Origin: Fidelibacterota bacterium | Lineage (GTDB): Bacteria > Fidelibacterota > Marinisomatia > SCGC-AAA003-L08 > JACNLC01 | Direction: 5' to 3' | Assembly (NCBI GenBank): GCA_013204025.1 | Contig: JABMOW010000026.1 | Location: 1-64,000 of the forward strand | DNA length: 64,000 nucleotides | Shown here: in pieces, positions 1 to 64,000 of the stretch | Layout: each line of letters opens with the position of its first letter | How positions within the stretch are numbered: position 1 is the first letter of the stretch | Position numbers and translations under genes: made by a program | The notes under the pieces: generated by a model | Database searches by the model: none | Told to the model about the DNA's origin: nothing | The model's input: only the letters and a program-made list of their open reading frames with translations

Positions 1-226
1 AACCTCTAGTGTATCTGTTGTCACGCCAGTGGCACCGCAGAGTAGCTACGTTTGGAAGGTATAAGCGCTGAAAGCATATAAGCGCGAAACCCACCACAAG
101 ATGAGATTTCCCTCTGTTGAAAAACAGACTTAAGGCTTCCAGAAGAAGACTGGATTGATAGGCCACAGATGTACGCACAGCAATGTGTTCAGTCGAGTGG
201 TACTAATTAGCCGAGCGGCTTGATCA
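1..226 (+). rRNA. 23S ribosomal RNA, 3' end (partial)
   Basis: The first ~226 bases match the 3' end of bacterial 23S rRNA (domain VI and the terminal helix). Recognisable pieces are the GTTGTCACGCCAGTGGCAC stretch, the block with GCTGAAAGCATATAAGC, the GAAACCCACC..AAGATGAGATTTCCCT region, and the closing GGTACTAATTAGCCGAGCGGCTTGATC. The 5' part lies outside the window. The 3' boundary is placed by analogy with E. coli and may be off by a few bases. The 5S gene follows after about 55 bases, the usual 23S-5S order. Confidence 0.95.
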
Positions 227-280
227 AATATTCAATTTTTTAGACAATTATTAGTTTTATGACAATTCTCCAAAAATTAT

Positions 281-395
281 CCGGTGACGATGGCATAGGG
301 GGTACACCCGATCCCTTCCCGAACTCGGAAGTTAAGCCCTATCACGCCGATGGTACTGCACGGGAGACCAGTGTGGGAGAGTAGGTAGTCGCCGG
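281..395 (+). rRNA. 5S ribosomal RNA
   Basis: This is a ~115-base 5S rRNA. Its 5' end (CCGGTGACGATGGCATAGGG) pairs with the 3' end (GTAGTCGCCGG) as helix I. The conserved loop motifs CCCGAACTCGGAAGTTAAGC and GATGGTACTGC..GGGAGACC..GTGGGAGAGTAGG are present. It lies downstream of the 23S gene and is closed by a strong terminator. The ends are accurate to a few bases. Confidence 0.96.
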
Positions 396-403
396 TAACC
401 TTT

Positions 404-427
404 AAAGGGCTCATTTGAGCCCTTTTT
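404..427 (+). terminator. Intrinsic terminator of the rRNA operon
   Basis: A GC-rich hairpin with arms AAAGGGCTC and GAGCCCTTT around a four-base ATTT loop runs into a T-rich tail just after the 5S gene. It fits Rho-independent termination of rRNA transcription. Confidence 0.85.
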
Positions 428-496
428 CATTTTGGTAAACTCTGTATTATTTCTATTGTTAGCAGTAAATTTACCCGAAACTAATGGATTAATATA

Positions 497-2047
497 ATGC
501 AGAAAAGAAAAATTCTTTGGGCAGATGATGAAATCGATCTGCTTAAACCTCATATCCTGTTTTTAGAAAAAAAAGGATATCATGTCCATCCGGTAAATTC
601 AGGCGAAGATGCCATCGAAGTATTGAAATCTGAATCATATGATATTGTCCTTTTGGATGAAATGATGACCGGACTTGATGGACTTACCACACTGCATATA
701 ATAAAAATGATGCTTCCCAATCTACCGGTTGTGATGATCACAAAAAATGAAGATGAGTGGTTGATGGATGAGGCTATTGGTCAGCAAATTACCAATTATT
801 TAACAAAGCCTGTCAACCCGAGTCAGGTTCTTCTTGCCTGTAAAAATATTTTAGAAAAAACTAAATTACAGAGCGATCACACAACAAAGACTTACCTGAA
901 TGATTTTCAAAAAATCAGTGAAGACATCAATATTGCCGAAACGATAGAAGACTGGTATAAAATTTATCAAAGTTTAATCACTTGGAATATCCGCTTTGAC
1001 AATTCCGAGGACACCAGTTTACAGCAGATACTATTGGAACAGACGGGTGCATCAAATAAATTATTCACACAATTTATAAAAACTAATTATAAAAAATGGA
1101 TTAAGAAAAGCAAGAGACCAACACTGTCACCTGACATCTTTAATAATTATCTAAGACCTCTTTTGATAAATGATGAGAAGATAGTTTTTATAGTAATCGA
1201 TTGTCTTCGATTTGACCAGATTAATGCAATTCTAGAGACGTTGTATCCTCAGTACAATTATTCAGTGGATTCCTCCTTATCAATTCTTCCTTCAGCGACA
1301 CCCTATTCCAGAAATGCAATATTTAGTGGTTTATTTCCTTCAGAAATATCAAAACACTATCCTGATCTTTGGATTGATAATCCAAGTGAGGAGACCAGTT
1401 TAAATCAACATGAAGAAAGACTTTTGCAAGACCAACTTAAAAGAGCTGGATTATCTAATAAATCTTCAAGCTATCATAAAATATTAACATATCAGGAAGG
1501 CACAAAATTAGAAAATCGCATATCTGATTTTAAAAGTGTCGATATAATTTCTATTGTTGTCAATTTCGTTGATATGTTGGGACATTCCAGATCCGAATCA
1601 GATGTATTAAAAGAAATGGTCCCGGATGAATCGGCTTATCGTCAGGTAGTAAAATCCTGGTTCGAAAAATCGTGGCTATCATCAGTTTTAAATCAAATTC
1701 AATCATGGAACAGAACTATCATAATAACCAGTGATCATGGAACCATCAGAGTTAAAAAACCAATCCGAGTGAAAGCAGATAGAGGCACATCTACCGGAGT
1801 AAGGTATAAATATGGTAGAAACTTAAATGTTGATTCAAAATCCTCTTTGACAATATCATCTCCTTCAGAGTATGGTCTTCCTGAATCTGAAAAAGTTCAA
1901 AATTATATTATTGGTTGCGACCAATCTTTTTATGTTTATCCAAATGATTATCATTTTTTTATAAATAAATTTCAGGATACATTTCAACATGGCGGTATCT
2001 CGCTGGAAGAAATGATCGTACCGGTTATCACGTTAAAAGGAAAATAG
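497..2047 (+). CDS. porX: PorX-like response regulator with C-terminal PglZ domain
   Basis: At 516 aa this is the size and architecture of PorX, a regulator of the type IX secretion system (T9SS) in Bacteroidota. Residues 1-125 form a CheY-like receiver: acidic pocket D10/D11, phospho-acceptor D54 in IVLLDEMM, and a conserved K in LTKPVNP. The rest is an alkaline-phosphatase-like PglZ domain. Its metal-site residues are visible as D235 (VIDCLRFD), T268 (PSATPYSRN), D/H in FVDMLGHS and D413/H414 (TSDHGT). Known PorX proteins have phosphodiesterase activity and act with the kinase PorY and a sigma factor. The gene follows the rRNA terminator and is 2 nt from tsaE. No clear Shine-Dalgarno (SD) sequence precedes the ATG. 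The family call is firm; a T9SS role here is inferred, supported by a C25 protease with a sorting domain at 38.9 kb. Confidence 0.9.
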   Translation: MQKRKILWADDEIDLLKPHILFLEKKGYHVHPVNSGEDAIEVLKSESYDIVLLDEMMTGLDGLTTLHIIKMMLPNLPVVMITKNEDEWLMDEAIGQQITNYLTKPVNPSQVLLACKNILEKTKLQSDHTTKTYLNDFQKISEDINIAETIEDWYKIYQSLITWNIRFDNSEDTSLQQILLEQTGASNKLFTQFIKTNYKKWIKKSKRPTLSPDIFNNYLRPLLINDEKIVFIVIDCLRFDQINAILETLYPQYNYSVDSSLSILPSATPYSRNAIFSGLFPSEISKHYPDLWIDNPSEETSLNQHEERLLQDQLKRAGLSNKSSSYHKILTYQEGTKLENRISDFKSVDIISIVVNFVDMLGHSRSESDVLKEMVPDESAYRQVVKSWFEKSWLSSVLNQIQSWNRTIIITSDHGTIRVKKPIRVKADRGTSTGVRYKYGRNLNVDSKSSLTISSPSEYGLPESEKVQNYIIGCDQSFYVYPNDYHFFINKFQDTFQHGGISLEEMIVPVITLKGK

Positions 2048-2049
2048 TC

Positions 2050-2475
2050 TTGAAAAGCGGATGGACAAACTGTATCACTTCCTCTCCAGAAGAGACTTTT
2101 GAAAAAGGTAAACAGTTCGCTAGATTTATTGAAACGGGAGATATTTTTGCTTTATCCGGACAATTAGCATCCGGTAAAACTACATTTATTAAAGGTATTG
2201 CCAACGGACTCGGGTATAAAGGTGAAGTGACATCTCCAACTTTTACCTTGATCAATGAATATCATTCCATACCTGAAATAATCCATCTGGATTGTTATCG
2301 TGAAACAAATTTGAATAGATGGATAAATTTGGGAATCAACGAGTATTTCAATACTGACAGCATTGTATTTATTGAATGGCCAGAGGTTATAAAAGCACTA
2401 CTCCCAGATAGGACAATTACTATTTTATTGTCACACATTGAAGAGAACAAGAGAAAGATAAATATTAACATATGA
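2050..2475 (+). CDS. tsaE: tRNA threonylcarbamoyladenosine biosynthesis ATPase TsaE
   Basis: TsaE is the P-loop ATPase of the TsaB-TsaD-TsaE complex, which places N6-threonylcarbamoyl on A37 of ANN-decoding tRNAs. The Walker A motif GQLASGKT sits at residues 37-44, followed by the family's TSPTF stretch and HLDCYR. At 141 aa the length is typical. The start is a TTG two bases after the porX stop; no in-frame ATG gives a full-length domain. The stop overlaps the tsaB start by 4 nt, so the two subunits of one complex are probably translationally coupled. Confidence 0.93.
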   Translation: MKSGWTNCITSSPEETFEKGKQFARFIETGDIFALSGQLASGKTTFIKGIANGLGYKGEVTSPTFTLINEYHSIPEIIHLDCYRETNLNRWINLGINEYFNTDSIVFIEWPEVIKALLPDRTITILLSHIEENKRKININI

Positions 2476-3089
2476 ATATCCTTTCAATTGAATCCACTAC
2501 CGATGTTTGTGGTGTTTGTGTGGTGACTCCACATGAGACTCTGTATTATCAGGAAATTACTCAACCTAAAATTCATTCAGAAAAATTACCACAGTTCGTT
2601 CATAATGCCATCCATCAAAGTAAAAAACCAATATCTGCAATAGCAGTATCCATTGGTCCAGGTTCATATACTGGTTTACGTATCGGTGTCAGTCTTGCAA
2701 AAGGACTTGCCTTCGCCATGGGATTGCCTATAATTCCTGTACCGACACTTGTTTCCATGAATGATAGTCTAAAATCCGAAGATAATCCCAGATTCGTTTT
2801 TGTCCACTCTTATGGTGAGTGGATATTTGTTCAAAAATTTCTAGATGCATTAGCAGAAAGCGAACCGCAATGCATCCGTATAAAAGATTTTCAGCCTGAT
2901 TCCGTTGTTAATCGAATTTATGGATACGGAGATTTCTTTTCAGAGCAGAAGGAATTCGAAGTTCAGCAAGTTTGTCCGTCTTCGAAGTGGGTTGGGAATT
3001 CTGCTATTAAATATTTTGACCTTTGGGTTGAAAATGACATTAATAAAGTGACCCCGTTATACATAACAAACTTCAAATTGCAATCATGA
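2472..3089 (+). CDS. tsaB: tRNA threonylcarbamoyladenosine biosynthesis protein TsaB
   Basis: TsaB is the non-catalytic ASKHA-fold partner that scaffolds TsaD in t6A synthesis. The N-terminus has the family's SIESTTDVCGV strand, and residues ~60-80 carry the hallmark SIGPGSYTGLRIGVSLAKGLA. At 205 aa it is slightly shorter than E. coli TsaB (231), the difference lying in the variable C-terminal half. It overlaps tsaE upstream and rimI downstream by 4 nt each. tsaD itself is not in the window. Confidence 0.93.
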   Translation: MNILSIESTTDVCGVCVVTPHETLYYQEITQPKIHSEKLPQFVHNAIHQSKKPISAIAVSIGPGSYTGLRIGVSLAKGLAFAMGLPIIPVPTLVSMNDSLKSEDNPRFVFVHSYGEWIFVQKFLDALAESEPQCIRIKDFQPDSVVNRIYGYGDFFSEQKEFEVQQVCPSSKWVGNSAIKYFDLWVENDINKVTPLYITNFKLQS

Positions 3090-3535
3090 TGATCGTCCAA
3101 ATAAATGAATCCCATATCAATGAGATCCTACGACTTGAAAATCAAATTTATACCAGACCCTGGTCGAAGAATCATTTTCTTTTGGAAATAACTGACTCCG
3201 CGAACTCAATAAATATAGCATGCATAGCGGAAAAGGGAGACGTTAGATCTTATATTTTCGGGAAGTGTCAAGCAGGTAATTACCATCTGACAAATATTGC
3301 CGTTCATCCCAATTTCCGTCGAAAAAAAGTGGCATCAAAAATGTTAGATTACTTGTTCGGAAAATTAGATGATTTAAATGTCAAGAGTATATTCCTTGCA
3401 ATAAAGAATGAAAATGAACCTGCAAGGAGGTTGTTTTTATCAAAACAGTTTTATGAACAGAACAAAGATAAAAATTATTATACAAAAAACGATGAAGCCG
3501 TAGTCCTTACTTTGGAGTTAAAACCTAATGGTTGA
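3086..3535 (+). CDS. rimI: GNAT N-acetyltransferase, RimI-like
   Basis: This 149-aa GNAT protein has the acetyl-CoA binding pattern NIAVHPNFRRKKVASKML, equivalent to the V-x-P-x-x-R/Q-x-x-G/A signature, followed by the conserved NEPARRLF segment and a C-terminal tyrosine region (KNYYTK). RimI acetylates the N-terminal alanine of ribosomal protein S18 and is commonly linked to tsaB, as here. The first two codons are both ATG; the first gives the 4-nt overlap with tsaB. The family is certain. S18 as the substrate is inferred from context. Confidence 0.85.
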   Translation: MMIVQINESHINEILRLENQIYTRPWSKNHFLLEITDSANSINIACIAEKGDVRSYIFGKCQAGNYHLTNIAVHPNFRRKKVASKMLDYLFGKLDDLNVKSIFLAIKNENEPARRLFLSKQFYEQNKDKNYYTKNDEAVVLTLELKPNG

Positions 3536-4394
3536 ATGGTTTAGAAGATCTACCGATAAAATAAAGACCATCAGTAAAAAGGATACCGCAGAAGGTATTT
3601 GGGTCAAATGTCCTCGTTGTACACAAGTCATTTACAGTGAGGAGCTTAAAAAGAATCAATATGTCTGTTCTGGGTGCTCTCATCATTTCAGAATTACCAG
3701 TCAACAATATTTTAATATGTTGCTGGATGATCCAAAAAATATTTTGGAAATTGGGAAAAATATAGAATCTGTTGACCCTTTAAAATTTAATGCAGTTTCA
3801 AAGTATTCAGACCAGTTAAAAGCAGCCAAAGAAAAAACAGGATATAATGACGCTATCCGTACGGTCGTCGGTGAGATCGGTGGATATAAAACTGCAATTG
3901 GTATCATGGATTTTTCATTTATTGGTGGAAGTATGGGATCCGTTGTGGGCGAAAAAATCAGCAGACTGGTTTCATATGCTATTTCAAATAAAACGCCATT
4001 AATAATTGTATCTGCCTCAGGTGGTGCCCGAATGCAGGAAGGATCTTACAGTCTGATGCAAATGGCAAAAACAAGTGCGATGGTGGCAAAATTTTCAAAA
4101 GAAAAAGGTCTGTTTATATCTATTTTAACAGATCCGACAACAGGTGGAACGACAGCAAGTTTTGCCATGCTTGGTGATATTATTTTAGCTGAGCCCAATG
4201 CCTTAATCGGATTTGCAGGGGCGAGGGTTATAAAACAGACTATCGGTCAGGACTTGCCTGAGGGATTCCAACGAGCTGAATTTTTACTTGACAAGGGATT
4301 TGTCGATAGCATTGTTCATCGTTCAGACTTGAAAAATACATTAATAAAGATTTTCAAATTTTTTAAATATCACCCAGACCACCTGGTGACTTGA
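3528..4394 (+). CDS. accD: Acetyl-CoA carboxylase carboxyltransferase subunit beta
   Basis: AccD is the beta subunit of the carboxyltransferase that moves the carboxyl group from biotin to acetyl-CoA, making malonyl-CoA for fatty acid synthesis. The four-cysteine zinc finger typical of bacterial AccD is complete (C28, C31, C47, C50). The crotonase-fold core contains SGGARMQEG and a glycine-rich TGGTTASFAMLGD. At 288 aa it is full length. The ATG overlaps the end of rimI by 8 nt. accA and the biotin components are not in the window. Confidence 0.96.
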   Translation: MVEWFRRSTDKIKTISKKDTAEGIWVKCPRCTQVIYSEELKKNQYVCSGCSHHFRITSQQYFNMLLDDPKNILEIGKNIESVDPLKFNAVSKYSDQLKAAKEKTGYNDAIRTVVGEIGGYKTAIGIMDFSFIGGSMGSVVGEKISRLVSYAISNKTPLIIVSASGGARMQEGSYSLMQMAKTSAMVAKFSKEKGLFISILTDPTTGGTTASFAMLGDIILAEPNALIGFAGARVIKQTIGQDLPEGFQRAEFLLDKGFVDSIVHRSDLKNTLIKIFKFFKYHPDHLVT

Positions 4395-4414
4395 TTATAT
4401 AGGCAGTATTCCCT

Positions 4415-5959
4415 ATGATGAATGAACAGACAGTGGCCATCATTGATTTCGGCTCTCAATACACACAATTAATCACGCGCAGAATCAGGGAACATCATGT
4501 CTATTCGGAGATTTTCCCTCATACCGTATCTTTATCTCAACTTAAACAAAAAAAAGTAAATGCGATCATTTTATCCGGGGGACCTTCAAGTGTGTATGCA
4601 GAGAAGGCTCCATCCCTGGGATCAGATATTTTCCAATCCGATCTCCCCATTTTGGGAATCTGCTACGGATTGCAATTACTTGTTCACAGAACCGATGGGA
4701 ATGTATTGAATCGAGGTAGAGGTGAGTACGGACGTGCAACTCTCATGAAAAATCTGGATTCTCCCTTACTATCTGGTGTCCCGAATCAATCGCAGGTCTG
4801 GATGAGTCACGGTGATGAAATTGATGTTCTTAATTCAGAATGGGAAAGGACTGCAGAGACTACCGGAGGTGTGATTGCTGCGATTCAACATCAGACGAAA
4901 CCATTTCATGGAGTTCAATTCCACCCTGAGGTTATACACACAACTGATGGCAATACCATAATCTCTAATTTTCTATTTAAAATTGCTCATTGTATTCCCA
5001 ACTGGACACCCTCAAATTTTATCCAAAATGCCATCCGTCAGATCCATGATCAGGTTGGGGATAAAAAAGTGATATGTGGATTAAGCGGAGGTGTTGACTC
5101 TTCAGTAGTAGCAGCTTTGTTGCATAAAGCAATCGGAAACCAATCGCATTGTATTTTCATTGATCATGGACTGTTGCGTCACGAGGAGGTCTCTTATGTA
5201 TTGGACTCCCTGCAAAACGGAATGGGAATTAAAATCCACCACCATAATTTCGCAGATGAATTTATTAATGAATTATCAGGCGTCACTGATCCTGAGGAAA
5301 AAAGAAAAATTATTGGTAAGCTATTTATCCGATCTTTTGAAAAATGTGCTGCCCAACTTGGAGACATTGAGTTTCTTGCACAGGGGACGCTTTATCCTGA
5401 TGTGATTGAATCTGGTGGGTCTGTTTTAGGTCCGTCTGTTACCATTAAATCGCATCATAATGTGGGAGGTTTACCTGATGACATGAAGTTCAATTTGGTT
5501 GAACCGCTAAGGGATCTGTTTAAAGACGAAGTAAGAAAAGTCGGTTATGAACTTGGAATACCTGATTTTATTATAAACCGACATCCTTTCCCCGGGCCTG
5601 GTTTGGCCGTAAGAATCATTGGTGAAATTACCATTAATCGGTTACGTATCCTCCGCGAGGCAGACCGAATATTTCTTGAAATCCTAAAAAACACCGGTGA
5701 ATACGATAAAATATGGCAAGCCTTCGCCGTGCTGGTACCGATTAAAACGGTCGGAGTAATGGGAGATACCAGAAGTTATGAGAATTTGATTGCTTTACGT
5801 GCGGTCACTAGCTTGGATGGAATGACTGCTGAGTGGTATCATCTTCCATTTGAAGTACTCAATATGTGTTCTACTAAAATTGTTAACGATGTAAAAGGGG
5901 TAAATCGGGTTGTGTATGACATTACTGGTAAACCACCCGGAACTATCGAATGGGAATGA
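4415..5959 (+). CDS. guaA: GMP synthase (glutamine-hydrolysing)
   Basis: GuaA converts XMP to GMP using ATP and glutamine. The N-terminal class I amidotransferase has the nucleophile C83 in GICYGLQ and the His/Glu pair in QFHPEV. The PP-loop ATP pyrophosphatase domain has GLSGGVDSS near residue 225. The C-terminal dimerisation domain ends in the conserved PPGTIEWE. At 514 aa it is full length. Two ATG codons start the frame; either is possible. It follows accD by 20 nt and probably shares its transcript. Confidence 0.97.
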   Translation: MMNEQTVAIIDFGSQYTQLITRRIREHHVYSEIFPHTVSLSQLKQKKVNAIILSGGPSSVYAEKAPSLGSDIFQSDLPILGICYGLQLLVHRTDGNVLNRGRGEYGRATLMKNLDSPLLSGVPNQSQVWMSHGDEIDVLNSEWERTAETTGGVIAAIQHQTKPFHGVQFHPEVIHTTDGNTIISNFLFKIAHCIPNWTPSNFIQNAIRQIHDQVGDKKVICGLSGGVDSSVVAALLHKAIGNQSHCIFIDHGLLRHEEVSYVLDSLQNGMGIKIHHHNFADEFINELSGVTDPEEKRKIIGKLFIRSFEKCAAQLGDIEFLAQGTLYPDVIESGGSVLGPSVTIKSHHNVGGLPDDMKFNLVEPLRDLFKDEVRKVGYELGIPDFIINRHPFPGPGLAVRIIGEITINRLRILREADRIFLEILKNTGEYDKIWQAFAVLVPIKTVGVMGDTRSYENLIALRAVTSLDGMTAEWYHLPFEVLNMCSTKIVNDVKGVNRVVYDITGKPPGTIEWE

Positions 5960-5979
5960 CCAGAACCAGGTAAGGATTT

Positions 5980-6702
5980 ATGTCTGAACAATTGGTAAAT
6001 ATTAATTTTTCTGATCAACAATTTTTTGATTATTCCTCATTTTTAGGTGATCACGTATTTGCAGTAGTGAGCAAATCAGGTGCTGATACCGCGAATTTTG
6101 AAACCACAATAAAGGAACAGTCCGAATCGATACCGATGTTACAAATTGGAAATTATTATCAAAAATTAGCTTATCCCGGACAAATACACTCTGATAGTGT
6201 AATTTCCACCAACACAGGTGGATTTATTAAGAATTGTGACGGAATAGTAACTTCTTCTCAGAAAATTGCAATTCGAATCAAGGTTGCAGATTGTGTCCCG
6301 GTATTTTTATATGATCCCGAAAACCAAGTGAATGGATTGATCCACTCTGGATGGAGAGGAACTGTGAAACGGATTACTTCGAAAGGTATTTCCAAATTTA
6401 TTGAATTGGGAAGTAAGGTTTGTAACATAAAAGTCGTTCTTGGACCTTCGATTAAAATGAGAAATTATATAGTTCAGGAAGATGTAGCATCCAATTTTAG
6501 TGATCACAACAAAATGCAGATTTCAGAAGGATGGAAGATAGATTTGACAGGTGAAATAATAGACGAATTGACCGACATAGGAATACATCATCATCATATT
6601 CTTTCATCTGACATTTGCAGTTTTGAATCCGATGAGTGCCATAGCTATCGACGGGATGGGGAAAAAGCCGGCAGAATGTATGCGTTTATGGGGTGTGCAT
6701 GA
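5980..6702 (+). CDS. pgeF: Purine nucleoside phosphorylase PgeF-like (YfiH/laccase-domain family)
   Basis: This is a 240-aa member of the YfiH/PgeF multicopper-oxidoreductase-like family. The zinc-binding triad is visible: H70 in GQIHSD, C105 in KVADCVPVF and H122 in IHSGWRGT. Family members were first called polyphenol oxidases. Later work showed adenosine deaminase and purine nucleoside phosphorylase activities, and in E. coli a role in peptidoglycan precursor quality control. It overlaps uppP by 4 nt. The exact substrate here is not shown by the sequence. Confidence 0.88.
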   Translation: MSEQLVNINFSDQQFFDYSSFLGDHVFAVVSKSGADTANFETTIKEQSESIPMLQIGNYYQKLAYPGQIHSDSVISTNTGGFIKNCDGIVTSSQKIAIRIKVADCVPVFLYDPENQVNGLIHSGWRGTVKRITSKGISKFIELGSKVCNIKVVLGPSIKMRNYIVQEDVASNFSDHNKMQISEGWKIDLTGEIIDELTDIGIHHHHILSSDICSFESDECHSYRRDGEKAGRMYAFMGCA

Positions 6703-7487
6703 GTCTATTTGATAATATTATTCTTGGTTTTTTACAAGGACTGACCGAATTTTTACCTATCAGCAGTTCTGGACATTTAGTGATTGGCAAAAGTCTCCTA
6801 AATATCACAACACCCGGTGCAGTTTTGGAAATCCTACTCCATTTTGGAACGCTTCTTGCGATTGTTATCTATTACTTCAAGGATATCATCGCATTGATCA
6901 AGGGAATTTTCTCTCCTATCGACCGCAAACAATCGATAAATTATATTTCTGCGTTATTTGTTGCTACAATTCCAGCTGTCATTATTGGTTTAACATTCGA
7001 TGATTTCATTGAGGAGACTTTTTCAAGTGTAACTTTTGTGGGGATAAACCTCATCTTCACGGGCTTTGTATTATATTTTACGCGATGGAAAAAATCTGGT
7101 AAAACCCAGGATATCCCTTTACAAACAGCCCTAATTATTGGTTTAGCACAAGCCCTCGCAATTCTACCGGGAATCTCAAGATCAGGAATGACGATTTCCA
7201 TCGCTTTATATTTGGGTATTAATAATAAAGACGCTGCAAAATTCTCATTTATGATGGCAATTCCCGTTTTATTTGGCGCAGGATTGCTTCACTTTAACGA
7301 TGCAATTTTACTCAGTGGAGGTTCGAGTCCGGTTAATACTATAGCAGGATTTATTGTATCTGCCATAACCGGTTTTATTTGTATCCTTACTTTGGTCAAA
7401 GTGCTCAGTAAACAAAAATTATGGGTTTTTTCGTTTTATTGCTGGACAATTGGAACATTAAGTTTAATTATCACTTTGCTGAACTGA
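6699..7487 (+). CDS. uppP: Undecaprenyl-diphosphate phosphatase
   Basis: UppP (BacA) dephosphorylates undecaprenyl pyrophosphate, recycling the lipid carrier for wall and glycan synthesis. The catalytic signature EFLPISSSGH is at residues 17-26 and the second conserved block PGISRSGMT near residue 155. At least seven hydrophobic spans are visible in 262 aa. I chose the ATG at 6699, which overlaps the pgeF stop in an ATGA arrangement, over a GTG two codons upstream. Confidence 0.95.
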   Translation: MSLFDNIILGFLQGLTEFLPISSSGHLVIGKSLLNITTPGAVLEILLHFGTLLAIVIYYFKDIIALIKGIFSPIDRKQSINYISALFVATIPAVIIGLTFDDFIEETFSSVTFVGINLIFTGFVLYFTRWKKSGKTQDIPLQTALIIGLAQALAILPGISRSGMTISIALYLGINNKDAAKFSFMMAIPVLFGAGLLHFNDAILLSGGSSPVNTIAGFIVSAITGFICILTLVKVLSKQKLWVFSFYCWTIGTLSLIITLLN

Positions 7488-7491
7488 TCAC

Positions 7492-8478
7492 ATGAAAATT
7501 GTCACAACAAGGCAGCTAACCAAAAGATTAGAAAATGAAGATGTTTCTTCTTCGTATTTATTACTGGGAGATGATACTTTTATTCTGGATTTTAATGTTA
7601 ATATGATTAAAACTGCGTTTCTAAAAGAGGGAGGCAGTACTATTCGTTTTTCAATTGGTGACGATTCTGAAAATAATTTGATGGATGAATTAAACTCCAT
7701 TTCTCTTTTTGAAAATAGAAGGTTGATCCAAGTTCGACAGATTTCAAAACTTTCATCTAAAATCAGATCAGAGTTTATAGAATATTTATCGAAACCTGCT
7801 CCTGATATTTGTTTGATTCTTCTTGCTGATAATTACTATGACCGTTCTAAGTTTATTGAAACGCTTAAAAATACGGTTGTCAATCTTGATGCACGATCAC
7901 CAATAAATAAAAATAGTTTTAAAGAATGGATGCTGGATATTTGCCAAACAAAAAACATTAACATTGACGGTGCCGCATTAGAATTAATTATTGAAAAACA
8001 GGGAAATTCGCTTGCACAAGTTTTCAGTGAAATTACAAATCTGTGGTTAATGATTGAAGAAAAGGGACTGATCACTAAAGAATTGGTAGAACAAGTTGTC
8101 GGTTATGAGCGAGAATACCCCCTTTGGAAGTACCTGCATTCCCTGGGGAAGAAAAATTTATCTTCATCTCTTGAAATGATAGATTCACTCATTGATTTTG
8201 GTGTTAGCATTCCTCAAATTACCAGTGCTCTAAATACTTTATTTGAGAATGTTTATTGGACAAAAAGTAAAAAATCATATAACATGGGGTATCCAAGTCT
8301 GAATCGGTATCTACAAAATAATTTACATACATACAGTAGTATGTTTAACGTGGATGAAATCTCTCAAATATTTGTAAGCATCAGAAATGCAGATGTTATG
8401 TCAAAAACACGCACTATTTCTACGCATAATATTTTAATTCCTTTAACAATTAATATTTGTCAGGGCTTCAATGCTTGA
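7492..8478 (+). CDS. holA: DNA polymerase III subunit delta
   Basis: HolA is the clamp-loader subunit that opens the beta sliding clamp. This 328-aa protein has the delta-subunit layout: an N-terminal degenerate AAA+ fold with SSYLLLGDDTFIL, a middle region with SLFENRRLIQVRQ, and a helical C-terminal collar domain with VGYEREYPLWKYL. Sequence conservation in the family is low, so the call rests on overall pattern. It begins 4 nt after uppP and overlaps the sigma factor gene by 8 nt. Confidence 0.85.
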   Translation: MKIVTTRQLTKRLENEDVSSSYLLLGDDTFILDFNVNMIKTAFLKEGGSTIRFSIGDDSENNLMDELNSISLFENRRLIQVRQISKLSSKIRSEFIEYLSKPAPDICLILLADNYYDRSKFIETLKNTVVNLDARSPINKNSFKEWMLDICQTKNINIDGAALELIIEKQGNSLAQVFSEITNLWLMIEEKGLITKELVEQVVGYEREYPLWKYLHSLGKKNLSSSLEMIDSLIDFGVSIPQITSALNTLFENVYWTKSKKSYNMGYPSLNRYLQNNLHTYSSMFNVDEISQIFVSIRNADVMSKTRTISTHNILIPLTINICQGFNA

Positions 8479-9043
8479 ATATCAGATATCTGATGAAGAA
8501 TTAATGGCTCGCTTTCAGGAAGGTGATATTAATGCCTACAATCAGATCGTCTATCGTTATAAAGATAAACTGTTAAATTTTGTGCACCGGTTCCTAAATG
8601 ACATTGATCGGGCAGAAGATATCGTCCAGGATACGTTTATGAAAGTGTACACTCACAAACATTCGTACAGAGAAATTGCAAAATTTTCAACCTGGTTATA
8701 CACAATCGCAGGAAACCTCGCGAGAACTGAACTTCGAAAATTTAAAAGAAGAAATACGTACTCGCTTTCAGATATAAGTTATAATGACAAAGAATATGAA
8801 ATACCAGTGATTAAAGATCCAAGTTTGGACTTGGATAAAAACAATTTGGGAAAGAAAATCCAATGGGCAATGAACGAACTACCTCCTGATTTTAAAACGA
8901 TGATCATCCTAAGAGATATCCAGGAACTTTCATACGAAGACATCAGTAGAATCGTAGGTGTTCCGCTAGGGACGGTGAAATCCCGGATAAACCGGGGTAG
9001 ATTGAAATTACAAAACTTGCTCAATAAAATAGGAGGACGATGA
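8471..9043 (+). CDS. ECF-family RNA polymerase sigma factor
   Basis: At 190 aa this protein has only sigma regions 2 and 4. Region 2 (residues ~10-80) includes YRYKDKLLNFVHRFL, the core-binding DRAEDIVQDTFMKVY, and the -10-recognition FSTWLYTIAGNLARTELRK. Region 4 carries the helix-turn-helix LSYEDISRIVGVPLGTVKSR. It overlaps holA and is followed 6 nt later by a zinc-binding anti-sigma factor. This is the classical regulator pair, with release by an extracytoplasmic signal the likely control. The regulon is unknown. Confidence 0.94.
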   Translation: MLEYQISDEELMARFQEGDINAYNQIVYRYKDKLLNFVHRFLNDIDRAEDIVQDTFMKVYTHKHSYREIAKFSTWLYTIAGNLARTELRKFKRRNTYSLSDISYNDKEYEIPVIKDPSLDLDKNNLGKKIQWAMNELPPDFKTMIILRDIQELSYEDISRIVGVPLGTVKSRINRGRLKLQNLLNKIGGR

Positions 9044-9049
9044 TACTGA

Positions 9050-9592
9050 ATGAATTGTTACAATTTTGAAGAAAATATTTCTGTATTTATAGAAAGTGAT
9101 TTGAGCTTAAAGCTGCGAAAAGAATTTATTCAACATCGGGAAACTTGCCCTGGATGTGAGGATAAACTCAATGGTATCGTATCAATTATAAACTCATTTA
9201 AACAAATCGAATCCGTCGCGACCTCAACAGATTTTGTTAAAAATCTACATCAACGAATCGATAAATATAATTCGAGAAAAGAGCCCCTGTTCACCAGGTT
9301 GTTAAATTTTCAACCCTTTGGATTGAAACCAGTTGCCGCCCTCGGATTTGTTACCGCATTTACTTTATTAACAATTTCATCCTTTCTACTTTTTCAGGAT
9401 GATAACATACCAAAGCTAAATGTCAGTGAATTCTCACAAAAACCTTCGACCTTGAGTAATCAGGCTCCGTTAATGGTGAATTCTCAACAAGTACCAGCTG
9501 TGAAAGATTCAACTCGGAAGGATTCCCTCCGGGATGCATCTAGCCGATTTGATGATCAGATTCTAATGGTAAATCAAAAAGAGAATAAATAA
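9050..9592 (+). CDS. Anti-sigma factor with zinc-binding (zf-HC2-like) domain
   Basis: The 180-aa protein has a cytoplasmic N-terminal domain with the H-x3-C-x2-C zinc motif (H29, C33, C36) and an additional C3. One transmembrane helix follows at residues ~94-115. The C-terminal tail of ~65 residues is Ser/Gln-rich and would lie in the periplasm. This is the layout of ZAS-type membrane anti-sigma factors, which hold an ECF sigma factor inactive. Its position 6 nt after the sigma gene supports the pairing. No protease site or sensor domain is recognisable in the short tail. Confidence 0.85.
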   Translation: MNCYNFEENISVFIESDLSLKLRKEFIQHRETCPGCEDKLNGIVSIINSFKQIESVATSTDFVKNLHQRIDKYNSRKEPLFTRLLNFQPFGLKPVAALGFVTAFTLLTISSFLLFQDDNIPKLNVSEFSQKPSTLSNQAPLMVNSQQVPAVKDSTRKDSLRDASSRFDDQILMVNQKENK

Positions 9593-9615
9593 TTATCGGC
9601 ACACAAATTTTATAG

Positions 9616-9621
9616 TATAAT
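9616..9621 (+). promoter_or_regulatory. Possible -10 element upstream of the 65-aa protein gene
   Basis: A TATAAT hexamer lies in the 168-bp gap between the anti-sigma gene and the small basic protein gene. No convincing -35 hexamer is seen at the standard distance. Its relevance to the small gene, about 140 bp downstream, is inferred. Confidence 0.25.
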
Positions 9622-9760
9622 TAGTGTAATGACGACACGGTAGAAATACTTCGGAAATTTTACATTAAAATACGTAAAATTCGCGTCGTGCGATAGTAAC
9701 GAATTTAAATTTTGATACTGATACATTGAATAGATTTTAATTGATAATTAGAGGAATGAA

Positions 9761-9958
9761 ATGGCAAAGAAACAGTCATTTGGAGACAAAGTAGGAAAAG
9801 CATCTGAAAAAGAACAGAAAACTTGTATAAAGTTGGTTCGTTCAACTAAGTCCAAAAAGACAAAAGATGGGATCCGTTTTTCGGAAGAGATTCTTGGTGT
9901 CCCAGCCGGAGAGAATGTGGACAGTTATGTAAATAATTTGCTGGGAACCTCAAAGTAA
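9761..9958 (+). CDS. Small basic protein of unknown function (65 aa)
   Basis: I do not recognise this family. The 65-aa product is lysine-rich in its first half (MAKKQSFGDKVGKASEKEQK, then KSKKTKDG), with one cysteine and no transmembrane segment or signal peptide. The second half (IRFSEEILGVPAGENVD) looks like a small folded unit. The gene has a good SD (GAGGAATGAA before the ATG), sits alone after a 168-bp gap and ends in a strong terminator. This layout suggests a separately transcribed, possibly abundant cytoplasmic protein. It resembles small lysine-rich, ribosome-associated proteins of FCB bacteria only in style; no homology is claimed. Confidence 0.75.
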   Translation: MAKKQSFGDKVGKASEKEQKTCIKLVRSTKSKKTKDGIRFSEEILGVPAGENVDSYVNNLLGTSK

Positions 9959-9979
9959 ACACCAAATATCATTAATGAA

Positions 9980-10010
9980 ATAGGAGGGCATACCCTCCTA
10001 TTTTTTTTTA
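9980..10010 (+). terminator. Intrinsic terminator after the 65-aa gene
   Basis: A nine-base-pair hairpin (ATAGGAGGG and CCCTCCTAT, loop CATA) is followed by a run of T. It ends only about 7 nt before the start codon of the TPR protein gene. Confidence 0.88.
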
Positions 10011-10016
10011 AAACTG

Positions 10017-11159
10017 ATGAAAATATTACTATTTATTATAATACTATCGACAACATTCATTATCGCTGATGAAAATCAAGCCGATGAGAATTATTTTTTT
10101 CTGGGAGAATATTACCTCCTCCAAGAGGATTATAGTAAAGCTGAAGAATATTATTTACTTGCTTTAAAACAAGACCCCGGCTCAATTGAAATATTTAATA
10201 CTTTAATCGACTTATCTCTGCAGACCAAGGATTATGAAAAAGCCTTAACATATGTTTTAGAGTCAATTACATTCTCGCCTTTGGATGATAAATTAATCGA
10301 TATGGCTATAAACCTGTACGCGTACTTGGATCAGACTGATTCCGCATATCAATTGATAGAGAATAAAATTCAGGAATATCCAGAGAATATTGACCTGATC
10401 ATGAAAAAGTTGGCAATTCTGGTATCAGAATACAAGTGGAAAGAAGTTATTGAATCCTGCGTTGATATACTTCTGATAGATCCGGAGAATCAGGAAATAT
10501 ACCAAACCATGATGGAAATTGGCTTCCGTACCGATGAATTCGACGGGCTTTTATCCGGGCTGGATATACTCATGGACCGCTATCCCGATGAAGTCGTATT
10601 CGTGATTTCATACATCCGAATATTGTATGGTATTGGAGATCAGTCCCAAATCCTAAATGAATTATGGGAATTGAATACCAGATTTCCCAAAAATGTTATC
10701 ATCCTAAATCAGCTTGCACAACAATTAAACGATTCGGAAAATTTTAATCTTGCAGACAGCATATACATTCAATTAATTGAAGAGGATGACCCTGAAGCGC
10801 TGGCATTGAATAATTATGCCTATAATCTTTGTGCACGAGATGGAGTGAGTGAAACAGTATTGGACCAAGCCTTAAAATATGGCAGTCTGGCACTGGAAAA
10901 TTCTCCCGATAATGCGTCCTATCTCGACACTGTAGGGTGGATATATTTTCAAATGGGTGAGTACGAGTTAGCTGAACATTTTCTGATCGCCAGCTTGACA
11001 ATCGATCAGGAAAATGCAATTATCTATGAACACTTATCTGATGTGTACGCGAAAGCAAAACAGGTCAGAAAAGCGGTGGAAGCGCTGGATAAGGCAATTG
11101 CAATTGATCAGGACAATGAGCAATTGAAAGAAAAACGGACTCTACTCAGCCATGAATAA
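10017..11159 (+). CDS. Exported tetratricopeptide-repeat protein
   Basis: The 380-aa product begins with a signal peptide (MKILLFIIILSTTFIIA) and then consists almost entirely of TPR-type helix pairs. Examples are YFFLGEYYLLQEDYSKAEEYY near residue 26 and the C-terminal TVGWIYFQMGEYELAEHFL and EHLSDVYAKAKQVRKAVEAL. TPR proteins act as protein-protein scaffolds; this one would work in the periplasm or at the outer membrane. It overlaps the next glycosyltransferase gene by 8 nt, suggesting a role in the same glycan pathway. The ATG lies right after a terminator and has no visible SD. The specific function is unknown. Confidence 0.85.
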   Translation: MKILLFIIILSTTFIIADENQADENYFFLGEYYLLQEDYSKAEEYYLLALKQDPGSIEIFNTLIDLSLQTKDYEKALTYVLESITFSPLDDKLIDMAINLYAYLDQTDSAYQLIENKIQEYPENIDLIMKKLAILVSEYKWKEVIESCVDILLIDPENQEIYQTMMEIGFRTDEFDGLLSGLDILMDRYPDEVVFVISYIRILYGIGDQSQILNELWELNTRFPKNVIILNQLAQQLNDSENFNLADSIYIQLIEEDDPEALALNNYAYNLCARDGVSETVLDQALKYGSLALENSPDNASYLDTVGWIYFQMGEYELAEHFLIASLTIDQENAIIYEHLSDVYAKAKQVRKAVEALDKAIAIDQDNEQLKEKRTLLSHE

Positions 11160-12114
11160 ATTGAACGAAATGGTCAGTATCATAATCCCCGTATTAAACG
11201 AGGGCGAATCAATCCAGCAATTGTATAGTGAAATCAAACAAAACGTAGCTGGATTTCCTCGATACGAAATAGTATTTGTAGATGACGGAAGTACGGATGA
11301 CTCCTTGGAAGTGATTGAGTCTTTAAAATTATCTGATTCAAACGTAAAACTCATTCAGTTTTATAAAAATTATGGAAAAGCCGAAGCATTATCCGCGGGA
11401 TTTAACGATTGCCAGGGTGATTACGTTATCACAATGGACGCGGATTTACAGGATGATCCTAATGAGATAAATGCTCTCGTTAATAAATTAAAAGAGGGCT
11501 GGGATGTGGTGTCAGGTTGGAAAAAATCCAGAAATGACCCATTATCCAAGAAATTTCCTTCAAAGATTTTTAATCTGATAACCCGTCTGTTCACAGGTAT
11601 CCAAATACACGATTTTAATTGCGGTTTAAAGGCGTATCGATCCAGTGTCGTGAAATCCATCGAATTATATGGCGGACTTCACAGGTACATCCCTGCTATT
11701 GCAAAACAAAAGGGTTTTTCTGTCACAGAGATTGTTGTCAATCACAGACCCAGAAAGCACGGTGAGACCAAGTACGGCGGGGCAAGATACTTCCATGGTT
11801 TTTTCGATTTGCTCACCATATTATTCATGGGAAAATACTTCAATCGTCCTCTACATTTTTTCGGATTTATCGGTTTGATTTTGACAGTCGCCGGACTGGG
11901 AATAAATACCTGGCTCACCATCGGTTGGTTCAGAGGCGTCTGGATCGGTAATCGACCTATCCTTTTTCTGGCTGTGCTGTTGATGGTAGTGGGAATCCAA
12001 TTCTTCTCAATTGGATTGCTGGGCGAGATGATTGTCAAATCCCAACGAGAAAAAGAACAAAAAATTCAAAGGGTCTTAACAGGATCTCCCCAGGATGAAC
12101 ATTGCGCTGATTAG
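11152..12114 (+). CDS. Family 2 glycosyltransferase, polyprenyl-phosphate sugar transferase type
   Basis: The 320-aa protein has a GT-A catalytic domain with VSIIIPVLNEGESI, the nucleotide-binding FVDDGSTDDSL, the metal-binding MDADLQDDP, and the HRPRKHGETKYG region typical of DPM1/ArnC-like enzymes. Two C-terminal hydrophobic helices (roughly residues 230-255 and 265-290) anchor it. Such enzymes transfer a sugar from a nucleotide donor to undecaprenyl phosphate on the inner membrane face. It overlaps the TPR gene and the next GT4 gene (by 20 nt), so the genes form an operon. The donor sugar cannot be read from the sequence. Confidence 0.92.
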   Translation: MNKLNEMVSIIIPVLNEGESIQQLYSEIKQNVAGFPRYEIVFVDDGSTDDSLEVIESLKLSDSNVKLIQFYKNYGKAEALSAGFNDCQGDYVITMDADLQDDPNEINALVNKLKEGWDVVSGWKKSRNDPLSKKFPSKIFNLITRLFTGIQIHDFNCGLKAYRSSVVKSIELYGGLHRYIPAIAKQKGFSVTEIVVNHRPRKHGETKYGGARYFHGFFDLLTILFMGKYFNRPLHFFGFIGLILTVAGLGINTWLTIGWFRGVWIGNRPILFLAVLLMVVGIQFFSIGLLGEMIVKSQREKEQKIQRVLTGSPQDEHCAD

Positions 12115-13225
12115 CGTAACACCTCCTTATCGGGGAGGGATATCTCTAAACTCAGCCATCTTATACCGACATTTGGAAGCCGACCACGATGTCACCGTAT
12201 ACAATTTTTCAAGACAATACCCTGATTTTCTCTTCCCAGGAAAAACTCAATATGAAACCGGCTCTCCCGCAGTACCTATCCCTTCAAATAGAACCATTGA
12301 CTCCATAAATCCATTTACGTGGTTAAAAACAGCCCGACAGATCATTTGTCAATCTCCAGATTTACTCATCATTCGTTTTTGGAATCCCTTCTTTGCGCCG
12401 TTGTCGGGATTAATCGCGGGCTATGTCAGAAAACGACTTCCTCAAATTCATGTTATGGCCATCTGCGATAACATCATTCCCCACGAATCTCATTGGTTTG
12501 ACAAACCTTTGATAAGGTATTTTTTCAAACGCGTCCATTCATTCCTCGTATTGTCTTCTTCGGTGGAGGATGACCTAAAATCATTGGTTATTGAACCTCG
12601 GTATAGAAAAATATTTCACCCGATCTATCATGTGTTTGGGGATCCAGTCCCATCAGAGGTTGCCCGAAAGGAATTGGGTATCACGTCCAAAAATGTGATC
12701 CTGTATTTTGGGTATGTGAGAGCATATAAGGGAATGGATACTTTGATTCGTGCGTCGGCAGGATTAAAAAAAATACTAAACGATTTCCAAGTCATAGCAG
12801 TGGGAGAATCCTATGAAGGAATTGAGAAATATAATAAGTTGATTCGGGAGTATGATGTAGCGGATGTGTTTCGTTGGGAGAACCAGTATATCCCCGATGA
12901 TCGTGTAAAACTGTATTTTTCTGCTGCGGATATCGTTGCGCTTCCTTATCATTCTGCAACACAGAGTGGTATTGTCCCCATCGCTTTCCATTTCAATAAA
13001 CCGGTCGTTGTCACTCGTGTTGGGGGATTGCCCGAAGTAGTTACCGAAGGCAAGACAGGATTTATTATCGAACCGGGAGATTATGAAAACCTAGCGCAGG
13101 TCATCGCAAAAGGATTTGATAATAAATTGTACTCAACGATGGAAGCGCATGTGGATGTAGAGAAAAAACGATTTTCGTGGGAGAATATGGTCCAAGCCAT
13201 CGAAGAATTGGTTGCAGAATCATGA
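12095..13225 (+). CDS. Family 4 glycosyltransferase
   Basis: This 376-aa GT-B protein starts with the donor/acceptor pattern IALISVTPPYRGGISL. Its C-terminal half contains LYFGYVRAYKGMDTLI and the donor-binding VALPYHSATQSGIVPIAF..VVVTRVGGLPEVV typical of GT4 retaining enzymes. It would add a sugar to a glycan precursor on the cytoplasmic face. The ATG lies inside the end of the previous gene, preceded by CCCAGG. Its stop overlaps the next gene's ATG. Confidence 0.9.
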   Translation: MNIALISVTPPYRGGISLNSAILYRHLEADHDVTVYNFSRQYPDFLFPGKTQYETGSPAVPIPSNRTIDSINPFTWLKTARQIICQSPDLLIIRFWNPFFAPLSGLIAGYVRKRLPQIHVMAICDNIIPHESHWFDKPLIRYFFKRVHSFLVLSSSVEDDLKSLVIEPRYRKIFHPIYHVFGDPVPSEVARKELGITSKNVILYFGYVRAYKGMDTLIRASAGLKKILNDFQVIAVGESYEGIEKYNKLIREYDVADVFRWENQYIPDDRVKLYFSAADIVALPYHSATQSGIVPIAFHFNKPVVVTRVGGLPEVVTEGKTGFIIEPGDYENLAQVIAKGFDNKLYSTMEAHVDVEKKRFSWENMVQAIEELVAES

Positions 13226-14058
13226 CCCCTCACATTTCTGTAATTGTCCTGAACTGGAATGGCAAAGTCCTTACAGCCGAGTGTCTGAAAACTCTTCAAA
13301 AAGTCACGTATCCCAATTTCTCTTTATTTGTTGTGGATAACGGCTCAACTGACGGTTCCGTAGAGTATATGAAAAATGAATTTCCGAATATTAGTCTCGT
13401 CGAGCTTTCACAGAATTTTGGATATGCAGCAGGCAACAACCGTGGATTCGATGCAATTTCCAGCAATAACGATTCTTCGCATTTCGTCCTGTTCTTGAAT
13501 AACGACACTCTGGTTGAATCGGATTTTTTAGATGAGTTAGCGAATGGGATTACCCGATTTGGTTCAGATCATATCTATTCACCGAAAACTTTATATGCCG
13601 ATCATCCAAAACATATCTGGTACGCTGGCGGAACGATCAACCTATCACTGGCAATAGTGGAGCATGTGGGCATTCGTGAGCCAGACGGTCCTGGGCATGC
13701 AAAGGATATCCAAACGGATTTTGTATCGGGCTGCAGTCTGTTGATTTCTACAGAAAAATTTAAGAAGCTCAACGGATTTGACGAATCATTCGGGATGTAT
13801 TCGGAGGATGTTGATCTTTGCCTGCGGGCAGCAAAAATGGGTTCGTCCTGTTATATGATTGCCAATTCAAAGATCTTCCATAAAGTATCTGCCAGTATGG
13901 GTGGCAATTGGTCTTTCAGGAAAAACCTGAGGAAATTACGTTCCCTCATGAAATTAATCCAACGTCACCGTGGGGTGCTTGTCATGATAATGTCCACAGT
14001 CAGCTTGATTTATCAAATCCCCAGACAGTATTTTAACTCCAGGAAATTCATTCAATAA
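13222..14058 (+). CDS. Family 2 glycosyltransferase, rhamnosyltransferase-like
   Basis: The 278-aa GT-A protein opens with ISVIVLNWNGK, then VVDNGSTDGSVEYM, the acidic metal-binding site FLNNDT and a SGCSLLIS..GFDESFGMYSEDVDLCLRA stretch. This pattern is common in rhamnosyl- and galactofuranosyltransferase-like GT2 enzymes. I place the start at the ATG overlapping the GT4 stop (ATGA), because the longer reading from 13177 lies wholly inside the GT4 gene and adds no conserved sequence. The C-terminus has a basic amphipathic stretch. Sugar specificity is unknown. Confidence 0.88.
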   Translation: MTPHISVIVLNWNGKVLTAECLKTLQKVTYPNFSLFVVDNGSTDGSVEYMKNEFPNISLVELSQNFGYAAGNNRGFDAISSNNDSSHFVLFLNNDTLVESDFLDELANGITRFGSDHIYSPKTLYADHPKHIWYAGGTINLSLAIVEHVGIREPDGPGHAKDIQTDFVSGCSLLISTEKFKKLNGFDESFGMYSEDVDLCLRAAKMGSSCYMIANSKIFHKVSASMGGNWSFRKNLRKLRSLMKLIQRHRGVLVMIMSTVSLIYQIPRQYFNSRKFIQ

Positions 14059-14071
14059 TAGCAGGAAGCTC

Positions 14072-16411
14072 ATGAAAGCCTTATACTCCAGATTATTACA
14101 GCACAAAGAAACGCTCATTGCAGTCGCCTTATTTTTCGTTATTATCGTGGTGCTTTTCATTAAAATGGCAGATGGCAGCCATAGGTTCATTTCTCCTGAC
14201 TCCATGTCTCCAAAGGCTGTCGCCCAGGGGATGGAACTGGCAAAAGAAAAATACGGCGAATACCCATTGTGGATGCCCTGGATGTTCAGCGGACTGCCTT
14301 CAGTCCATTCTTTTCAGTACATATCCCGTTATTACTTTCCGCATCACATATTCTTAATGTTGAAATCGATGGGGATGCCCTGGTTCTGGGTCTTCATCTT
14401 TCATATTGTGTTTGCAGGTTTAGGTGGATATCTACTTCTCAAACGTCTGAATCTGGATGTGCTTTCATCCTTTTTAGGCGCAACGGCATTCATGATCACG
14501 CCGTACATGATCACGATGATCGTTTACGGGCATGGGAGCCAGATGATGACTGCTGCATATATCCCCTGGATTTTCTGGGGGTTACTCAAACTTGAGGAGA
14601 ATCCATCTCTTTTCAATAGTGGAATATTGGCACTACTATTAGGATTACAATTGCTTCGAGCGCACGTTCAGATCGCCTATTATACCTGGATGATGGTAGG
14701 ATTATTTTTGTTATATCGGATTATCCATGCAATTCTCACGAGGGAATACTCTCAATTAAAAATATTGTATTACTCGGCGCTTTCAATGATTCTTGCAATG
14801 GGTGTATCCATGAGTATTTATTACCCGGTATCTCAATACACTCCATTCTCAATTCGAGGCGCCAGTGGTGGAGGCGCTGTATTCGACTATGCCACACAAT
14901 GGTCATTTAGCTTTTCGGAAATGATGACATTCCTTATTCCTTCATTTTTGGGGTTCGGTGGCGCTACTTACTGGGGAAGTATGCCTATGACGGATTATCC
15001 AAATTATATGGGTATTCTGATCCTGGTTTTCGCAGTATTTGGTGCGATTTACAGTCGGAATAAATTTAAATATGTTCTGATTACAACTGTGGTATTTTCA
15101 CTTCTGTTATCCTTTGGTAAACATTTTTTTCTTTATAGGATTTTTTTCGACTACTTCCCATACTTCAATAAATTTAGAGTACCGGTGATGTTTCTGATCC
15201 TCACGCAATTCAGTGTAGCGGTATTAGCTGCACTTGGGTTCAATCGTCTCCAGACTTTATTTAGAGAGACCAAATCAACCAAGTGGTGTCAGTTATCAAT
15301 TTATGCATGGGCTACCATTTCAGGTGTATTATTTCTTGGTGGTGGTAGTATTTTAGCTTTCTTCAAAGTGCCGGAAGCGGTCAGGCCGATGATTCAAGCA
15401 GATACCTTTACTTTGATCGTATTGACTGGATTAACTTTGGGTTTGCTGTTTATCGGATTGAAGAAATGGATTAAACCTTCCTATGTCTTTATGGGGATAA
15501 TACTTTTCGCTGTTGTTGATTTGACGATTATTGACAGCAGAATTATCGATCCTGCAAAAGACTCAGGACGTATTGCTCCTTATAAAAGAGCAAAATATAT
15601 CCGATCATATTTACGGGCAGACGATGTGATCAATTTTCTGAAAAAAGATACAACACTTTTTCGGATCATGCCATTACAGTACCTGGAGAATGAAAATAGA
15701 TGGTCAGCATTTCATATTGAGAGTGTCACGGGGTATCATCCTGCAAAACTGGCAAATTATAACCAGATCATATCAGAAGTCGGATTTGAATCTCCATCGC
15801 TGGCGAGGATGTTAAACGTAAAATACCTGATCCACTTGCAACCCATAAAACACCCCGATTTCAAGGAAGTGTTTAAAGGGAATTATTACATTCAGGGCAG
15901 GTACATGCCTGCATATGTTTATGAATATTCTGCTCAGCTCCCAAGGTTTTATTTTGCTGAATCCGTCAGAACATTGAGTGACAGAGAATCACAAATATCC
16001 GTTTTAAAACAGCAAAATTTCGATCCTGTCAGAACCGCATTTGTCACTGAAGTGGTTGATGAAATGCAATACTCTGCAAATGGCAGTGTGGTCGTTGAAT
16101 CTTATACGCCAGATGAGTTTGAGGTTCTGACTGAATCCGAAGAAGATCAATTTTTGGTGATAAGTGAAGTCTATTATCCAAATGGTTGGAATGCCTCCAT
16201 TGATGGGGTTCCCACAACAATCTATGAGACTAATGGGGTATTGCGGGGAGTATTCGTGCCTGAAGGAAATCATTCCATAATCATGCGGTTTCAACCTGAC
16301 GACATCAGAATAGGCAATCTTATATCATGGATCAGTTTCACGCTCATGGGTTTCATTATCCTGTTTGGTTGGTACCGAAACTCTAAAGAGAGCGCTGTCA
16401 ATTCACAGTGA
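14072..16411 (+). CDS. YfhO-family polytopic membrane protein
   Basis: This is a 779-aa protein with roughly a dozen hydrophobic helices. The N-terminal part resembles GT-C membrane glycosyltransferases (early acidic loop with SPDSMSPKAVA, then GHGSQMMTAAYIPW). A large soluble region (about residues 500-740) and a final transmembrane helix follow. YfhO-type proteins are implicated in glycosylating lipoteichoic acids or other surface polymers from a polyprenyl-linked sugar. Placement after three glycosyltransferases fits: the first would make the lipid-linked sugar and this one would use it outside the membrane. A good SD (AGGAAG) precedes the ATG. Confidence 0.82.
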   Translation: MKALYSRLLQHKETLIAVALFFVIIVVLFIKMADGSHRFISPDSMSPKAVAQGMELAKEKYGEYPLWMPWMFSGLPSVHSFQYISRYYFPHHIFLMLKSMGMPWFWVFIFHIVFAGLGGYLLLKRLNLDVLSSFLGATAFMITPYMITMIVYGHGSQMMTAAYIPWIFWGLLKLEENPSLFNSGILALLLGLQLLRAHVQIAYYTWMMVGLFLLYRIIHAILTREYSQLKILYYSALSMILAMGVSMSIYYPVSQYTPFSIRGASGGGAVFDYATQWSFSFSEMMTFLIPSFLGFGGATYWGSMPMTDYPNYMGILILVFAVFGAIYSRNKFKYVLITTVVFSLLLSFGKHFFLYRIFFDYFPYFNKFRVPVMFLILTQFSVAVLAALGFNRLQTLFRETKSTKWCQLSIYAWATISGVLFLGGGSILAFFKVPEAVRPMIQADTFTLIVLTGLTLGLLFIGLKKWIKPSYVFMGIILFAVVDLTIIDSRIIDPAKDSGRIAPYKRAKYIRSYLRADDVINFLKKDTTLFRIMPLQYLENENRWSAFHIESVTGYHPAKLANYNQIISEVGFESPSLARMLNVKYLIHLQPIKHPDFKEVFKGNYYIQGRYMPAYVYEYSAQLPRFYFAESVRTLSDRESQISVLKQQNFDPVRTAFVTEVVDEMQYSANGSVVVESYTPDEFEVLTESEEDQFLVISEVYYPNGWNASIDGVPTTIYETNGVLRGVFVPEGNHSIIMRFQPDDIRIGNLISWISFTLMGFIILFGWYRNSKESAVNSQ

Positions 16412-16428
16412 TATTTACAAGATAATTC

Positions 16429-17574
16429 ATGTTTAAGTACTCCTTCCAGATAAAGTTGGGTCTATTCATTTTCGGTTTTATGATCGTCTTCACTGTCTTC
16501 GGTCTGAACTGGTATATGGTGAAGAATATCCGGGAAGATGCCCGCGAACAGGTGGAGTATCTCGCTCGGGCGTACACTGACGCTATCAATAATTTGGAAC
16601 CAGAAAACATTCAGTACATCCTGGAAATTATAATGCCCTCCATCAATTTCCCCATGGTCATCACGTCTAACAATGAGATCTATGCGGTAAAAAATCTTAA
16701 TATCAATTACCCGGAAGGTTCACCTGAATACGAGGCTAAAATCCGGGATATCATTGTCAGGATGGATGAATCCTTTACGCCTTTACCCGTCACAGGAAAT
16801 GATATCGAAATCAGCAGGATTCATTATGGCGATCCAGCCATTGTGGGAAAGTTGAGATGGGTTCCTTATCTTGAAGTTGGCTTGATGATTTTATATATTT
16901 TATTGGGATTTTTCGGATTCCAGTTCATCCGAAATAGCGAGAAGCGATCTATCTGGATGGGGATGGCACGTGAAACTGCACATCAGCTGGGCACACCCAT
17001 ATCATCGCTTATGGGATGGGTGAAACTCCTGGAAGATGGTGAAAGTCGTAAAGAAGTCATTCCGTACATTCATGAGGATATCTCACATTTGAGCCAGATT
17101 TCGAATCGATTCCAAAAGATCGGATCGCATTCCAAATTCAAACCTGTCCCATTATTGAAGTTGGCACAAAAGACAGCCGATTATATGCAGGCGAGGATTC
17201 CTTCAAGTTCTCGAATTCAGATTGTGGTGAGTGGGGAAGATGCTACCATCTCTGGTGAAGAAACATTACTTTCATGGGCGTTGGAAAATTTGGTGAAAAA
17301 TGCATTAGATGCATTAAAGAATAACACCGGTACCATCACAGTGGAAATCTCACAGGCAATCGGAGCGAGTATTCAGGTTACGGATACTGGTAGTGGTATT
17401 TCCCGAAAGAACCGAAACCACATTTTCAAACCGGGATTCAGCACCAAAAAACGGGGATGGGGACTGGGCCTCAGCCTTACCCGACGGATCATCGAAGACA
17501 TCCACCGTGGGAAGATCACCCTGGTGTCATCAAAACCCGGTGGCACCGTATTTAGGATCGATCTACCGAAGTGA
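16429..17574 (+). CDS. Membrane sensor histidine kinase
   Basis: The 381-aa protein has transmembrane helices near residues 8-27 and 146-168 flanking a ~120-residue sensor region. The dimerisation/phospho-acceptor helix carries H185 in ARETAHQLGTPISSL. The HATPase domain has the N box (ALENLVKNALDAL), DTGSGIS and GLGLSLTRRI. The AHQLGTP H-box style is frequent in FCB kinases. No response regulator is adjacent, so it is an orphan; PorX at 0.5 kb is one possible partner, without direct evidence. It follows the glycan genes by 17 nt and may belong to their transcript. Confidence 0.92.
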   Translation: MFKYSFQIKLGLFIFGFMIVFTVFGLNWYMVKNIREDAREQVEYLARAYTDAINNLEPENIQYILEIIMPSINFPMVITSNNEIYAVKNLNINYPEGSPEYEAKIRDIIVRMDESFTPLPVTGNDIEISRIHYGDPAIVGKLRWVPYLEVGLMILYILLGFFGFQFIRNSEKRSIWMGMARETAHQLGTPISSLMGWVKLLEDGESRKEVIPYIHEDISHLSQISNRFQKIGSHSKFKPVPLLKLAQKTADYMQARIPSSSRIQIVVSGEDATISGEETLLSWALENLVKNALDALKNNTGTITVEISQAIGASIQVTDTGSGISRKNRNHIFKPGFSTKKRGWGLGLSLTRRIIEDIHRGKITLVSSKPGGTVFRIDLPK

Positions 17575-17579
17575 AGTGA

Positions 17580-17598
17580 CCTGCCTACCGCAGGCAGG
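17580..17598. repeat. Short inverted repeat after the kinase gene
   Basis: CCTGCCT and AGGCAGG form a perfect seven-base inverted repeat around ACCGC, six bases past the kinase stop codon. There is no T-tract. Similar CCTGCC-type palindromes occur as dispersed short repeats in many genomes. Only one copy was noticed in this window. Confidence 0.6.
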
Positions 17599-17621
17599 GA
17601 AGTCAGAAGTAAGAAAAGACT

Positions 17622-17717
17622 TTACCTCTCTCGAATCTCTAAAATATCAATCAGCTCATCCGCCTCGATATTTAGATCTACCCCACGAACATCAAGAGGG
17701 GATGGTTCATGCTTCAA
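17622..17717 (-). pseudogene. Possible C-terminal coding remnant (about 31 codons)
   Basis: On the minus strand an open stretch reads KHEPSPLDVRGVDLNIEADE then LIDILEIRER and ends in TAA. Its 5' end is closed by a TGA just upstream and there is no credible start. The composition is protein-like, with charged and hydrophobic residues alternating as in an amphipathic helix, and it sits between two inverted repeats where the accessory island begins. I read it as a possible leftover of a lost gene. I do not recognise the parent family, and chance is not excluded. Confidence 0.25.
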
Positions 17718-17790
17718 TCACATGATTTTACTTCTATTCATACCTTTATTTATATATTTCGGAATAAACGAACAAATGTTTAACTTATAA

Positions 17791-17819
17791 CCCGAATAAA
17801 CGCGATGCGTTTATTCGGG
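17791..17819. promoter_or_regulatory. Perfect 13-bp inverted repeat, operator-like
   Basis: CCCGAATAAACGC and GCGTTTATTCGGG form a perfect palindrome around GAT. The core GAATAAACG also occurs as a direct copy about 32 bp upstream at 17762-17770, giving three copies of one motif. No T-tract follows, so a terminator is unlikely. The palindrome ends four bases before a TTGACT -35-like hexamer and 53 bp before the start codon of a gene with a putative DNA-binding fold. This suggests an operator for that gene pair. Confidence 0.5.
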
Positions 17820-17822
17820 ATG

Positions 17823-17851
17823 TTGACTGCAATTATTAAGAACTAAATAAT
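17823..17851 (+). promoter_or_regulatory. Candidate promoter of the winged-helix/phosphorylase gene pair
   Basis: TTGACT (17823-17828) and AATAAT (17846-17851) are separated by 17 bp. The -10 element is weak. The position directly next to the 13-bp palindrome and just upstream of the gene pair makes it plausible. Confidence 0.3.
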
Positions 17852-17872
17852 CAATTATAAAAAGAAAATATT

Positions 17873-18595
17873 ATGGCAGATTTTAGATTACCATCATCGT
17901 CTTACACAGAGTTAACCAAACTGATTAAAGCATACAGTTCAAACCCAAAAGGGGGAAGTTTGGATGATATTAGCCAATCAACAGCGATCCATAGAGTTGT
18001 AGTTAGCAAGAACAGTAAATTTTTAATTGCAGCGGGAATTATTAAAGGAGGAAATTTAAAGAGTCCAACTGAAAATGGATTGAATTTAGGACGTGCTTTG
18101 TCTTTTAATAAGTCCGACGAAATAATAAAATATTGGAAAAATATTATTTCTGAAACTGATTTTTTTATAAAAATGCTTACTGCTCTTGAAGTAAAAAGTG
18201 GAATGACAGAGGCTGATTTTATTGGGCATATAGAATATTCTTCGGGACAAAACAAAAACAAAGAATCAAGAGCTGGTTCAGGAGCTATAGTTGAAATATT
18301 GAAAGAAGCTGATTTAATTCAAGAATCGAATGGAAAACTAATTTCTTCTAAAAATTTGGATACAACGGAAGAGGAAGAAGATGAGGTTCTTGATAATTCT
18401 TCAAAGTCTGTTAATACTGACATGCTTAAAGAAGAAAAAAACGATTTGTCATCAAACATAAGTAAAACGGTATCAGTTGGTCGAGAAAGTGGAGTAACTA
18501 TAAATATAAATGTACAACTCACCGTGCCAGAAACGACAGATGAGAAAGTTTATGACAAGTTTTTCGAAGCAATGAAGAAACATTTATTGTCATAA
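17873..18595 (+). CDS. Putative double winged-helix protein, DUF5343-like
   Basis: The 240-aa product shows two helix-rich, winged-helix-like units. The first (residues ~8-75) reads [37 protein letters not shown]. The second (~95-165) reads [34 protein letters not shown]. An acidic low-complexity linker (TTEEEEDEV) follows, and the C-terminal segment [20 protein letters not shown] resembles the closing strand-helix of DUF5343-type proteins. That resemblance is from memory and should be searched. The gene ends 4 nt before a nucleoside-phosphorylase-like gene. Both are much richer in AT than the kinase gene upstream, suggesting transfer. A DNA-binding or adaptor role is inferred. Confidence 0.7.
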
Positions 18596-18599
18596 CATT

Positions 18600-19490
18600 A
18601 TGGATAATCTTTCTAAAATTTTTCTAAATACTTCAAAATTCGCTTTAGAAGCACGAAAAATATTTGGAATACCATTAAAACAAGAAAACAAAACAAATAA
18701 TTACGATATAGGGATTATTACAGCCACTGCTGAAGAATTCAATTCAATTGTTAGCTTAATTGACAACTGTGATGAATTAAATGAAAGTTTTAATGATTCA
18801 ATTATTTATTACTATGGCACCATAAATACGAATTCTGGTTTAAAGAGTATTATTATCCCTTACCCAATTTCAATGGGTGTTGAAGCGAGCGTTTCTACAA
18901 CAAGCAAAATGCTTTCAAATTTTAAGTTTAATTATGTCTTTATGGTTGGAATTTGTGCAGGAAATAAAAATGTAACTAACATTGGAGATGTTATTGTTGC
19001 AGAAAAGTCTCTGAACTACAATGAAATTGTGGAAGTACAAAGACAAGATAAAGGTACAAGGAAAAAATTCAGACAAAATGCAGATTCAATAGATAGAAAT
19101 CTTAAAGCACGATTGTCACTTTTTTCAAAAAAAATTGATTTTAAAAAATTTAAATCGGAATATATTGAAAGTGGAATTTTCAATAATCCTTTAAAATGTC
19201 ATATTGGTCTTTTAGTCTCCGGTAGTTCTCTTTTGCGAAGTGACAAAAAAATAAAAGAAATTAATGAGGATTATCACGGAATAAAAGGAATGGACATGGA
19301 AACAAACGGATTTTATTTCACATTATCACATTCTCGTAAAGAGCTACAACCAAAATTCGTTTCAATAAAGTCTGTTTCTGACTTTGGCGATTCTACAACT
19401 CACAAAGCTTCCGGTGAGAAAAGAAAGAAATATGCATTATATACTGCATCAGCCACACTATTTGACTTTATTAAAAATCACTTGAAATAA
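18600..19490 (+). CDS. Nucleoside phosphorylase/nucleosidase superfamily protein
   Basis: This 296-aa protein has the fold and active-site pattern of the PNP/MTA-SAH nucleosidase superfamily: DIGIITATAEEFNSI (E45/E46) near the N-terminus, MVGICAGNKNVTNIGDVIVAE (~115-135), the substrate-binding GMDMETNGFYF (M233, E234) and the catalytic-acid motif SVSDFGD (D261). It is not a housekeeping MTA/SAH nucleosidase: a ~35-residue N-terminal extension and a long insertion (about 140-200) are unusual. Stand-alone phosphorylase-like domains of this type are known as effectors in anti-phage and nucleotide-signalling systems, so such a role is possible with its winged-helix partner 4 nt upstream. By eye the GC content is near 25-30%. 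Confidence 0.85.
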   Translation: MDNLSKIFLNTSKFALEARKIFGIPLKQENKTNNYDIGIITATAEEFNSIVSLIDNCDELNESFNDSIIYYYGTINTNSGLKSIIIPYPISMGVEASVSTTSKMLSNFKFNYVFMVGICAGNKNVTNIGDVIVAEKSLNYNEIVEVQRQDKGTRKKFRQNADSIDRNLKARLSLFSKKIDFKKFKSEYIESGIFNNPLKCHIGLLVSGSSLLRSDKKIKEINEDYHGIKGMDMETNGFYFTLSHSRKELQPKFVSIKSVSDFGDSTTHKASGEKRKKYALYTASATLFDFIKNHLK

Positions 19491-19571
19491 CTGCAGCAAA
19501 CAAAGTATAAAAATAATTGCATATTCAGTAGTAAAATCAAGCTTTATAGCCCGCTTCAACTTTCATGCAAT

Positions 19572-19585
19572 TTAACAGTTGTTAA
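19572..19585. repeat. Small inverted repeat in the spacer after the phosphorylase gene
   Basis: TTAACA and TGTTAA surround GT. Together with the palindrome at 19615-19626 this makes the 248-bp spacer unusually rich in dyad symmetry. The function is not known. Confidence 0.45.
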
Positions 19586-19614
19586 CCCTGCAATCGGCTT
19601 CTATTCTTACACTC

Positions 19615-19626
19615 ACCGTTAACGGT
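19615..19626. repeat. Perfect 12-bp palindrome ACCGTTAACGGT
   Basis: A self-complementary 12-mer lies about 110 bp upstream of the small membrane protein gene. It could be a protein-binding site or part of a recombination-site-like spacer. Confidence 0.5.
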
Positions 19627-19738
19627 AGCTTGAATCAAAAAAAGTAAAATATAATTGAAATATCAAATTGGATTGAGAGTCAGGATTGTATTATCGGTAT
19701 AGAAATGTTGATTTAATCAGAAAAACGAATTAATCATT

Positions 19739-20023
19739 ATGAAGAACAAAAGACTTATCATCATCGTAATCATAACAGCAATTCTATTAATCATACCGTT
19801 AATAGCCATGCAGTTCACAGATGAGGTAAATTGGACGCTGTTGGATTTTGTTGTTGCGGGAGTGTTATTAATCGGTACCGGTCTCATGTGTGGGTTTGTC
19901 ATGAGAAAGACAAACAAAATCGGGTATCGAGTCGCTGTCTGTGCAGCTATTCTGGTAGTTCTCCTGCTCATTTGGGCAGAACTTGCAGTGGGTATTTTCG
20001 GGACTCCGTTCAGTGGGCAGTAA
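19739..20023 (+). CDS. Small three-helix membrane protein of unknown function (94 aa)
   Basis: The product is almost entirely hydrophobic, with three predicted transmembrane helices: residues ~5-24 (LIIIVIITAILLIIPLIAM), ~35-54 and ~64-86. Short polar turns (TDEVNW, MRKTNK) separate them. Similar small proteins with a TDEVNWTL.DF..AG motif are, as I recall, common in Bacteroidota, without known function. The gene stands alone between two spacers rich in inverted repeats, which hints at a mobile or cassette-like origin. No operon partner is evident. Confidence 0.75.
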   Translation: MKNKRLIIIVIITAILLIIPLIAMQFTDEVNWTLLDFVVAGVLLIGTGLMCGFVMRKTNKIGYRVAVCAAILVVLLLIWAELAVGIFGTPFSGQ

Positions 20024-20029
20024 ATTTTA

Positions 20030-20102
20030 AAAACACTGCTGACAACATGTGCAAAAAATCACATCGTAGGTCCCTCATAGTTTGTAGAAAACACTGTTAG
20101 CC
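20030..20102. repeat. Imperfect inverted-repeat spacer, possibly cassette-like
   Basis: Downstream of the small membrane gene, GCTGACAAC (20038-20046) and CTGTTAGCC (20094-20102) form an imperfect inverted pair. An inner hairpin ATGTG/CACAT sits at 20047-20064, and the 9-mer AAAACACTG is directly repeated at 20030-20038 and 20088-20096. The layout recalls attC-type recombination sites (outer GTTAGC-like cores, inner stem), but the cores do not match the GTTRRRY consensus exactly. No integrase is in the window. Confidence 0.3.
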
Positions 20103-20194
20103 CACATCATATTTTCAGTTTTTATTTATCTTTTCCTATTATCCGATGAGTTGTCCTAAATTTTCAAGCTAAAAAACAACAGGAAATAGAAATT

Positions 20195-20386
20195 ATGGCA
20201 AAAGTATGTGAAGTTTGTGGAAAGAGACCTACTGTCGGTTACAGAGTAAGTCATGCACACAACCGTACAAAACACCGATGGTTACCGAATTTACAATCCA
20301 TTCGAGTGTTGGTTAAAGGTGCAGCGAAAAAACTGAAAATTTGCACAAGTTGTATTCGTACAGGAAAGTTTACAAAAGCCGCCTAA
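20195..20386 (+). CDS. rpmB: 50S ribosomal protein L28
   Basis: This 63-aa protein is L28 of the large subunit. It has [25 protein letters not shown] and, near the C-terminus, [11 protein letters not shown]. Two CxxC pairs (residues 4/7 and near 52/55) mark the zinc-binding form; many bacteria have a cysteine-free form. An AGGAAA SD lies upstream and a strong hairpin terminator follows. The gene is monocistronic, with no L33 partner next to it. Confidence 0.95.
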
Positions 20387-20408
20387 GCGACCTTTATGAC
20401 AGACTATT

Positions 20409-20443
20409 AAACCCCGTCTCACATTATGAGACGGGGTTTTTTG
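20409..20443. terminator. Bidirectional terminator between rpmB and ftsZ
   Basis: A 12-bp stem (AACCCCGTCTCA and TGAGACGGGGTT, loop CATTA) is followed by T residues on the + strand and preceded by A-rich sequence. It lies between the convergent ends of rpmB and the division cluster and could serve both. Confidence 0.92.
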
Positions 20444-20471
20444 TTTTTAAAAGGGGATTATTATTAGCGAG

Positions 20472-21680
20472 TTAATACATTTTTCGGTTTCGAATAAACG
20501 CAGGAACATCCAGATCTTCACCAAAAATCTGAACAGGCTGTTCCTCATCGGGTCTTGACGCGTTTACTCCACCGGGTTCATTTTCCATTTGTTTCTTTAA
20601 ATGTACAGGGATCGAACTGATGATCTCCGCTTCATTTTCTCTTGTGCGCATTTCACGGGGAGCGGATGATTTCGAATCCATATTTTGTATGTAATAGGGT
20701 TCTTCCTGCTCGTAAAGGTTGGTTGAATTCAGTCCGGTAGCGATCACCGTAACCCGGATTTCATCCACAAGACTATCGTCCATGACACATCCCAAAATAA
20801 TATTGGCGTCATTTCCAGCTTCTTCATAGATAATTCCGGAAGCGTCGTTGAGTTCATGAATTGTCATATCTTCAGGACCGGAAATATTGACTAATAATCC
20901 CTTTGCGCCTTGGATGTGAACGTCCTGCAGTAATGGTGAGTGGATGGCTTGCTGTGCCGCTAAAATAGCTCTTTCCTCACCCTGTGCGATACCGGTACCC
21001 ATAATGGCGTCGCCCATATTTTCCATCACAGTACGGACATCGGCGAAGTCCAGATTGATCAGTCCGGGGACATTGATCAGATCGGATATACCTTTGGTCG
21101 CCTGATTGAGAATACTGTCGGCCAGTTTAAAGGATTGTTTGACGGTGGTACTTACATCAGCAATTGACAATAATGTCTCGTTGGGAATAACCAAGAGAGT
21201 ATCGCAGCTTTTCTTAAGTTCACGAATACCTTCATCAGCGCGTTTTGTCCGTTTGGGGCCTTCGAAGATAAAAGGTTTGGTGACCACACCTACGGTTAAT
21301 GCTCCGCAATCTTTAGCGATCCGTGCAATGGCAGGTGCAGCGCCGGTTCCGGTACCACCACCCATCCCTGCGGTGATAAATACCATGTCCATTCCTTTTA
21401 GCTTTTCAGCAATAGCATCCTTGCTTTCATCGGCTGCCTGTTTGCCCATTTCAGCGTTAGCGCCTGCCCCTAATCCCTTGGTCAGTTCTTTACCAATTTG
21501 GACTTTGATCTGGGAATTGTTGGCATCCAGGTCTTGGGCATCCGTGTTAATCGCAATGAATTCGACACCCGATAGGTTATCCTCAATCATACGGTTGAGA
21601 GCGTTCCCACCGCCACCGCCTACACCGACAACGGCAATACGTGCCTTCTGGTCTTTCAGATCAATCGGTTCAAATAACAT
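20472..21680 (-). CDS. ftsZ: Cell division protein FtsZ
   Basis: FtsZ is the tubulin-like GTPase that polymerises into the Z ring. The 402-aa protein has the nucleotide-binding VGVGGGGGNALNRM and the tubulin signature GGGTGTG at residues 107-113, followed by the T7-loop region (FADVRTVM). After a variable linker, the C-terminal peptide DLDVPAFIRNRKMY is the conserved tail that binds FtsA. It is the last gene of the cluster, 20 nt after ftsA, and ends near a terminator shared with rpmB. Confidence 0.98.
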   Translation of the reverse strand: MLFEPIDLKDQKARIAVVGVGGGGGNALNRMIEDNLSGVEFIAINTDAQDLDANNSQIKVQIGKELTKGLGAGANAEMGKQAADESKDAIAEKLKGMDMVFITAGMGGGTGTGAAPAIARIAKDCGALTVGVVTKPFIFEGPKRTKRADEGIRELKKSCDTLLVIPNETLLSIADVSTTVKQSFKLADSILNQATKGISDLINVPGLINLDFADVRTVMENMGDAIMGTGIAQGEERAILAAQQAIHSPLLQDVHIQGAKGLLVNISGPEDMTIHELNDASGIIYEEAGNDANIILGCVMDDSLVDEIRVTVIATGLNSTNLYEQEEPYYIQNMDSKSSAPREMRTRENEAEIISSIPVHLKKQMENEPGGVNASRPDEEQPVQIFGEDLDVPAFIRNRKMY

Positions 21681-21700
21681 TATAACCCCTTTATTGTTTA

Positions 21701-22957
21701 TTAATACAACTTGCTAAATAATTTTTTAATCCAGTTTGAAACTGGTTTTAGTCTACTCGGGAATCCATCTCCTTCATCGAATCTTTCCCCAGATTCAATT
21801 GCCCAATAAATCATCCCCACCGCTGCAGAATAGGTGGGGTCCAGTATGGAGTCTGCGACTCCTCCGGTGATGGATGGTATTCCAATTTTCACATCGTGTC
21901 GGAATATGTCTTGCGCCAGATCGGCGATATTGCTCATTTTAGCCGTCCCACCAGTGATCACGATACCAAAGGTAAATAATCCGTTATGATTGCTCTTTCG
22001 AATTTCTGAAGAAGCGAACATCATGATCTCTTTCATCCGAGGTTCGATAAATGAAGCCAACTGCCGGGCATTGATGGATTTCGGCTCACGACCTCGTATA
22101 CCGGGTACGGATATTTGTTCGTCTCCACTCGCAAGGGCTTCCTTAGCTAAACCGTGCTTGCACTTCAAGCTTTCTGCTTGTTCGATGGTGGTCATAGCAC
22201 CATGAGCAATGTCATTTGTAATCGCATCTCCGCCAATGGGAATAATGCCTGAGTGGTATAAGCCACCGTTAAAAAATACCAGTACATCCGTAGTCCCGCC
22301 ACCGATATCCAGCATTACCACGCCCAGGTTTTTCTCGTTCGGATCCAGCACCGCATATGAGGATGCCAGAGGAGACAGCACGAAGTCGATAATCTCAATA
22401 TCCGCTTTTTCAAAACACACTGTCAGATTTTTTTCTGCTGCAACTTCACTATGAATCAAATGTACTTTTGCCTCAAGACGGTTCCCAGTCATGCCAACAG
22501 GATCACGGATATCATTGCGATTATCCACTTTGTATTCCTGGGATAACACATGCAGAATTCTTCTTTCAGAAGGCAAAGTGATACCTTTTGCATGGTCCAG
22601 TACTCGTTGCTTATCTGCTTCTGTGATCTCGTGATCAAATGGATTACGAGTCGAATTTTTACTGACGGTGATCACTCCGGTGTTATTAATCCCTCGGATG
22701 TGTTCTCCTGAAATCCCCACATACGCAGATTCGACTTCTACACCGGCTTGATTTTCCGCCTGCTTTACTGCACTTTTAATGGATTCCACGGTATCGTTGA
22801 TATTGATAACGACGCCCTTTTTCAATCCGGACGTGGGTGAATAGCCAACACCGAGGATTTCAAACGGTTTATCTTCGATGTACGATGCGATAACCACACA
22901 TACTTTGGTGGTCCCCACATCAATACCTGTGATTATATGTTTGTTTTCATCTTTCAT
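21701..22957 (-). CDS. ftsA: Cell division protein FtsA
   Basis: FtsA is the actin-like ATPase that tethers FtsZ to the membrane. The 418-aa protein begins ITGIDVGTTKVCVVIA (phosphate 1 motif). It has the FtsA-specific 1C subdomain in place of actin's 1B, a LDIGGGTTDVLVF phosphate 2 motif and VITGGTAKM. The C-terminal amphipathic helix (VSNWIKKLFSKLY) is the membrane-targeting segment. It lies 2 nt after ftsQ. Confidence 0.97.
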   Translation of the reverse strand: MKDENKHIITGIDVGTTKVCVVIASYIEDKPFEILGVGYSPTSGLKKGVVININDTVESIKSAVKQAENQAGVEVESAYVGISGEHIRGINNTGVITVSKNSTRNPFDHEITEADKQRVLDHAKGITLPSERRILHVLSQEYKVDNRNDIRDPVGMTGNRLEAKVHLIHSEVAAEKNLTVCFEKADIEIIDFVLSPLASSYAVLDPNEKNLGVVMLDIGGGTTDVLVFFNGGLYHSGIIPIGGDAITNDIAHGAMTTIEQAESLKCKHGLAKEALASGDEQISVPGIRGREPKSINARQLASFIEPRMKEIMMFASSEIRKSNHNGLFTFGIVITGGTAKMSNIADLAQDIFRHDVKIGIPSITGGVADSILDPTYSAAVGMIYWAIESGERFDEGDGFPSRLKPVSNWIKKLFSKLY

Positions 22958-22959
22958 AA

Positions 22960-23742
22960 TTATGATCTTCCGATGTTATTTTCTACGACAATTACCTGGC
23001 CGGGAGTACGCAGATCAATAATGTTATAGTCCGTGAGCCGCCGAAGCTTCTCTACAGTCCTATAAAAGGAGACCAGTTTTTCAGTTTGTTCTTCGCAGTT
23101 AGTCATGTCCAACTGGATACATGTTCTTCCGATAATATGGTGAAATATCAATTGATCCATTTCAATTCCTATAGACTGACTAGCTGAAAACAGTTCGGGC
23201 AGGCGTTTTTCGATGGCCAATAAAAACTGAGTCTGGGTTCTTACCCAACTTGCATTATCTTTAGAAGATAATTCGGTAATACTCACTTTTTCAGTTTCAC
23301 CCTTGATTGTAGGCAGATTGAATGACCTTCCAATCGCCGGGTCATGAGGAATGATCACTCCATCACGGTCGAGTATAGCCATTCCATTGTGACATTTAAC
23401 GACTGCAAAAGGTTCTCTCTCGATGACATCAATACGAATTGTTGATGGAAATACCCGGCTTATCTTCTGACTTTTTATGAAGGAATACGCGGATAATCGT
23501 TTTGCCACATCACCCAAATCCAGATCGAGAACCGTTTCATTTTTATTGATATTAGCAATCTCAAGAACCTGATCCGTCGGGATATATCCGTTTCCGGCCA
23601 CAACGGTATTTTTATAAGAATACAACTGACTGACTTCACTATAATTCCAGATGGCAGTGGTTGAGATGATGACAGCGAAGACTATAAAAACTCGATATAG
23701 TATTTCCGGTGTATGATTCCAGATTTTTTTAAGCATGTCCAA
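22960..23742 (-). CDS. ftsQ: Cell division protein FtsQ
   Basis: This 260-aa bitopic protein has a short cytoplasmic N-terminus, one transmembrane helix (~16-32) and a periplasmic POTRA domain (VVAGNGYIPTDQVLEIANIN). A beta domain follows with FPSTIRIDVIEREPFAVV, the hallmark of FtsQ/DivIB. FtsQ links early and late divisome proteins through FtsL and FtsB. Its start overlaps the end of murB by 14 nt. The second Met (codon 3) is an alternative start. Confidence 0.93.
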   Translation of the reverse strand: MDMLKKIWNHTPEILYRVFIVFAVIISTTAIWNYSEVSQLYSYKNTVVAGNGYIPTDQVLEIANINKNETVLDLDLGDVAKRLSAYSFIKSQKISRVFPSTIRIDVIEREPFAVVKCHNGMAILDRDGVIIPHDPAIGRSFNLPTIKGETEKVSITELSSKDNASWVRTQTQFLLAIEKRLPELFSASQSIGIEMDQLIFHHIIGRTCIQLDMTNCEEQTEKLVSFYRTVEKLRRLTDYNIIDLRTPGQVIVVENNIGRS

Positions 23743-24670
23743 ACTCCTTCATAATTGAGTTGGGGAATCCCAGTAACTTAATTTCTAATTCCAAATGAAT
23801 ATTATTCAGAGCGAAGATTTCATTTTTCATTTTTCGGATTAATGTCAACACATCATCGGATGTGGCATGTCGATGATTGACGATAAAATTGGCATGTTTT
23901 TCAGAAATCTCTGCATCACCGCATCGTGTCCCCTTCAGTCCCGCTTGATCGATCAGTAATCCTGTTGGAGTGTCACCCACTGGGTTTTTAAAGATACTCC
24001 CAGCTGATCTAAATTGCAACGGCTGGGATGCCTTACGTCGTGCAGAAGCCAGATTTCGCGCAGTCTGAATTTGGTCCGGGTCTCCTGCTTCACCATTGAA
24101 TACGGCTGCGATCAGGATTTCCTCCGGATTAAATGATGAACTGCGATATGAAAATTTGAGCTGGTCTTTTAACAATTTTTTTTCTTTACCCTGTTTGGTC
24201 AGTACGGTAGCTTCGAATAAATTCCTGGAGATTTCCGTTCCATATGCGCCGGCATTCATGATCAACGCACCTCCTACTGTGCCAGGCACACCGATCAGAC
24301 TCTCTAATCCGCTGATACCACGTTTTATGGCCTGTCTTACCATTGTACCCAGCATGACACCCGAATCTGTAATAATCTGTAGCCCCTCGGTTATCTTGAA
24401 GGATTTAAATGTTTTTTTCAGTGATATCACCAACCCTTCAACACCACTACTATTTGCCAGAACGTTCGAACCGGATCCAATAAAATGAGTTACGACGTTA
24501 TATTTTTCACAGAGCCTCAATAATTGCATCAAATCGGATTTATCTGCTGGATAAACCAGACATTCTGCTGGACCACCAATACCAAAAGTAGTATGCTTTG
24601 CCAGAGGTTCATCAAACCACAATGCTCCACGTGTACTTCCTTCCAGCATCTGACGGATCTGATTTTTCAT
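23729..24670 (-). CDS. murB: UDP-N-acetylenolpyruvoylglucosamine reductase
   Basis: MurB is the FAD enzyme that reduces UDP-GlcNAc-enolpyruvate to UDP-MurNAc. The 313-aa protein has the FAD-binding TTFGIGGPAECLVYP and GSGSNVLANSSG, LIGVPGTVGGALIMNAGAYG, and the catalytic-serine block FRSAGSIFKNP near residue 222. The C-terminal EISEKHANFIVN is also conserved. It sits between murC and ftsQ, overlapping both, as in several FCB and Gram-positive clusters. Confidence 0.96.
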   Translation of the reverse strand: MKNQIRQMLEGSTRGALWFDEPLAKHTTFGIGGPAECLVYPADKSDLMQLLRLCEKYNVVTHFIGSGSNVLANSSGVEGLVISLKKTFKSFKITEGLQIITDSGVMLGTMVRQAIKRGISGLESLIGVPGTVGGALIMNAGAYGTEISRNLFEATVLTKQGKEKKLLKDQLKFSYRSSSFNPEEILIAAVFNGEAGDPDQIQTARNLASARRKASQPLQFRSAGSIFKNPVGDTPTGLLIDQAGLKGTRCGDAEISEKHANFIVNHRHATSDDVLTLIRKMKNEIFALNNIHLELEIKLLGFPNSIMKEFGHA

Positions 24671-26043
24671 AACGATAACATCTCGATGATTTTTTCGTTT
24701 TGTCTCCAGATATCACCTGCGCCCATGGTGATGATCAGATCATTCTCTTGGACCAGGGTTTCAATGAGTGAGGCGACCTCTGTTTTGTCCGATACAGAGT
24801 GTGCATGTTTGTGCCCAAATTCACGGGCTTTATTCGTAATCAACTCAGCAGTCACGCCTTCTATAGGTTCTTCTCTTGCGGGATAGATATCCGTTACTAT
24901 CAAAATATCTGCTTGAAGAAACGCTCTGGCGAAATCTTCGTAAAAATCTTTCGTCCGGGTAAACAAGTGCGGCTGAAAAACTGCTATAATGCGTCGGTTC
25001 CAACCAGATCGTGCTGCTTGCAATGTAGCAGACACTTCAGAGGGATGATGCGCATAATCATCGATAATCATGATGTTTTCAGAGGTCTCATGCAAAATCT
25101 GAAACCGTCTCCAAACCCCCGAATATGCCAGCAATCCCTGTTGGATATGTTCAAAACTCACTTCCAGTTCAATAGCGAGGCAAATCGCAGCCAGTGCATT
25201 TAAAATGTTGTGATCACCGGGTACATTTAATATGATCGTTCCCAATTCGGTATTTTCAGCATAAACATCAAATGTGGTGACGCTTTTTGAATAAGTAATA
25301 ATTTCTGCTCTCACATCCGCTTGTTTTGTAAATCCGAACGTGGTTACTGGTCGTTTGATTCTGGGAAGAATGCTTTGAACATTTAGATTATCAATACAAA
25401 GAGCCGATCTTCCATAAAAAGGTACTGAATTGGCAAAATGCACAAACGCCGATTGCAGATCTTCCAGATTTTTGTAGCAATCCAAGTGCTCAAGGTCGAT
25501 GTTTGTGACGATTGTCATTGTGGGATTCAGAGATAGAAACGATCGGTCGAACTCGTCCGCTTCTACCAAAATAATATCTCCAGAGCCGGTAATCATATTA
25601 GAAGCCAGATCGTTGACAATGCCTCCAATAACGAGAGTAGGATGAATATTTGCGCTTGTCAAAACGGAACCAAGCATGGAGGATGTAGTGGTTTTCCCAT
25701 GGGTTCCTCCAACTGCAATACTGATGGGTTTTAATTTCAGTAGTTCACCCAACATCTCGGCACGTCGGATAACCGGAATATTTCTGGATTGTGCTGCTCC
25801 GATTTCAGGATTATCCAACCGGACAGCTGATGAGTATACCAGCACATCACAAGTCTTGACATTTTTTTCGTGATGTCCTTCAAAAATCTGGATACCCAGA
25901 GAAGACAGGTGATGAGTACGTTCAGAAAATGATTTATCTGACCCGCTAATGCTGAATCCGAGTGAATGTAAAAGCTCTGCCATCCCGCTCATACCGATAC
26001 CGCCGATGCCCACGAAGTGAATGTGTTTCGTTTTTCCAAACAT
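24667..26043 (-). CDS. murC: UDP-N-acetylmuramate--L-alanine ligase
   Basis: MurC adds L-alanine to UDP-MurNAc, the first amino acid of the stem peptide. The 458-aa protein has the Rossmann-like N-terminus FVGIGGIGMSGMAELL, the ATP loop GTHGKTTTSSM, EADEFDRSFL and the C-terminal DDYAHHPSEV motif diagnostic of MurC. It overlaps murG by 1 nt and murB by 4 nt. Confidence 0.97.
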   Translation of the reverse strand: MFGKTKHIHFVGIGGIGMSGMAELLHSLGFSISGSDKSFSERTHHLSSLGIQIFEGHHEKNVKTCDVLVYSSAVRLDNPEIGAAQSRNIPVIRRAEMLGELLKLKPISIAVGGTHGKTTTSSMLGSVLTSANIHPTLVIGGIVNDLASNMITGSGDIILVEADEFDRSFLSLNPTMTIVTNIDLEHLDCYKNLEDLQSAFVHFANSVPFYGRSALCIDNLNVQSILPRIKRPVTTFGFTKQADVRAEIITYSKSVTTFDVYAENTELGTIILNVPGDHNILNALAAICLAIELEVSFEHIQQGLLAYSGVWRRFQILHETSENIMIIDDYAHHPSEVSATLQAARSGWNRRIIAVFQPHLFTRTKDFYEDFARAFLQADILIVTDIYPAREEPIEGVTAELITNKAREFGHKHAHSVSDKTEVASLIETLVQENDLIITMGAGDIWRQNEKIIEMLSL

Positions 26044-27134
26044 CAGGCTAATCCCAAAATGGCATTTGCAATTTTTTGAGTAGCATTGGGACAGGCAAGC
26101 ACACCCGCTTTTTTCTCCATATCAGAAATCGCCTCTGGATGTTCAAATAATGAAAAAATCTGTCTCTCCAAAGATCCTGAAGATAATTCACTTTGAGGAA
26201 CTAAAATAGCGGCTCCTTTATCTGCCAGCGATCTTGCATTCACCGTTTGATGATCTGCTGCCGCATGAGGGAAGGGTACCAGAACGGATGCTTTTTGACA
26301 ATAAGATAACTCTGCTAAAGTCAAAGCACCGGCGCGGCAGACGACTAAATCTGATGCGCTATAAACCTGACCCATATCCTGTATAAATGGGAAAATATGG
26401 AGGTTCTCATTCTCAGCCAGAACTCTAAAATGATCAAAATGGGCTTCACCACATTGCCAAATGATCTGAAAACCCTTTTCAACATATTTCGGGTACATCG
26501 TCTGAAAATGGGTATTTAGAGGGAGCGATCCCTGGCTACCACCGAGAATAAAAATAGTTGGTGCAGTATCATTTATCTGTAATTCACGCCGAGCGGAAAG
26601 TTTCTCCGTAACCATCAGGTTTTTACGAATGGGATTTCCATACGTTCGGATATCCCCTGACAGGTAGGTGGACGCTTCTTCAAAGGCCGTGCAGACAATA
26701 TTAACTTTACTCGATAATTTTCTGGTAGTGATCCCCGGGTAGGAGTTCTGTTCCTGGATCAATGTTTTTATCCCGGATCGAATCGCTGCAAGTAATGGTA
26801 CTCCACTGGAATACCCACCAGTCCCAACAACTACGTGTTGACGGAAGCTTTTGATGAACCGGGCAGATTTGATGTACGAGTAAATAAATCGTATGGGGAA
26901 GAGTAAATTCCGCAGTATTGACGATATTGAAAAATCACGCTGTATTCCACGGATAGGAAGCAATAATGGATTTTCGCCACGATTGGGGAGCGTAAGTGCT
27001 TCAATACCGAATTTTGATCCGATGAATTTCACCTGTGCGCCCAATTGCCGCAATTCATCCGCGATAGCGATAGCAGGGAAGAGATGTCCACCAGTTCCAC
27101 CTCCGGCAATGATGACTCTGATTTTATCGGGCAT
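26043..27134 (-). CDS. murG: UDP-GlcNAc:lipid I N-acetylglucosaminyltransferase
   Basis: MurG converts lipid I to lipid II on the inner membrane face. The N-terminal domain has the G-loop IIAGGGTGGHLFPAIAIA, and the C-terminal donor domain has FILGGSQGSLPLN and CRAGALTLAEL. I start it at the ATG at 27134, giving 363 aa, because AGGAAG lies 6 nt upstream and family members begin right at this strand. A reading 11 codons longer only adds unrelated residues. The gene then overlaps ftsW by 11 nt. Confidence 0.96.
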   Translation of the reverse strand: MPDKIRVIIAGGGTGGHLFPAIAIADELRQLGAQVKFIGSKFGIEALTLPNRGENPLLLPIRGIQRDFSISSILRNLLFPIRFIYSYIKSARFIKSFRQHVVVGTGGYSSGVPLLAAIRSGIKTLIQEQNSYPGITTRKLSSKVNIVCTAFEEASTYLSGDIRTYGNPIRKNLMVTEKLSARRELQINDTAPTIFILGGSQGSLPLNTHFQTMYPKYVEKGFQIIWQCGEAHFDHFRVLAENENLHIFPFIQDMGQVYSASDLVVCRAGALTLAELSYCQKASVLVPFPHAAADHQTVNARSLADKGAAILVPQSELSSGSLERQIFSLFEHPEAISDMEKKAGVLACPNATQKIANAILGLA

Positions 27135-28245
27135 AATTTCTTCCTGAAAGTTTGAACTTTGGAGCACGAGCTTTATTTGAAATATTTAGTAAAATCCCCA
27201 TGCTTGCCAGCACTAGAACCGTATTTGTTCCGCCATAGCTAATAAATGGCAGTGGCAGGCCGGTAGTGGGGAAGATCCCACTCACGTATGCCACATTAAT
27301 AATGCAATACAAAGCGATGTTTAGTCCAATCCCAAGAGCCAGAAACATACCGAAATGATCGGGAGCAGTTTGGGCAATTTTCACGGATCGCAAAAACAAC
27401 CAGAGGAACAGTCCCAAAATGAAAATAGAAATAAAAATTCCCAATTCTTCCCCGATAACGGAATAAATAAAGTCTGTGTGTGCTTCCGGGATGTATCCAT
27501 GTTTCATCATGCCATCACCCAATCCCGTACCAGTCCAGCCTCCATTCCCCAATGCGATTTTTGAATTGAAAGACTGCCAATTGGTAGAATTCAAATTTGA
27601 CTCGGAATGAAACCATGACCAAATTCTGGTTCGTTGGTATTCGTTTTGGAGTAACGACAGAGCTGCAGCAAATCCGCCAAATAAAATACCACTGGCAAGA
27701 TGTCTAAACTTCACACCTCCGATAAATAACAGCGATCCAGCTAACAGACAGAGTCCGAACGATGTACTTAAATCTGGTTGTAAAAGCACGAGGAGAATGC
27801 TAAATCCGATCAACCCAAAAAATGGTACTACCACATGCCAAAAGTCGTGAACCTTTTTCTGGTTTTTGTCCAGATAGTATGCTGCATAAATGATAATAGC
27901 ATACTTCATGAAATCCGAAGTTGTTATCATTTTTCTTGAACCTGAATACAATAGCCAACGAGAGGCATCTTTCGTATTGTTCAAATAATGCCCTGCCAAA
28001 ACAAGGATCATCGAACCAATTAAGAACGCGAGTGCAAAATACTTGAAATATCGGTAATCCAGACGGCTGAAAACGATGAGCATACCTGAACCAATTAATA
28101 ATGCAATAACATGTCGTTTTAAAAAGAACAAAGAACTTCCGAATTTTTCACCATAAGGAGAGCTTGCGCTGAACATAATGATTGTACCCATCGCAGCCAG
28201 CAAAACAACAACGACAATAAGCTGATTATCATAATTCCGTGTCAC
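27124..28245 (-). CDS. ftsW: Peptidoglycan glycosyltransferase FtsW (SEDS family)
   Basis: FtsW polymerises septal peptidoglycan together with the class B PBP FtsI. The 373-aa protein has about ten hydrophobic helices and SEDS landmarks: FSASSPYGEKFG in the first periplasmic turn, LLQPDLSTS, and the C-terminal GLPLPFISYGGTNTV. Its position between murD and murG is that of FtsW rather than RodA. It overlaps murD by 4 nt. Confidence 0.96.
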   Translation of the reverse strand: MTRNYDNQLIVVVVLLAAMGTIIMFSASSPYGEKFGSSLFFLKRHVIALLIGSGMLIVFSRLDYRYFKYFALAFLIGSMILVLAGHYLNNTKDASRWLLYSGSRKMITTSDFMKYAIIIYAAYYLDKNQKKVHDFWHVVVPFFGLIGFSILLVLLQPDLSTSFGLCLLAGSLLFIGGVKFRHLASGILFGGFAAALSLLQNEYQRTRIWSWFHSESNLNSTNWQSFNSKIALGNGGWTGTGLGDGMMKHGYIPEAHTDFIYSVIGEELGIFISIFILGLFLWLFLRSVKIAQTAPDHFGMFLALGIGLNIALYCIINVAYVSGIFPTTGLPLPFISYGGTNTVLVLASMGILLNISNKARAPKFKLSGRNYAR

Positions 28246-29621
28246 GATTTTTCCCTGATAAAGTCCCCAACGAGGAAACTGAATTTATCACCCCGTAGTT
28301 CAAAATTATCAAACTGGTCAAAACTTGCACAAGCAGGAGATAATAATACAATATCGCTAGCGGCCAAGGATTCGAAAATCTTTACCATACAGGAAGTAAA
28401 ATCCCAGATAAATTCTGCGGGAAATTTTGTCTCAACCTGGCTTAATAATTCAACACCTGCGTCACCATAACAATACACCTGCTTAACCCGGTTTGTCATG
28501 ATTTGTAGCAATTCGGAAATATCTGGTTTTCCTTTGGATTGACCTCCTAATATGAGAACAATATTTTCTGGAAAGCTGGAAACTGCTGCAATTGTAGACG
28601 CTGTATTTGTGGCTTTGGAATCATTATAAAACCGGATCCCGTTTAATTCGCCTACCAATTCCAATCGATGGCGAATATTATGAAAACAGGTTACCGCCTC
28701 AGAAATAAAATGAAGTTTGATACCGAACCAATGTGCCGCAGTGATCGCAGCTAGGATATTCTCGTAATTGTGCATCCCCTTGAGACGAATACTATCAGAT
28801 GAAATCAACAGATTATCATTTCGAAAAATTCCATCAGATGTAGCTGTAAAAAGACAACTTTCTGATTCGGATACAAAGGGTAATGCTTTAATATCGCTCT
28901 GATGATCGACAAATTCTTTAATAAGACTGTCATTTCGGTTATAAATCAAGGCACCCGTTTCATCCAGATTTTGAACAATTTTAAATTTGGTTCTGGCATA
29001 ATCCATCAAATCAGAATAACGATTCATGTGATCCGGTGAGATATTGAGCACAATAGCGATCTTCGGAGAAAAGTGATGGATATCCTCCAGTTGGAAACTG
29101 CTTATCTCTAAGATATTGACTCCGTTTGGCGTCGGATGAATCAATTCTTCCAGCACAATGGTAGAAAAAGGATTACCCATATTTCCACCCAATGCCGTGT
29201 GATAGCCAGCAGTTCTGAAGATACCGTGGATTAGATAGGCGGTAGTGGTTTTACCGTTCGAGCCTGTGATGCCGATAATTGGATTATTGGTAAACCAGGA
29301 TGCAAATTCAATTTCACCGACGAGGGGAATCCCACGTTTCGCGGCAGCTCTAACGATGTCTATTTCTTTATGGATACCGGGACTGATAATGATAAAATCT
29401 GCATCGAGTACTGCTTCAGTATGTCCATCGGTTTCGGATGGGAAAGCACTTAACTGGTCCTTAATATTGGGCGTATCTCGATTGTCACTTATAAAGATAT
29501 CACACCCTAAATGGACTGCCAGTTTAGCTGCAGCGATTCCACTTCGACCTCCACCCAAAATGGAAATCCGTTTTCCCTGAATCGTTTCTATTGTGAATTT
29601 TTCGATTTGTTTTTTATCCAC
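28242..29621 (-). CDS. murD: UDP-N-acetylmuramoylalanine--D-glutamate ligase
   Basis: MurD adds D-glutamate to UDP-MurNAc-L-Ala. The 459-aa protein has the N-terminal GGGRSGIAAAKLA, the P-loop ITGSNGKTTTAYL, the acidic/His block EISSFQLEDI..LNISPDHMNRY and the C-terminal LSPACASFDQFDNFE..RGDKF, which is diagnostic of MurD. It lies 6 nt after mraY. Confidence 0.97.
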   Translation of the reverse strand: MDKKQIEKFTIETIQGKRISILGGGRSGIAAAKLAVHLGCDIFISDNRDTPNIKDQLSAFPSETDGHTEAVLDADFIIISPGIHKEIDIVRAAAKRGIPLVGEIEFASWFTNNPIIGITGSNGKTTTAYLIHGIFRTAGYHTALGGNMGNPFSTIVLEELIHPTPNGVNILEISSFQLEDIHHFSPKIAIVLNISPDHMNRYSDLMDYARTKFKIVQNLDETGALIYNRNDSLIKEFVDHQSDIKALPFVSESESCLFTATSDGIFRNDNLLISSDSIRLKGMHNYENILAAITAAHWFGIKLHFISEAVTCFHNIRHRLELVGELNGIRFYNDSKATNTASTIAAVSSFPENIVLILGGQSKGKPDISELLQIMTNRVKQVYCYGDAGVELLSQVETKFPAEFIWDFTSCMVKIFESLAASDIVLLSPACASFDQFDNFELRGDKFSFLVGDFIREKS

Positions 29622-29627
29622 TGAAAC

Positions 29628-30731
29628 TTACTGAACCTTGAAGGTTGTTAATGACAATAGTGCGAGTAAAATACCTACGATCCAAAAACGTACAACGACG
29701 GTATTTTCGTGCCATCCCAATAATTCGAAATGGTGATGAATAGGCGCCATTTTAAAAATTCTTTTGCCTTCGCCAAATTTCCATTTAGTGTACTTGAAAT
29801 ATGAAATCTGAATCATTACTGAAAGTGATTCAGCAACGAATATCCCACCAATGATCAGCAGAAGGATTTCCTTTTTCAATAGTACTGCCAATGTACCCAG
29901 AGCAGCACCCATAGCGAGAGAGCCCGTGTCTCCCATAAATATTTTTGCAGGGTAGGCATTGTACCAGAGAAATGCAATACAAGCCCCAGCTAATGCCAGC
30001 GCAAATACAAAAAGTTCACCGGTACCCGGAAGATATAAAATATTCAAATAATCACTAAAGTCAAATCGGCCCGTGGCATATGCGATGGCACCAAAACTCA
30101 ATACTGCGATTGCGGTTAATCCCGTTGCCAACCCATCTAACCCATCCGTCAGGTTAACAGCATTCGATGTTCCGGTAATCACTAAAATCACCAGTGGGAT
30201 GTAAAACCAATTAAGATCAATACTACCGTTTGCGATAAATGGGAGAGAGGTGATGGTTTTAGATTGAGCATTTTCAGGGAAATAATAGAGGATGAGCCCA
30301 ACTACGAGCCCTAACAATACTTGACCGATCAATTTATATCTTGCAACCAATCCTTTTGGTAATTTTTTAATCACTTTCAGGTAATCGTCCAAAAAACCGA
30401 TAGCTCCCATCCAGGCGGTTGATAGCAGGATCAGGAGTGTAAATTGATTATCGAGTCTGCTCCACAGAACAGTGGGAAGGATAACCGCAATTAGGACGAT
30501 TATCCCTCCCATCGTTGGAGTACCTTGCTTAGCAAGGTGCGATTTAGGCCCGGTAGGACGAATGACTTCGCCTATTTGTAGCTTTTGGAGTGTACGGATG
30601 ATCCTGGGCCCAAGGATAAAACTGATAAGCAGAGCAGTGATAGCTGCTCCGACTGCTCGAAACGAAATATACTTGAAGATATTGAATCCGAAGAAAAAAT
30701 CACGCAAGGGATAAAGTAAATGATATAACAT
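29628..30731 (-). CDS. mraY: Phospho-N-acetylmuramoyl-pentapeptide transferase
   Basis: MraY transfers phospho-MurNAc-pentapeptide to undecaprenyl phosphate, making lipid I. The 367-aa protein has about ten transmembrane helices. Conserved cytoplasmic loops include KQGTPTMGGI, the catalytic-Asp block FLDDYLKV, NLTDGLDGLATG and FMGDTGSLAMG, plus the HHHFELLGW loop near the C-terminus. It overlaps murF by 1 nt. Confidence 0.98.
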   Translation of the reverse strand: MLYHLLYPLRDFFFGFNIFKYISFRAVGAAITALLISFILGPRIIRTLQKLQIGEVIRPTGPKSHLAKQGTPTMGGIIVLIAVILPTVLWSRLDNQFTLLILLSTAWMGAIGFLDDYLKVIKKLPKGLVARYKLIGQVLLGLVVGLILYYFPENAQSKTITSLPFIANGSIDLNWFYIPLVILVITGTSNAVNLTDGLDGLATGLTAIAVLSFGAIAYATGRFDFSDYLNILYLPGTGELFVFALALAGACIAFLWYNAYPAKIFMGDTGSLAMGAALGTLAVLLKKEILLLIIGGIFVAESLSVMIQISYFKYTKWKFGEGKRIFKMAPIHHHFELLGWHENTVVVRFWIVGILLALLSLTTFKVQ

Positions 30732-32071
30732 CAGGAAAAAATTCCTCCCTTTATTATGGTTTCCATTTTCATACCTCGGGAACCCTTGACGTAAATGATA
30801 TCACCGGTACGAATAAATTGTTTTAAAAACAGATTGATCGACTCCTGCGTAGTAAAGTGGCGGCTAAATAAGCCACAGGATGAACAAATATCAGATATTT
30901 TTTCTGAATAATTACCGTACGTAAGCAAGAAAATATTGGATTTTGTGCTGATGAATTTCCCGAGTTCCGTATGATACTCCAAGGTATCGGTACCAAGCTC
31001 GAACATGTCGCCTAAAATAACGATGTGCCGCTGATTCTGATTAGTTGTCAACGCAAATTCAATCCCGGCTTTCGCAGATTCAGGATTGGCATTGTATGTA
31101 TCATCAATCACCGTGATTCCGTTTTTCTCGATAATGTTACCGCGACCTTTGGGCACTGTAAATGTGGAGATTTGATGGATAATATCCTCGTGAGATAATC
31201 CTAGAGTATGACTGATAGCGTAAACAGCGAGGGTATTTTTTGCCATCGTTTCACTGTTCAGAGGGATAGGGATTTCTCTTCCATTTATTGTAAAAATGTG
31301 ATCATTCACAGTCGATTGCCAATATCCAATATAATCGGCAGAATCATCATTCCCATAAGTAACTCTTTTGGCGTCAGTTTGGATAGAACGAATAGATGGA
31401 TCATCCAGATTGATGAATGCGATACCATCAGAGGGGAGAATAATGAGTAAATCCGCTTTTTCCTGGGCAATATGGTCAAGAGAGGAAAAAAATTCAATAT
31501 GAGCAGGGTGGATGTTTGTTATCACTCCCATTGTTGGCCTAATCAAATTAGTTAACGTATTGATTTCGCCAGGCGCACTGGTTCCCATCTCCAAAACAGC
31601 GGCATCAGTGGAAACCGGCAGTGCAAATAATGATAACGGAAGTCCGATTGTTGAATTAAAATTACCCGGCATCCAAGCTACAGACATGACTGACTTTAAC
31701 ACATGTACCAACAATTCTTTGGTAGTCGTTTTTCCATTTGAACCCGTAATCCCGACGACAGGCATGGAATATTGCTTCCACCAATTTTGTGCAAAATCAA
31801 TCAAAAACTCATGCGTCGAAGGAACCCGGATTACTGGCACACTGGTCTCAACTTCATCTTCTGATACCACAAGTGACGCGCCAAGCTCAACCGCCTGCGG
31901 AATGAATTGATGACCATCCACTCGGTCACCATTTAGAGCAATAAATATATCATTAGCCTGGACGAGTCGTGAATCAATACTGATCCCACCGACTTGAACC
32001 TGATAATATTCAGGATAAATTTGATTCATGAATGATTGAAACATAACTTTTTCGTGGATTTCCACTCTCAT
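30731..32071 (-). CDS. murF: UDP-N-acetylmuramoyl-tripeptide--D-alanyl-D-alanine ligase
   Basis: MurF adds D-Ala-D-Ala to complete the pentapeptide. The 446-aa protein has SIDSRLVQANDIFIALNG, the P-loop ITGSNGKTTTKELL, EMGTSAPGEI and DDTYNANPESAKAG, the last typical of MurF. No D-Ala-D-Ala ligase (ddl) gene is in this cluster. It overlaps murE by 4 nt. Confidence 0.97.
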   Translation of the reverse strand: MRVEIHEKVMFQSFMNQIYPEYYQVQVGGISIDSRLVQANDIFIALNGDRVDGHQFIPQAVELGASLVVSEDEVETSVPVIRVPSTHEFLIDFAQNWWKQYSMPVVGITGSNGKTTTKELLVHVLKSVMSVAWMPGNFNSTIGLPLSLFALPVSTDAAVLEMGTSAPGEINTLTNLIRPTMGVITNIHPAHIEFFSSLDHIAQEKADLLIILPSDGIAFINLDDPSIRSIQTDAKRVTYGNDDSADYIGYWQSTVNDHIFTINGREIPIPLNSETMAKNTLAVYAISHTLGLSHEDIIHQISTFTVPKGRGNIIEKNGITVIDDTYNANPESAKAGIEFALTTNQNQRHIVILGDMFELGTDTLEYHTELGKFISTKSNIFLLTYGNYSEKISDICSSCGLFSRHFTTQESINLFLKQFIRTGDIIYVKGSRGMKMETIIKGGIFS

Positions 32072-33510
32072 TTTAGATATTGTTGTACGATTTGCACATC
32101 GCTGTGGAAAAGTCTTTTACCTTGAACGATTTCGTATTCTTCACGCCCTTTCCCAAAAATTGCTAAAATTGTATTGTCATTCATCATTGCCATGGCTGTT
32201 TCCAATGCTTTTTTTCTATCAATAATGACCTGATAATTATTCTTCGAAATACCCGCTACAATACTTTGGCAGATGGCTGATACATCTTCAAATCTTGGAT
32301 TATCTGATGTGATGATTATTCTGTCTGATAATTCTGACGCGATTTTTCCCATGACAGGACGTTTGGAAGTATCCCTACCACCACCACAACCAAATAGCGT
32401 AATAATCGTAGTTTCGCTGGGTGATAATTCCCTTATTAATGATAAGACTTTTTCATATGCATCTGGCGTATGTGCGTAATCGACGAGAACTTTTCCATCG
32501 GATGGATTGTCGATGAGTTCAAGACGTCCTGGAACTGGTGACAATTGATTTAGCGCCATTTCAATCTGGTCAGTGGCAACACCTTGGACCATGGCAGCAC
32601 CGACTGAAGCCATAATGTTTGACAGATTAAAAGACCCGATAAATGGTGTATTAATCTTTATTTTTTGTTTGGCAATTACCAGTTCAGCATGTGTCCCTTC
32701 CATAGAATGGGATACTGAAACAGGGTGAATGTCTGCAGTCTCTGAAAAACCATAGGTGATCACTTTCGCCGATGTGTTTGCCAATATTTTCTTACCCCAT
32801 GGATCGTCGATATTGATAATAGCGGTTTTATCTGGCGAAAGAGATTTGAACATCTTGAGTTTTGCATTAAAATAATTGGACATTGACTTATGATAGTCCA
32901 GATGTTCAGGAGTAAGATTTGTAAAAATTGCGATGTCGATATCCACATCATCCACTCGGTGGAGATCCAGAGCATGAGAAGATATCTCCATGATGGCATG
33001 TTTAATTCCACCATTTAGTAAAGTATGGAAGAGCTGGTGTAGATCCACAGATTCAGGCGTAGTAAAACCGGTACTCATCATACCTGATGGTGTTGAAAAA
33101 CCCAATGTACCTAACGTACCACAGGGAATTTCTGAATTTCTGAATATTTGGTTGAGAATATGGGTGATCGTGGTTTTTCCGTTTGTTCCGGTCACTCCCG
33201 TGATATTCATATCTTTTGACGGATGACGATAAAAATTCGCAGCAATCCTGGACATTGATTCTCTGGGATTTTTTACTTTTATAACAGGGATACCGATATT
33301 GTGCAAACTTCTCCCATTGGACATGACAGCACATGCTCCCCGATTGATAGCATCCAGGATATAATCGTGACCATCTTCATTGAGTCCCTTGATGGCAACA
33401 AATAGCGTACCGGGCTTAACCTTTCTCGAGTCGTGTGTAATATTTTGAATGTCACATTCTTCAATCTTCCCGGAAAAATTAATGTTTGATAATAAATCCA
33501 GTAGCTGCAT
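32068..33510 (-). CDS. murE: UDP-N-acetylmuramoyl-tripeptide synthetase, meso-DAP-adding type
   Basis: MurE adds the third residue of the stem peptide. The 480-aa protein has HDSRKVKPGTLFVAIKG, the P-loop VTGTNGKTTITHIL, MEISSHALDLHRVD and, near residue 400, SDNPRFED. The DNPR motif is the known marker of meso-diaminopimelate specificity, so the peptidoglycan is expected to be DAP type. It overlaps ftsI by 1 nt. Confidence 0.97.
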   Translation of the reverse strand: MQLLDLLSNINFSGKIEECDIQNITHDSRKVKPGTLFVAIKGLNEDGHDYILDAINRGACAVMSNGRSLHNIGIPVIKVKNPRESMSRIAANFYRHPSKDMNITGVTGTNGKTTITHILNQIFRNSEIPCGTLGTLGFSTPSGMMSTGFTTPESVDLHQLFHTLLNGGIKHAIMEISSHALDLHRVDDVDIDIAIFTNLTPEHLDYHKSMSNYFNAKLKMFKSLSPDKTAIINIDDPWGKKILANTSAKVITYGFSETADIHPVSVSHSMEGTHAELVIAKQKIKINTPFIGSFNLSNIMASVGAAMVQGVATDQIEMALNQLSPVPGRLELIDNPSDGKVLVDYAHTPDAYEKVLSLIRELSPSETTIITLFGCGGGRDTSKRPVMGKIASELSDRIIITSDNPRFEDVSAICQSIVAGISKNNYQVIIDRKKALETAMAMMNDNTILAIFGKGREEYEIVQGKRLFHSDVQIVQQYLK

Positions 33511-35288
33511 TATCCTCCGCTCCTTTCGATGCTATCAGATTGTAATGAAAGGTGCTGAATTTGAAGTTTAGTATCCTCCACTGTTGGTAAATCTAAAGTT
33601 CTGATATAATCCCTATCTGAAAACCCGATAATCCGTTCAAATACTTTTCTGACGACAGGGACAGCAGTTTCATTGCCCCAATGATATCCATATTTGGGAG
33701 AATCAACAGCAACAACACATACAAATTCAGGGTTATCAATTGGGAATACGCCTGCAAAGGCTGATATGAATTCAGATTTCGAGTACCCATTTTCAGTATA
33801 TTTTTGTGCAGTACTAGTTTTTCCTGCTATCGGGAAACCCGGTAGTCTAGCCTTATCGGCTGTGCCTTCGAGAATGACTCCTCGTAACATCGTCATGATG
33901 TCATCGGCAGTATCCTTCGCGATCACCCGCCGGATAGGTTGTGGATAGAATCTGTAATCTGGAACTTGATTATTTCCGGTAATTTTTCGAATAATCGTGG
34001 GCATAATAAGATATCCCCCATTGGAAATGGCACAGTATGACATGGCGGTTTGCAATGTTGTCACCGCTAATTCTTGCCCCATGGCGATGGTCGGCCCGGA
34101 AGAGCGAGTCCACTCTTGATAGCCTCTAAGAATGCCACCATTTTCATGTGGAAGTTGGATTCCGGTGGGTTCACCAAATCCAAATTGTGTTGAATATTTA
34201 AAAACGAATTCGGAACCGATATCTGTGGCGATTTTCACCATTCCGATATTGCTAGAATGCATGAGAATTTCAGATACGGTCAAAATCTCATATTTTTCAT
34301 GGTCGTGAAATGTGCGATTAAAAAGATGATATTCACCGTTTTCGCAATCGTAGGTCTGCCACGGGGAGATAAGGTTATTTTCCAATCCTGCTGAAATAGT
34401 GACGATTTTGAATGTTGATCCGGGCTCATAAACCATGCTGATCACCTGATTTAGATATGTCTCTGCCGGGAAAGATGAGTAATTATTTGGATCGAAACTC
34501 GGGTAGGTGGCCATCGCCAGAATTTCACCGGTGAATGGATTGATAATCAGCCCGTTTGCACCTTTGGCATTTGTGGATATACATGCCTGCTGAAGTTCAT
34601 CTTGTAAAATTGCTTGATACGTAATATCGAGGGTGAGTGTGATATCAAGTCCGTTTGAAATTACAGGACGATCCTCATAAATATCAGTGCTTAATTGACC
34701 TCTGGAATTCCGTACCATATCCTGAACTGCTTGGTTTCCTGATAAAACTGAATTGTATTGACACTCTACACCGATTGAACCCTGTTCATCAGTATCCGTA
34801 TATCCGATGACCTGCGCAGCCAAATCACTGTAAGGATAGTATCGCTTCGAATGACTTTCCATATGAATATTTAAATCTTTCAGGCGCTGTGTGATTCCGG
34901 CAATTTGAGGGTCGAGGACGTTTTTTTCCAAAACCAGGTACCGAGAACTTTTCTGCAGTTTCTGAAAATAGGATCGAGCAGGTTTATCAAAAATATCAGA
35001 TAAAAATTGACTGATTTCCTTGCAATCAATGGTCTCTTCAGTATCTACCCACAAAGAATGATGCGTAAGATTTTTAGTCAAGGGGATACCATTACGGTCG
35101 AAAATCACACCTCTCGAACCGTTGATATTTTTCTCCCGTTTGTAAAGTGATTTTGCAAGTTCAGCATATTCTTCGTGCATAAAAATCTGAACATAGATCA
35201 ATCTCCCGGATAAAACGATGAACAAGAACAGTAAAACAATGGTCACTGCTCCGATTCGATTCCGGTACTTGCAATAGAGAGAGTTCAC
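33510..35288 (-). CDS. ftsI: Septal penicillin-binding protein (FtsI/PBP3-like transpeptidase)
   Basis: This class B PBP cross-links septal peptidoglycan. The 592-aa protein has one N-terminal transmembrane helix (~13-32), a dimerisation domain with SRGVIFDRNGIPLT, and a transpeptidase domain. Catalytic motifs are S291-x-x-K294 (PGSTFK), S345-S-N (SxN) and K490-T-S. No PASTA domains follow, unlike Gram-positive homologues. It overlaps ftsL by 4 nt. Confidence 0.96.
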   Translation of the reverse strand: MNSLYCKYRNRIGAVTIVLLFLFIVLSGRLIYVQIFMHEEYAELAKSLYKREKNINGSRGVIFDRNGIPLTKNLTHHSLWVDTEETIDCKEISQFLSDIFDKPARSYFQKLQKSSRYLVLEKNVLDPQIAGITQRLKDLNIHMESHSKRYYPYSDLAAQVIGYTDTDEQGSIGVECQYNSVLSGNQAVQDMVRNSRGQLSTDIYEDRPVISNGLDITLTLDITYQAILQDELQQACISTNAKGANGLIINPFTGEILAMATYPSFDPNNYSSFPAETYLNQVISMVYEPGSTFKIVTISAGLENNLISPWQTYDCENGEYHLFNRTFHDHEKYEILTVSEILMHSSNIGMVKIATDIGSEFVFKYSTQFGFGEPTGIQLPHENGGILRGYQEWTRSSGPTIAMGQELAVTTLQTAMSYCAISNGGYLIMPTIIRKITGNNQVPDYRFYPQPIRRVIAKDTADDIMTMLRGVILEGTADKARLPGFPIAGKTSTAQKYTENGYSKSEFISAFAGVFPIDNPEFVCVVAVDSPKYGYHWGNETAVPVVRKVFERIIGFSDRDYIRTLDLPTVEDTKLQIQHLSLQSDSIERSGG

Positions 35289-35602
35289 TTGAAATCACCT
35301 AGATACACAATAAGTGACTCGGGTGCAGTAGAGTACATGTTCAGATTTTCGCTGACGATTTTTCGAATGCGATCAGGTCTGGATAGGTTACTAACACTGC
35401 TTTCAAGAAATCCGATCTCATCTGCCAACATGATCACTTCACTTCTTTTATAATCAATATCTTTGCCTAATCTTCGGCATTCATTTTTCACTACCAGCAA
35501 TAGCACCATGAATGACATCACTGAAATAACGTATGCAATAAACCGAAGCAGCTTCATACTATCTTTTGAAATGGAATGACTGACTTGATTCTGTTTAGCC
35601 AT
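35285..35602 (-). CDS. ftsL: FtsL-like division protein
   Basis: This 105-aa bitopic protein lies between rsmH and ftsI, the normal position of ftsL. It has a short cytoplasmic N-terminus, one transmembrane helix (about residues 19-41, LRFIAYVISVMSFMVLLLVV) and a periplasmic coiled-coil-like stretch (KRSEVIMLADEIGFLESSVS). FtsL sequences are poorly conserved, so the call rests on size, topology and position. Confidence 0.85.
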   Translation of the reverse strand: MAKQNQVSHSISKDSMKLLRFIAYVISVMSFMVLLLVVKNECRRLGKDIDYKRSEVIMLADEIGFLESSVSNLSRPDRIRKIVSENLNMYSTAPESLIVYLGDFK

Positions 35603-35605
35603 GGG

Positions 35606-36541
35606 TTAAATCCTTTCACCCGCCCGAAGTTTAGCGCTATGTGCCCGAGAATTCATTTGAACTTCCTCATCGGAAGGTGATACAGCCTTCCGTGTTAAAA
35701 TTTTGAAAGTCGGCTGAGTGTCACAAATACAGAATGGTGTCTTTGGTGGACAAATACAATCAATTGCCGCATTTTTAAAATATTGTTTCACAATTCTGTC
35801 TTCAAGGGAGTGAAAAGTAAGGATAACTGCTCTTCCACCAATAACTAAAAACTGCTCCAATGAGTCTAACATTATTTTCAATGAATCTAATTCATTATTG
35901 ACGGAGATTCGGACAGCCTGAAAAACACGAGACACAGATTTCATTCTGAATTTGCCTTTTACGACATTCAAAACAGCATCTCTCAAATCAAATGTTGTGT
36001 TCATGTTATCCGTTTTTATTTGTTGGACGATTGATGTAGAAATTTTCCTGGCAAACCGCTCTTCTCCGTACATACGAATGATACCAGTGATTTCGGCTCC
36101 CGTCATAGCTCGCAGGTATTCGGATGCAGGTGACCCAGATGTGGTATCGAATCTCATATCCAGAGGGCCATCATGATTGTATGAGAATCCACGTAATGGT
36201 GTATCCACATCGAATGATGACATACCTAAATCCAGCAACATACCATTGACATGACTAATATTTTGTGATCTTAATATTTCAGGAAAATTCTTAAAATTGC
36301 TGTGGAATAGTTGATATCCGTCACTTCGGATTTGGCCGAGACGTTTCTCCGTGAACGAAAGCGCATCCAGATCCCGATCCATGCCCAATATTTTTCCTCT
36401 GGCATTTAGTTGTTTCAGAATCATAGAGGCATGACCGCCAAATCCTATAGTACCATCAATATAAATTCCTCCGGGGTCAGTGATCAGAAATTCGAGAATT
36501 TCTTTGACCATGATGGGTGTGTGTGGAGGTGATATGGACAA
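35606..36541 (-). CDS. rsmH: 16S rRNA (cytosine-1402-N4)-methyltransferase RsmH
   Basis: RsmH (MraW) methylates N4 of C1402 in 16S rRNA. The 311-aa protein has HTPIMVKEIL at the N-terminus, the SAM-binding YIDGTIGFGGHASMIL, DLGMSSFDVD..GFSYNHDGPLDMRFD, and the C-terminal ILTFHSLEDRIVKQYF. It is the second gene of the cluster, 2 nt after mraZ, its nearly universal position. Confidence 0.97.
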   Translation of the reverse strand: MSISPPHTPIMVKEILEFLITDPGGIYIDGTIGFGGHASMILKQLNARGKILGMDRDLDALSFTEKRLGQIRSDGYQLFHSNFKNFPEILRSQNISHVNGMLLDLGMSSFDVDTPLRGFSYNHDGPLDMRFDTTSGSPASEYLRAMTGAEITGIIRMYGEERFARKISTSIVQQIKTDNMNTTFDLRDAVLNVVKGKFRMKSVSRVFQAVRISVNNELDSLKIMLDSLEQFLVIGGRAVILTFHSLEDRIVKQYFKNAAIDCICPPKTPFCICDTQPTFKILTRKAVSPSDEEVQMNSRAHSAKLRAGERI

Positions 36542-36543
36542 GA

Positions 36544-37011
36544 TTAAAAACTGATATCGTTTGCCAAGTCTTCAAAGTTCCGGTTGTCGTCGTCACCATT
36601 GTCAGTCTCATATTGTGCTAATACAGAAGGATTCCAGAGTTCAAATCGCTTGATCATACCGACAATTGTTACATTCTTCTCGATTTGAGCATAATTCAAC
36701 AGTGTTTCCGGCACTACGATACGACCATGTGAATCCACTTGAACATGTGTGGCAGTTCGAATAATCCCACGCACAAAGTTCCTGTTTCTTCTTTTGATAG
36801 AATTTAAACTGTCCAATTCGGACTCAACGACTAACCAATCGATAAATGGATAAACCATTAATTCTCCATCAAATCCTTTAGCGACAACCAGAATACCGTT
36901 GTTTTCCGGATTAAGAGATTTTCGGTACTTAGCCGGAATACTCAACCGTCCCTTAGAGTCTAATGAATATGAAAATTCACCTGTAAATGATATGTTGTAA
37001 ATATCTTGCAT
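36544..37011 (-). CDS. mraZ: Transcriptional regulator MraZ
   Basis: MraZ is the DNA-binding regulator that heads most division and cell wall clusters. The 155-aa protein has two SpoVT-AbrB-like repeats: FTGEFSYSLDSKGRLSIPAKYR (about 10-31, DxKGR motif) and THVQVDSHGRIVVPETLL (about 88-105, DxxGR). It binds TGGG-type direct repeats upstream of its own gene in characterised species; a matching pair lies 33-47 nt before this start codon. Confidence 0.96.
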   Translation of the reverse strand: MQDIYNISFTGEFSYSLDSKGRLSIPAKYRKSLNPENNGILVVAKGFDGELMVYPFIDWLVVESELDSLNSIKRRNRNFVRGIIRTATHVQVDSHGRIVVPETLLNYAQIEKNVTIVGMIKRFELWNPSVLAQYETDNGDDDNRNFEDLANDISF

Positions 37012-37043
37012 CTAATTTTATCCGCACTTTTGATGGGGTCTCT

Positions 37044-37058
37044 GCCCACTTCGTCCCA
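37044..37058 (-). promoter_or_regulatory. MraZ-box-like direct repeats
   Basis: Read on the minus strand, TGGGA and TGGGC are spaced by exactly five bases (10-bp period), in decamers AAATGGGACG and AAGTGGGCAG. A TAGGG lies a further 3 nt upstream. Known MraZ sites are TGGGN repeats with five-base spacers, so this is a candidate autoregulatory site. Confidence 0.6.
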
Positions 37059-37071
37059 TTTCCCTACACAA

Positions 37072-37101
37072 ATAATATCCAAAATGGTCGTTTCGATGCA
37101 A
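37072..37101 (-). promoter_or_regulatory. Candidate promoter of the division/cell wall cluster
   Basis: On the minus strand, TTGCAT (37101-37096) and TATTAT (37077-37072) are 18 bp apart. The predicted transcription start falls just upstream of the MraZ-box-like repeats, so bound MraZ could block initiation or early elongation. Each hexamer matches the sigma-70 consensus at four or five of six positions. Confidence 0.4.
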
Positions 37102-37264
37102 GAAATTTGTTACAAATATTAAATTTTATATTTTTAGTGAGACATTATAGGGAATGATATACGAGTTTCTGAAGGTCGGTGAACCCTGGATTATTGATAA
37201 TTTATTGAAATATGGGGGTAAAACAGGTTGGTATTAATAATTGAAAAACAAAGAAATATCTGGA

Positions 37265-38155
37265 TCAGTGGATGTATAATTGGATAGAAAGTGAACCATC
37301 TGTTACTAATGATCCACGAACAGCCCGGTCAGTTGTACTCAAATAGGGTGTTAAATCGATTCCATTCACATCCGTTTTGACATGTTGTGCACTCCAGAAA
37401 TCAAACTTTAATGTGTCTACTCCAGTGAACGATCGGGAATCACCAACGTTCATAATTCCATTAAATAAATTACTCCCCAGTGAAGTTATGTGGACTTTTG
37501 TCCTTGCCTCGGCAGTCACGGTCATTATGAAAGGGGGTTGGGTGTTTATGCGATATGCTTCCTGTTGAACCATTTTACGAGTATCATAAACATATGATTC
37601 TATTAACTGTGAAGGCTGTGGAAGGGAGCTGAAGGCTTGGGCATCAGTTCGATTATCAGGTGTGTTTAATATCTCTGAAATCTCGTCATTATTTTCTGAA
37701 TTAATCTGCGTTTCAGGCATTGTGCTTTCTGTCTCTTGTGTCAAATAGCTTACAAATTTTACCAATGAAAAAATGATGACGATACCAATGATAAAATAAA
37801 TTATATTCTTTCGTGATAAGGAATTTCCGAAATCGATCAATTCACTTTTTGTATTTGGGTCTTTTAACTCTTCTTCAACAGGTTGGAATTTTAATTCAGG
37901 TATTGGAGAGACTTTTCCGGTAGTGTACAATTCGAAATCTTTTAAGGCCTGCTCAGGGTCAGCGCCAATCTCGAAACAATACGATCGTAAAAATAATCTC
38001 ATGTACACTGTAGGGAGGACAGTTAGCTGACCATTTTCAATAGAGTCAAAATATTTTTCGTTGATTTTAGTTCTTTCAGAGATTTCTGATAAATTGATAC
38101 CCTGGCTCTCACGATGAGCTTTTAGATTTTTAAAGAATGTGTCAACATTTGTCAT
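37265..38155 (-). CDS. rodZ: RodZ-like cytoskeletal membrane protein
   Basis: This 296-aa protein has a Xre-type helix-turn-helix at residues ~8-75 (NLSEISERTKINEKYFDSIE). One transmembrane helix follows at ~115-135 (IIYFIIGIVIIFSLVKFVSYL), and the C-terminal beta domain is of the DUF4115 type (ARTKVHITSLGSNLFNG..VGDSRSF). This is the RodZ layout; RodZ links MreB to the wall synthesis machinery and controls cell shape. It sits 253 bp upstream of mraZ on the same strand, a fitting neighbour. Confidence 0.88.
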   Translation of the reverse strand: MTNVDTFFKNLKAHRESQGINLSEISERTKINEKYFDSIENGQLTVLPTVYMRLFLRSYCFEIGADPEQALKDFELYTTGKVSPIPELKFQPVEEELKDPNTKSELIDFGNSLSRKNIIYFIIGIVIIFSLVKFVSYLTQETESTMPETQINSENNDEISEILNTPDNRTDAQAFSSLPQPSQLIESYVYDTRKMVQQEAYRINTQPPFIMTVTAEARTKVHITSLGSNLFNGIMNVGDSRSFTGVDTLKFDFWSAQHVKTDVNGIDLTPYLSTTDRAVRGSLVTDGSLSIQLYIH

Positions 38156-38298
38156 TTTCAGTGTCCTTAAGTTGGGAAGAAACGTGATTCATTTATTGTA
38201 TGTGCTGGAAATTAACATGGAAATTTCATAAAACCGGCAAAAATTCGTATAATATTTTAGGATGAAAACAGTCTTGAAATCGACTCAAGAATTAAATG

Positions 38299-38898
38299 TT
38301 ACTTCAAAATATTTTTTGTGAGCCATGGCGCAAAAATTCCGATTTTTGCCAATTCAGTGCTGAATCTCGATAATGGAAAACCAACAACATTGTGATAACA
38401 TCCCTGAATTGATGATACAAAAATTGCGCTGAAATCCTGAATGCCATAACTACCAGCCTTGTCAAAAGGGGAATAGCAATCTACGTAGTGCTCAATTTCA
38501 GATTGGGATAAATCCTTAAACGTTACGTCAGTTGATTCATAAAAAGTGTGATGAACGTCTGATATTTCACATTGGATTGATACACCTGTAATCACCTGGT
38601 GTGTGCAGCCTGACAGTCGTTGAAGAATTGTTATGGCATCCGTACGATTTTTTGGTTTTCCCATAATTTTTTTACCTTTAATCACAATCGTATCCGCACC
38701 GATGACAATACTTTCGGGGTAGCTCTCACTGACATGCTTTGCTTTTAGGTCTGCCAACATGCAACAAAATTCAGATGGCGATAAGTCCAGAAATGGCAAA
38801 GATTCATTCACGTTAGGATGAACAATATCGAATTTCAGATCAATTGTTTCTAATAATTGTTTTCTTCTCGGACTGCTGGACGCAAGAATCCACTGCAT
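38299..38898 (-). CDS. maf: Maf-like nucleotide pyrophosphatase
   Basis: Maf proteins hydrolyse non-canonical or excess nucleoside triphosphates (dTTP/UTP type for YhdE-like members) and affect septation in some bacteria. The 199-aa protein has the N-terminal WILASSSPRRKQLL, the central IGADTIVIKGKKIMGKPKN with the catalytic Asp, and DKAGSYGIQDFSAIFV. It starts 1 nt after the protease gene and is followed by rodZ after 143 nt. Confidence 0.93.
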   Translation of the reverse strand: MQWILASSSPRRKQLLETIDLKFDIVHPNVNESLPFLDLSPSEFCCMLADLKAKHVSESYPESIVIGADTIVIKGKKIMGKPKNRTDAITILQRLSGCTHQVITGVSIQCEISDVHHTFYESTDVTFKDLSQSEIEHYVDCYSPFDKAGSYGIQDFSAIFVSSIQGCYHNVVGFPLSRFSTELAKIGIFAPWLTKNILK

Positions 38899-38899
38899 A

Positions 38900-41419
38900 C
38901 TATTTTATCCTTGTCAGTTTTTGAATGCTGTCAAACTGATCACCTGCTTCATTATCAGCCCTTATTTGATAAAAATAAGTGCCATTGGCCGGCTCCAACC
39001 CTCGAGAGTCTTTTCCATTCCAGTAAATTGACTGATATCCTGCGTCGAGGTTATCTCGATTTAAAGTAATCAATTGGCGCCCATCAGTGGTAAACACACG
39101 AATTGAAACGCTTGCTGCATGAGAAAGATGAAACGTAAAATAAGTGTCATCTGAAAATGGGTTTGGATAATTATAAATCAATTCAACCCTGAAATTCTCT
39201 GCATCAGAAAAATAAATATTCAGTACTTCCTCTGACCGATTATTCGCATTATCCCAAACCTCAATCCAAAGAGAATGATATCCGGATTGTTCCTCTGACA
39301 TGTCTAGATTGAAAAAGCCTTCAGTGGGTGAGATTGTAGTGAAGTCTTCAGAAAAATCCATAATTGACGACTCATCTATTTGGTACCGTAAGCTATGCCC
39401 GATACTTCCGGTGAGATTGATGCCTGAATTATCTGTCAACCACAATTGAAAAATATATGGTGGGAAAATTACGCCTTGGTCTGAAACTTGATTGTTATTT
39501 TGTCGAAGGACGGCCAATGGACCTTCCAAATCATCCTGGTTTCCGGAGAATGGAATAATGGGGATACCTCCCAGAAAATCAGTTTGAACGTCACCGTTTT
39601 CAGAATACACTCTTATGCTCCCGACACAGGATTCACAAGATGATACGTCCAGTGGGACGATAAATGTCAAATCTGAAGAAGAAAATACTCCCTGATAAAT
39701 TACATTTCCAGGGAGTAAATATGATAAAGTAACCGTATCATAAAAACGGGTAATCTGGTTTTCAGCACCTCTAATATCAGCGTACCCATAAGTCATAATA
39801 TAGCCGGAATTTAAACTTATATCAAATGGCTGTAGAATATCAAATGAGGATGATGTAGCTGATGTATCGATTATGGCTGCCTTTCTTGGGAAAGGAAGCG
39901 GCATCGCCGGATCACCAAAAGTATGGAACCAATAATCCTGACCGCCTTCTTTTGAATAGCGTACAAGATCTCCTAACCGATAGGAGTTTTCATTTTCAAT
40001 GTATCCTCGGATATTATCAAACAACCTATTCAGGTAATTAGAATTGGAAAACACATTTACTTTAAATGTTGTAGATATTAGACCGATAGCCCCATCGGGT
40101 TTTGATAATAATTTTTCTGTCATGCACTCCTCATTATCATACCAACCAAAAGAACAAGTACCTACAACCCAGATTGCGCCTGTCGGATCTTGGATGGAAG
40201 ATAAATCACGGTTCATGAGGATAATCTTTTCATCGGCTAATGTAGTAGGAGAGCCATGTCCTATATAATTGATCATGGCAACACCACTGTTGATAGATTC
40301 GAGTGTTGCCTGTGTCATTTGAGGCTGTAGAAGCCACCCATCTCCGGGGATTGGTTGATATTCCGTACCATAAATGGGTTGAATTTCCAATAATTGATTC
40401 AACAGAACGTAGATCTCATCGGAATTTTGCACATGAGAAATTTCAGTTGAAATATCACCATTATTCTTATTGGTATCGTCCGCCAGGAGAACCAATTTAT
40501 TCCGCCAGTTCCCTTGTAACGGATTCAGTACATAATCTCTTAACTTGTTTACAAATATCATCGCATCCGACAGTTGATTTACAGGAATCCGTCCGGAAGT
40601 CAAGTGTGTATAAGCTGAATATTCCGGATATGAAGTAAAAAAATCATCAGATGGTCTTTGAATGTATCCTGGTACAGACGGGTCATATGTAAAAATGGTC
40701 ATGGGAGGAATCACCGTTTCATCGCCCATGAACATCACGTACTGAAGCATAGGATATTCAGTTAATTGTTGAAACAGAAAATCCCTGACAGGTAGTGTGA
40801 GAGTATCCATCAAGGCAACGTCTGTATTCAGCTGAAAATTTGGATCGATGTCTTCATTGTATAAATCAGCGATAGACTCAGCCGCAGGCAACAACGCCTG
40901 ATTGGTGAGAATGAGATATTGAAGTGAATCTGCGAGTGATCTGACTAGCGGTAAAAGTGCTACTTTATCAACAATCCCGGGCCCTGATAAAATATCCCCA
41001 GAATTGCCACCGAACGTAATGTCAATATTCCCTTGAGATAAATACGAGATTTGTCCATTGATTTCAAATTTCCAAGGGATTACATCCACAAAATATTGAT
41101 TATCTTTGAAGGGTTGAATCAAAACTTCAGGAATTTGGTGAATATCAAATTCGTATGAGCCGGTTGGAATTGAAATCCATTTCGCATCTACCAAGCTGCA
41201 CTGGATATTTGAGAAATCGTCAGCTTGAACCTTCCATCTAAACATATCCACCACAACGTCATTGATTACATATTGTGAATTAGCTTTTGGGAAAGTGAAA
41301 TATAGTTCTAGGATATCAGGTGCCTCGTCCATGTCAACATTTATGGAAATCCTATCTGTTGCCCCAAGAGAATAGAGTGTGATTAACAAAATGATGACCA
41401 GATATCGGAATAGATTCAT
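38900..41419 (-). CDS. Gingipain-family (C25) cysteine protease with T9SS C-terminal domain, PorU-like
   Basis: The 839-aa protein starts with a signal peptide (MNLFRYLVIILLITLYSLG). The C25 catalytic domain (~150-520) shows H388 in NYIGHGSPT and C422 in VVGTCSFG, the expected dyad. Ig-like/beta regions follow. The last ~90 residues begin YNYPNPFSDDTYFTF and contain DGRQLI..NGKDSRG..NGTYFYQIRA, a type A T9SS sorting domain of the FlgD-Ig-like sort. In Bacteroidota the C25 member with this layout is the sortase PorU, which cleaves sorting domains at the cell surface. It is shorter than typical PorU (over 1,000 aa), so a secreted protease is the alternative. Confidence 0.88.
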   Translation of the reverse strand: MNLFRYLVIILLITLYSLGATDRISINVDMDEAPDILELYFTFPKANSQYVINDVVVDMFRWKVQADDFSNIQCSLVDAKWISIPTGSYEFDIHQIPEVLIQPFKDNQYFVDVIPWKFEINGQISYLSQGNIDITFGGNSGDILSGPGIVDKVALLPLVRSLADSLQYLILTNQALLPAAESIADLYNEDIDPNFQLNTDVALMDTLTLPVRDFLFQQLTEYPMLQYVMFMGDETVIPPMTIFTYDPSVPGYIQRPSDDFFTSYPEYSAYTHLTSGRIPVNQLSDAMIFVNKLRDYVLNPLQGNWRNKLVLLADDTNKNNGDISTEISHVQNSDEIYVLLNQLLEIQPIYGTEYQPIPGDGWLLQPQMTQATLESINSGVAMINYIGHGSPTTLADEKIILMNRDLSSIQDPTGAIWVVGTCSFGWYDNEECMTEKLLSKPDGAIGLISTTFKVNVFSNSNYLNRLFDNIRGYIENENSYRLGDLVRYSKEGGQDYWFHTFGDPAMPLPFPRKAAIIDTSATSSSFDILQPFDISLNSGYIMTYGYADIRGAENQITRFYDTVTLSYLLPGNVIYQGVFSSSDLTFIVPLDVSSCESCVGSIRVYSENGDVQTDFLGGIPIIPFSGNQDDLEGPLAVLRQNNNQVSDQGVIFPPYIFQLWLTDNSGINLTGSIGHSLRYQIDESSIMDFSEDFTTISPTEGFFNLDMSEEQSGYHSLWIEVWDNANNRSEEVLNIYFSDAENFRVELIYNYPNPFSDDTYFTFHLSHAASVSIRVFTTDGRQLITLNRDNLDAGYQSIYWNGKDSRGLEPANGTYFYQIRADNEAGDQFDSIQKLTRIK

Positions 41420-41624
41420 GACGAAAATTAAGGAAGTTAGGCTGCGCTTAAAAAAGGTTTATGCGATTCATTATTGATTCAAATAATCACTTTATTTTTC
41501 GTTTTAAATTCACATTCCTGATTCTTGTTCCCACACTGCAAACCCAGTTAAATTACAGGGCTTATTGACAGGCAAATTTCCCTGTTTCACAGATTCTGCC
41601 ACTAATTTTCCACCCATCATAAAC

Positions 41625-41630
41625 AGGAGG
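41625..41630 (+). promoter_or_regulatory. Strong Shine-Dalgarno of the aconitase gene
   Basis: A perfect AGGAGG lies four bases before the ATG at 41635. It fixes the start codon. Most genes in this window have weaker sites. Confidence 0.8.
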
Positions 41631-41634
41631 TTCC

Positions 41635-43890
41635 ATGGCATTTAACATAGACATGATCCGGCGTACATATAACGATCTTCCATCAAAGATCACTAAAATC
41701 AAACATATTTTAAATAAACCACTCACTCTAACAGAAAAAATATTATACTCTCATTTATTCGACGAACATGTTAAATCTTTCCAACGTGGGATCGACTATG
41801 CTGACTTTAATCCAGACCGGGTAGCTATGCAAGATGCCACTGCACAGATGGCGTTACTCCAATTTATGGTTGCCGGGAGAAGTAAAGTTGCTGTCCCATC
41901 AACCGTTCATTGTGATCATCTTATTCAAGCAAGAAGCGGTGCTGTAGAAGATTTGAAATCAGCGGTTGATATCAACTCTGAGGTCTATGATTTTCTATCT
42001 TCTGTCAGCAATAAATACGGGATCGGATTCTGGAAACCGGGCGCTGGTATTATCCATCAGGTAATTTTGGAAAACTATGCTTTCCCTGGTGGAATGATGA
42101 TCGGTACGGATTCCCATACCGTTAATGCAGGGGGACTTGGAATGATTGCCATTGGTGTCGGAGGGGCTGACGCAGTAGATGTAATGACCGGTATGCCCTG
42201 GGAATTGAAATTCCCCAAGGTGATGGGAGTTAAACTCAAAGGCAGATTGCAAGGATGGGCATCCTCAAAAGATGTGATTCTGAAATTAGCAGGTATTCTC
42301 ACTGTCAAAGGTGGTACAGGTTTCATTGTGGAATATTTTGGTGATGGGGCTGAAAGTCTATCCTGTACAGGTAAAGGCACTATCTGTAATATGGGCGCTG
42401 AAATTGGTGCCACGACATCCTTATTCGCCTTTGATGACAAGATGGCAAAATATCTATCCGCCACTGGAAGAGAAGATGTGGCGGAAGCAGCCAATAATGT
42501 GGCTGAATATTTACGAGCTGACGCTGAAGTGTATGCAAACCCTTCAAATTACTATGACCAAGTAATTGAGATTGATCTTTCCACTCTTGAACCCCATATT
42601 AATGGTCCATTCACTCCAGACAGAGCATTTCCTTTATCTGAATTCGCAAAGGCGGTAAAGGAAAATGATTTTCCTGAAAAACTGGATGTAGGACTTATCG
42701 GTTCTTGTACCAATTCCTCATATGAAGATCTTGACCGTTCAGCATCGCTCGCACGTCAAGCAGTTTCTAAAAATATGAAAGTCAAATCTGATTTCACAGT
42801 TACTCCCGGTTCGGAATTGGTTCGATATACTGTTGACAGAGATGGTCAACTCGATGCATTCAGCAAAATGGGCGGAATGGTATTGGCAAATGCATGCGGT
42901 CCTTGTATTGGACAATGGGCAAGACATGGTGCGGATAAATTGGAAAAAAATTCCATTATCACTTCTTTCAACCGCAATTTTGCCAAACGGAATGACGGAA
43001 ATCCCAATACATACGCATTTGTCGCTTCACCCGAGATAGTGACTGCGTTTGCCATTGCCGGGAAACTCACATTTAATCCAATGACGGATATGCTGGTAAA
43101 TGAAAATGGTGAATCAGTGCGTTTAGATCCACCCAAAGGTGAAGAATTGCCATCTGGAGGATTCGAGGTTCTAGACTCTGGTTATATTGAACCTCCAGCA
43201 GATGGCCGTCACATAGAGATAAATGTAAGTCCGAAATCCGGGCGATTACAATTGCTGACGCCATTTGAAAAATGGGATAGTAAAGATTTGACAGATTTAC
43301 GGTTACTAATCAAGGCTAAAGGGAAATGCACAACCGACCATATTTCGATGGCAGGACCCTGGCTGAAATTCAGAGGACATTTGGATAATATTTCTAATAA
43401 CATGCTCATCGGCGCTACCAATTCATTCAATGACAGCATCAACCAGGTAAAAAACCAATTGACTGGTGACTACGATGTAGTACCATCTGTCGCTCGTGCA
43501 TACAAATCCGTCGGTATCGGTACGCTAATTGTCGGCGACGACAATTATGGAGAAGGATCTTCCCGTGAGCACGCTGCAATGGAACCACGGCATTTGGGGA
43601 TTCGTGCAGTATTGGTAAAATCATTTGCCCGAATCCATGAGACCAATTTAAAAAAGCAGGGAATACTTGCCATTACCTTTGAGAACAAATCCGATTATGA
43701 CAAAATACGTGAAGATGATAAAATTGATATTCTTGGCTTAAAAAACTTTATTCCGGGAGAAAGTCTCACTATCAGATTGCACCATTCCGATGGATCGGCA
43801 GAGACATTTCCGGTTCTGCATACTTTTAGCAAAAAGCAGATTGGATGGTTTAGGGCTGGGAGTGCATTGAACCTGATTGCGGACAAATGA
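41635..43890 (+). CDS. acn: Aconitate hydratase, mitochondrial-type
   Basis: Aconitase interconverts citrate and isocitrate in the TCA cycle using a [4Fe-4S] cluster. The 751-aa length matches the mitochondrial-type enzyme rather than AcnA (~890 aa) or AcnB (~860 aa). The cluster ligands C358 ([11 protein letters not shown]), C421 and C424 ([10 protein letters not shown]) fall at the same numbers as in the mature pig heart enzyme. Substrate-site blocks [13 protein letters not shown] and the C-terminal swivel domain [15 protein letters not shown] are intact. It overlaps the next gene by 4 nt. Confidence 0.97.
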
Positions 43891-44609
43891 CAGAACTCAC
43901 TAACCTCAAACAAATTGCGTTGGTAACCGGTGCATCCTCAGGATTAGGTAAAGCTATAGCGCTTCGGTTAGTCGAACAAAATTACCATGTTGTATTGGCA
44001 TCGAGAAATATTGAAAAGTTAGAAATTGTCAAAAATGAGATTGAAAATAAATCTGGAAAGTGTACTATAATTCCTACGGATGTGAGTTTAGAATCTTCCG
44101 TTCAGCATTTGGTGACTGAATGCGATAAATTAGGGTTCGTCGGGACTGTTATCAATAATTCTGGTTTAGGATTATTCAGCAAAATATCAAATCACTCAAC
44201 GGAGGATTGGGACCAGATGATCAACGTGAACCTTCGTGGGGCATTTTTGATATCCCGTGGGTTTATACCTGCAATGCAAAATCGAAAACAGGGGACGCTT
44301 GTTTTTGTCAATTCGGTTGCGGGAAAGTGGGGATATCCATTTTCAGCAGGGTATGTTGCCTCCAAATATGGGTTGAGAGGACTTGCAGACAGTTTACGCA
44401 ACGAATTACGTTCAGACCACATCAAAGTCACTTCAGTTCATCCTGGAGCTGTGGATTCTCCATTTTGGGATAATACTAAAGCAAACTTTCCTCGTCATGA
44501 AATGATGCAGGATGATGATGTTGCCAAGATGGTGGTGCAGGCAATCACACTGTCAGGTAATGCAGTTAATGAGGAAATTGTGATTAGACGGGTACAGGGG
44601 GATTTCTAG
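43887..44609 (+). CDS. Short-chain dehydrogenase/reductase
   Basis: This is a classical SDR of 240 aa. It has the cofactor motif TGASSGLG (residues 14-21), NNSG near residue 91, and the catalytic S143, Y156 and K160 (YVASK). R40 in LASRN suggests NADPH preference. The start codon overlaps the aconitase stop, so the two are co-translated. The substrate is unknown; family members include carbonyl and 3-ketoacyl reductases. Confidence 0.92.
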
Positions 44610-44783
44610 AAATTGGAGATTTTCAAATTATATTTTCTCTATTTTGGAGCTTATTCGTTGTTCTTTATAGAAAAAATTGAGGTTGGTCCCTATCAAATAA
44701 TCCGTTCAATTAACTTGCAGGCGAAATATCATTCAATATAACTTTTCAGGCTGTTTATTAACCTGTTTTTTGAAGATTAGGGT

Positions 44784-46088
44784 ATGCTAGAGCAACTACA
44801 GGATAGATTCAATCGCATCATAAAAAATATTAAGGGTCACGGTAAGATCTCTGATAGTAACATTCAGGATGCGATGCGCGATGTACGTCGTGCACTCCTC
44901 GAAGCGGATGTGAATATTAAAGTAGCTCGTGAGTTTGTAGATCAGGTAAAAGAAAAAGCCAAAGGTGGCATTGTTCTTACTTCGGTGAATCCTGGTCAAC
45001 AATTCGTAAAAATCATTCAGGATGAATTAACAACATTTCTGGGTGGAGATTACGAAAATATCCGTTTTAATCCATCAGGCCAGACAGTAATTTTAATGGC
45101 CGGTTTACAGGGATCTGGGAAAACTACCACCTGTGCGAAACTGGCTCGTTTTTTGAAAATTAGGCATTCTAAAAATCCGTATTTGATTGCAGCAGACCTT
45201 CAACGCCCTGCAGCTATCGATCAATTACGCATTTTAGGAAAGAAAATCGAAGTCCCTGTTCACACTGAACAAAGCAAAGATCCAGTCTTGGTTGTTAAAA
45301 ATGGACTGAAGGCTAGCCGGGATACTCACTCTGATGTTGTTATCATTGATACAGCCGGCCGATTGCATGTGGACGAATATCTTATGGAAGAACTTAAGTC
45401 TATCATCAGAGTATCTTCTCCACATGAAATTCTGTTTGTTGCGGATAGCATGACCGGGCAGGATGCTGTGAATTCTTCGAAAGCGTTTTCAGAAGCGGTG
45501 GAACTCACCGGTATCATCCTCACTAAAATGGATGGTGATGCTCGTGGAGGTGCTGCTTTATCTATCAGGAAAACGACTGAGAAACCAGTAAAATTCATTG
45601 GTACTGGTGAAGGAATTGAAGGATTAGAAGCATTTTATCCCGACAGGCTTGCACGACGAATATTAGGTATGGGAGATGTAGTCTCTCTGGTCGAAAAAGC
45701 TCAGGATGTAGTAGATGAAAAGGAAGCTCATCGACTTCAAAATAAACTCCTCCAGAATACATTTACTCTGGATGACTTTCGCAGTCAATTGAAACAGATC
45801 CAAAAAATGGGTCCTATATCACAGATGCTTGGCATGATACCCGGTGCAGCAAAATTAAAGGGATTGTCCATAGATGACAAACAACTCACATGGGTTGAAG
45901 CCATTATCAATTCAATGACTCCGAAAGAAAGAAAGATGCCTGAAATTATTAATGGCTCCCGTCGAAAACGTATCGCACAGGGTGCCGGGAGATCTGTGTT
46001 TGAAGTAAATCAATTATTAAAACAATTTTCCCAAATGAAAAAGATGATCCAAAAAATGAAAAAGGGTCATATTCCCGTTGGTTTTTAA
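44784..46088 (+). CDS. ffh: Signal recognition particle protein Ffh
   Basis: Ffh binds 4.5S RNA and signal sequences to target proteins to the inner membrane. The 434-aa protein has the helical N domain, the G domain with GLQGSGKTTTCAKLA, DTAGRLHVDEYLM and LTKMDGDARGGAALS, and the methionine-rich M domain (FSQMKKMIQKMKKGH). It starts a run of translation-related genes; rpsP follows after 17 nt. Confidence 0.97.
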   Translation: MLEQLQDRFNRIIKNIKGHGKISDSNIQDAMRDVRRALLEADVNIKVAREFVDQVKEKAKGGIVLTSVNPGQQFVKIIQDELTTFLGGDYENIRFNPSGQTVILMAGLQGSGKTTTCAKLARFLKIRHSKNPYLIAADLQRPAAIDQLRILGKKIEVPVHTEQSKDPVLVVKNGLKASRDTHSDVVIIDTAGRLHVDEYLMEELKSIIRVSSPHEILFVADSMTGQDAVNSSKAFSEAVELTGIILTKMDGDARGGAALSIRKTTEKPVKFIGTGEGIEGLEAFYPDRLARRILGMGDVVSLVEKAQDVVDEKEAHRLQNKLLQNTFTLDDFRSQLKQIQKMGPISQMLGMIPGAAKLKGLSIDDKQLTWVEAIINSMTPKERKMPEIINGSRRKRIAQGAGRSVFEVNQLLKQFSQMKKMIQKMKKGHIPVGF

Positions 46089-46105
46089 TTAAAGAAAGGT
46101 AACCT

Positions 46106-46594
46106 TTGTCAGTAAAAATCCGTTTAAAAAGAATAGGCAGGAAAAAGCGTCCTTTTTACCGTATCGTCGTCATGGATTCCCGCACACGTCGGGATGGTCG
46201 TGAAATTGAATTGCTCGGCTGGTATGATCCACTGCAGAATAAGAATAAACTCCATTTGGAATCAGATCGAGTGGTTTACTGGTTAGGACAAGGCGCTATT
46301 CCCTCCGATACGGTTTCCGGGATCATGAAGCGTTCCGGGCTCAGTTATCGGATGCATCTTATTCGTATGGGTAAAAGTGAGGAAGAGATAGTCCAAGAGT
46401 TGGATGCATGGCAAACTGCAAAAGCCACACGAGCTGATTCAGCCAAAAGTCAGGCAACTATTACTCCACCACCCACTATTGAATTAGTTGAAGAAACCAC
46501 TGTTGAAGAGGAAAAATTACCAACAGAGGAAATCGCTTCTGACCAAACCCAGACTGCAGTCGAGGGTGTTGAAAATATAGAACTTAAGTCTTAA
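46106..46594 (+). CDS. rpsP: 30S ribosomal protein S16 with C-terminal extension
   Basis: The first ~85 residues are standard S16 (SVKIRLKRIGRKKRPFYRIV, GREIELLGWYDP, then YWLGQGAIPSDTV). The total of 162 aa is about twice the usual size. The extra ~75 residues are Ala/Thr/Glu-rich and acidic (VEETTVEEEKLPTEE), likely disordered, as is common in FCB bacteria. The start is TTG, with AAAGAAAGGT as SD; no in-frame ATG fits. Confidence 0.95.
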   Translation: MSVKIRLKRIGRKKRPFYRIVVMDSRTRRDGREIELLGWYDPLQNKNKLHLESDRVVYWLGQGAIPSDTVSGIMKRSGLSYRMHLIRMGKSEEEIVQELDAWQTAKATRADSAKSQATITPPPTIELVEETTVEEEKLPTEEIASDQTQTAVEGVENIELKS

Positions 46595-46666
46595 GAATCT
46601 GATTCTGATATGTAAGAATCTCGGTTGGAATAAAAGAGTAAGGTTAACATAAACAAAGGTGGAACA

Positions 46667-46900
46667 ATGAAAGAGTTACTAGAGCACATTGTTAAAGCAA
46701 TCGTCGATAGCCCTGATGAGGTGAAGGTGAAAGTAGTAGAAAGTGACACGACTCGAATTTTTGAACTAACCGTTGTTAAAGATGATCTTGGCAAGGTGAT
46801 CGGGAAACGCGGAAAAAATGTAGGTGCCATTCGTACACTGCTCTCTGCTTCGAATGCAAAAGCTGGTGGGAAGCGGGCAATTCTCGAAATTATTGAATAA
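46667..46900 (+). CDS. khpA: KH-domain RNA-binding protein KhpA
   Basis: This 77-aa protein is a single KH domain with the GKRGKN loop (GxxG type) at about 46-51. KhpA-type proteins (YlqC) bind RNA, often with KhpB, and lie between rpsP and rimM in many genomes, as here. A strong SD (AAAGGTGGA) precedes the ATG. Confidence 0.92.
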   Translation: MKELLEHIVKAIVDSPDEVKVKVVESDTTRIFELTVVKDDLGKVIGKRGKNVGAIRTLLSASNAKAGGKRAILEIIE

Positions 46901-47420
46901 TACCGAATCAAAGAGGTACATTCAACTCGGTAGGATTGTAAAGCCCCACGGATTGCGGGGTGATACCAAAATCGTTTTATTTAATTCTTCCTCAAGAACT
47001 TTAGAGTCAAATATGACAGTAAGGTTAGAGAATGAAGGGGGAGATAAGAGGGATGTTCGTATCAGTAATGTACGTTATACTCCCAAATTTGCCATCGTTC
47101 AATTTGAAGAATATGACACGGTGGAGGAGGTTGAAACCCTCAGAGGATATATGCTTTCAGTTGAAAGGAGCATGTTTCCTTCATTATCAGATGATGATTA
47201 TTATTTGACTGATCTGATTGGTTTTTCAGTTCATGATGTAAATGGCGAAAATTATGGATCGGTTAAAAAAGTGATGAACTATCCTGCAAATGATGTCCTG
47301 ATTATGGACTATGAGAACAGGGAAATATTGATCCCGATAGTGGATGAGTTCATCAAGCTTATTGACTTTGAGAAACAAATAGTGACGGTTAACCTGATTG
47401 AAGGGTTACTGGAAATATGA
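46893..47420 (+). CDS. rimM: Ribosome maturation factor RimM
   Basis: RimM helps assemble the 30S head with S19. The protein has the N-terminal IQLGRIVKPHGLRGDTKI and the PRC-barrel part with YYLTDLIGFSVHD and IPIVDEFIKLID. The start is uncertain. I prefer the TTG at 46893, which overlaps the khpA stop and gives 175 aa, close to E. coli RimM (182). The ATG at 46824 lies deep in khpA and would add 23 residues that look unrelated. A GTG at 46866 is also possible. Confidence 0.88.
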   Translation: MNNTESKRYIQLGRIVKPHGLRGDTKIVLFNSSSRTLESNMTVRLENEGGDKRDVRISNVRYTPKFAIVQFEEYDTVEEVETLRGYMLSVERSMFPSLSDDDYYLTDLIGFSVHDVNGENYGSVKKVMNYPANDVLIMDYENREILIPIVDEFIKLIDFEKQIVTVNLIEGLLEI

Positions 47421-48133
47421 TTTCAGTGCATCTGTTAACTCCATTTCCTGATATGGTAAATGCCATTATCAACGAAAGCATTTTAAAAATTGCAGAGAAA
47501 AAGGAAATGGTCAAATATACGGTGCATAATCTGTTCTCATACGCAGATCCCCCTCATCACCGGATAGACGATTATCCGTTTGGTGGTGGATCGGGTATGA
47601 TCATGAAACCAGAACCTTTGAGCAGGGCGATAGAGGAATCAACAAAAGATGTAAATCCTGGTGATCGTGTCCGTGTCATATTTCCCACACCGGATGGGAA
47701 GGTACTGAGTCATGCCACGTCTGAAGAACTTTCAAAAGCGGACAGACTCATCTTTATCAACGGTCACTATAAGGGAATTGATCAACGAATTCGGGATCGG
47801 TATGTGACGGATGAGATTTCAATTGGTGATTATGTCCTGACGGGAGGTGAACTTCCCACAATGGTCATACTAGATACTGTGATCAGGTTGATCCCAGGAG
47901 TTCTCAATACTTATGAATCTGCTGAAACAGATTCTTTTGCGAACGAACTTCTGGATTTTGCGCACTATACGAGACCGGAAGAATTTGACGGAATGATTGT
48001 CCCTGAAATCCTGTTGTCAGGACATCATCAAAAAATTGCCACGTGGCGACTGGACAATCAGCTTGAAAAGACAAAAAAAAATAGGCCCGACCTATTTAAG
48101 AAATATTTAGAACCAAAAGAAGAATCGGAATAA
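47417..48133 (+). CDS. trmD: tRNA (guanine-37-N1)-methyltransferase TrmD
   Basis: TrmD makes m1G37 in tRNA and prevents frameshifting. The 238-aa SPOUT protein has [20 protein letters not shown], the trefoil-knot loops [11 protein letters not shown] and [15 protein letters not shown], and [13 protein letters not shown] near the C-terminus. It overlaps rimM by 4 nt and precedes rplS by 2 nt. Confidence 0.97.
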
Positions 48134-48135
48134 AA

Positions 48136-48480
48136 ATGGATAAATTAGCAGTAGCAACTCAAAACGACTTAAAAACAGATATTCCTGAATTTAAATCAGG
48201 TGATTCAGTGTCAATAGGTGTAAAGGTGAGGGAAGGAAACCGAACCCGTATCCAAATGTATGAAGGTGTTGTAATCAGCATATCAGCAGGCCATGGAATT
48301 GACAAAACATTTACGGTTAGAAAAGTCTCCAACGGAGTCGGTGTGGAAAGAATCTTCCCATTTCATTCTCCGAATATTGACTCACTTAAGGTGATCAGGA
48401 GAGGAAAAGTCAGACGTGCCAAACTGTATTACCTCCGAGAACTTAAAGGTAAAGCCGCCCGTATTAAAGAACGTCTGTAG
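48136..48480 (+). CDS. rplS: 50S ribosomal protein L19
   Basis: L19 sits at the 30S-50S interface. The 114-aa protein has [22 protein letters not shown], the [17 protein letters not shown] block and the C-terminal [20 protein letters not shown], all hallmark segments. It ends the rpsP-khpA-rimM-trmD-rplS unit and is followed by a terminator. Confidence 0.97.
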
Positions 48481-48499
48481 GAATTTAACAGATTTATTT

Positions 48500-48538
48500 A
48501 AGCTCCCATTTACATTTATAAGTGGGAGCTTTTTTTAT
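48500..48538 (+). terminator. Intrinsic terminator after rplS
   Basis: AAGCTCCCA and TGGGAGCTT form a nine-base-pair stem with a longer AT-rich loop, followed by a T run. It ends three bases before the MFS transporter start codon. Confidence 0.88.
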
Positions 48539-48541
48539 TAG

Positions 48542-49708
48542 ATGAAGCCCTCTTCCAGCGTCGTATTAATTACCAGTATCGGTCATGCGCTGGTACACAG
48601 TATCACACTAATTTTTCCCGCAATCATGATCGTCTTAATGGGGGAATTTGACGTAACCCTCATTTCACTTGGTAAGTTAGGTACCGTGCAGTTTTTGTGT
48701 TTTGGTTTAACCGCATTTCCTGCTGGATATCTAGTTGATCGCATCGGTTCTCGAAATGTCCTATCCATCTATTTTTTTGGTATCAGCTTGTCAGTTATTG
48801 TCCTAACTCTGGGGCAAACGTTTTTTGCTTTGACTATAGGTTTGGGATTACTTGGTTTCTTTGCTGGATTATATCATCCTGCAGGATTGAATCTGATTAG
48901 TAATACCACCCACGTCAGTCGAAATATGGGATATCATGGCATATCCGGGAGCCTAGGATTAGCTCTGGGTCCAGTACTCGGTGGGGGGATTGCTGGATTT
49001 GCTGACTGGAGGTTAGCATTTCTGATTTTAGGCTGTATCTCCTTTTTAGGTGGAATTTATTCATTTTTCAAACTGGATCATGACGATATTCCAGCCCGAC
49101 ATCATTCAATGTCTATCAGAAACGCCATCAAACCGATGCATTTGGCAATATTTATAATTGCTGCCCTTTGGGGATTTGCCCACCACGGAATATTTAATTT
49201 TATGCCCATATATTTTTCCCAAAGTGTGAAGTGGGATATGGATCCCGTAACCATCGGCGGTATCATTACAGCAATGGTCCTATTATTGGGGATTTTCGGA
49301 CAAGTATTCGGGGGGAAACTGGGTGAGCATTTCCAACGAAAAAATCTACTGGTTTGGGTAGTAGGATTAAACATCCCGTTTATGCTAATTATGGGATTTT
49401 CCCAGGGAGCAATTATGCTGGGAGCCGCCGGTCTGCTTGGTGCTATCAATTTTACATATCAGCCCATTTCAAACAGCCTCATCGCTGATATCACTCCAAA
49501 GGCTAATCGAGGCATCATTTATGGAATCTCATCAGGTCTCGGATTTGGTGTCGGATCTTTTGCTGCAACTGCCGGCGGATATATCGGTGAATACTTTGAA
49601 ATCAGGTATATTTTTCCATCCCTGACAATTGTTCTTATTCCAGCGGTTCTAATATCAGTTTGGATTTCCATGCAGGTGACTGAATCTAAAACGAAAACCA
49701 GCCAATAA
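48542..49708 (+). CDS. Major facilitator superfamily transporter
   Basis: The 388-aa protein has about 12 hydrophobic helices. The MFS loop 2-3 signature appears as GYLVDRIGSRNVLSI (about residues 62-76), and a GLYHPAGLNLIS stretch lies in helix 4. The pattern resembles FsmA-type (fosmidomycin resistance) carriers, but the substrate cannot be assigned. The ATG lies directly behind the rplS terminator with no SD at a normal distance. The next Met is inside helix 1, so this start is probably right. Confidence 0.85.
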   Translation: MKPSSSVVLITSIGHALVHSITLIFPAIMIVLMGEFDVTLISLGKLGTVQFLCFGLTAFPAGYLVDRIGSRNVLSIYFFGISLSVIVLTLGQTFFALTIGLGLLGFFAGLYHPAGLNLISNTTHVSRNMGYHGISGSLGLALGPVLGGGIAGFADWRLAFLILGCISFLGGIYSFFKLDHDDIPARHHSMSIRNAIKPMHLAIFIIAALWGFAHHGIFNFMPIYFSQSVKWDMDPVTIGGIITAMVLLLGIFGQVFGGKLGEHFQRKNLLVWVVGLNIPFMLIMGFSQGAIMLGAAGLLGAINFTYQPISNSLIADITPKANRGIIYGISSGLGFGVGSFAATAGGYIGEYFEIRYIFPSLTIVLIPAVLISVWISMQVTESKTKTSQ

Positions 49709-50095
49709 AATTTAGAATACTCAAGATAATAATTTCAGGTGAATTTCTAACGCCGAATAGTCTATCTCCATCAAAATCTTTTCTCCATATAAGGTTTAAA
49801 AAAAACATCACTGGTTTTTAGAGAGCTATTCGTAATTAGATGAAGTGAAAGCACTTTCTTTATCATCCATTATTCGTCCCAGTAAATGATCTGGGTATCT
49901 AATCGGTAATTTCCATTCAGAATGTTAACCGTTTATCATCTTCAGCATACCTATAATACCCTGTGAAAATCGTTTTAAATCGTGTTCTTTTGTTTGTGAG
50001 GATTAAATCACCTGACGTAGTTTTCTACTTCTTAACAGTGCATAGTCTTTCAGTTTTATTTTTTCCAGTGAACCTCATTATATGAAAATCACACT
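49709..50095. other. 387-bp intergenic region without recognised gene
   Basis: This AT-rich gap separates the transporter from selA. I looked for a selenocysteine tRNA (selC), because it often lies near selAB, but saw no T-arm-like GGTTCRA motif on either strand. Only a weak GAAAG/CTTTC hairpin is visible. The end of the region must hold the selA promoter, which I cannot pin down. Confidence 0.5.
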
Positions 50096-51493
50096 ATGAA
50101 AAATCAAGAGTCAGTTCAAACGCGGTTACGGCAAATTCCTTCTGTAGATATTATTTTAGAGCGAATATCAGATGATGTCCGCAGCTTACCCTACCCTATG
50201 GTTATTTCCACTATCAGAACAACGCTAGCTGAAATTCGAACTTCCATACTCGATAATTCAATTCAAAACTGTTCTACAGATGAAGTGATCAAAATGATCA
50301 GTGCTCGGATAAAACAGGATCATTCTTCAAAATTAATTAACGTGATAAACGGTACCGGAATTGTATTACACACTGGTCTGGGAAGAGCACCCATTTCGCA
50401 GGAGATCATGCGAAGTGTATGCTCAAAAACAACAGGGTATCTGAATCTTGAACTGGATATCCAGACCGGAACCCGCGGAGAACGTACAAACACCGTTCGA
50501 ACTCTGATTAACGCACTAACAGGTGCAGAATCTTCATTGGTTGTAAACAATAATGCTGCCGCAGTTCTGCTCATGCTGAATACGCTTGCCGAAGGAAAAG
50601 AAGTGCTTATCAGTAGAGGACAACAGGTGGAAATCGGTGGCTCATTCAGAATACCGGATGTGATTCATAAATCCGGTTGCATCATGAGGGAAGTTGGAAC
50701 CACAAATAAAACTCATCTTCGGGATTATGAAAATGCGATAACTAAAAATACTGGTGCTATTTTGGTTGTCCATACCAGTAATTTTAAAATAGAAGGCTTT
50801 ACTCAACAGGTGGAGATGAGTGAATTGTCTTCCTTGTGTAAAAAGAAAAGAATTCCATTATTGATGGACTTAGGCAGTGGCGCAATCGCAAATCTGACTG
50901 GATTGGGGCTTCCATATGAACCGGAAGTTCGGGGATTCCTTCAAGGAGGCAGTACTATCGTGACATTCAGTGGGGATAAGCTATTAGGTGGTCCTCAAGC
51001 AGGAATCATCTGTGGTAAAAAAACGGCTGTCAACCGCATTCATAAAAATCCTCTGTACCGGGCATTACGTGTGGATAAATTTACCTTTGCACTTCTTGAT
51101 GAAACGTTGAGAACCTATCATAAATCCACGGAAGTTCATCCCAAAAATCTCACATTATTCCTTCTGCAGCGATCTCAACCAGTATTATTTGAAATTGCAA
51201 AAAACCTTTTAGCGCCAGTTGACCAATTGATCATTGAAAAACTTGGTACCCAAATCCGTGCTTCAAATGTTGAAGCAGGGAGTGGTTCCCTGCCAACCGA
51301 GAAAATACCCAGTGTTGCGCTTGAGTTTTCATCAGTTACAATTTCAGCAGCGGAATTAGCAGCCCGATTTAGAAAATACTCAACGCCAATTTTGGGCTAT
51401 ATCCACAGAAACCGATTTAGAATCGACTTAAAAGCGGTACTTCCCCAGCAGGAAGTTTTAATAACCAACGCCATTATAGATTTGGAATTATGA
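50096..51493 (+). CDS. selA: L-seryl-tRNA(Sec) selenium transferase
   Basis: SelA is the PLP enzyme that converts Ser-tRNA(Sec) to Sec-tRNA(Sec) using selenophosphate. The 465-aa protein has the N-terminal helical domain, VINGTGIVLHTGLGRAPIS, VNNNAAAVLLML, and the PLP-lysine region FSGDKLLGGPQAGII, then LYRALRVDKFTFALLDETLR. It overlaps selB by 4 nt. Selenocysteine decoding is therefore expected in this organism, though selC and selD are not in the window. Confidence 0.97.
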   Translation: MKNQESVQTRLRQIPSVDIILERISDDVRSLPYPMVISTIRTTLAEIRTSILDNSIQNCSTDEVIKMISARIKQDHSSKLINVINGTGIVLHTGLGRAPISQEIMRSVCSKTTGYLNLELDIQTGTRGERTNTVRTLINALTGAESSLVVNNNAAAVLLMLNTLAEGKEVLISRGQQVEIGGSFRIPDVIHKSGCIMREVGTTNKTHLRDYENAITKNTGAILVVHTSNFKIEGFTQQVEMSELSSLCKKKRIPLLMDLGSGAIANLTGLGLPYEPEVRGFLQGGSTIVTFSGDKLLGGPQAGIICGKKTAVNRIHKNPLYRALRVDKFTFALLDETLRTYHKSTEVHPKNLTLFLLQRSQPVLFEIAKNLLAPVDQLIIEKLGTQIRASNVEAGSGSLPTEKIPSVALEFSSVTISAAELAARFRKYSTPILGYIHRNRFRIDLKAVLPQQEVLITNAIIDLEL

Positions 51494-53364
51494 ATCAGAT
51501 TGTTGTCGGATTAGCAGGACATATTGATCATGGAAAAACCGCTCTGGTCAGAGCGCTTACCGGCGTCAACACTGACAAACTTAAGGAAGAGATTCAAAGA
51601 GGGATGACCATTGATATCGGATTTGCATTTATGTCCGAAAAAATTACTTTAATTGATGTTCCCGGGCATGAAAAATTCGTAAAAAATATGATGGCTGGCG
51701 TGAGTAGTGTGGATGCCGCATTGCTGGTAATTGCTGCTGATGACGGCGTAATGCCGCAGACTCGCGAGCACCTGGATATCCTTCGTTTACTTGATGTAAA
51801 AACAGGATGTATTGCTTTAAACAAAGCTGATATGGCTGATGAGGACTGGCTGGATCTTGTTGAATCTGATATTCATGATCTCGTTGATGGAACATTTTTG
51901 CAGGATGCGCCTATTATTCGTACTTCTGCCACCAAAAACACAGGCATAACAGAACTGACAAAAGCGATTCTGGATATGAGTGCGGATATTCCACTTAAAT
52001 CTGACCGTGGAGTATTCCGATTGAATATTGATCGAGTATTCTCGATTAAAGGATTTGGAACCGTCGCAACCGGAACCGTCTCGTCTGGTGAGTTAACTCT
52101 AGGTGAAACAGTGGACATTCTTCCACAGAATAAAATGGCTAAAGTCAGAGGACTTCAAAGCCATACACAGAAAATTGAAAAAGTAGTATTGGGTGATCGG
52201 GCAGCAGTGAATCTTGCAAACATCGAAAAATTTGCTTTATCGAGAGGAAATGTCCTTGCAGCTCCCGGCTATTTTCAATCCACACGGCAGATTGGGGCAT
52301 CACTGAAATTACTGCCGCGGACATCCAAACCAGTTGTACAAAATCAAAGAGTCCGCTTTCATCTGGGTACTCAGGAAGTTATGGCTCGGGTGGCAATCAT
52401 TGGTGAGAAACTCATCCAGCCGGGAGAGGAAGCCCCAGTCATTTTGAGATTGGAATCCCCTTTGGTACCGGGTTATGGAGATCGCTTTATTATCCGCACA
52501 TATTCGCCAATTGATACGATTGGTGGTGGAGAAATTCTTCTGAATATAATTACCGATAAGTGGAAAATCGCCAGCGAAAAGGTTCATGATTTATACCGGA
52601 TGAAAGGAATTGACCGCATTGTCCGTGAAGTTGAAAGCTGGAAGACTCTGCCATTGAATGAGTCTAGGGCCAAACTGGCATTTGGATATTCCATTGAGAA
52701 GTTAGATGAGTGGGTCGATTCGGACGACCGGCTTGAATGGATCCAACATAAAACAGATCGGTGGTTGGTTGCGGATATCATCTTAAAAGATCTGAGGAGG
52801 AAAGTCCTCAATCTGTTAAAAAAATTCCAGGAAAAGTACCCATATCGTTTGGGTCCTCAAAAAGAAGAAATACGCCAAAACACCAAAACTGATCCTCGAT
52901 TTTTAGAATATTCATTAGATGTTTTGGTAAAAGAAGGAGCCTTGATGCAGGAAGGGGAATTTTTCCATCTCCCGGGTCACTCAATTCAACTTTCTTCCGC
53001 AGAGAATCAATTGATGGAACACCTGCTAACCTTACTCTCCAAGGAAAAATATAATTCTTCCAGCATAACTGTACTGTCCACAAAAATGGGTGAATCTGAA
53101 AAACAGATCAAATTGTTATTGGATATCGCTGAACAACAGGGGAAAATACTTCGCCTGGAAGGTCATCTGATGTTTACACGACAAAATTTCGATCAGCTCA
53201 AAAATGAAGTAATTTCATTCTTTAATACGAATGAGATATTATCTATTTCTGAGTTCAAGGATATCGCAGGCACATCCCGGAAATATGCCATGCCCCTATT
53301 GGAGTATTTTGATCAGAAAAAAATCACCTACCGTACTGCGGATGGCCGGAAGCTTATCAAATAA
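51490..53364 (+). CDS. selB: Selenocysteine-specific elongation factor SelB
   Basis: SelB is the EF-Tu-like GTPase that brings Sec-tRNA to UGA codons marked by a SECIS hairpin. The 624-aa protein has G1 GHIDHGKTALVRALTG, G2/G3 region RGMTIDIGFAF..DVPGHEKFV, and G4 NKAD. Domains 2-3 follow, then a C-terminal half of winged-helix repeats that bind the mRNA hairpin. Length and order are typical. It is coupled to selA by a 4-nt overlap. Confidence 0.96.
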   Translation: MNQIVVGLAGHIDHGKTALVRALTGVNTDKLKEEIQRGMTIDIGFAFMSEKITLIDVPGHEKFVKNMMAGVSSVDAALLVIAADDGVMPQTREHLDILRLLDVKTGCIALNKADMADEDWLDLVESDIHDLVDGTFLQDAPIIRTSATKNTGITELTKAILDMSADIPLKSDRGVFRLNIDRVFSIKGFGTVATGTVSSGELTLGETVDILPQNKMAKVRGLQSHTQKIEKVVLGDRAAVNLANIEKFALSRGNVLAAPGYFQSTRQIGASLKLLPRTSKPVVQNQRVRFHLGTQEVMARVAIIGEKLIQPGEEAPVILRLESPLVPGYGDRFIIRTYSPIDTIGGGEILLNIITDKWKIASEKVHDLYRMKGIDRIVREVESWKTLPLNESRAKLAFGYSIEKLDEWVDSDDRLEWIQHKTDRWLVADIILKDLRRKVLNLLKKFQEKYPYRLGPQKEEIRQNTKTDPRFLEYSLDVLVKEGALMQEGEFFHLPGHSIQLSSAENQLMEHLLTLLSKEKYNSSSITVLSTKMGESEKQIKLLLDIAEQQGKILRLEGHLMFTRQNFDQLKNEVISFFNTNEILSISEFKDIAGTSRKYAMPLLEYFDQKKITYRTADGRKLIK

Positions 53365-53421
53365 ATTGAAAAAAATACTTACTCATCGACATGACTCCAA
53401 AACCAATCTGGTAAAAGATTA

Positions 53422-56016
53422 ATGGTCAAACCTACAGCAGCTACTCCCGTCATGAAACAATTCTGGGAAGCGAAACGGAAACATCCCGATGCGTTAATCC
53501 TGTTCAGGATGGGAGACTTCTATGAAACATTTGAGAAAGATGCACAGATTGCGTCTGAAGTTTTAGGAATCACCCTGACCAAACGAGCAAATGGTGCTGC
53601 CTCTTCTGTTCCACTTGCTGGTTTTCCTTATCATGCGCTGGATCAATACCTTCACAAATTGCTTAAAGCCGGACATCGTGTAGCGATTTGCGAACAAGTT
53701 GAAGATCCAAAACTAGCCAAAGGAATTGTAAAGCGGGAAGTTGTGGAAGTTGTCACGCCCGGCACCGCAATGACGGATAAATTTCTCGATCAGCGGGAGA
53801 ATAACTATTTGGCAAGTATCTGGTTTGATGGTGAAAAAGCCGGGATATCAATACTTGATTACTCAACCGGTGAATTTATTACCGGGGAATGGTCTGAAGC
53901 TGAACTTGGAAATGTACTGCGACAATTTAATCCTACAGAACTTCTGTTCCCTGAAAATCAGGAGCAGAAAGTCAAATCTTTGATCTCCAACCGAGAACTA
54001 TTCCTTTCGGGAATTCCGGACTGGATTTTTGAATTCTCAACTGCATATGAGACGTTAAAAGAGCATTTCGCCACCGCCAATCTCAAAGGGTTTGGAATTG
54101 AGGATTTCCATCTCGCTATCTGTTCAGCCGGCGCTGCCCTGCATTATGTTAAGGAACATCTTAAGAGCAGGACCGAGCATATCACATCAGTATCATTGCT
54201 TCAGGATGACGGATATATGGGACTGGATGCATTTACAGTGAGAAACCTCGAGATATTTAAATCTCTATCCACCCAGGGTCTTCATGGTACGCTCCTCAGT
54301 GTATTGGATAAAACCATCACATCTGCAGGTGGAAGACGATTGAAACAGATTCTCAGTCGTCCATTAAGTGATGCAAAGAGAATTGATAAGCGCTTGCAAC
54401 AAGTTCAAGAATTCTGTCTGGACGCACATCTTCGAGGTGAATTGCGAAAGGAGCTTCGGCCTGTTTCAGATATTGACAGGATCCTGGCGAAAATATCCAC
54501 TAACCAGGCCTCTCCGAGAGACGTTTTCCAATTGGGTGCATCCTTATCAAAAATACCGGTGTTTACAGGTGCATTTACGAAGGAAGAGCCAGCACTTCAA
54601 GAATTGATGAAACAAGCGAAGGATACAGCACATATTGTTAAGTTATGTAATGATGTATTGATAGAGGAATCTCCTGCGAATCAGAAAAAAGGAGGTTATG
54701 TCCGACCCGGATATTCCGAAGAGTTGGACGAATATCGGGATTTATCTGAACATGCGGGGCAGTGGCTTGCGCGTTATCAGGCAGAGCAAAAATCTCTTAC
54801 CGGAATTTCCAGTCTAAAAATTAGTTATAACAAGGTGTTCGGATATTTTATCGACGTAACCAATTCTCATTTGGGAAAAGTCCCGGAAAATTATATCCGG
54901 AAACAGACGTTAGCAAATTCTGAACGATATTTTACACCGGAGCTCAAGGAATACGAAGAAAAGATTTTATCCGCAGAACAAAAAATAAATGATCTTGAGT
55001 CACGGATATTTGATGAATTAAAACAAGAAATATTAAAATCTGCTCTGGCAATTCAGATTAATGCTCGCATCATTGCCAAATTAGATGTGGTTTCAGCGCT
55101 TGCTGATGTGGCAGAAAAAAACGATTATGTCCGACCTGAAATTGTTGAAGGGAATCTGCTTGAGATAAAAGATTCTAGGCATCCGGTGGTGGAAACTCTT
55201 CTGCCCGTTGGTGAAAAGTTTATCCCAAATGATTTGGAATTGAACACAATTGATCATCAGATCGGGGTCATTACCGGTCCCAATATGGCAGGAAAAAGCA
55301 CATACATTCGACAGGTGGGATTAATTGTCCTCATGGCACAATGCGGATCTTTTGTCCCCGCATCAAAAGCTCGGATGAGTCTGGTGGATAAATTATTCAC
55401 CCGCGTTGGCGCCAGCGACAATCTGGCTGGAGGGGAGTCCACATTCCTTGTAGAGATGAACGAGACCGCAAATATTTTGAACAATGCGACTAGGAACAGC
55501 CTGATCCTGCTAGACGAGATTGGCAGAGGTACTTCCACCTACGACGGCTTATCCATCGCCTGGGCGGTAACTGAATATCTCCACAACAAACCGGAAGTTG
55601 CATCCAAAACGCTGTTCGCCACTCACTATCACGAGCTGGTTGAATTGGCCGAAGAACTTCCAAATGCCTTCAACTTGAATGTGGCAGTAAAAGAATTTGG
55701 GAACCGGGTTATATTTCTTAGAAAAATCATCCCTGGCGGCGCAGATAAAAGTTACGGAATACACGTGGCAGAAATGGCGGGATTGCCAGGCGCTGTCATC
55801 GAAAGATCACGATATCTGCTGGATAAATTAATGGGAAACACAGACACCAGACCCGAGGCATCCCTGCACGTACTTCAAACGAAACAGGCGGAATTATTTT
55901 CCAAACCTGATAACAGTCTTAAATTGGAGCTGAGTCAGCTAGATATTAATGATATGACTCCCATGGAAGCGTTAATTAAGCTGGAAGAACTTAAAAAGAA
56001 GCACTCAATAGAATGA
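53422..56016 (+). CDS. mutS: DNA mismatch repair protein MutS
   Basis: MutS recognises mismatches and recruits MutL. The 864-aa protein has the N-terminal mismatch-binding domain with the Phe-x-Glu motif in RMGDFYETFEKDA (about residues 33-45). The connector, lever and clamp domains follow, then the ATPase with GPNMAGKSTYIRQ (Walker A), LLDEIGRGTSTYDGLS (Walker B) and FATHYHEL. The Phe-x-Glu motif marks it as MutS1, the repair form. It starts 57 nt after selB. Confidence 0.97.
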   Translation: MVKPTAATPVMKQFWEAKRKHPDALILFRMGDFYETFEKDAQIASEVLGITLTKRANGAASSVPLAGFPYHALDQYLHKLLKAGHRVAICEQVEDPKLAKGIVKREVVEVVTPGTAMTDKFLDQRENNYLASIWFDGEKAGISILDYSTGEFITGEWSEAELGNVLRQFNPTELLFPENQEQKVKSLISNRELFLSGIPDWIFEFSTAYETLKEHFATANLKGFGIEDFHLAICSAGAALHYVKEHLKSRTEHITSVSLLQDDGYMGLDAFTVRNLEIFKSLSTQGLHGTLLSVLDKTITSAGGRRLKQILSRPLSDAKRIDKRLQQVQEFCLDAHLRGELRKELRPVSDIDRILAKISTNQASPRDVFQLGASLSKIPVFTGAFTKEEPALQELMKQAKDTAHIVKLCNDVLIEESPANQKKGGYVRPGYSEELDEYRDLSEHAGQWLARYQAEQKSLTGISSLKISYNKVFGYFIDVTNSHLGKVPENYIRKQTLANSERYFTPELKEYEEKILSAEQKINDLESRIFDELKQEILKSALAIQINARIIAKLDVVSALADVAEKNDYVRPEIVEGNLLEIKDSRHPVVETLLPVGEKFIPNDLELNTIDHQIGVITGPNMAGKSTYIRQVGLIVLMAQCGSFVPASKARMSLVDKLFTRVGASDNLAGGESTFLVEMNETANILNNATRNSLILLDEIGRGTSTYDGLSIAWAVTEYLHNKPEVASKTLFATHYHELVELAEELPNAFNLNVAVKEFGNRVIFLRKIIPGGADKSYGIHVAEMAGLPGAVIERSRYLLDKLMGNTDTRPEASLHVLQTKQAELFSKPDNSLKLELSQLDINDMTPMEALIKLEELKKKHSIE

Positions 56017-56069
56017 TGCAAGGCAGTGATATAATGGATTTAAATGTCCGAAATTAAACCATTAATATG

Positions 56070-56097
56070 TTGACTTCCGGCGAACAACATATATAAT
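56070..56097 (+). promoter_or_regulatory. Candidate sigma-70 promoter of the act operon
   Basis: TTGACT (56070-56075) and a perfect TATAAT (56092-56097) are 16 bp apart, in the AT-rich 259-bp gap between mutS and actA. A transcript from here would carry a leader of about 175 nt before actA. Confidence 0.45.
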
Positions 56098-56275
56098 AAA
56101 AATATTAAATAAATTGTTTATTTTATCGAGGTGAAAATGTGGAAAAATTATTTTTGAAGGGAGTGTTAAGTAACCATAAATTTACCAGATTTTAATCAAG
56201 TCATTTTCTTATAATTGATATATTATTTAAGTTAAATTTAATCTGAAAAGATTAAAAAAACGAAGGAGTCTCACT

Positions 56276-56923
56276 ACGTCACAAATTTTCACAAAGCGAT
56301 GGAACCAATTGCCTCTGATTGCCGGAGGTGTGGGGATATTCGTTTTGGCCGGTGTTGTTTTCGGCGTGACTTATTTTGGATCCCCTAAATTTACCGATGT
56401 AGGGTATCGTCCCATCCAACCGATTGCATACAGTCACAAGCTGCATGCGGGTGATTTGGGGATGGATTGTCGATATTGTCATACGGCTGTAGAAGTCAGT
56501 GCAAAAGCCACCGTACCCCCCACTCAAACTTGTATGAATTGCCATGTAATATGTATGCCCGAAAGCGAAAAACTTTTACCGGTTCGAGACAGCTGGGCGA
56601 AGAAAGAAGCTCTCGAATGGGTGCGAGTACATAAAATCCCTGATTATGCCGTTTTCGATCATTCTGCTCATATTAACCGAGGTGTCGGGTGTACCAGTTG
56701 TCATGGACGAATCGATCAGATGGAAGTCGTGATGCAGGTTCAACCTTTGAGCATGGGGTGGTGCCTAAATTGTCATCGAAATCCGGATATGCATCTCCGA
56801 CCTTTGGATCAGGTAACAAATATGGAATGGATCGCGCCCGATGATCAACTTTTGTTGGCTGAGCAATTTAAATTAGAACGAAATATCAATCCGCCAACTG
56901 ATTGTACAGGATGTCACAGATGA
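56276..56923 (+). CDS. actA: Alternative complex III pentahaem cytochrome c subunit ActA (probable ACG start)
   Basis: ActA is the membrane-anchored multihaem cytochrome c of alternative complex III, a quinol oxidase complex replacing bc1. Five CxxCH motifs are present (CRYCH, CMNCH, CTSCH, CLNCH, CTGCH) after one N-terminal transmembrane helix. No ATG or GTG opens the frame upstream of the helix. A TTG at 56309 would cut into the conserved N-terminus and lacks an SD. Reading from ACG at 56276, seven bases after GGAG, gives SQIFTKRWNQLP before the helix, which matches the QIF start of ActA proteins as I know them. The 215-aa product is full length. Confidence 0.88.
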   Translation, partial: TSQIFTKRWNQLPLIAGGVGIFVLAGVVFGVTYFGSPKFTDVGYRPIQPIAYSHKLHAGDLGMDCRYCHTAVEVSAKATVPPTQTCMNCHVICMPESEKLLPVRDSWAKKEALEWVRVHKIPDYAVFDHSAHINRGVGCTSCHGRIDQMEVVMQVQPLSMGWCLNCHRNPDMHLRPLDQVTNMEWIAPDDQLLLAEQFKLERNINPPTDCTGCHR

Positions 56924-59900
56924 GCGAAAAGAAGAAACCTACACAATTATCCGGGATTGACCATTCAGTGGAAAAACCAGAACCAACAGAAAATAGATCG
57001 TTGGTCAGCAAACAATACTGGCGTAGTTATGACGAATTAGCCGGTACCCCGGAGTTTGAAACTTTTCTGGAAAACGAATTTCCGCAAGGGACTTTTGACC
57101 TCCCGAATCAGTTTTCACGTAAGAAATTTCTTGGCTTGATGGGTGCATCGTTGGCATTGGCGGGACTCACCGCATGCCGTCGGCCTGTCGAAAAAATCGT
57201 ACCTTACGTAAATGCACCTGAAGATATCATCCCCGGAGTTTCAAAAAACTTTGCTACCTCAATGCCCTTTGGGACCAATTCATTTGGCGTCATTGTGGAG
57301 ACCCACGAAGGCAGACCTACTAAAATTGAGGGCAATCCAAAACACAGTAGTTCAATGGGCGCAGCAAATGCATTTATACAGGCGTCTATCCTCAATTTAT
57401 ATGACCCGGATCGGTCACAAGCTCCTGCACATTCCGGGAATGAAACCCGCTGGGACGATTTTCTTGGATTTTGGCAAGGTCAATTGAAAACATTTGAAGA
57501 GACTCGTGGCGAAGGCTTGGCAATCTTAAGCAGCTCATTTGCATCACCCACGTTATCTCGTCTGAAAGCTGACTTTTTACGTAAATTTCCAAAAGCAACA
57601 TGGACAGTCTATGATCCGGTTTCTGATGAACGGATTTATAATGGTATCGAATTGGCTTCGAAGCAACGGCTACAACCTGTCTATCAATTGGATTCTGCAG
57701 AGATTATCCTTTCCATCGATTCTGACTTTCTGTTTTTGGATTCAAACAATGTAGCGAATTCAAAACGATTTGCTAAAGGCCGCAGAATCACGTCAGAAAA
57801 AGATTCCATGAATCGTCTGTATGCCGTAGAAAGCGGATTTACCGTCACTGGCGGAATGGCTGATCACCGACTGAAACTGCCACCTGCACAGATAAAACAT
57901 TTTGCGGTTTCGCTGGCAAAAGAACTTCAAAAATTAGGTGTCCCTGTAGAGTTGAATCTACCTGTGGTACAGTTACAAAAACACCAAACTCATTCCAAAT
58001 GGATCAAGAACCTGGCTGTAGACCTTGCGACTCACAAAAGTAAAAGTGCGGTCGTTGCAGGGTATCGTCAACCTGCTGAAGTACATGCTCTAGTTTTTGC
58101 AATCAATGATGCGCTTCGCAATCATGGAAAAACCATCACATATTATCAATCCGAGCACACAGCCCATTCCAGTACCCAACAATTTAATAAGCTGGTGGGT
58201 GATTTGGACGAATCCACCGTAAAGACATTGGTGATTATTGGAGGTAATCCTGCTTATTCATCCGATATTAACGGGCAGTTCATTCGTGGATTGAATCGCG
58301 TGGAGCATTCCATTCATTTTAGTGAACGCGTCAACGAAACTTCCTCAAGCTGTGAATGGCATTTGCCTTTATCTAATTATCTCGAAAGTTGGGGTGACGC
58401 AGTATCGTTTGATGGGACACTCAGTGTGACCCAGCCTATGATCGCGCCCCTTTTTGACAGCCATTCAATGGTGGAAGTTTTCTCACTTCTGTCTTCGGGC
58501 GATCTTCCCACAGGGTATGACATCGTCAGAGCATCATGGCGTGATCAGTTTATTCCAACCTATTTTGAAAAGAACTGGCGTCGTGTTCTTCATGATGGTG
58601 TGTTGGCTGATTCGAATTTCAAAACTGTTCGACCCGGTTTAAAAAACAAAAATATTTTGGCTGATGATGCCTTGCTTGATTCAAACCATGGTGGATTAGA
58701 GTGCATTTTTGCACCGTCTTCATCTGTTTGGGACGGTGAATTTTCAAATAACAGTTGGCTGATGGAAAATCCTGATCCGGTAACAAAGGTGTCCTGGGAT
58801 AATGTGGCGGTAATGAGTCTTTCTACTGCATCGAAAAACCATCTGAAAAATAAAGAATTAGCAAAGTTTAGTGCCGATGGTAAATCCATCACTTGTCCGG
58901 TGTGGATTCTTCCCGGACATGCAGACGATACAGTCACGTTTACTCTGGGCTACGGCCGGACCGCTGCAGGGCGGATTGGCAATAAGGTGGGTGTGAATGT
59001 ATTCGGATTCAAATCCATTAATTCGGATATCCTCACGGGAGTTAAAGTATCTGGAACGGGACGATTTCAGACCATCGCCTGTACTCAGGATCACCACGGA
59101 CTAGATGTAAATAAACTGGTCGCGGATGAAATTAAAAACCGATTGCCTGCCATTGTCAGAGAAGCATCGCTTGATGAATATAAACATGATCCCCTCTTTG
59201 TAAAAGAAGTGGTTGAAGAACCCGAATTATTTTCCCTTTGGGAGGATAAATCCTACGAAGAAGGTTTCCAGTGGGGGATGTCCGTTGATCTGAATGTCTG
59301 CACCGGCTGTAATGCATGTTCAATCGCATGTCAGAGTGAAAACAATATCCCGGTTGTGGGGAAATCAGAAGTAGAAAAGGGCAGAGAAATGTCCTGGATT
59401 CGCCTGGATCGCTATTTCTCCGGTGATACCGAAGATCCAGAAATGGTTTTCCAACCGGTAGCGTGTCAGCATTGCGAAATGGCACCGTGCGAACAAGTCT
59501 GTCCGGTTACCGCAACGGTTCACACCGAAGAAGGGCTGAACGCCATGGTGTATAACCGATGTGTAGGCACCCGATATTGTGCGAATAACTGTCCGTATAA
59601 AGTCAGACGCTTTAACTTCTTCAACTATACAAAAGATTTACCTGAAATTGTTAAAATTGCTCAAAATCCTGATGTGACGGTGAGATTCAGGGGAGTAATG
59701 GAAAAATGTACGTTCTGTGTACAAAGAATTAATCAGGGGAAAATCCGTGCCAAGAACGATAACGAACCATTAAAAGATGGTGATATTGTAACGGCATGCC
59801 AGCAAACCTGTCCGACGGAAGCCATTGTTTTTGGGAATATCAACGATCCCGACAGTCGTGTATCACAGGTGAAAAAACAAAACAGAAATTATGCAATGCT

Positions 59901-60000
59901 GGGAGAAATAAACGTTCGTCCACGGACAACTTATCTGGCAAAAATCAGAAATTTGAACTCGGAATTGAATGATAAACACAATGTACACAATAAGAGTTAA
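56920..60000 (+). CDS. actB: Alternative complex III iron-sulfur subunit ActB
   Basis: ActB is the large periplasm-facing subunit, a fusion of a molybdopterin-oxidoreductase-like domain (lacking cofactor in known complexes) and a four-cluster ferredoxin domain. The 1026-aa protein has a TAT-like signal ([20 protein letters not shown], about 69-88) with R-K in place of R-R. Cysteine sets for the Fe-S clusters lie from about residue 793 onward: [39 protein letters not shown] and CQQTC. I start at the ATG overlapping the actA stop rather than two upstream alternatives. Confidence 0.94.
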
Positions 60001-61448
60001 TGGGTAATCCGGTGAATATGACTAACCATAAACCAAAACAATCAGCCGATTCATCGGCAGGAGCTATCATCGAAGAAACTCCATTGATTGCCGGGAATCA
60101 CACATTTTCATCCATTACAGAAAAGATCAGCGGTGTTATTGAAGGACCGACACCAAAAATGTGGTGGGTACTGTTTTCATTTTCAGTATCGTTACTTTTG
60201 ATTTTAGTAGGGTCTGTGGGTTTTCTCATCTGGGAAGGTACCGGAATCTGGGGATTAAATAGTCCTGTTGGATGGGGTTGGGCGATTGTCAACTTCGTAT
60301 TTTGGGTGGGTATTGGTCATGCAGGCACGTTAATATCGGCGGTGCTGCATTTATTCCGGCAGAAGTGGCGTACTTCGATTAACCGGTTTGCTGAGGCGAT
60401 GACCATTTTTGCGGTTATCTGCGCATTGTTATTTCCCACGATCCACGTGGGCCGGATATGGGTGCTATACTGGTTTTTCCCCATCCCGAACCAAATGAGC
60501 ATGTGGCCAAATTTCAGAAGTCCGTTACTTTGGGACGTGTTTGCAGTCAGTATTTATTTTACGGTATCCTTATTATTCTGGTATGTGGGCCTGGTACCCG
60601 ACATTGCCACACTTCGGGACCGTGCGAAAACGAGAGGGAAAAAAATTATTTACGGCATTCTCTCTTTGGGTTGGAGAGGTGCAAACCGGCACTGGAGGCA
60701 TTATGAATTGGGATATCTGATCCTAGCCGGATTGTCTACTCCATTGGTTTTATCTGTTCATAGTGTGGTCAGTACGGATTTTGCCACTAGTATCATTCCG
60801 GGATGGCACACTACAATTTTCCCACCTTATTTTGTTGCTGGCGCAATTTTCTCAGGATTTGCAATGGTCATGACCTTGGCTATAATCGCACGAAAAGCAT
60901 TTGGGATGGAAGAATTCATCACTGTCAACCACCTTGAGAAAATGGCGAAAATTATTATGGTCACCGGATTAATGGTAGGTTACGCTTATTCTATTGAATT
61001 TTTTATCGCATGGTACAGCGGTAACGATTATGAAAGATTTACATTTATCAACCGTGCGTTGGGTCCCTATGCGTGGGCATACTGGATTATGGTATCCTGT
61101 AATGTGATCATTCCACAATTCTTCTGGTCTAAGAAATTGCGAACCAATGTGACGGTATTATTCATCCTTTCAATTTTTGTAAATATTGGCATGTGGTTTG
61201 AGCGATTTGTCATCATTACATCATCGCTATCCCGGGACTATTTACCATCCAGTTGGGATTATTATTCTCCGTCGATTTGGGATATTGCCACATTTGTAGG
61301 TTCGTTTGGTTTGTTTTTCACACTATTTTTACTGTTCTTAAGATTCCTTCCCATGATTTCGATGGCTGAAGTAAAAGGGGTACTCCCGCAAGCTGATCCG
61401 CATCACCCCATGTATCAAAAGTCAGGAGAAGCTCATGAAAACAAATGA
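60000..61448 (+). CDS. actC: Alternative complex III membrane subunit ActC (NrfD-like)
   Basis: ActC is an NrfD/PsrC-type integral subunit that forms the quinol site and probably a proton path. The 482-aa protein has about ten transmembrane helices after a ~50-residue cytoplasmic head. Landmarks include [20 protein letters not shown] and [14 protein letters not shown]. Its ATG shares one base with the actB stop (TAATG). Confidence 0.94.
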
Positions 61449-61977
61449 ACTGACTTACGGCGTATTAGCTGAATTTTCGAATCCCGCTGATCTTATGCAC
61501 GGCGCAGAAAAGATGCGTGATGAAGGATTTAAACATTTTGACTGTCATTCACCATTTCCTATTCACGGTATGGATCAGGCGATGGGGATAAAACGATCGG
61601 TTCTGGGTTATATCGTATTTGTGTTCGGGCTGATCGGTGCTGTATGTGGATTTGCACTTCAAGCCTGGGTTCATACAAAAGCATATCCGCTCACATTTGC
61701 AGGGAAACCTTATTTCAGTTGGCAGGCATTCATTATCGTCACCTTTGGTCTGATGGTACTGGCGGGTGCGTTCGCTGCCGTACTTGGACTATTTCATCTC
61801 AGCAAATTACCCAAATTTTTTGATGGACTGTTTTATTCCAAACGATTTGGTAAATTCAGCGATGACGGCTTTTTTATCAGTGTGGACTCAAAAGATCTCA
61901 AATTTCATGATGAAGAAACTTCACGTTTTCTCGAGTCCATCGGTGGAACCAATATTGAAGTCATTAGAGGCGAATGA
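61435..61977 (+). CDS. actD: Alternative complex III subunit ActD
   Basis: This 180-aa protein has the DUF3341 layout. A soluble N-terminal ferredoxin-like part ([34 protein letters not shown]) is followed by two transmembrane helices (about 57-80 and 100-122) and a short C-terminal domain. It anchors at the cytoplasmic side of the complex. The start lies 14 nt inside the end of actC with an AGGAG upstream. Confidence 0.92.
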
Positions 61978-62618
61978 TAATGATATTTAACCTATTTAAT
62001 AATTGGATATCACCAAAAACAATGAGCATCGTTCCATTGTTACTGGCAGTGATGGCGATGGGATGTCAGGGGAAACCTTTCGAAAAACCACCCATTCATC
62101 CAAACCCAAATATGGATACTCAAAATCGGTACAATCCACAATCATCCAGTGATTTTTTTGCAGATGGAATGACTATGCGGATGCCCGTTCCCGGTACAGT
62201 TGCTCAGGGTGAACTGAATGAAAATTCAGCATATTACCGGGGTGTGGACGATCAGGGTAATTTTGTAACCGATAATTCTGTAGAATTAACTGATGAACTC
62301 CTCCTCAGAGGACAGGCTCGGTATAATATTTATTGTTCTCCCTGTCATAGCCGTGTGGGTGATGGCAAAGGGATTATTACGCAATACAAGTATCCCATTC
62401 CGCCAACGTCATTCCACTCGGATATTGTCAGGCAGATGGATGACGGATATTTTTTCAGTGTGATCACAAATGGCGTCAGGAACATGCCCTCTTATAAACA
62501 TCAAATTCCGGTGGATGACCGTTGGGCGATTGTGGCGTATGTTCGGGCACTTCAACACAGTCAGAATGCCTCCTTATCTGACATTCCCGTAGCAGCAAGA
62601 CAGGAGCTGAGCCGATGA
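61974..62618 (+). CDS. actE: Alternative complex III monohaem cytochrome c lipoprotein ActE
   Basis: ActE carries one c-type haem. The 214-aa protein has a lipobox (AVMAMGC, lipidated C31), a Pro/Asn-rich linker, a CSPCH haem site (C121, C124, H125), and the axial Met probably in RNMPSY. It would pass electrons onward to the terminal oxidase. It overlaps actD by 4 nt. Confidence 0.93.
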   Translation: MIMIFNLFNNWISPKTMSIVPLLLAVMAMGCQGKPFEKPPIHPNPNMDTQNRYNPQSSSDFFADGMTMRMPVPGTVAQGELNENSAYYRGVDDQGNFVTDNSVELTDELLLRGQARYNIYCSPCHSRVGDGKGIITQYKYPIPPTSFHSDIVRQMDDGYFFSVITNGVRNMPSYKHQIPVDDRWAIVAYVRALQHSQNASLSDIPVAARQELSR

Positions 62619-63790
62619 CCTCTCGAAGTGAAAACACTTATATGATGCCTGCAAATAATTATGGTAAACTGGCGATAGTCATTGCATTGATCGGTATTCT
62701 TCTATCAACATTTGGTTTCGTCAAAGACCCGGGTCAGTTTTTTCATTCTTATTTGGTTGCGTATGTCTTCTGGGTAACCATTTCTCTCGGAGCGTTATTC
62801 TTTCTACTGATGCACCATGTAACTGGCGCATTCTGGAGCGTATCTCTACGCCATGTAGTTGAATCTATTGTGGCCACGATCCCACTGATGGCTATTTTAT
62901 GGATCCCCATCGGATTCGGCATTCATGACCTGTATCACTGGAGTCACGAATCTGTAATGGCCAGCGATAAACTACTCGCGGCAAAAGCCCCGTATCTGAA
63001 CACCACTTTTTTCGTCATCCGGACACTCATTTATTTCATCATCTGGGGGTTCATTTCATATAAATTGAGATCATTGTCCAAAAGGACAAAATCGAACAAC
63101 GATATTTTATCCATGAGAAAAGTCAGCGCAGTGGGGACTGTTTTCTACGCACTTACTGTGTCGTTCGCAATGTTTGACTGGCTCATGTCTCTTGATCCTC
63201 ATTGGTATTCCACTATTTACGGTGTGTATCTGTTTGGCGGTGCTTACTTAAATGGGATTGCCATGGTCATTCTGGTCATCGCTGCATTAAAGAGTCTGAA
63301 TCTACTGACCACTGAAGTGACATCGGAGCACTATCAAGATCTGGGTAAGCTGTTATTCGGATTTGTCGTTTTCTGGGCGTACATATCCGCCTCCCAGTAT
63401 TTTCTAATCTGGTATGGAAATATCCCCGAAGAAACCATCTGGTTTAAACGTCGATGGGAAGGGACATGGAAAGCATTTAGTTTGAGCATGATCGCTGTTG
63501 GATTTATCGTTCCGTTTTTCGCCCTGATGTTCCGTGCAGCGAAGCGAAATTTGGTTTTCCTTTCATCCATCTGCCTATTACTTTTTGTAGCCCATTGGAT
63601 GGACATGTACTGGAATGTAATGCCCGGATTTCACCGTGGAAATGTGTCCCTTAGTTGGATCGATTTATCAACGATGGTGGCATTGGGTGGATTGTTCTTC
63701 TGGACGGTGTGGAGATCATTGGCTAGCCGCTCCCTGATTCCGCTGAACGATCCGTATTTGAACAAATCCATTTCACACAAGAATTTTTAG
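62615..63790 (+). CDS. actF: Alternative complex III membrane subunit ActF (NrfD-like)
   Basis: ActF is the second integral subunit, a paralogue of ActC. The 391-aa protein has about ten transmembrane helices and typical stretches such as FAMFDWLMSLDPHWYSTIYG and ISASQYFLIWYGNIPEET. It overlaps actE by 4 nt. In known clusters a cytochrome oxidase follows downstream. Confidence 0.94.
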   Translation: MTSRSENTYMMPANNYGKLAIVIALIGILLSTFGFVKDPGQFFHSYLVAYVFWVTISLGALFFLLMHHVTGAFWSVSLRHVVESIVATIPLMAILWIPIGFGIHDLYHWSHESVMASDKLLAAKAPYLNTTFFVIRTLIYFIIWGFISYKLRSLSKRTKSNNDILSMRKVSAVGTVFYALTVSFAMFDWLMSLDPHWYSTIYGVYLFGGAYLNGIAMVILVIAALKSLNLLTTEVTSEHYQDLGKLLFGFVVFWAYISASQYFLIWYGNIPEETIWFKRRWEGTWKAFSLSMIAVGFIVPFFALMFRAAKRNLVFLSSICLLLFVAHWMDMYWNVMPGFHRGNVSLSWIDLSTMVALGGLFFWTVWRSLASRSLIPLNDPYLNKSISHKNF

Positions 63791-63797
63791 GGTAACT

Positions 63798-64000
63798 ATG
63801 TCTATAGGATATGAAAAATCAGATGTTTCCATAAAAAGTATTTTTTCCATCGGTGCTATATCCATCATCATCATCATCGCAATTATCATAAGTGTGTCCG
63901 AATATTTTTCAGTGGTCAAGGAAGAAATGATTCAGGAAGTCACGATGAGGCCTGTATCTGAAAAGTTGCTGACACTTCATGAATATGAGGCAAAACAGTT
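63798..64000 (+). CDS. Membrane-anchored protein downstream of actF (partial)
   Basis: The frame begins ATG 7 nt after actF and runs off the window (67 codons seen). It encodes a short polar head, a very Ile-rich transmembrane helix (IGAISIIIIIAIIISVSEYF) and the start of a soluble region with SEKLLTLHEYEAKQ. Small bitopic proteins with an L-x-x-Y/E pattern after the helix often occur between actF and the oxidase genes; this matches that position. The function is not known. Confidence 0.7.
   Translation, partial: MSIGYEKSDVSIKSIFSIGAISIIIIIAIIISVSEYFSVVKEEMIQEVTMRPVSEKLLTLHEYEAKQ

Follow-up and report, generated by a model that had tools for sequence, protein, structure and literature searches.

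Does a small, AT-rich pair of genes in this 64,000-nt stretch of DNA (the window) encode an immune nucleosidase under the control of a dedicated partner protein, or a metabolic enzyme with a regulator gene in front of it? A preliminary description of the DNA had proposed a module in which a sensor or repressor is coupled to a phosphorylase effector, linked to anti-phage systems. The relatives of the second protein, the retention of the pair in a second organism, and a C-terminal tail that the first protein has in common with a defence-candidate protein speak for this proposal, whereas the double winged helix and the framing inverted repeats that accompanied it found no confirmation. As had been described, the two open reading frames lie 4 nt apart (CATT); both are intact, and two short features precede them:

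17791-17819, no strand: 13-bp hairpin with perfect pairing, shortly before the module (no further genome copy except its own inverse).
17823-17851, + strand: best promoter-like site, TTGACT-17-AATAAT, 10/12, 21 nt 5' of P1 (sites of this quality turn up there about as often as chance would give).
17873-18595, + strand: P1, 240 aa, with an N-terminal part of ~160 aa, a variable acidic linker and a conserved C-terminal tail; proposed sensor or gatekeeper (dN/dS about 0.09).
18600-19490, + strand: P2, 296 aa, PNP/MTAN-fold nucleosidase; proposed effector (PF01048 5e-10; PDC-M60C 2e-35; CBASS PN-superfamily effector 1.7e-19; dN/dS about 0.11).

The pair is indeed richer in AT than the kinase-like gene upstream (16429-17574), with a GC content of 30.5% against 44.1% for that gene and 40.2% for the whole window, and no other piece of equal length reaches its AT content when the window is divided without overlap. 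GC3 is 20-23% in the pair and 50% in the kinase gene, which is separate from the module and of different base composition. The pair was probably acquired horizontally. No recognised defence gene was found beside it in the window, an Rfam scan of the window returned rRNA only, and single-strand folding of the region downstream of the pair was not significant (z -1.36). As for the inverted repeats said to frame the module, we found the one upstream hairpin, which may be a terminator-like element or mark an old boundary, and a sole long flanking inverted pair; being just 73% complementary over 37 nt, the latter was unconvincing, and a transposon frame found no support.

Both P1 and P2 are taken to be real genes because a homologous pair in Ulvibacter antarcticus keeps the same order and lengths, with amino-acid identities of 73% (P1) and 70% (P2) and dN/dS near 0.1. 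These ratios, about 0.1 for each gene and approximate since synonymous sites are near saturation, indicate purifying selection on both. The homologues thus co-occur in 2/2 loci, and the scan of GTDB contigs for close relatives returned Ulvibacter only. Searches of 244 further genomes from the window's phylum and 394 further ones from Ulvibacter's class did not turn up the pair; neither protein had homologues in IMG/VR, P2 had none in phages, P1 had no match in plasmids, and 69 relatives held no further PDC-M60C match. The distribution of the pair, with two loci known, appears sporadic.

In Ulvibacter, the pair is carried as a cassette within an array that counts 11 repeats, each about 210-240 nt (L001:1-10952). 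The first 10 nt of each cassette are the inverted complement (9-10/10) of the 10 nt that open the next repeat, which holds for 10/10 complete cassettes and at a constant distance of 206-208 nt from the repeat's 3' end; integron attC sites pair their ends in this way. Another Ulvibacter contig (L017:8475-11998) ends in the same repeat after genes for a tyrosine recombinase and a NACHT-SNaCT8 protein, and the array therefore probably starts there, the two contigs not being physically joined. The recombinase carries Phage_integrase and SAM_4 domains and scores far below the cut-off of the IntI model TIGR02249, which is why we call the array integron-like and not an integron. Besides NACHT-SNaCT8, its cargo includes an FGE-sulfatase-domain protein, a protein that resembles a TIR effector model, and numerous small uncharacterised genes.

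The phosphorylase fold proposed for P2 was confirmed, PNP_UDP_1 (PF01048, E 5e-10) being the only Pfam domain matched. The residues named as its catalytic pattern (E45/E46, M233-E234 and D261) are present and kept in the Ulvibacter homologue, and E46, M233-E234, and D261 align with the equivalent columns of Escherichia coli MtnN and of Detocs-type PNPs. The positions that matter for its assignment are as follows:

18735-18737, + strand: codon of E46, in one column with the catalytic glutamate close to the MtnN N-terminus (alignment).
19026-19196, + strand: insertion relative to housekeeping nucleosidases (about residues 143-199), common to PDC-M60C PNP domains (alignment).
19296-19301, + strand: M233-E234, the ribose-binding pair of the fold (alignment).
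19380-19382, + strand: D261, the catalytic aspartate, in an SVSDF motif (alignment).

By score, P2 stands apart from housekeeping enzymes, as had been anticipated. It reached 120 bits (E 2e-35) with the PADLOC model PDC-M60C and 67.7 bits (E 1.7e-19) with the PADLOC model for CBASS PN-superfamily effectors, against 56 bits for the best housekeeping model (MTA/SAH nucleosidase, cut-off 169), and it fell below every housekeeping cut-off. Among controls, E. coli MtnN scored 42 bits with PDC-M60C, so that P2 scores almost three times as high, and DeoD gave no match. BLASTP aligned P2 with PDC-M60C-type proteins (four to five plasmid members) at 26-31% identity over ~200-270 aa (E 2e-16 to 4e-29), while matches to housekeeping enzymes were short (E 2e-4 or worse). 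In a PNP tree, Detocs-type PNPs were nearest to P2 by path, with deep forks open and housekeeping branches long. The insertion and the N-terminal extension described relative to housekeeping enzymes are both real, although the insertion is not unique to P2, since Detocs-type PNPs have it; the extension comprises residues 1-33 and is poorly conserved (40-45% between the homologues). Judged from sequence, P2 appears to be an immune-type PNP nucleosidase of the Detocs/CBASS effector group, nearer by score to effector than to housekeeping models, and its nearest described relatives are the PNP proteins of PDC-M60, in Detocs layout, and of CBASS.

PNP effectors of Detocs and CBASS are reported to split ATP into adenine and ribose-5'-triphosphate (PMC11249213, PMC12715507, PMC10952713), and the nucleosidase effectors of this kind described so far are coupled to cyclic-nucleotide signalling, two-component-like relays, pAgo, DRT8, and NLR-like systems (PMC10952713). 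The substrate of P2 is probably likewise an adenine nucleotide, ATP or (d)ATP; the phosphorylase superfamily is wide, and ATP specificity is not a property that can be read from sequence. PDC-M60 would correspond to Detocs (DtcA/B/C) according to its gene layout in plasmids, where the loci encode a large protein (~1,100 aa) that weakly matches a GHKL ATPase, together with a receiver and a receiver-PNP protein, the last of these being the arrangement of the effector DtcC. Along its entire length, P2 is most similar to the PDC-M60C PNP domain, with which it has the insertion and the GICAG and SVSDF motifs in common. Unlike Detocs, however, P2 carries no receiver domain, the module has neither a histidine-kinase-like sensor nor a receiver protein, and it consists of two genes rather than three, with an unrelated regulator in P1. 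With the CBASS effectors Cap17 and PNP-SAVED, P2 has the PNP nucleosidase effector domain in common but not SAVED, and no CD-NTase gene was recognised among the flanking ORFs (by eye); a Nostoc PNP locus taken as a comparison case has a cyclase. With MtnN and DeoD/Udp it has in common the fold and the catalytic positions E46, M233-E234, and D261, and it differs in the insertion, the N-terminal extension, much lower similarity, and the operon partner P1. The relatives of P2 on plasmids were exclusively PNP proteins with a receiver domain, a SAVED domain, or some other arrangement unlike that of P2. On one plasmid of the cyanobacterium Calothrix (L023:2839-6623), two PNP-superfamily genes lie in divergent orientation.

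The full length of P1 gave no Pfam, NCBIfam, or PDB match. AlphaFold models built from two-sequence alignments were unusable for both P1 (pLDDT 40) and P2 (pLDDT 32), and therefore neither the fold of either protein nor an interface between them was visible. The two winged-helix units ascribed to P1 thus found no backing, and its N-terminal ~160 aa possibly form a wHTH. The DUF5343-like C-terminus fared better, although in part only: the last ~31 residues of P1 are common to DUF5343-containing proteins (PDC-M34A), but this tail falls outside the Pfam DUF5343 domain and the N-terminal parts are unmatched.

18488-18592, + strand: C-terminal tail of P1, residues 206-240, common to DUF5343/PDC-M34A proteins (hhalign E 7.5e-8; PADLOC PDC-M34A 8.7e-8).

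The PADLOC match of P1 to PDC-M34A covers the C-terminal 61-64 residues only, and the idea that the P1 N-terminus is a divergent DUF5343 found no support (hhalign probability <1%). The tail is also the most constrained part of P1, with a dN/dS of about 0.03, and constraint is weakest in the linker that precedes it. A 37-column tail profile, searched in 395 genomes of Ulvibacter's class, 244 genomes of the window's phylum, and IMG/VR, strongly matched P1 and DUF5343-type proteins only; tail queries against plasmids gave no match. Weak tail matches (E > 1e-3) at L042 and L044, where no protein of the P1 or DUF5343 kind lies, were attributed to chance (L041 and L043 were left out), as was a weak P1 match at L029.

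In all seven examined loci with a DUF5343-type (PDC-M34A) gene, the gene that follows it, overlapping or within 4 nt, is of the HEPN_Swt1 type with an intact Rx4H motif, an assignment made by Pfam and PADLOC for one pair and by alignment for the other six. The loci (L028, L032, L033, L034, L045, L046, and L048) come from genomes of Ulvibacter's class, from two contigs of a viral collection, and from one genome of the window's phylum; PDC-M34A carries DUF5343 N-terminally in the one member checked. No paper naming this DUF5343 plus HEPN_Swt1 (PDC-M34) system was found in the literature searched. The gene that follows P1 encodes a PNP in 2/2 loci, and the conserved tail therefore pairs with one of two unrelated effectors. 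Like PDC-M34, the module is a two-gene operon with near-contact spacing, in which the ~31-residue tail closes the first protein and the effector lies directly downstream; unlike PDC-M34, P1 has no detectable DUF5343 in its N-terminal part, and its partner is a PNP rather than HEPN_Swt1 (PDC-M34B). By eye, the N-termini of the PNP and HEPN effectors hinted at a common docking motif, for which their comparison gave no support. As far as sequence comparison can tell, the pair is by defining features none of Detocs, CBASS, and PDC-M34, and, judging from two loci, it would join an effector of the Detocs/CBASS type with the tail of PDC-M34. The link to defence that had been looked for is accordingly found at the level of families (PDC-M60, CBASS, and PDC-M34A).

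With moderate confidence, we regard P1-P2 as a mobile two-gene module of the abortive-infection or toxin-antitoxin-like kind, in which an immune PNP nucleosidase, P2, would be placed under its dedicated regulator, P1. The N-terminal ~160 residues of P1 would sense a trigger, presumably phage, or bind DNA, and its tail, carried on the variable acidic linker, would mediate assembly with P2 or its control, as the part common to modules of such layout. Release or triggering by P1 would let P2 cut the N-glycosidic bond of a cellular adenine nucleotide, (d)ATP being the likeliest one. We infer that the two proteins touch directly and that the tail serves as a coupling or oligomerisation element, although its role could be no more than to oligomerise P1. 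We slightly favour a release of P2 from inhibition by P1 over an activation, in view of the order of the genes and of the domain-linker-tail layout, and the presence of the same tail on partners of two unrelated effector folds favours a scaffold or oligomerisation role for the tail.

The competitor that survives best is a pure toxin-antitoxin addiction cassette, which we consider unlikely and yet worth weighing: P2 would be the toxin and P1 an antitoxin and autorepressor whose tail blocks P2, with a role in maintaining the cassette instead of in phage defence. Gene order and the 4-nt spacing are toxin-antitoxin-like, P1 is laid out as an antitoxin might be (an N-terminal region, a variable linker, and a conserved tail), and the Ulvibacter copy sits in a cassette array; integrons are rich in toxin-antitoxin cassettes. 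The same tail, moreover, goes with HEPN partners, whose fold is common in toxins (PMC3710099). However, one tail would then need to inhibit two unrelated folds, HEPN and PNP, and the PNP effectors described so far are infection-triggered and not addiction toxins; nor are addiction and defence mutually exclusive. 

It is improbable that P2 is a nucleosidase of metabolism or salvage, of the MTA/SAH or AMP type, preceded by the gene for a transcriptional regulator. P2 does have the fold and catalytic residues of MTAN, but it lies far below all housekeeping cut-offs while scoring so much higher than MtnN on PDC-M60C; the insertion and the GICAG motif are common to P2 and PDC-M60C proteins, the pair is rare, AT-rich, and sporadic, and the P1 tail links it to effector operons.

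Three candidate cassette elements lie at the ends of the pair in the window:

17822-17831, + strand: GTTGACTGCA, proposed cassette-start core, where the Ulvibacter cassette starts (GTTGTGCGCA) (upstream-region alignment; 8/10 complementary to 19492-19501).
19492-19501, + strand: TGCAGCAAAC, proposed cassette-end core directly after the P2 stop, as in Ulvibacter (end comparison).
19499-19578, + strand: intergenic repeat, attC-like candidate, 74% identical to C3:1714-1793 (one other genome place, also 3' of a gene).

The ends pair at 8/10 (P = 0.085 in a 320-nt search) and do so at the positions expected from Ulvibacter, and it is plausible that the pair in the window is a former or solitary cassette. 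No match to an integron integrase exceeded the model cut-off in the window's genome. The least probable of the alternatives is that the pair, as a degenerate or stranded cassette, is a defence module that has lost its expression or mobility in this genome. It would fit that the pair occurs once, with neither integrase nor array seen next to it, that its ends are imperfectly complementary, and that the genome has no match over the integron-integrase cut-off; yet both ORFs are intact with a dN/dS of about 0.1 against a distant homologue, and a promoter-like site lies at the proposed cassette start.

For the immune module as preferred here, a broader and more tentative generalisation can be offered: the tail may be a general coupler of a sensor or gatekeeper to exchangeable effectors, and the pair a minimal two-protein system, free of messenger and kinase, in which an ATP nucleosidase is controlled directly by its partner and which has moved between bacterial groups as an integron cassette. 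P1-P2 suggests a compact, unreported wiring of the ATP-destroying effector class to a sensor or guard: the PNP enzyme appears to be coupled straight to a single small protein, the tail of which otherwise accompanies HEPN effectors. If true, effectors would be swapped on a conserved tail, a nucleosidase would be added to the cargo of integron-like cassettes, and a compact two-gene system would be at hand for dissecting how protein contact controls an ATP-destroying enzyme; a testable hypothesis would also follow for the uncharacterised PDC-M34 (DUF5343 plus HEPN) candidate.

Two further places in genome G000 deserve mention. The repeat copy at C3:1714-1793 (contig C3; L055/L058) follows a ~800-aa gene with protein-kinase-like and HD domains (by eye) and could mark another solitary cassette or be an unrelated repeat; it is taken as a lead, because the GTT core is missing at its 3' edge and no clear cassette start matches it (best 7/10). 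On contig C31, L018:8508-13205 encodes a 1,565-aa protein with P-loop-like motifs (by eye), near a weak tyrosine-recombinase match, and its product looks like a large defence-type NTPase.
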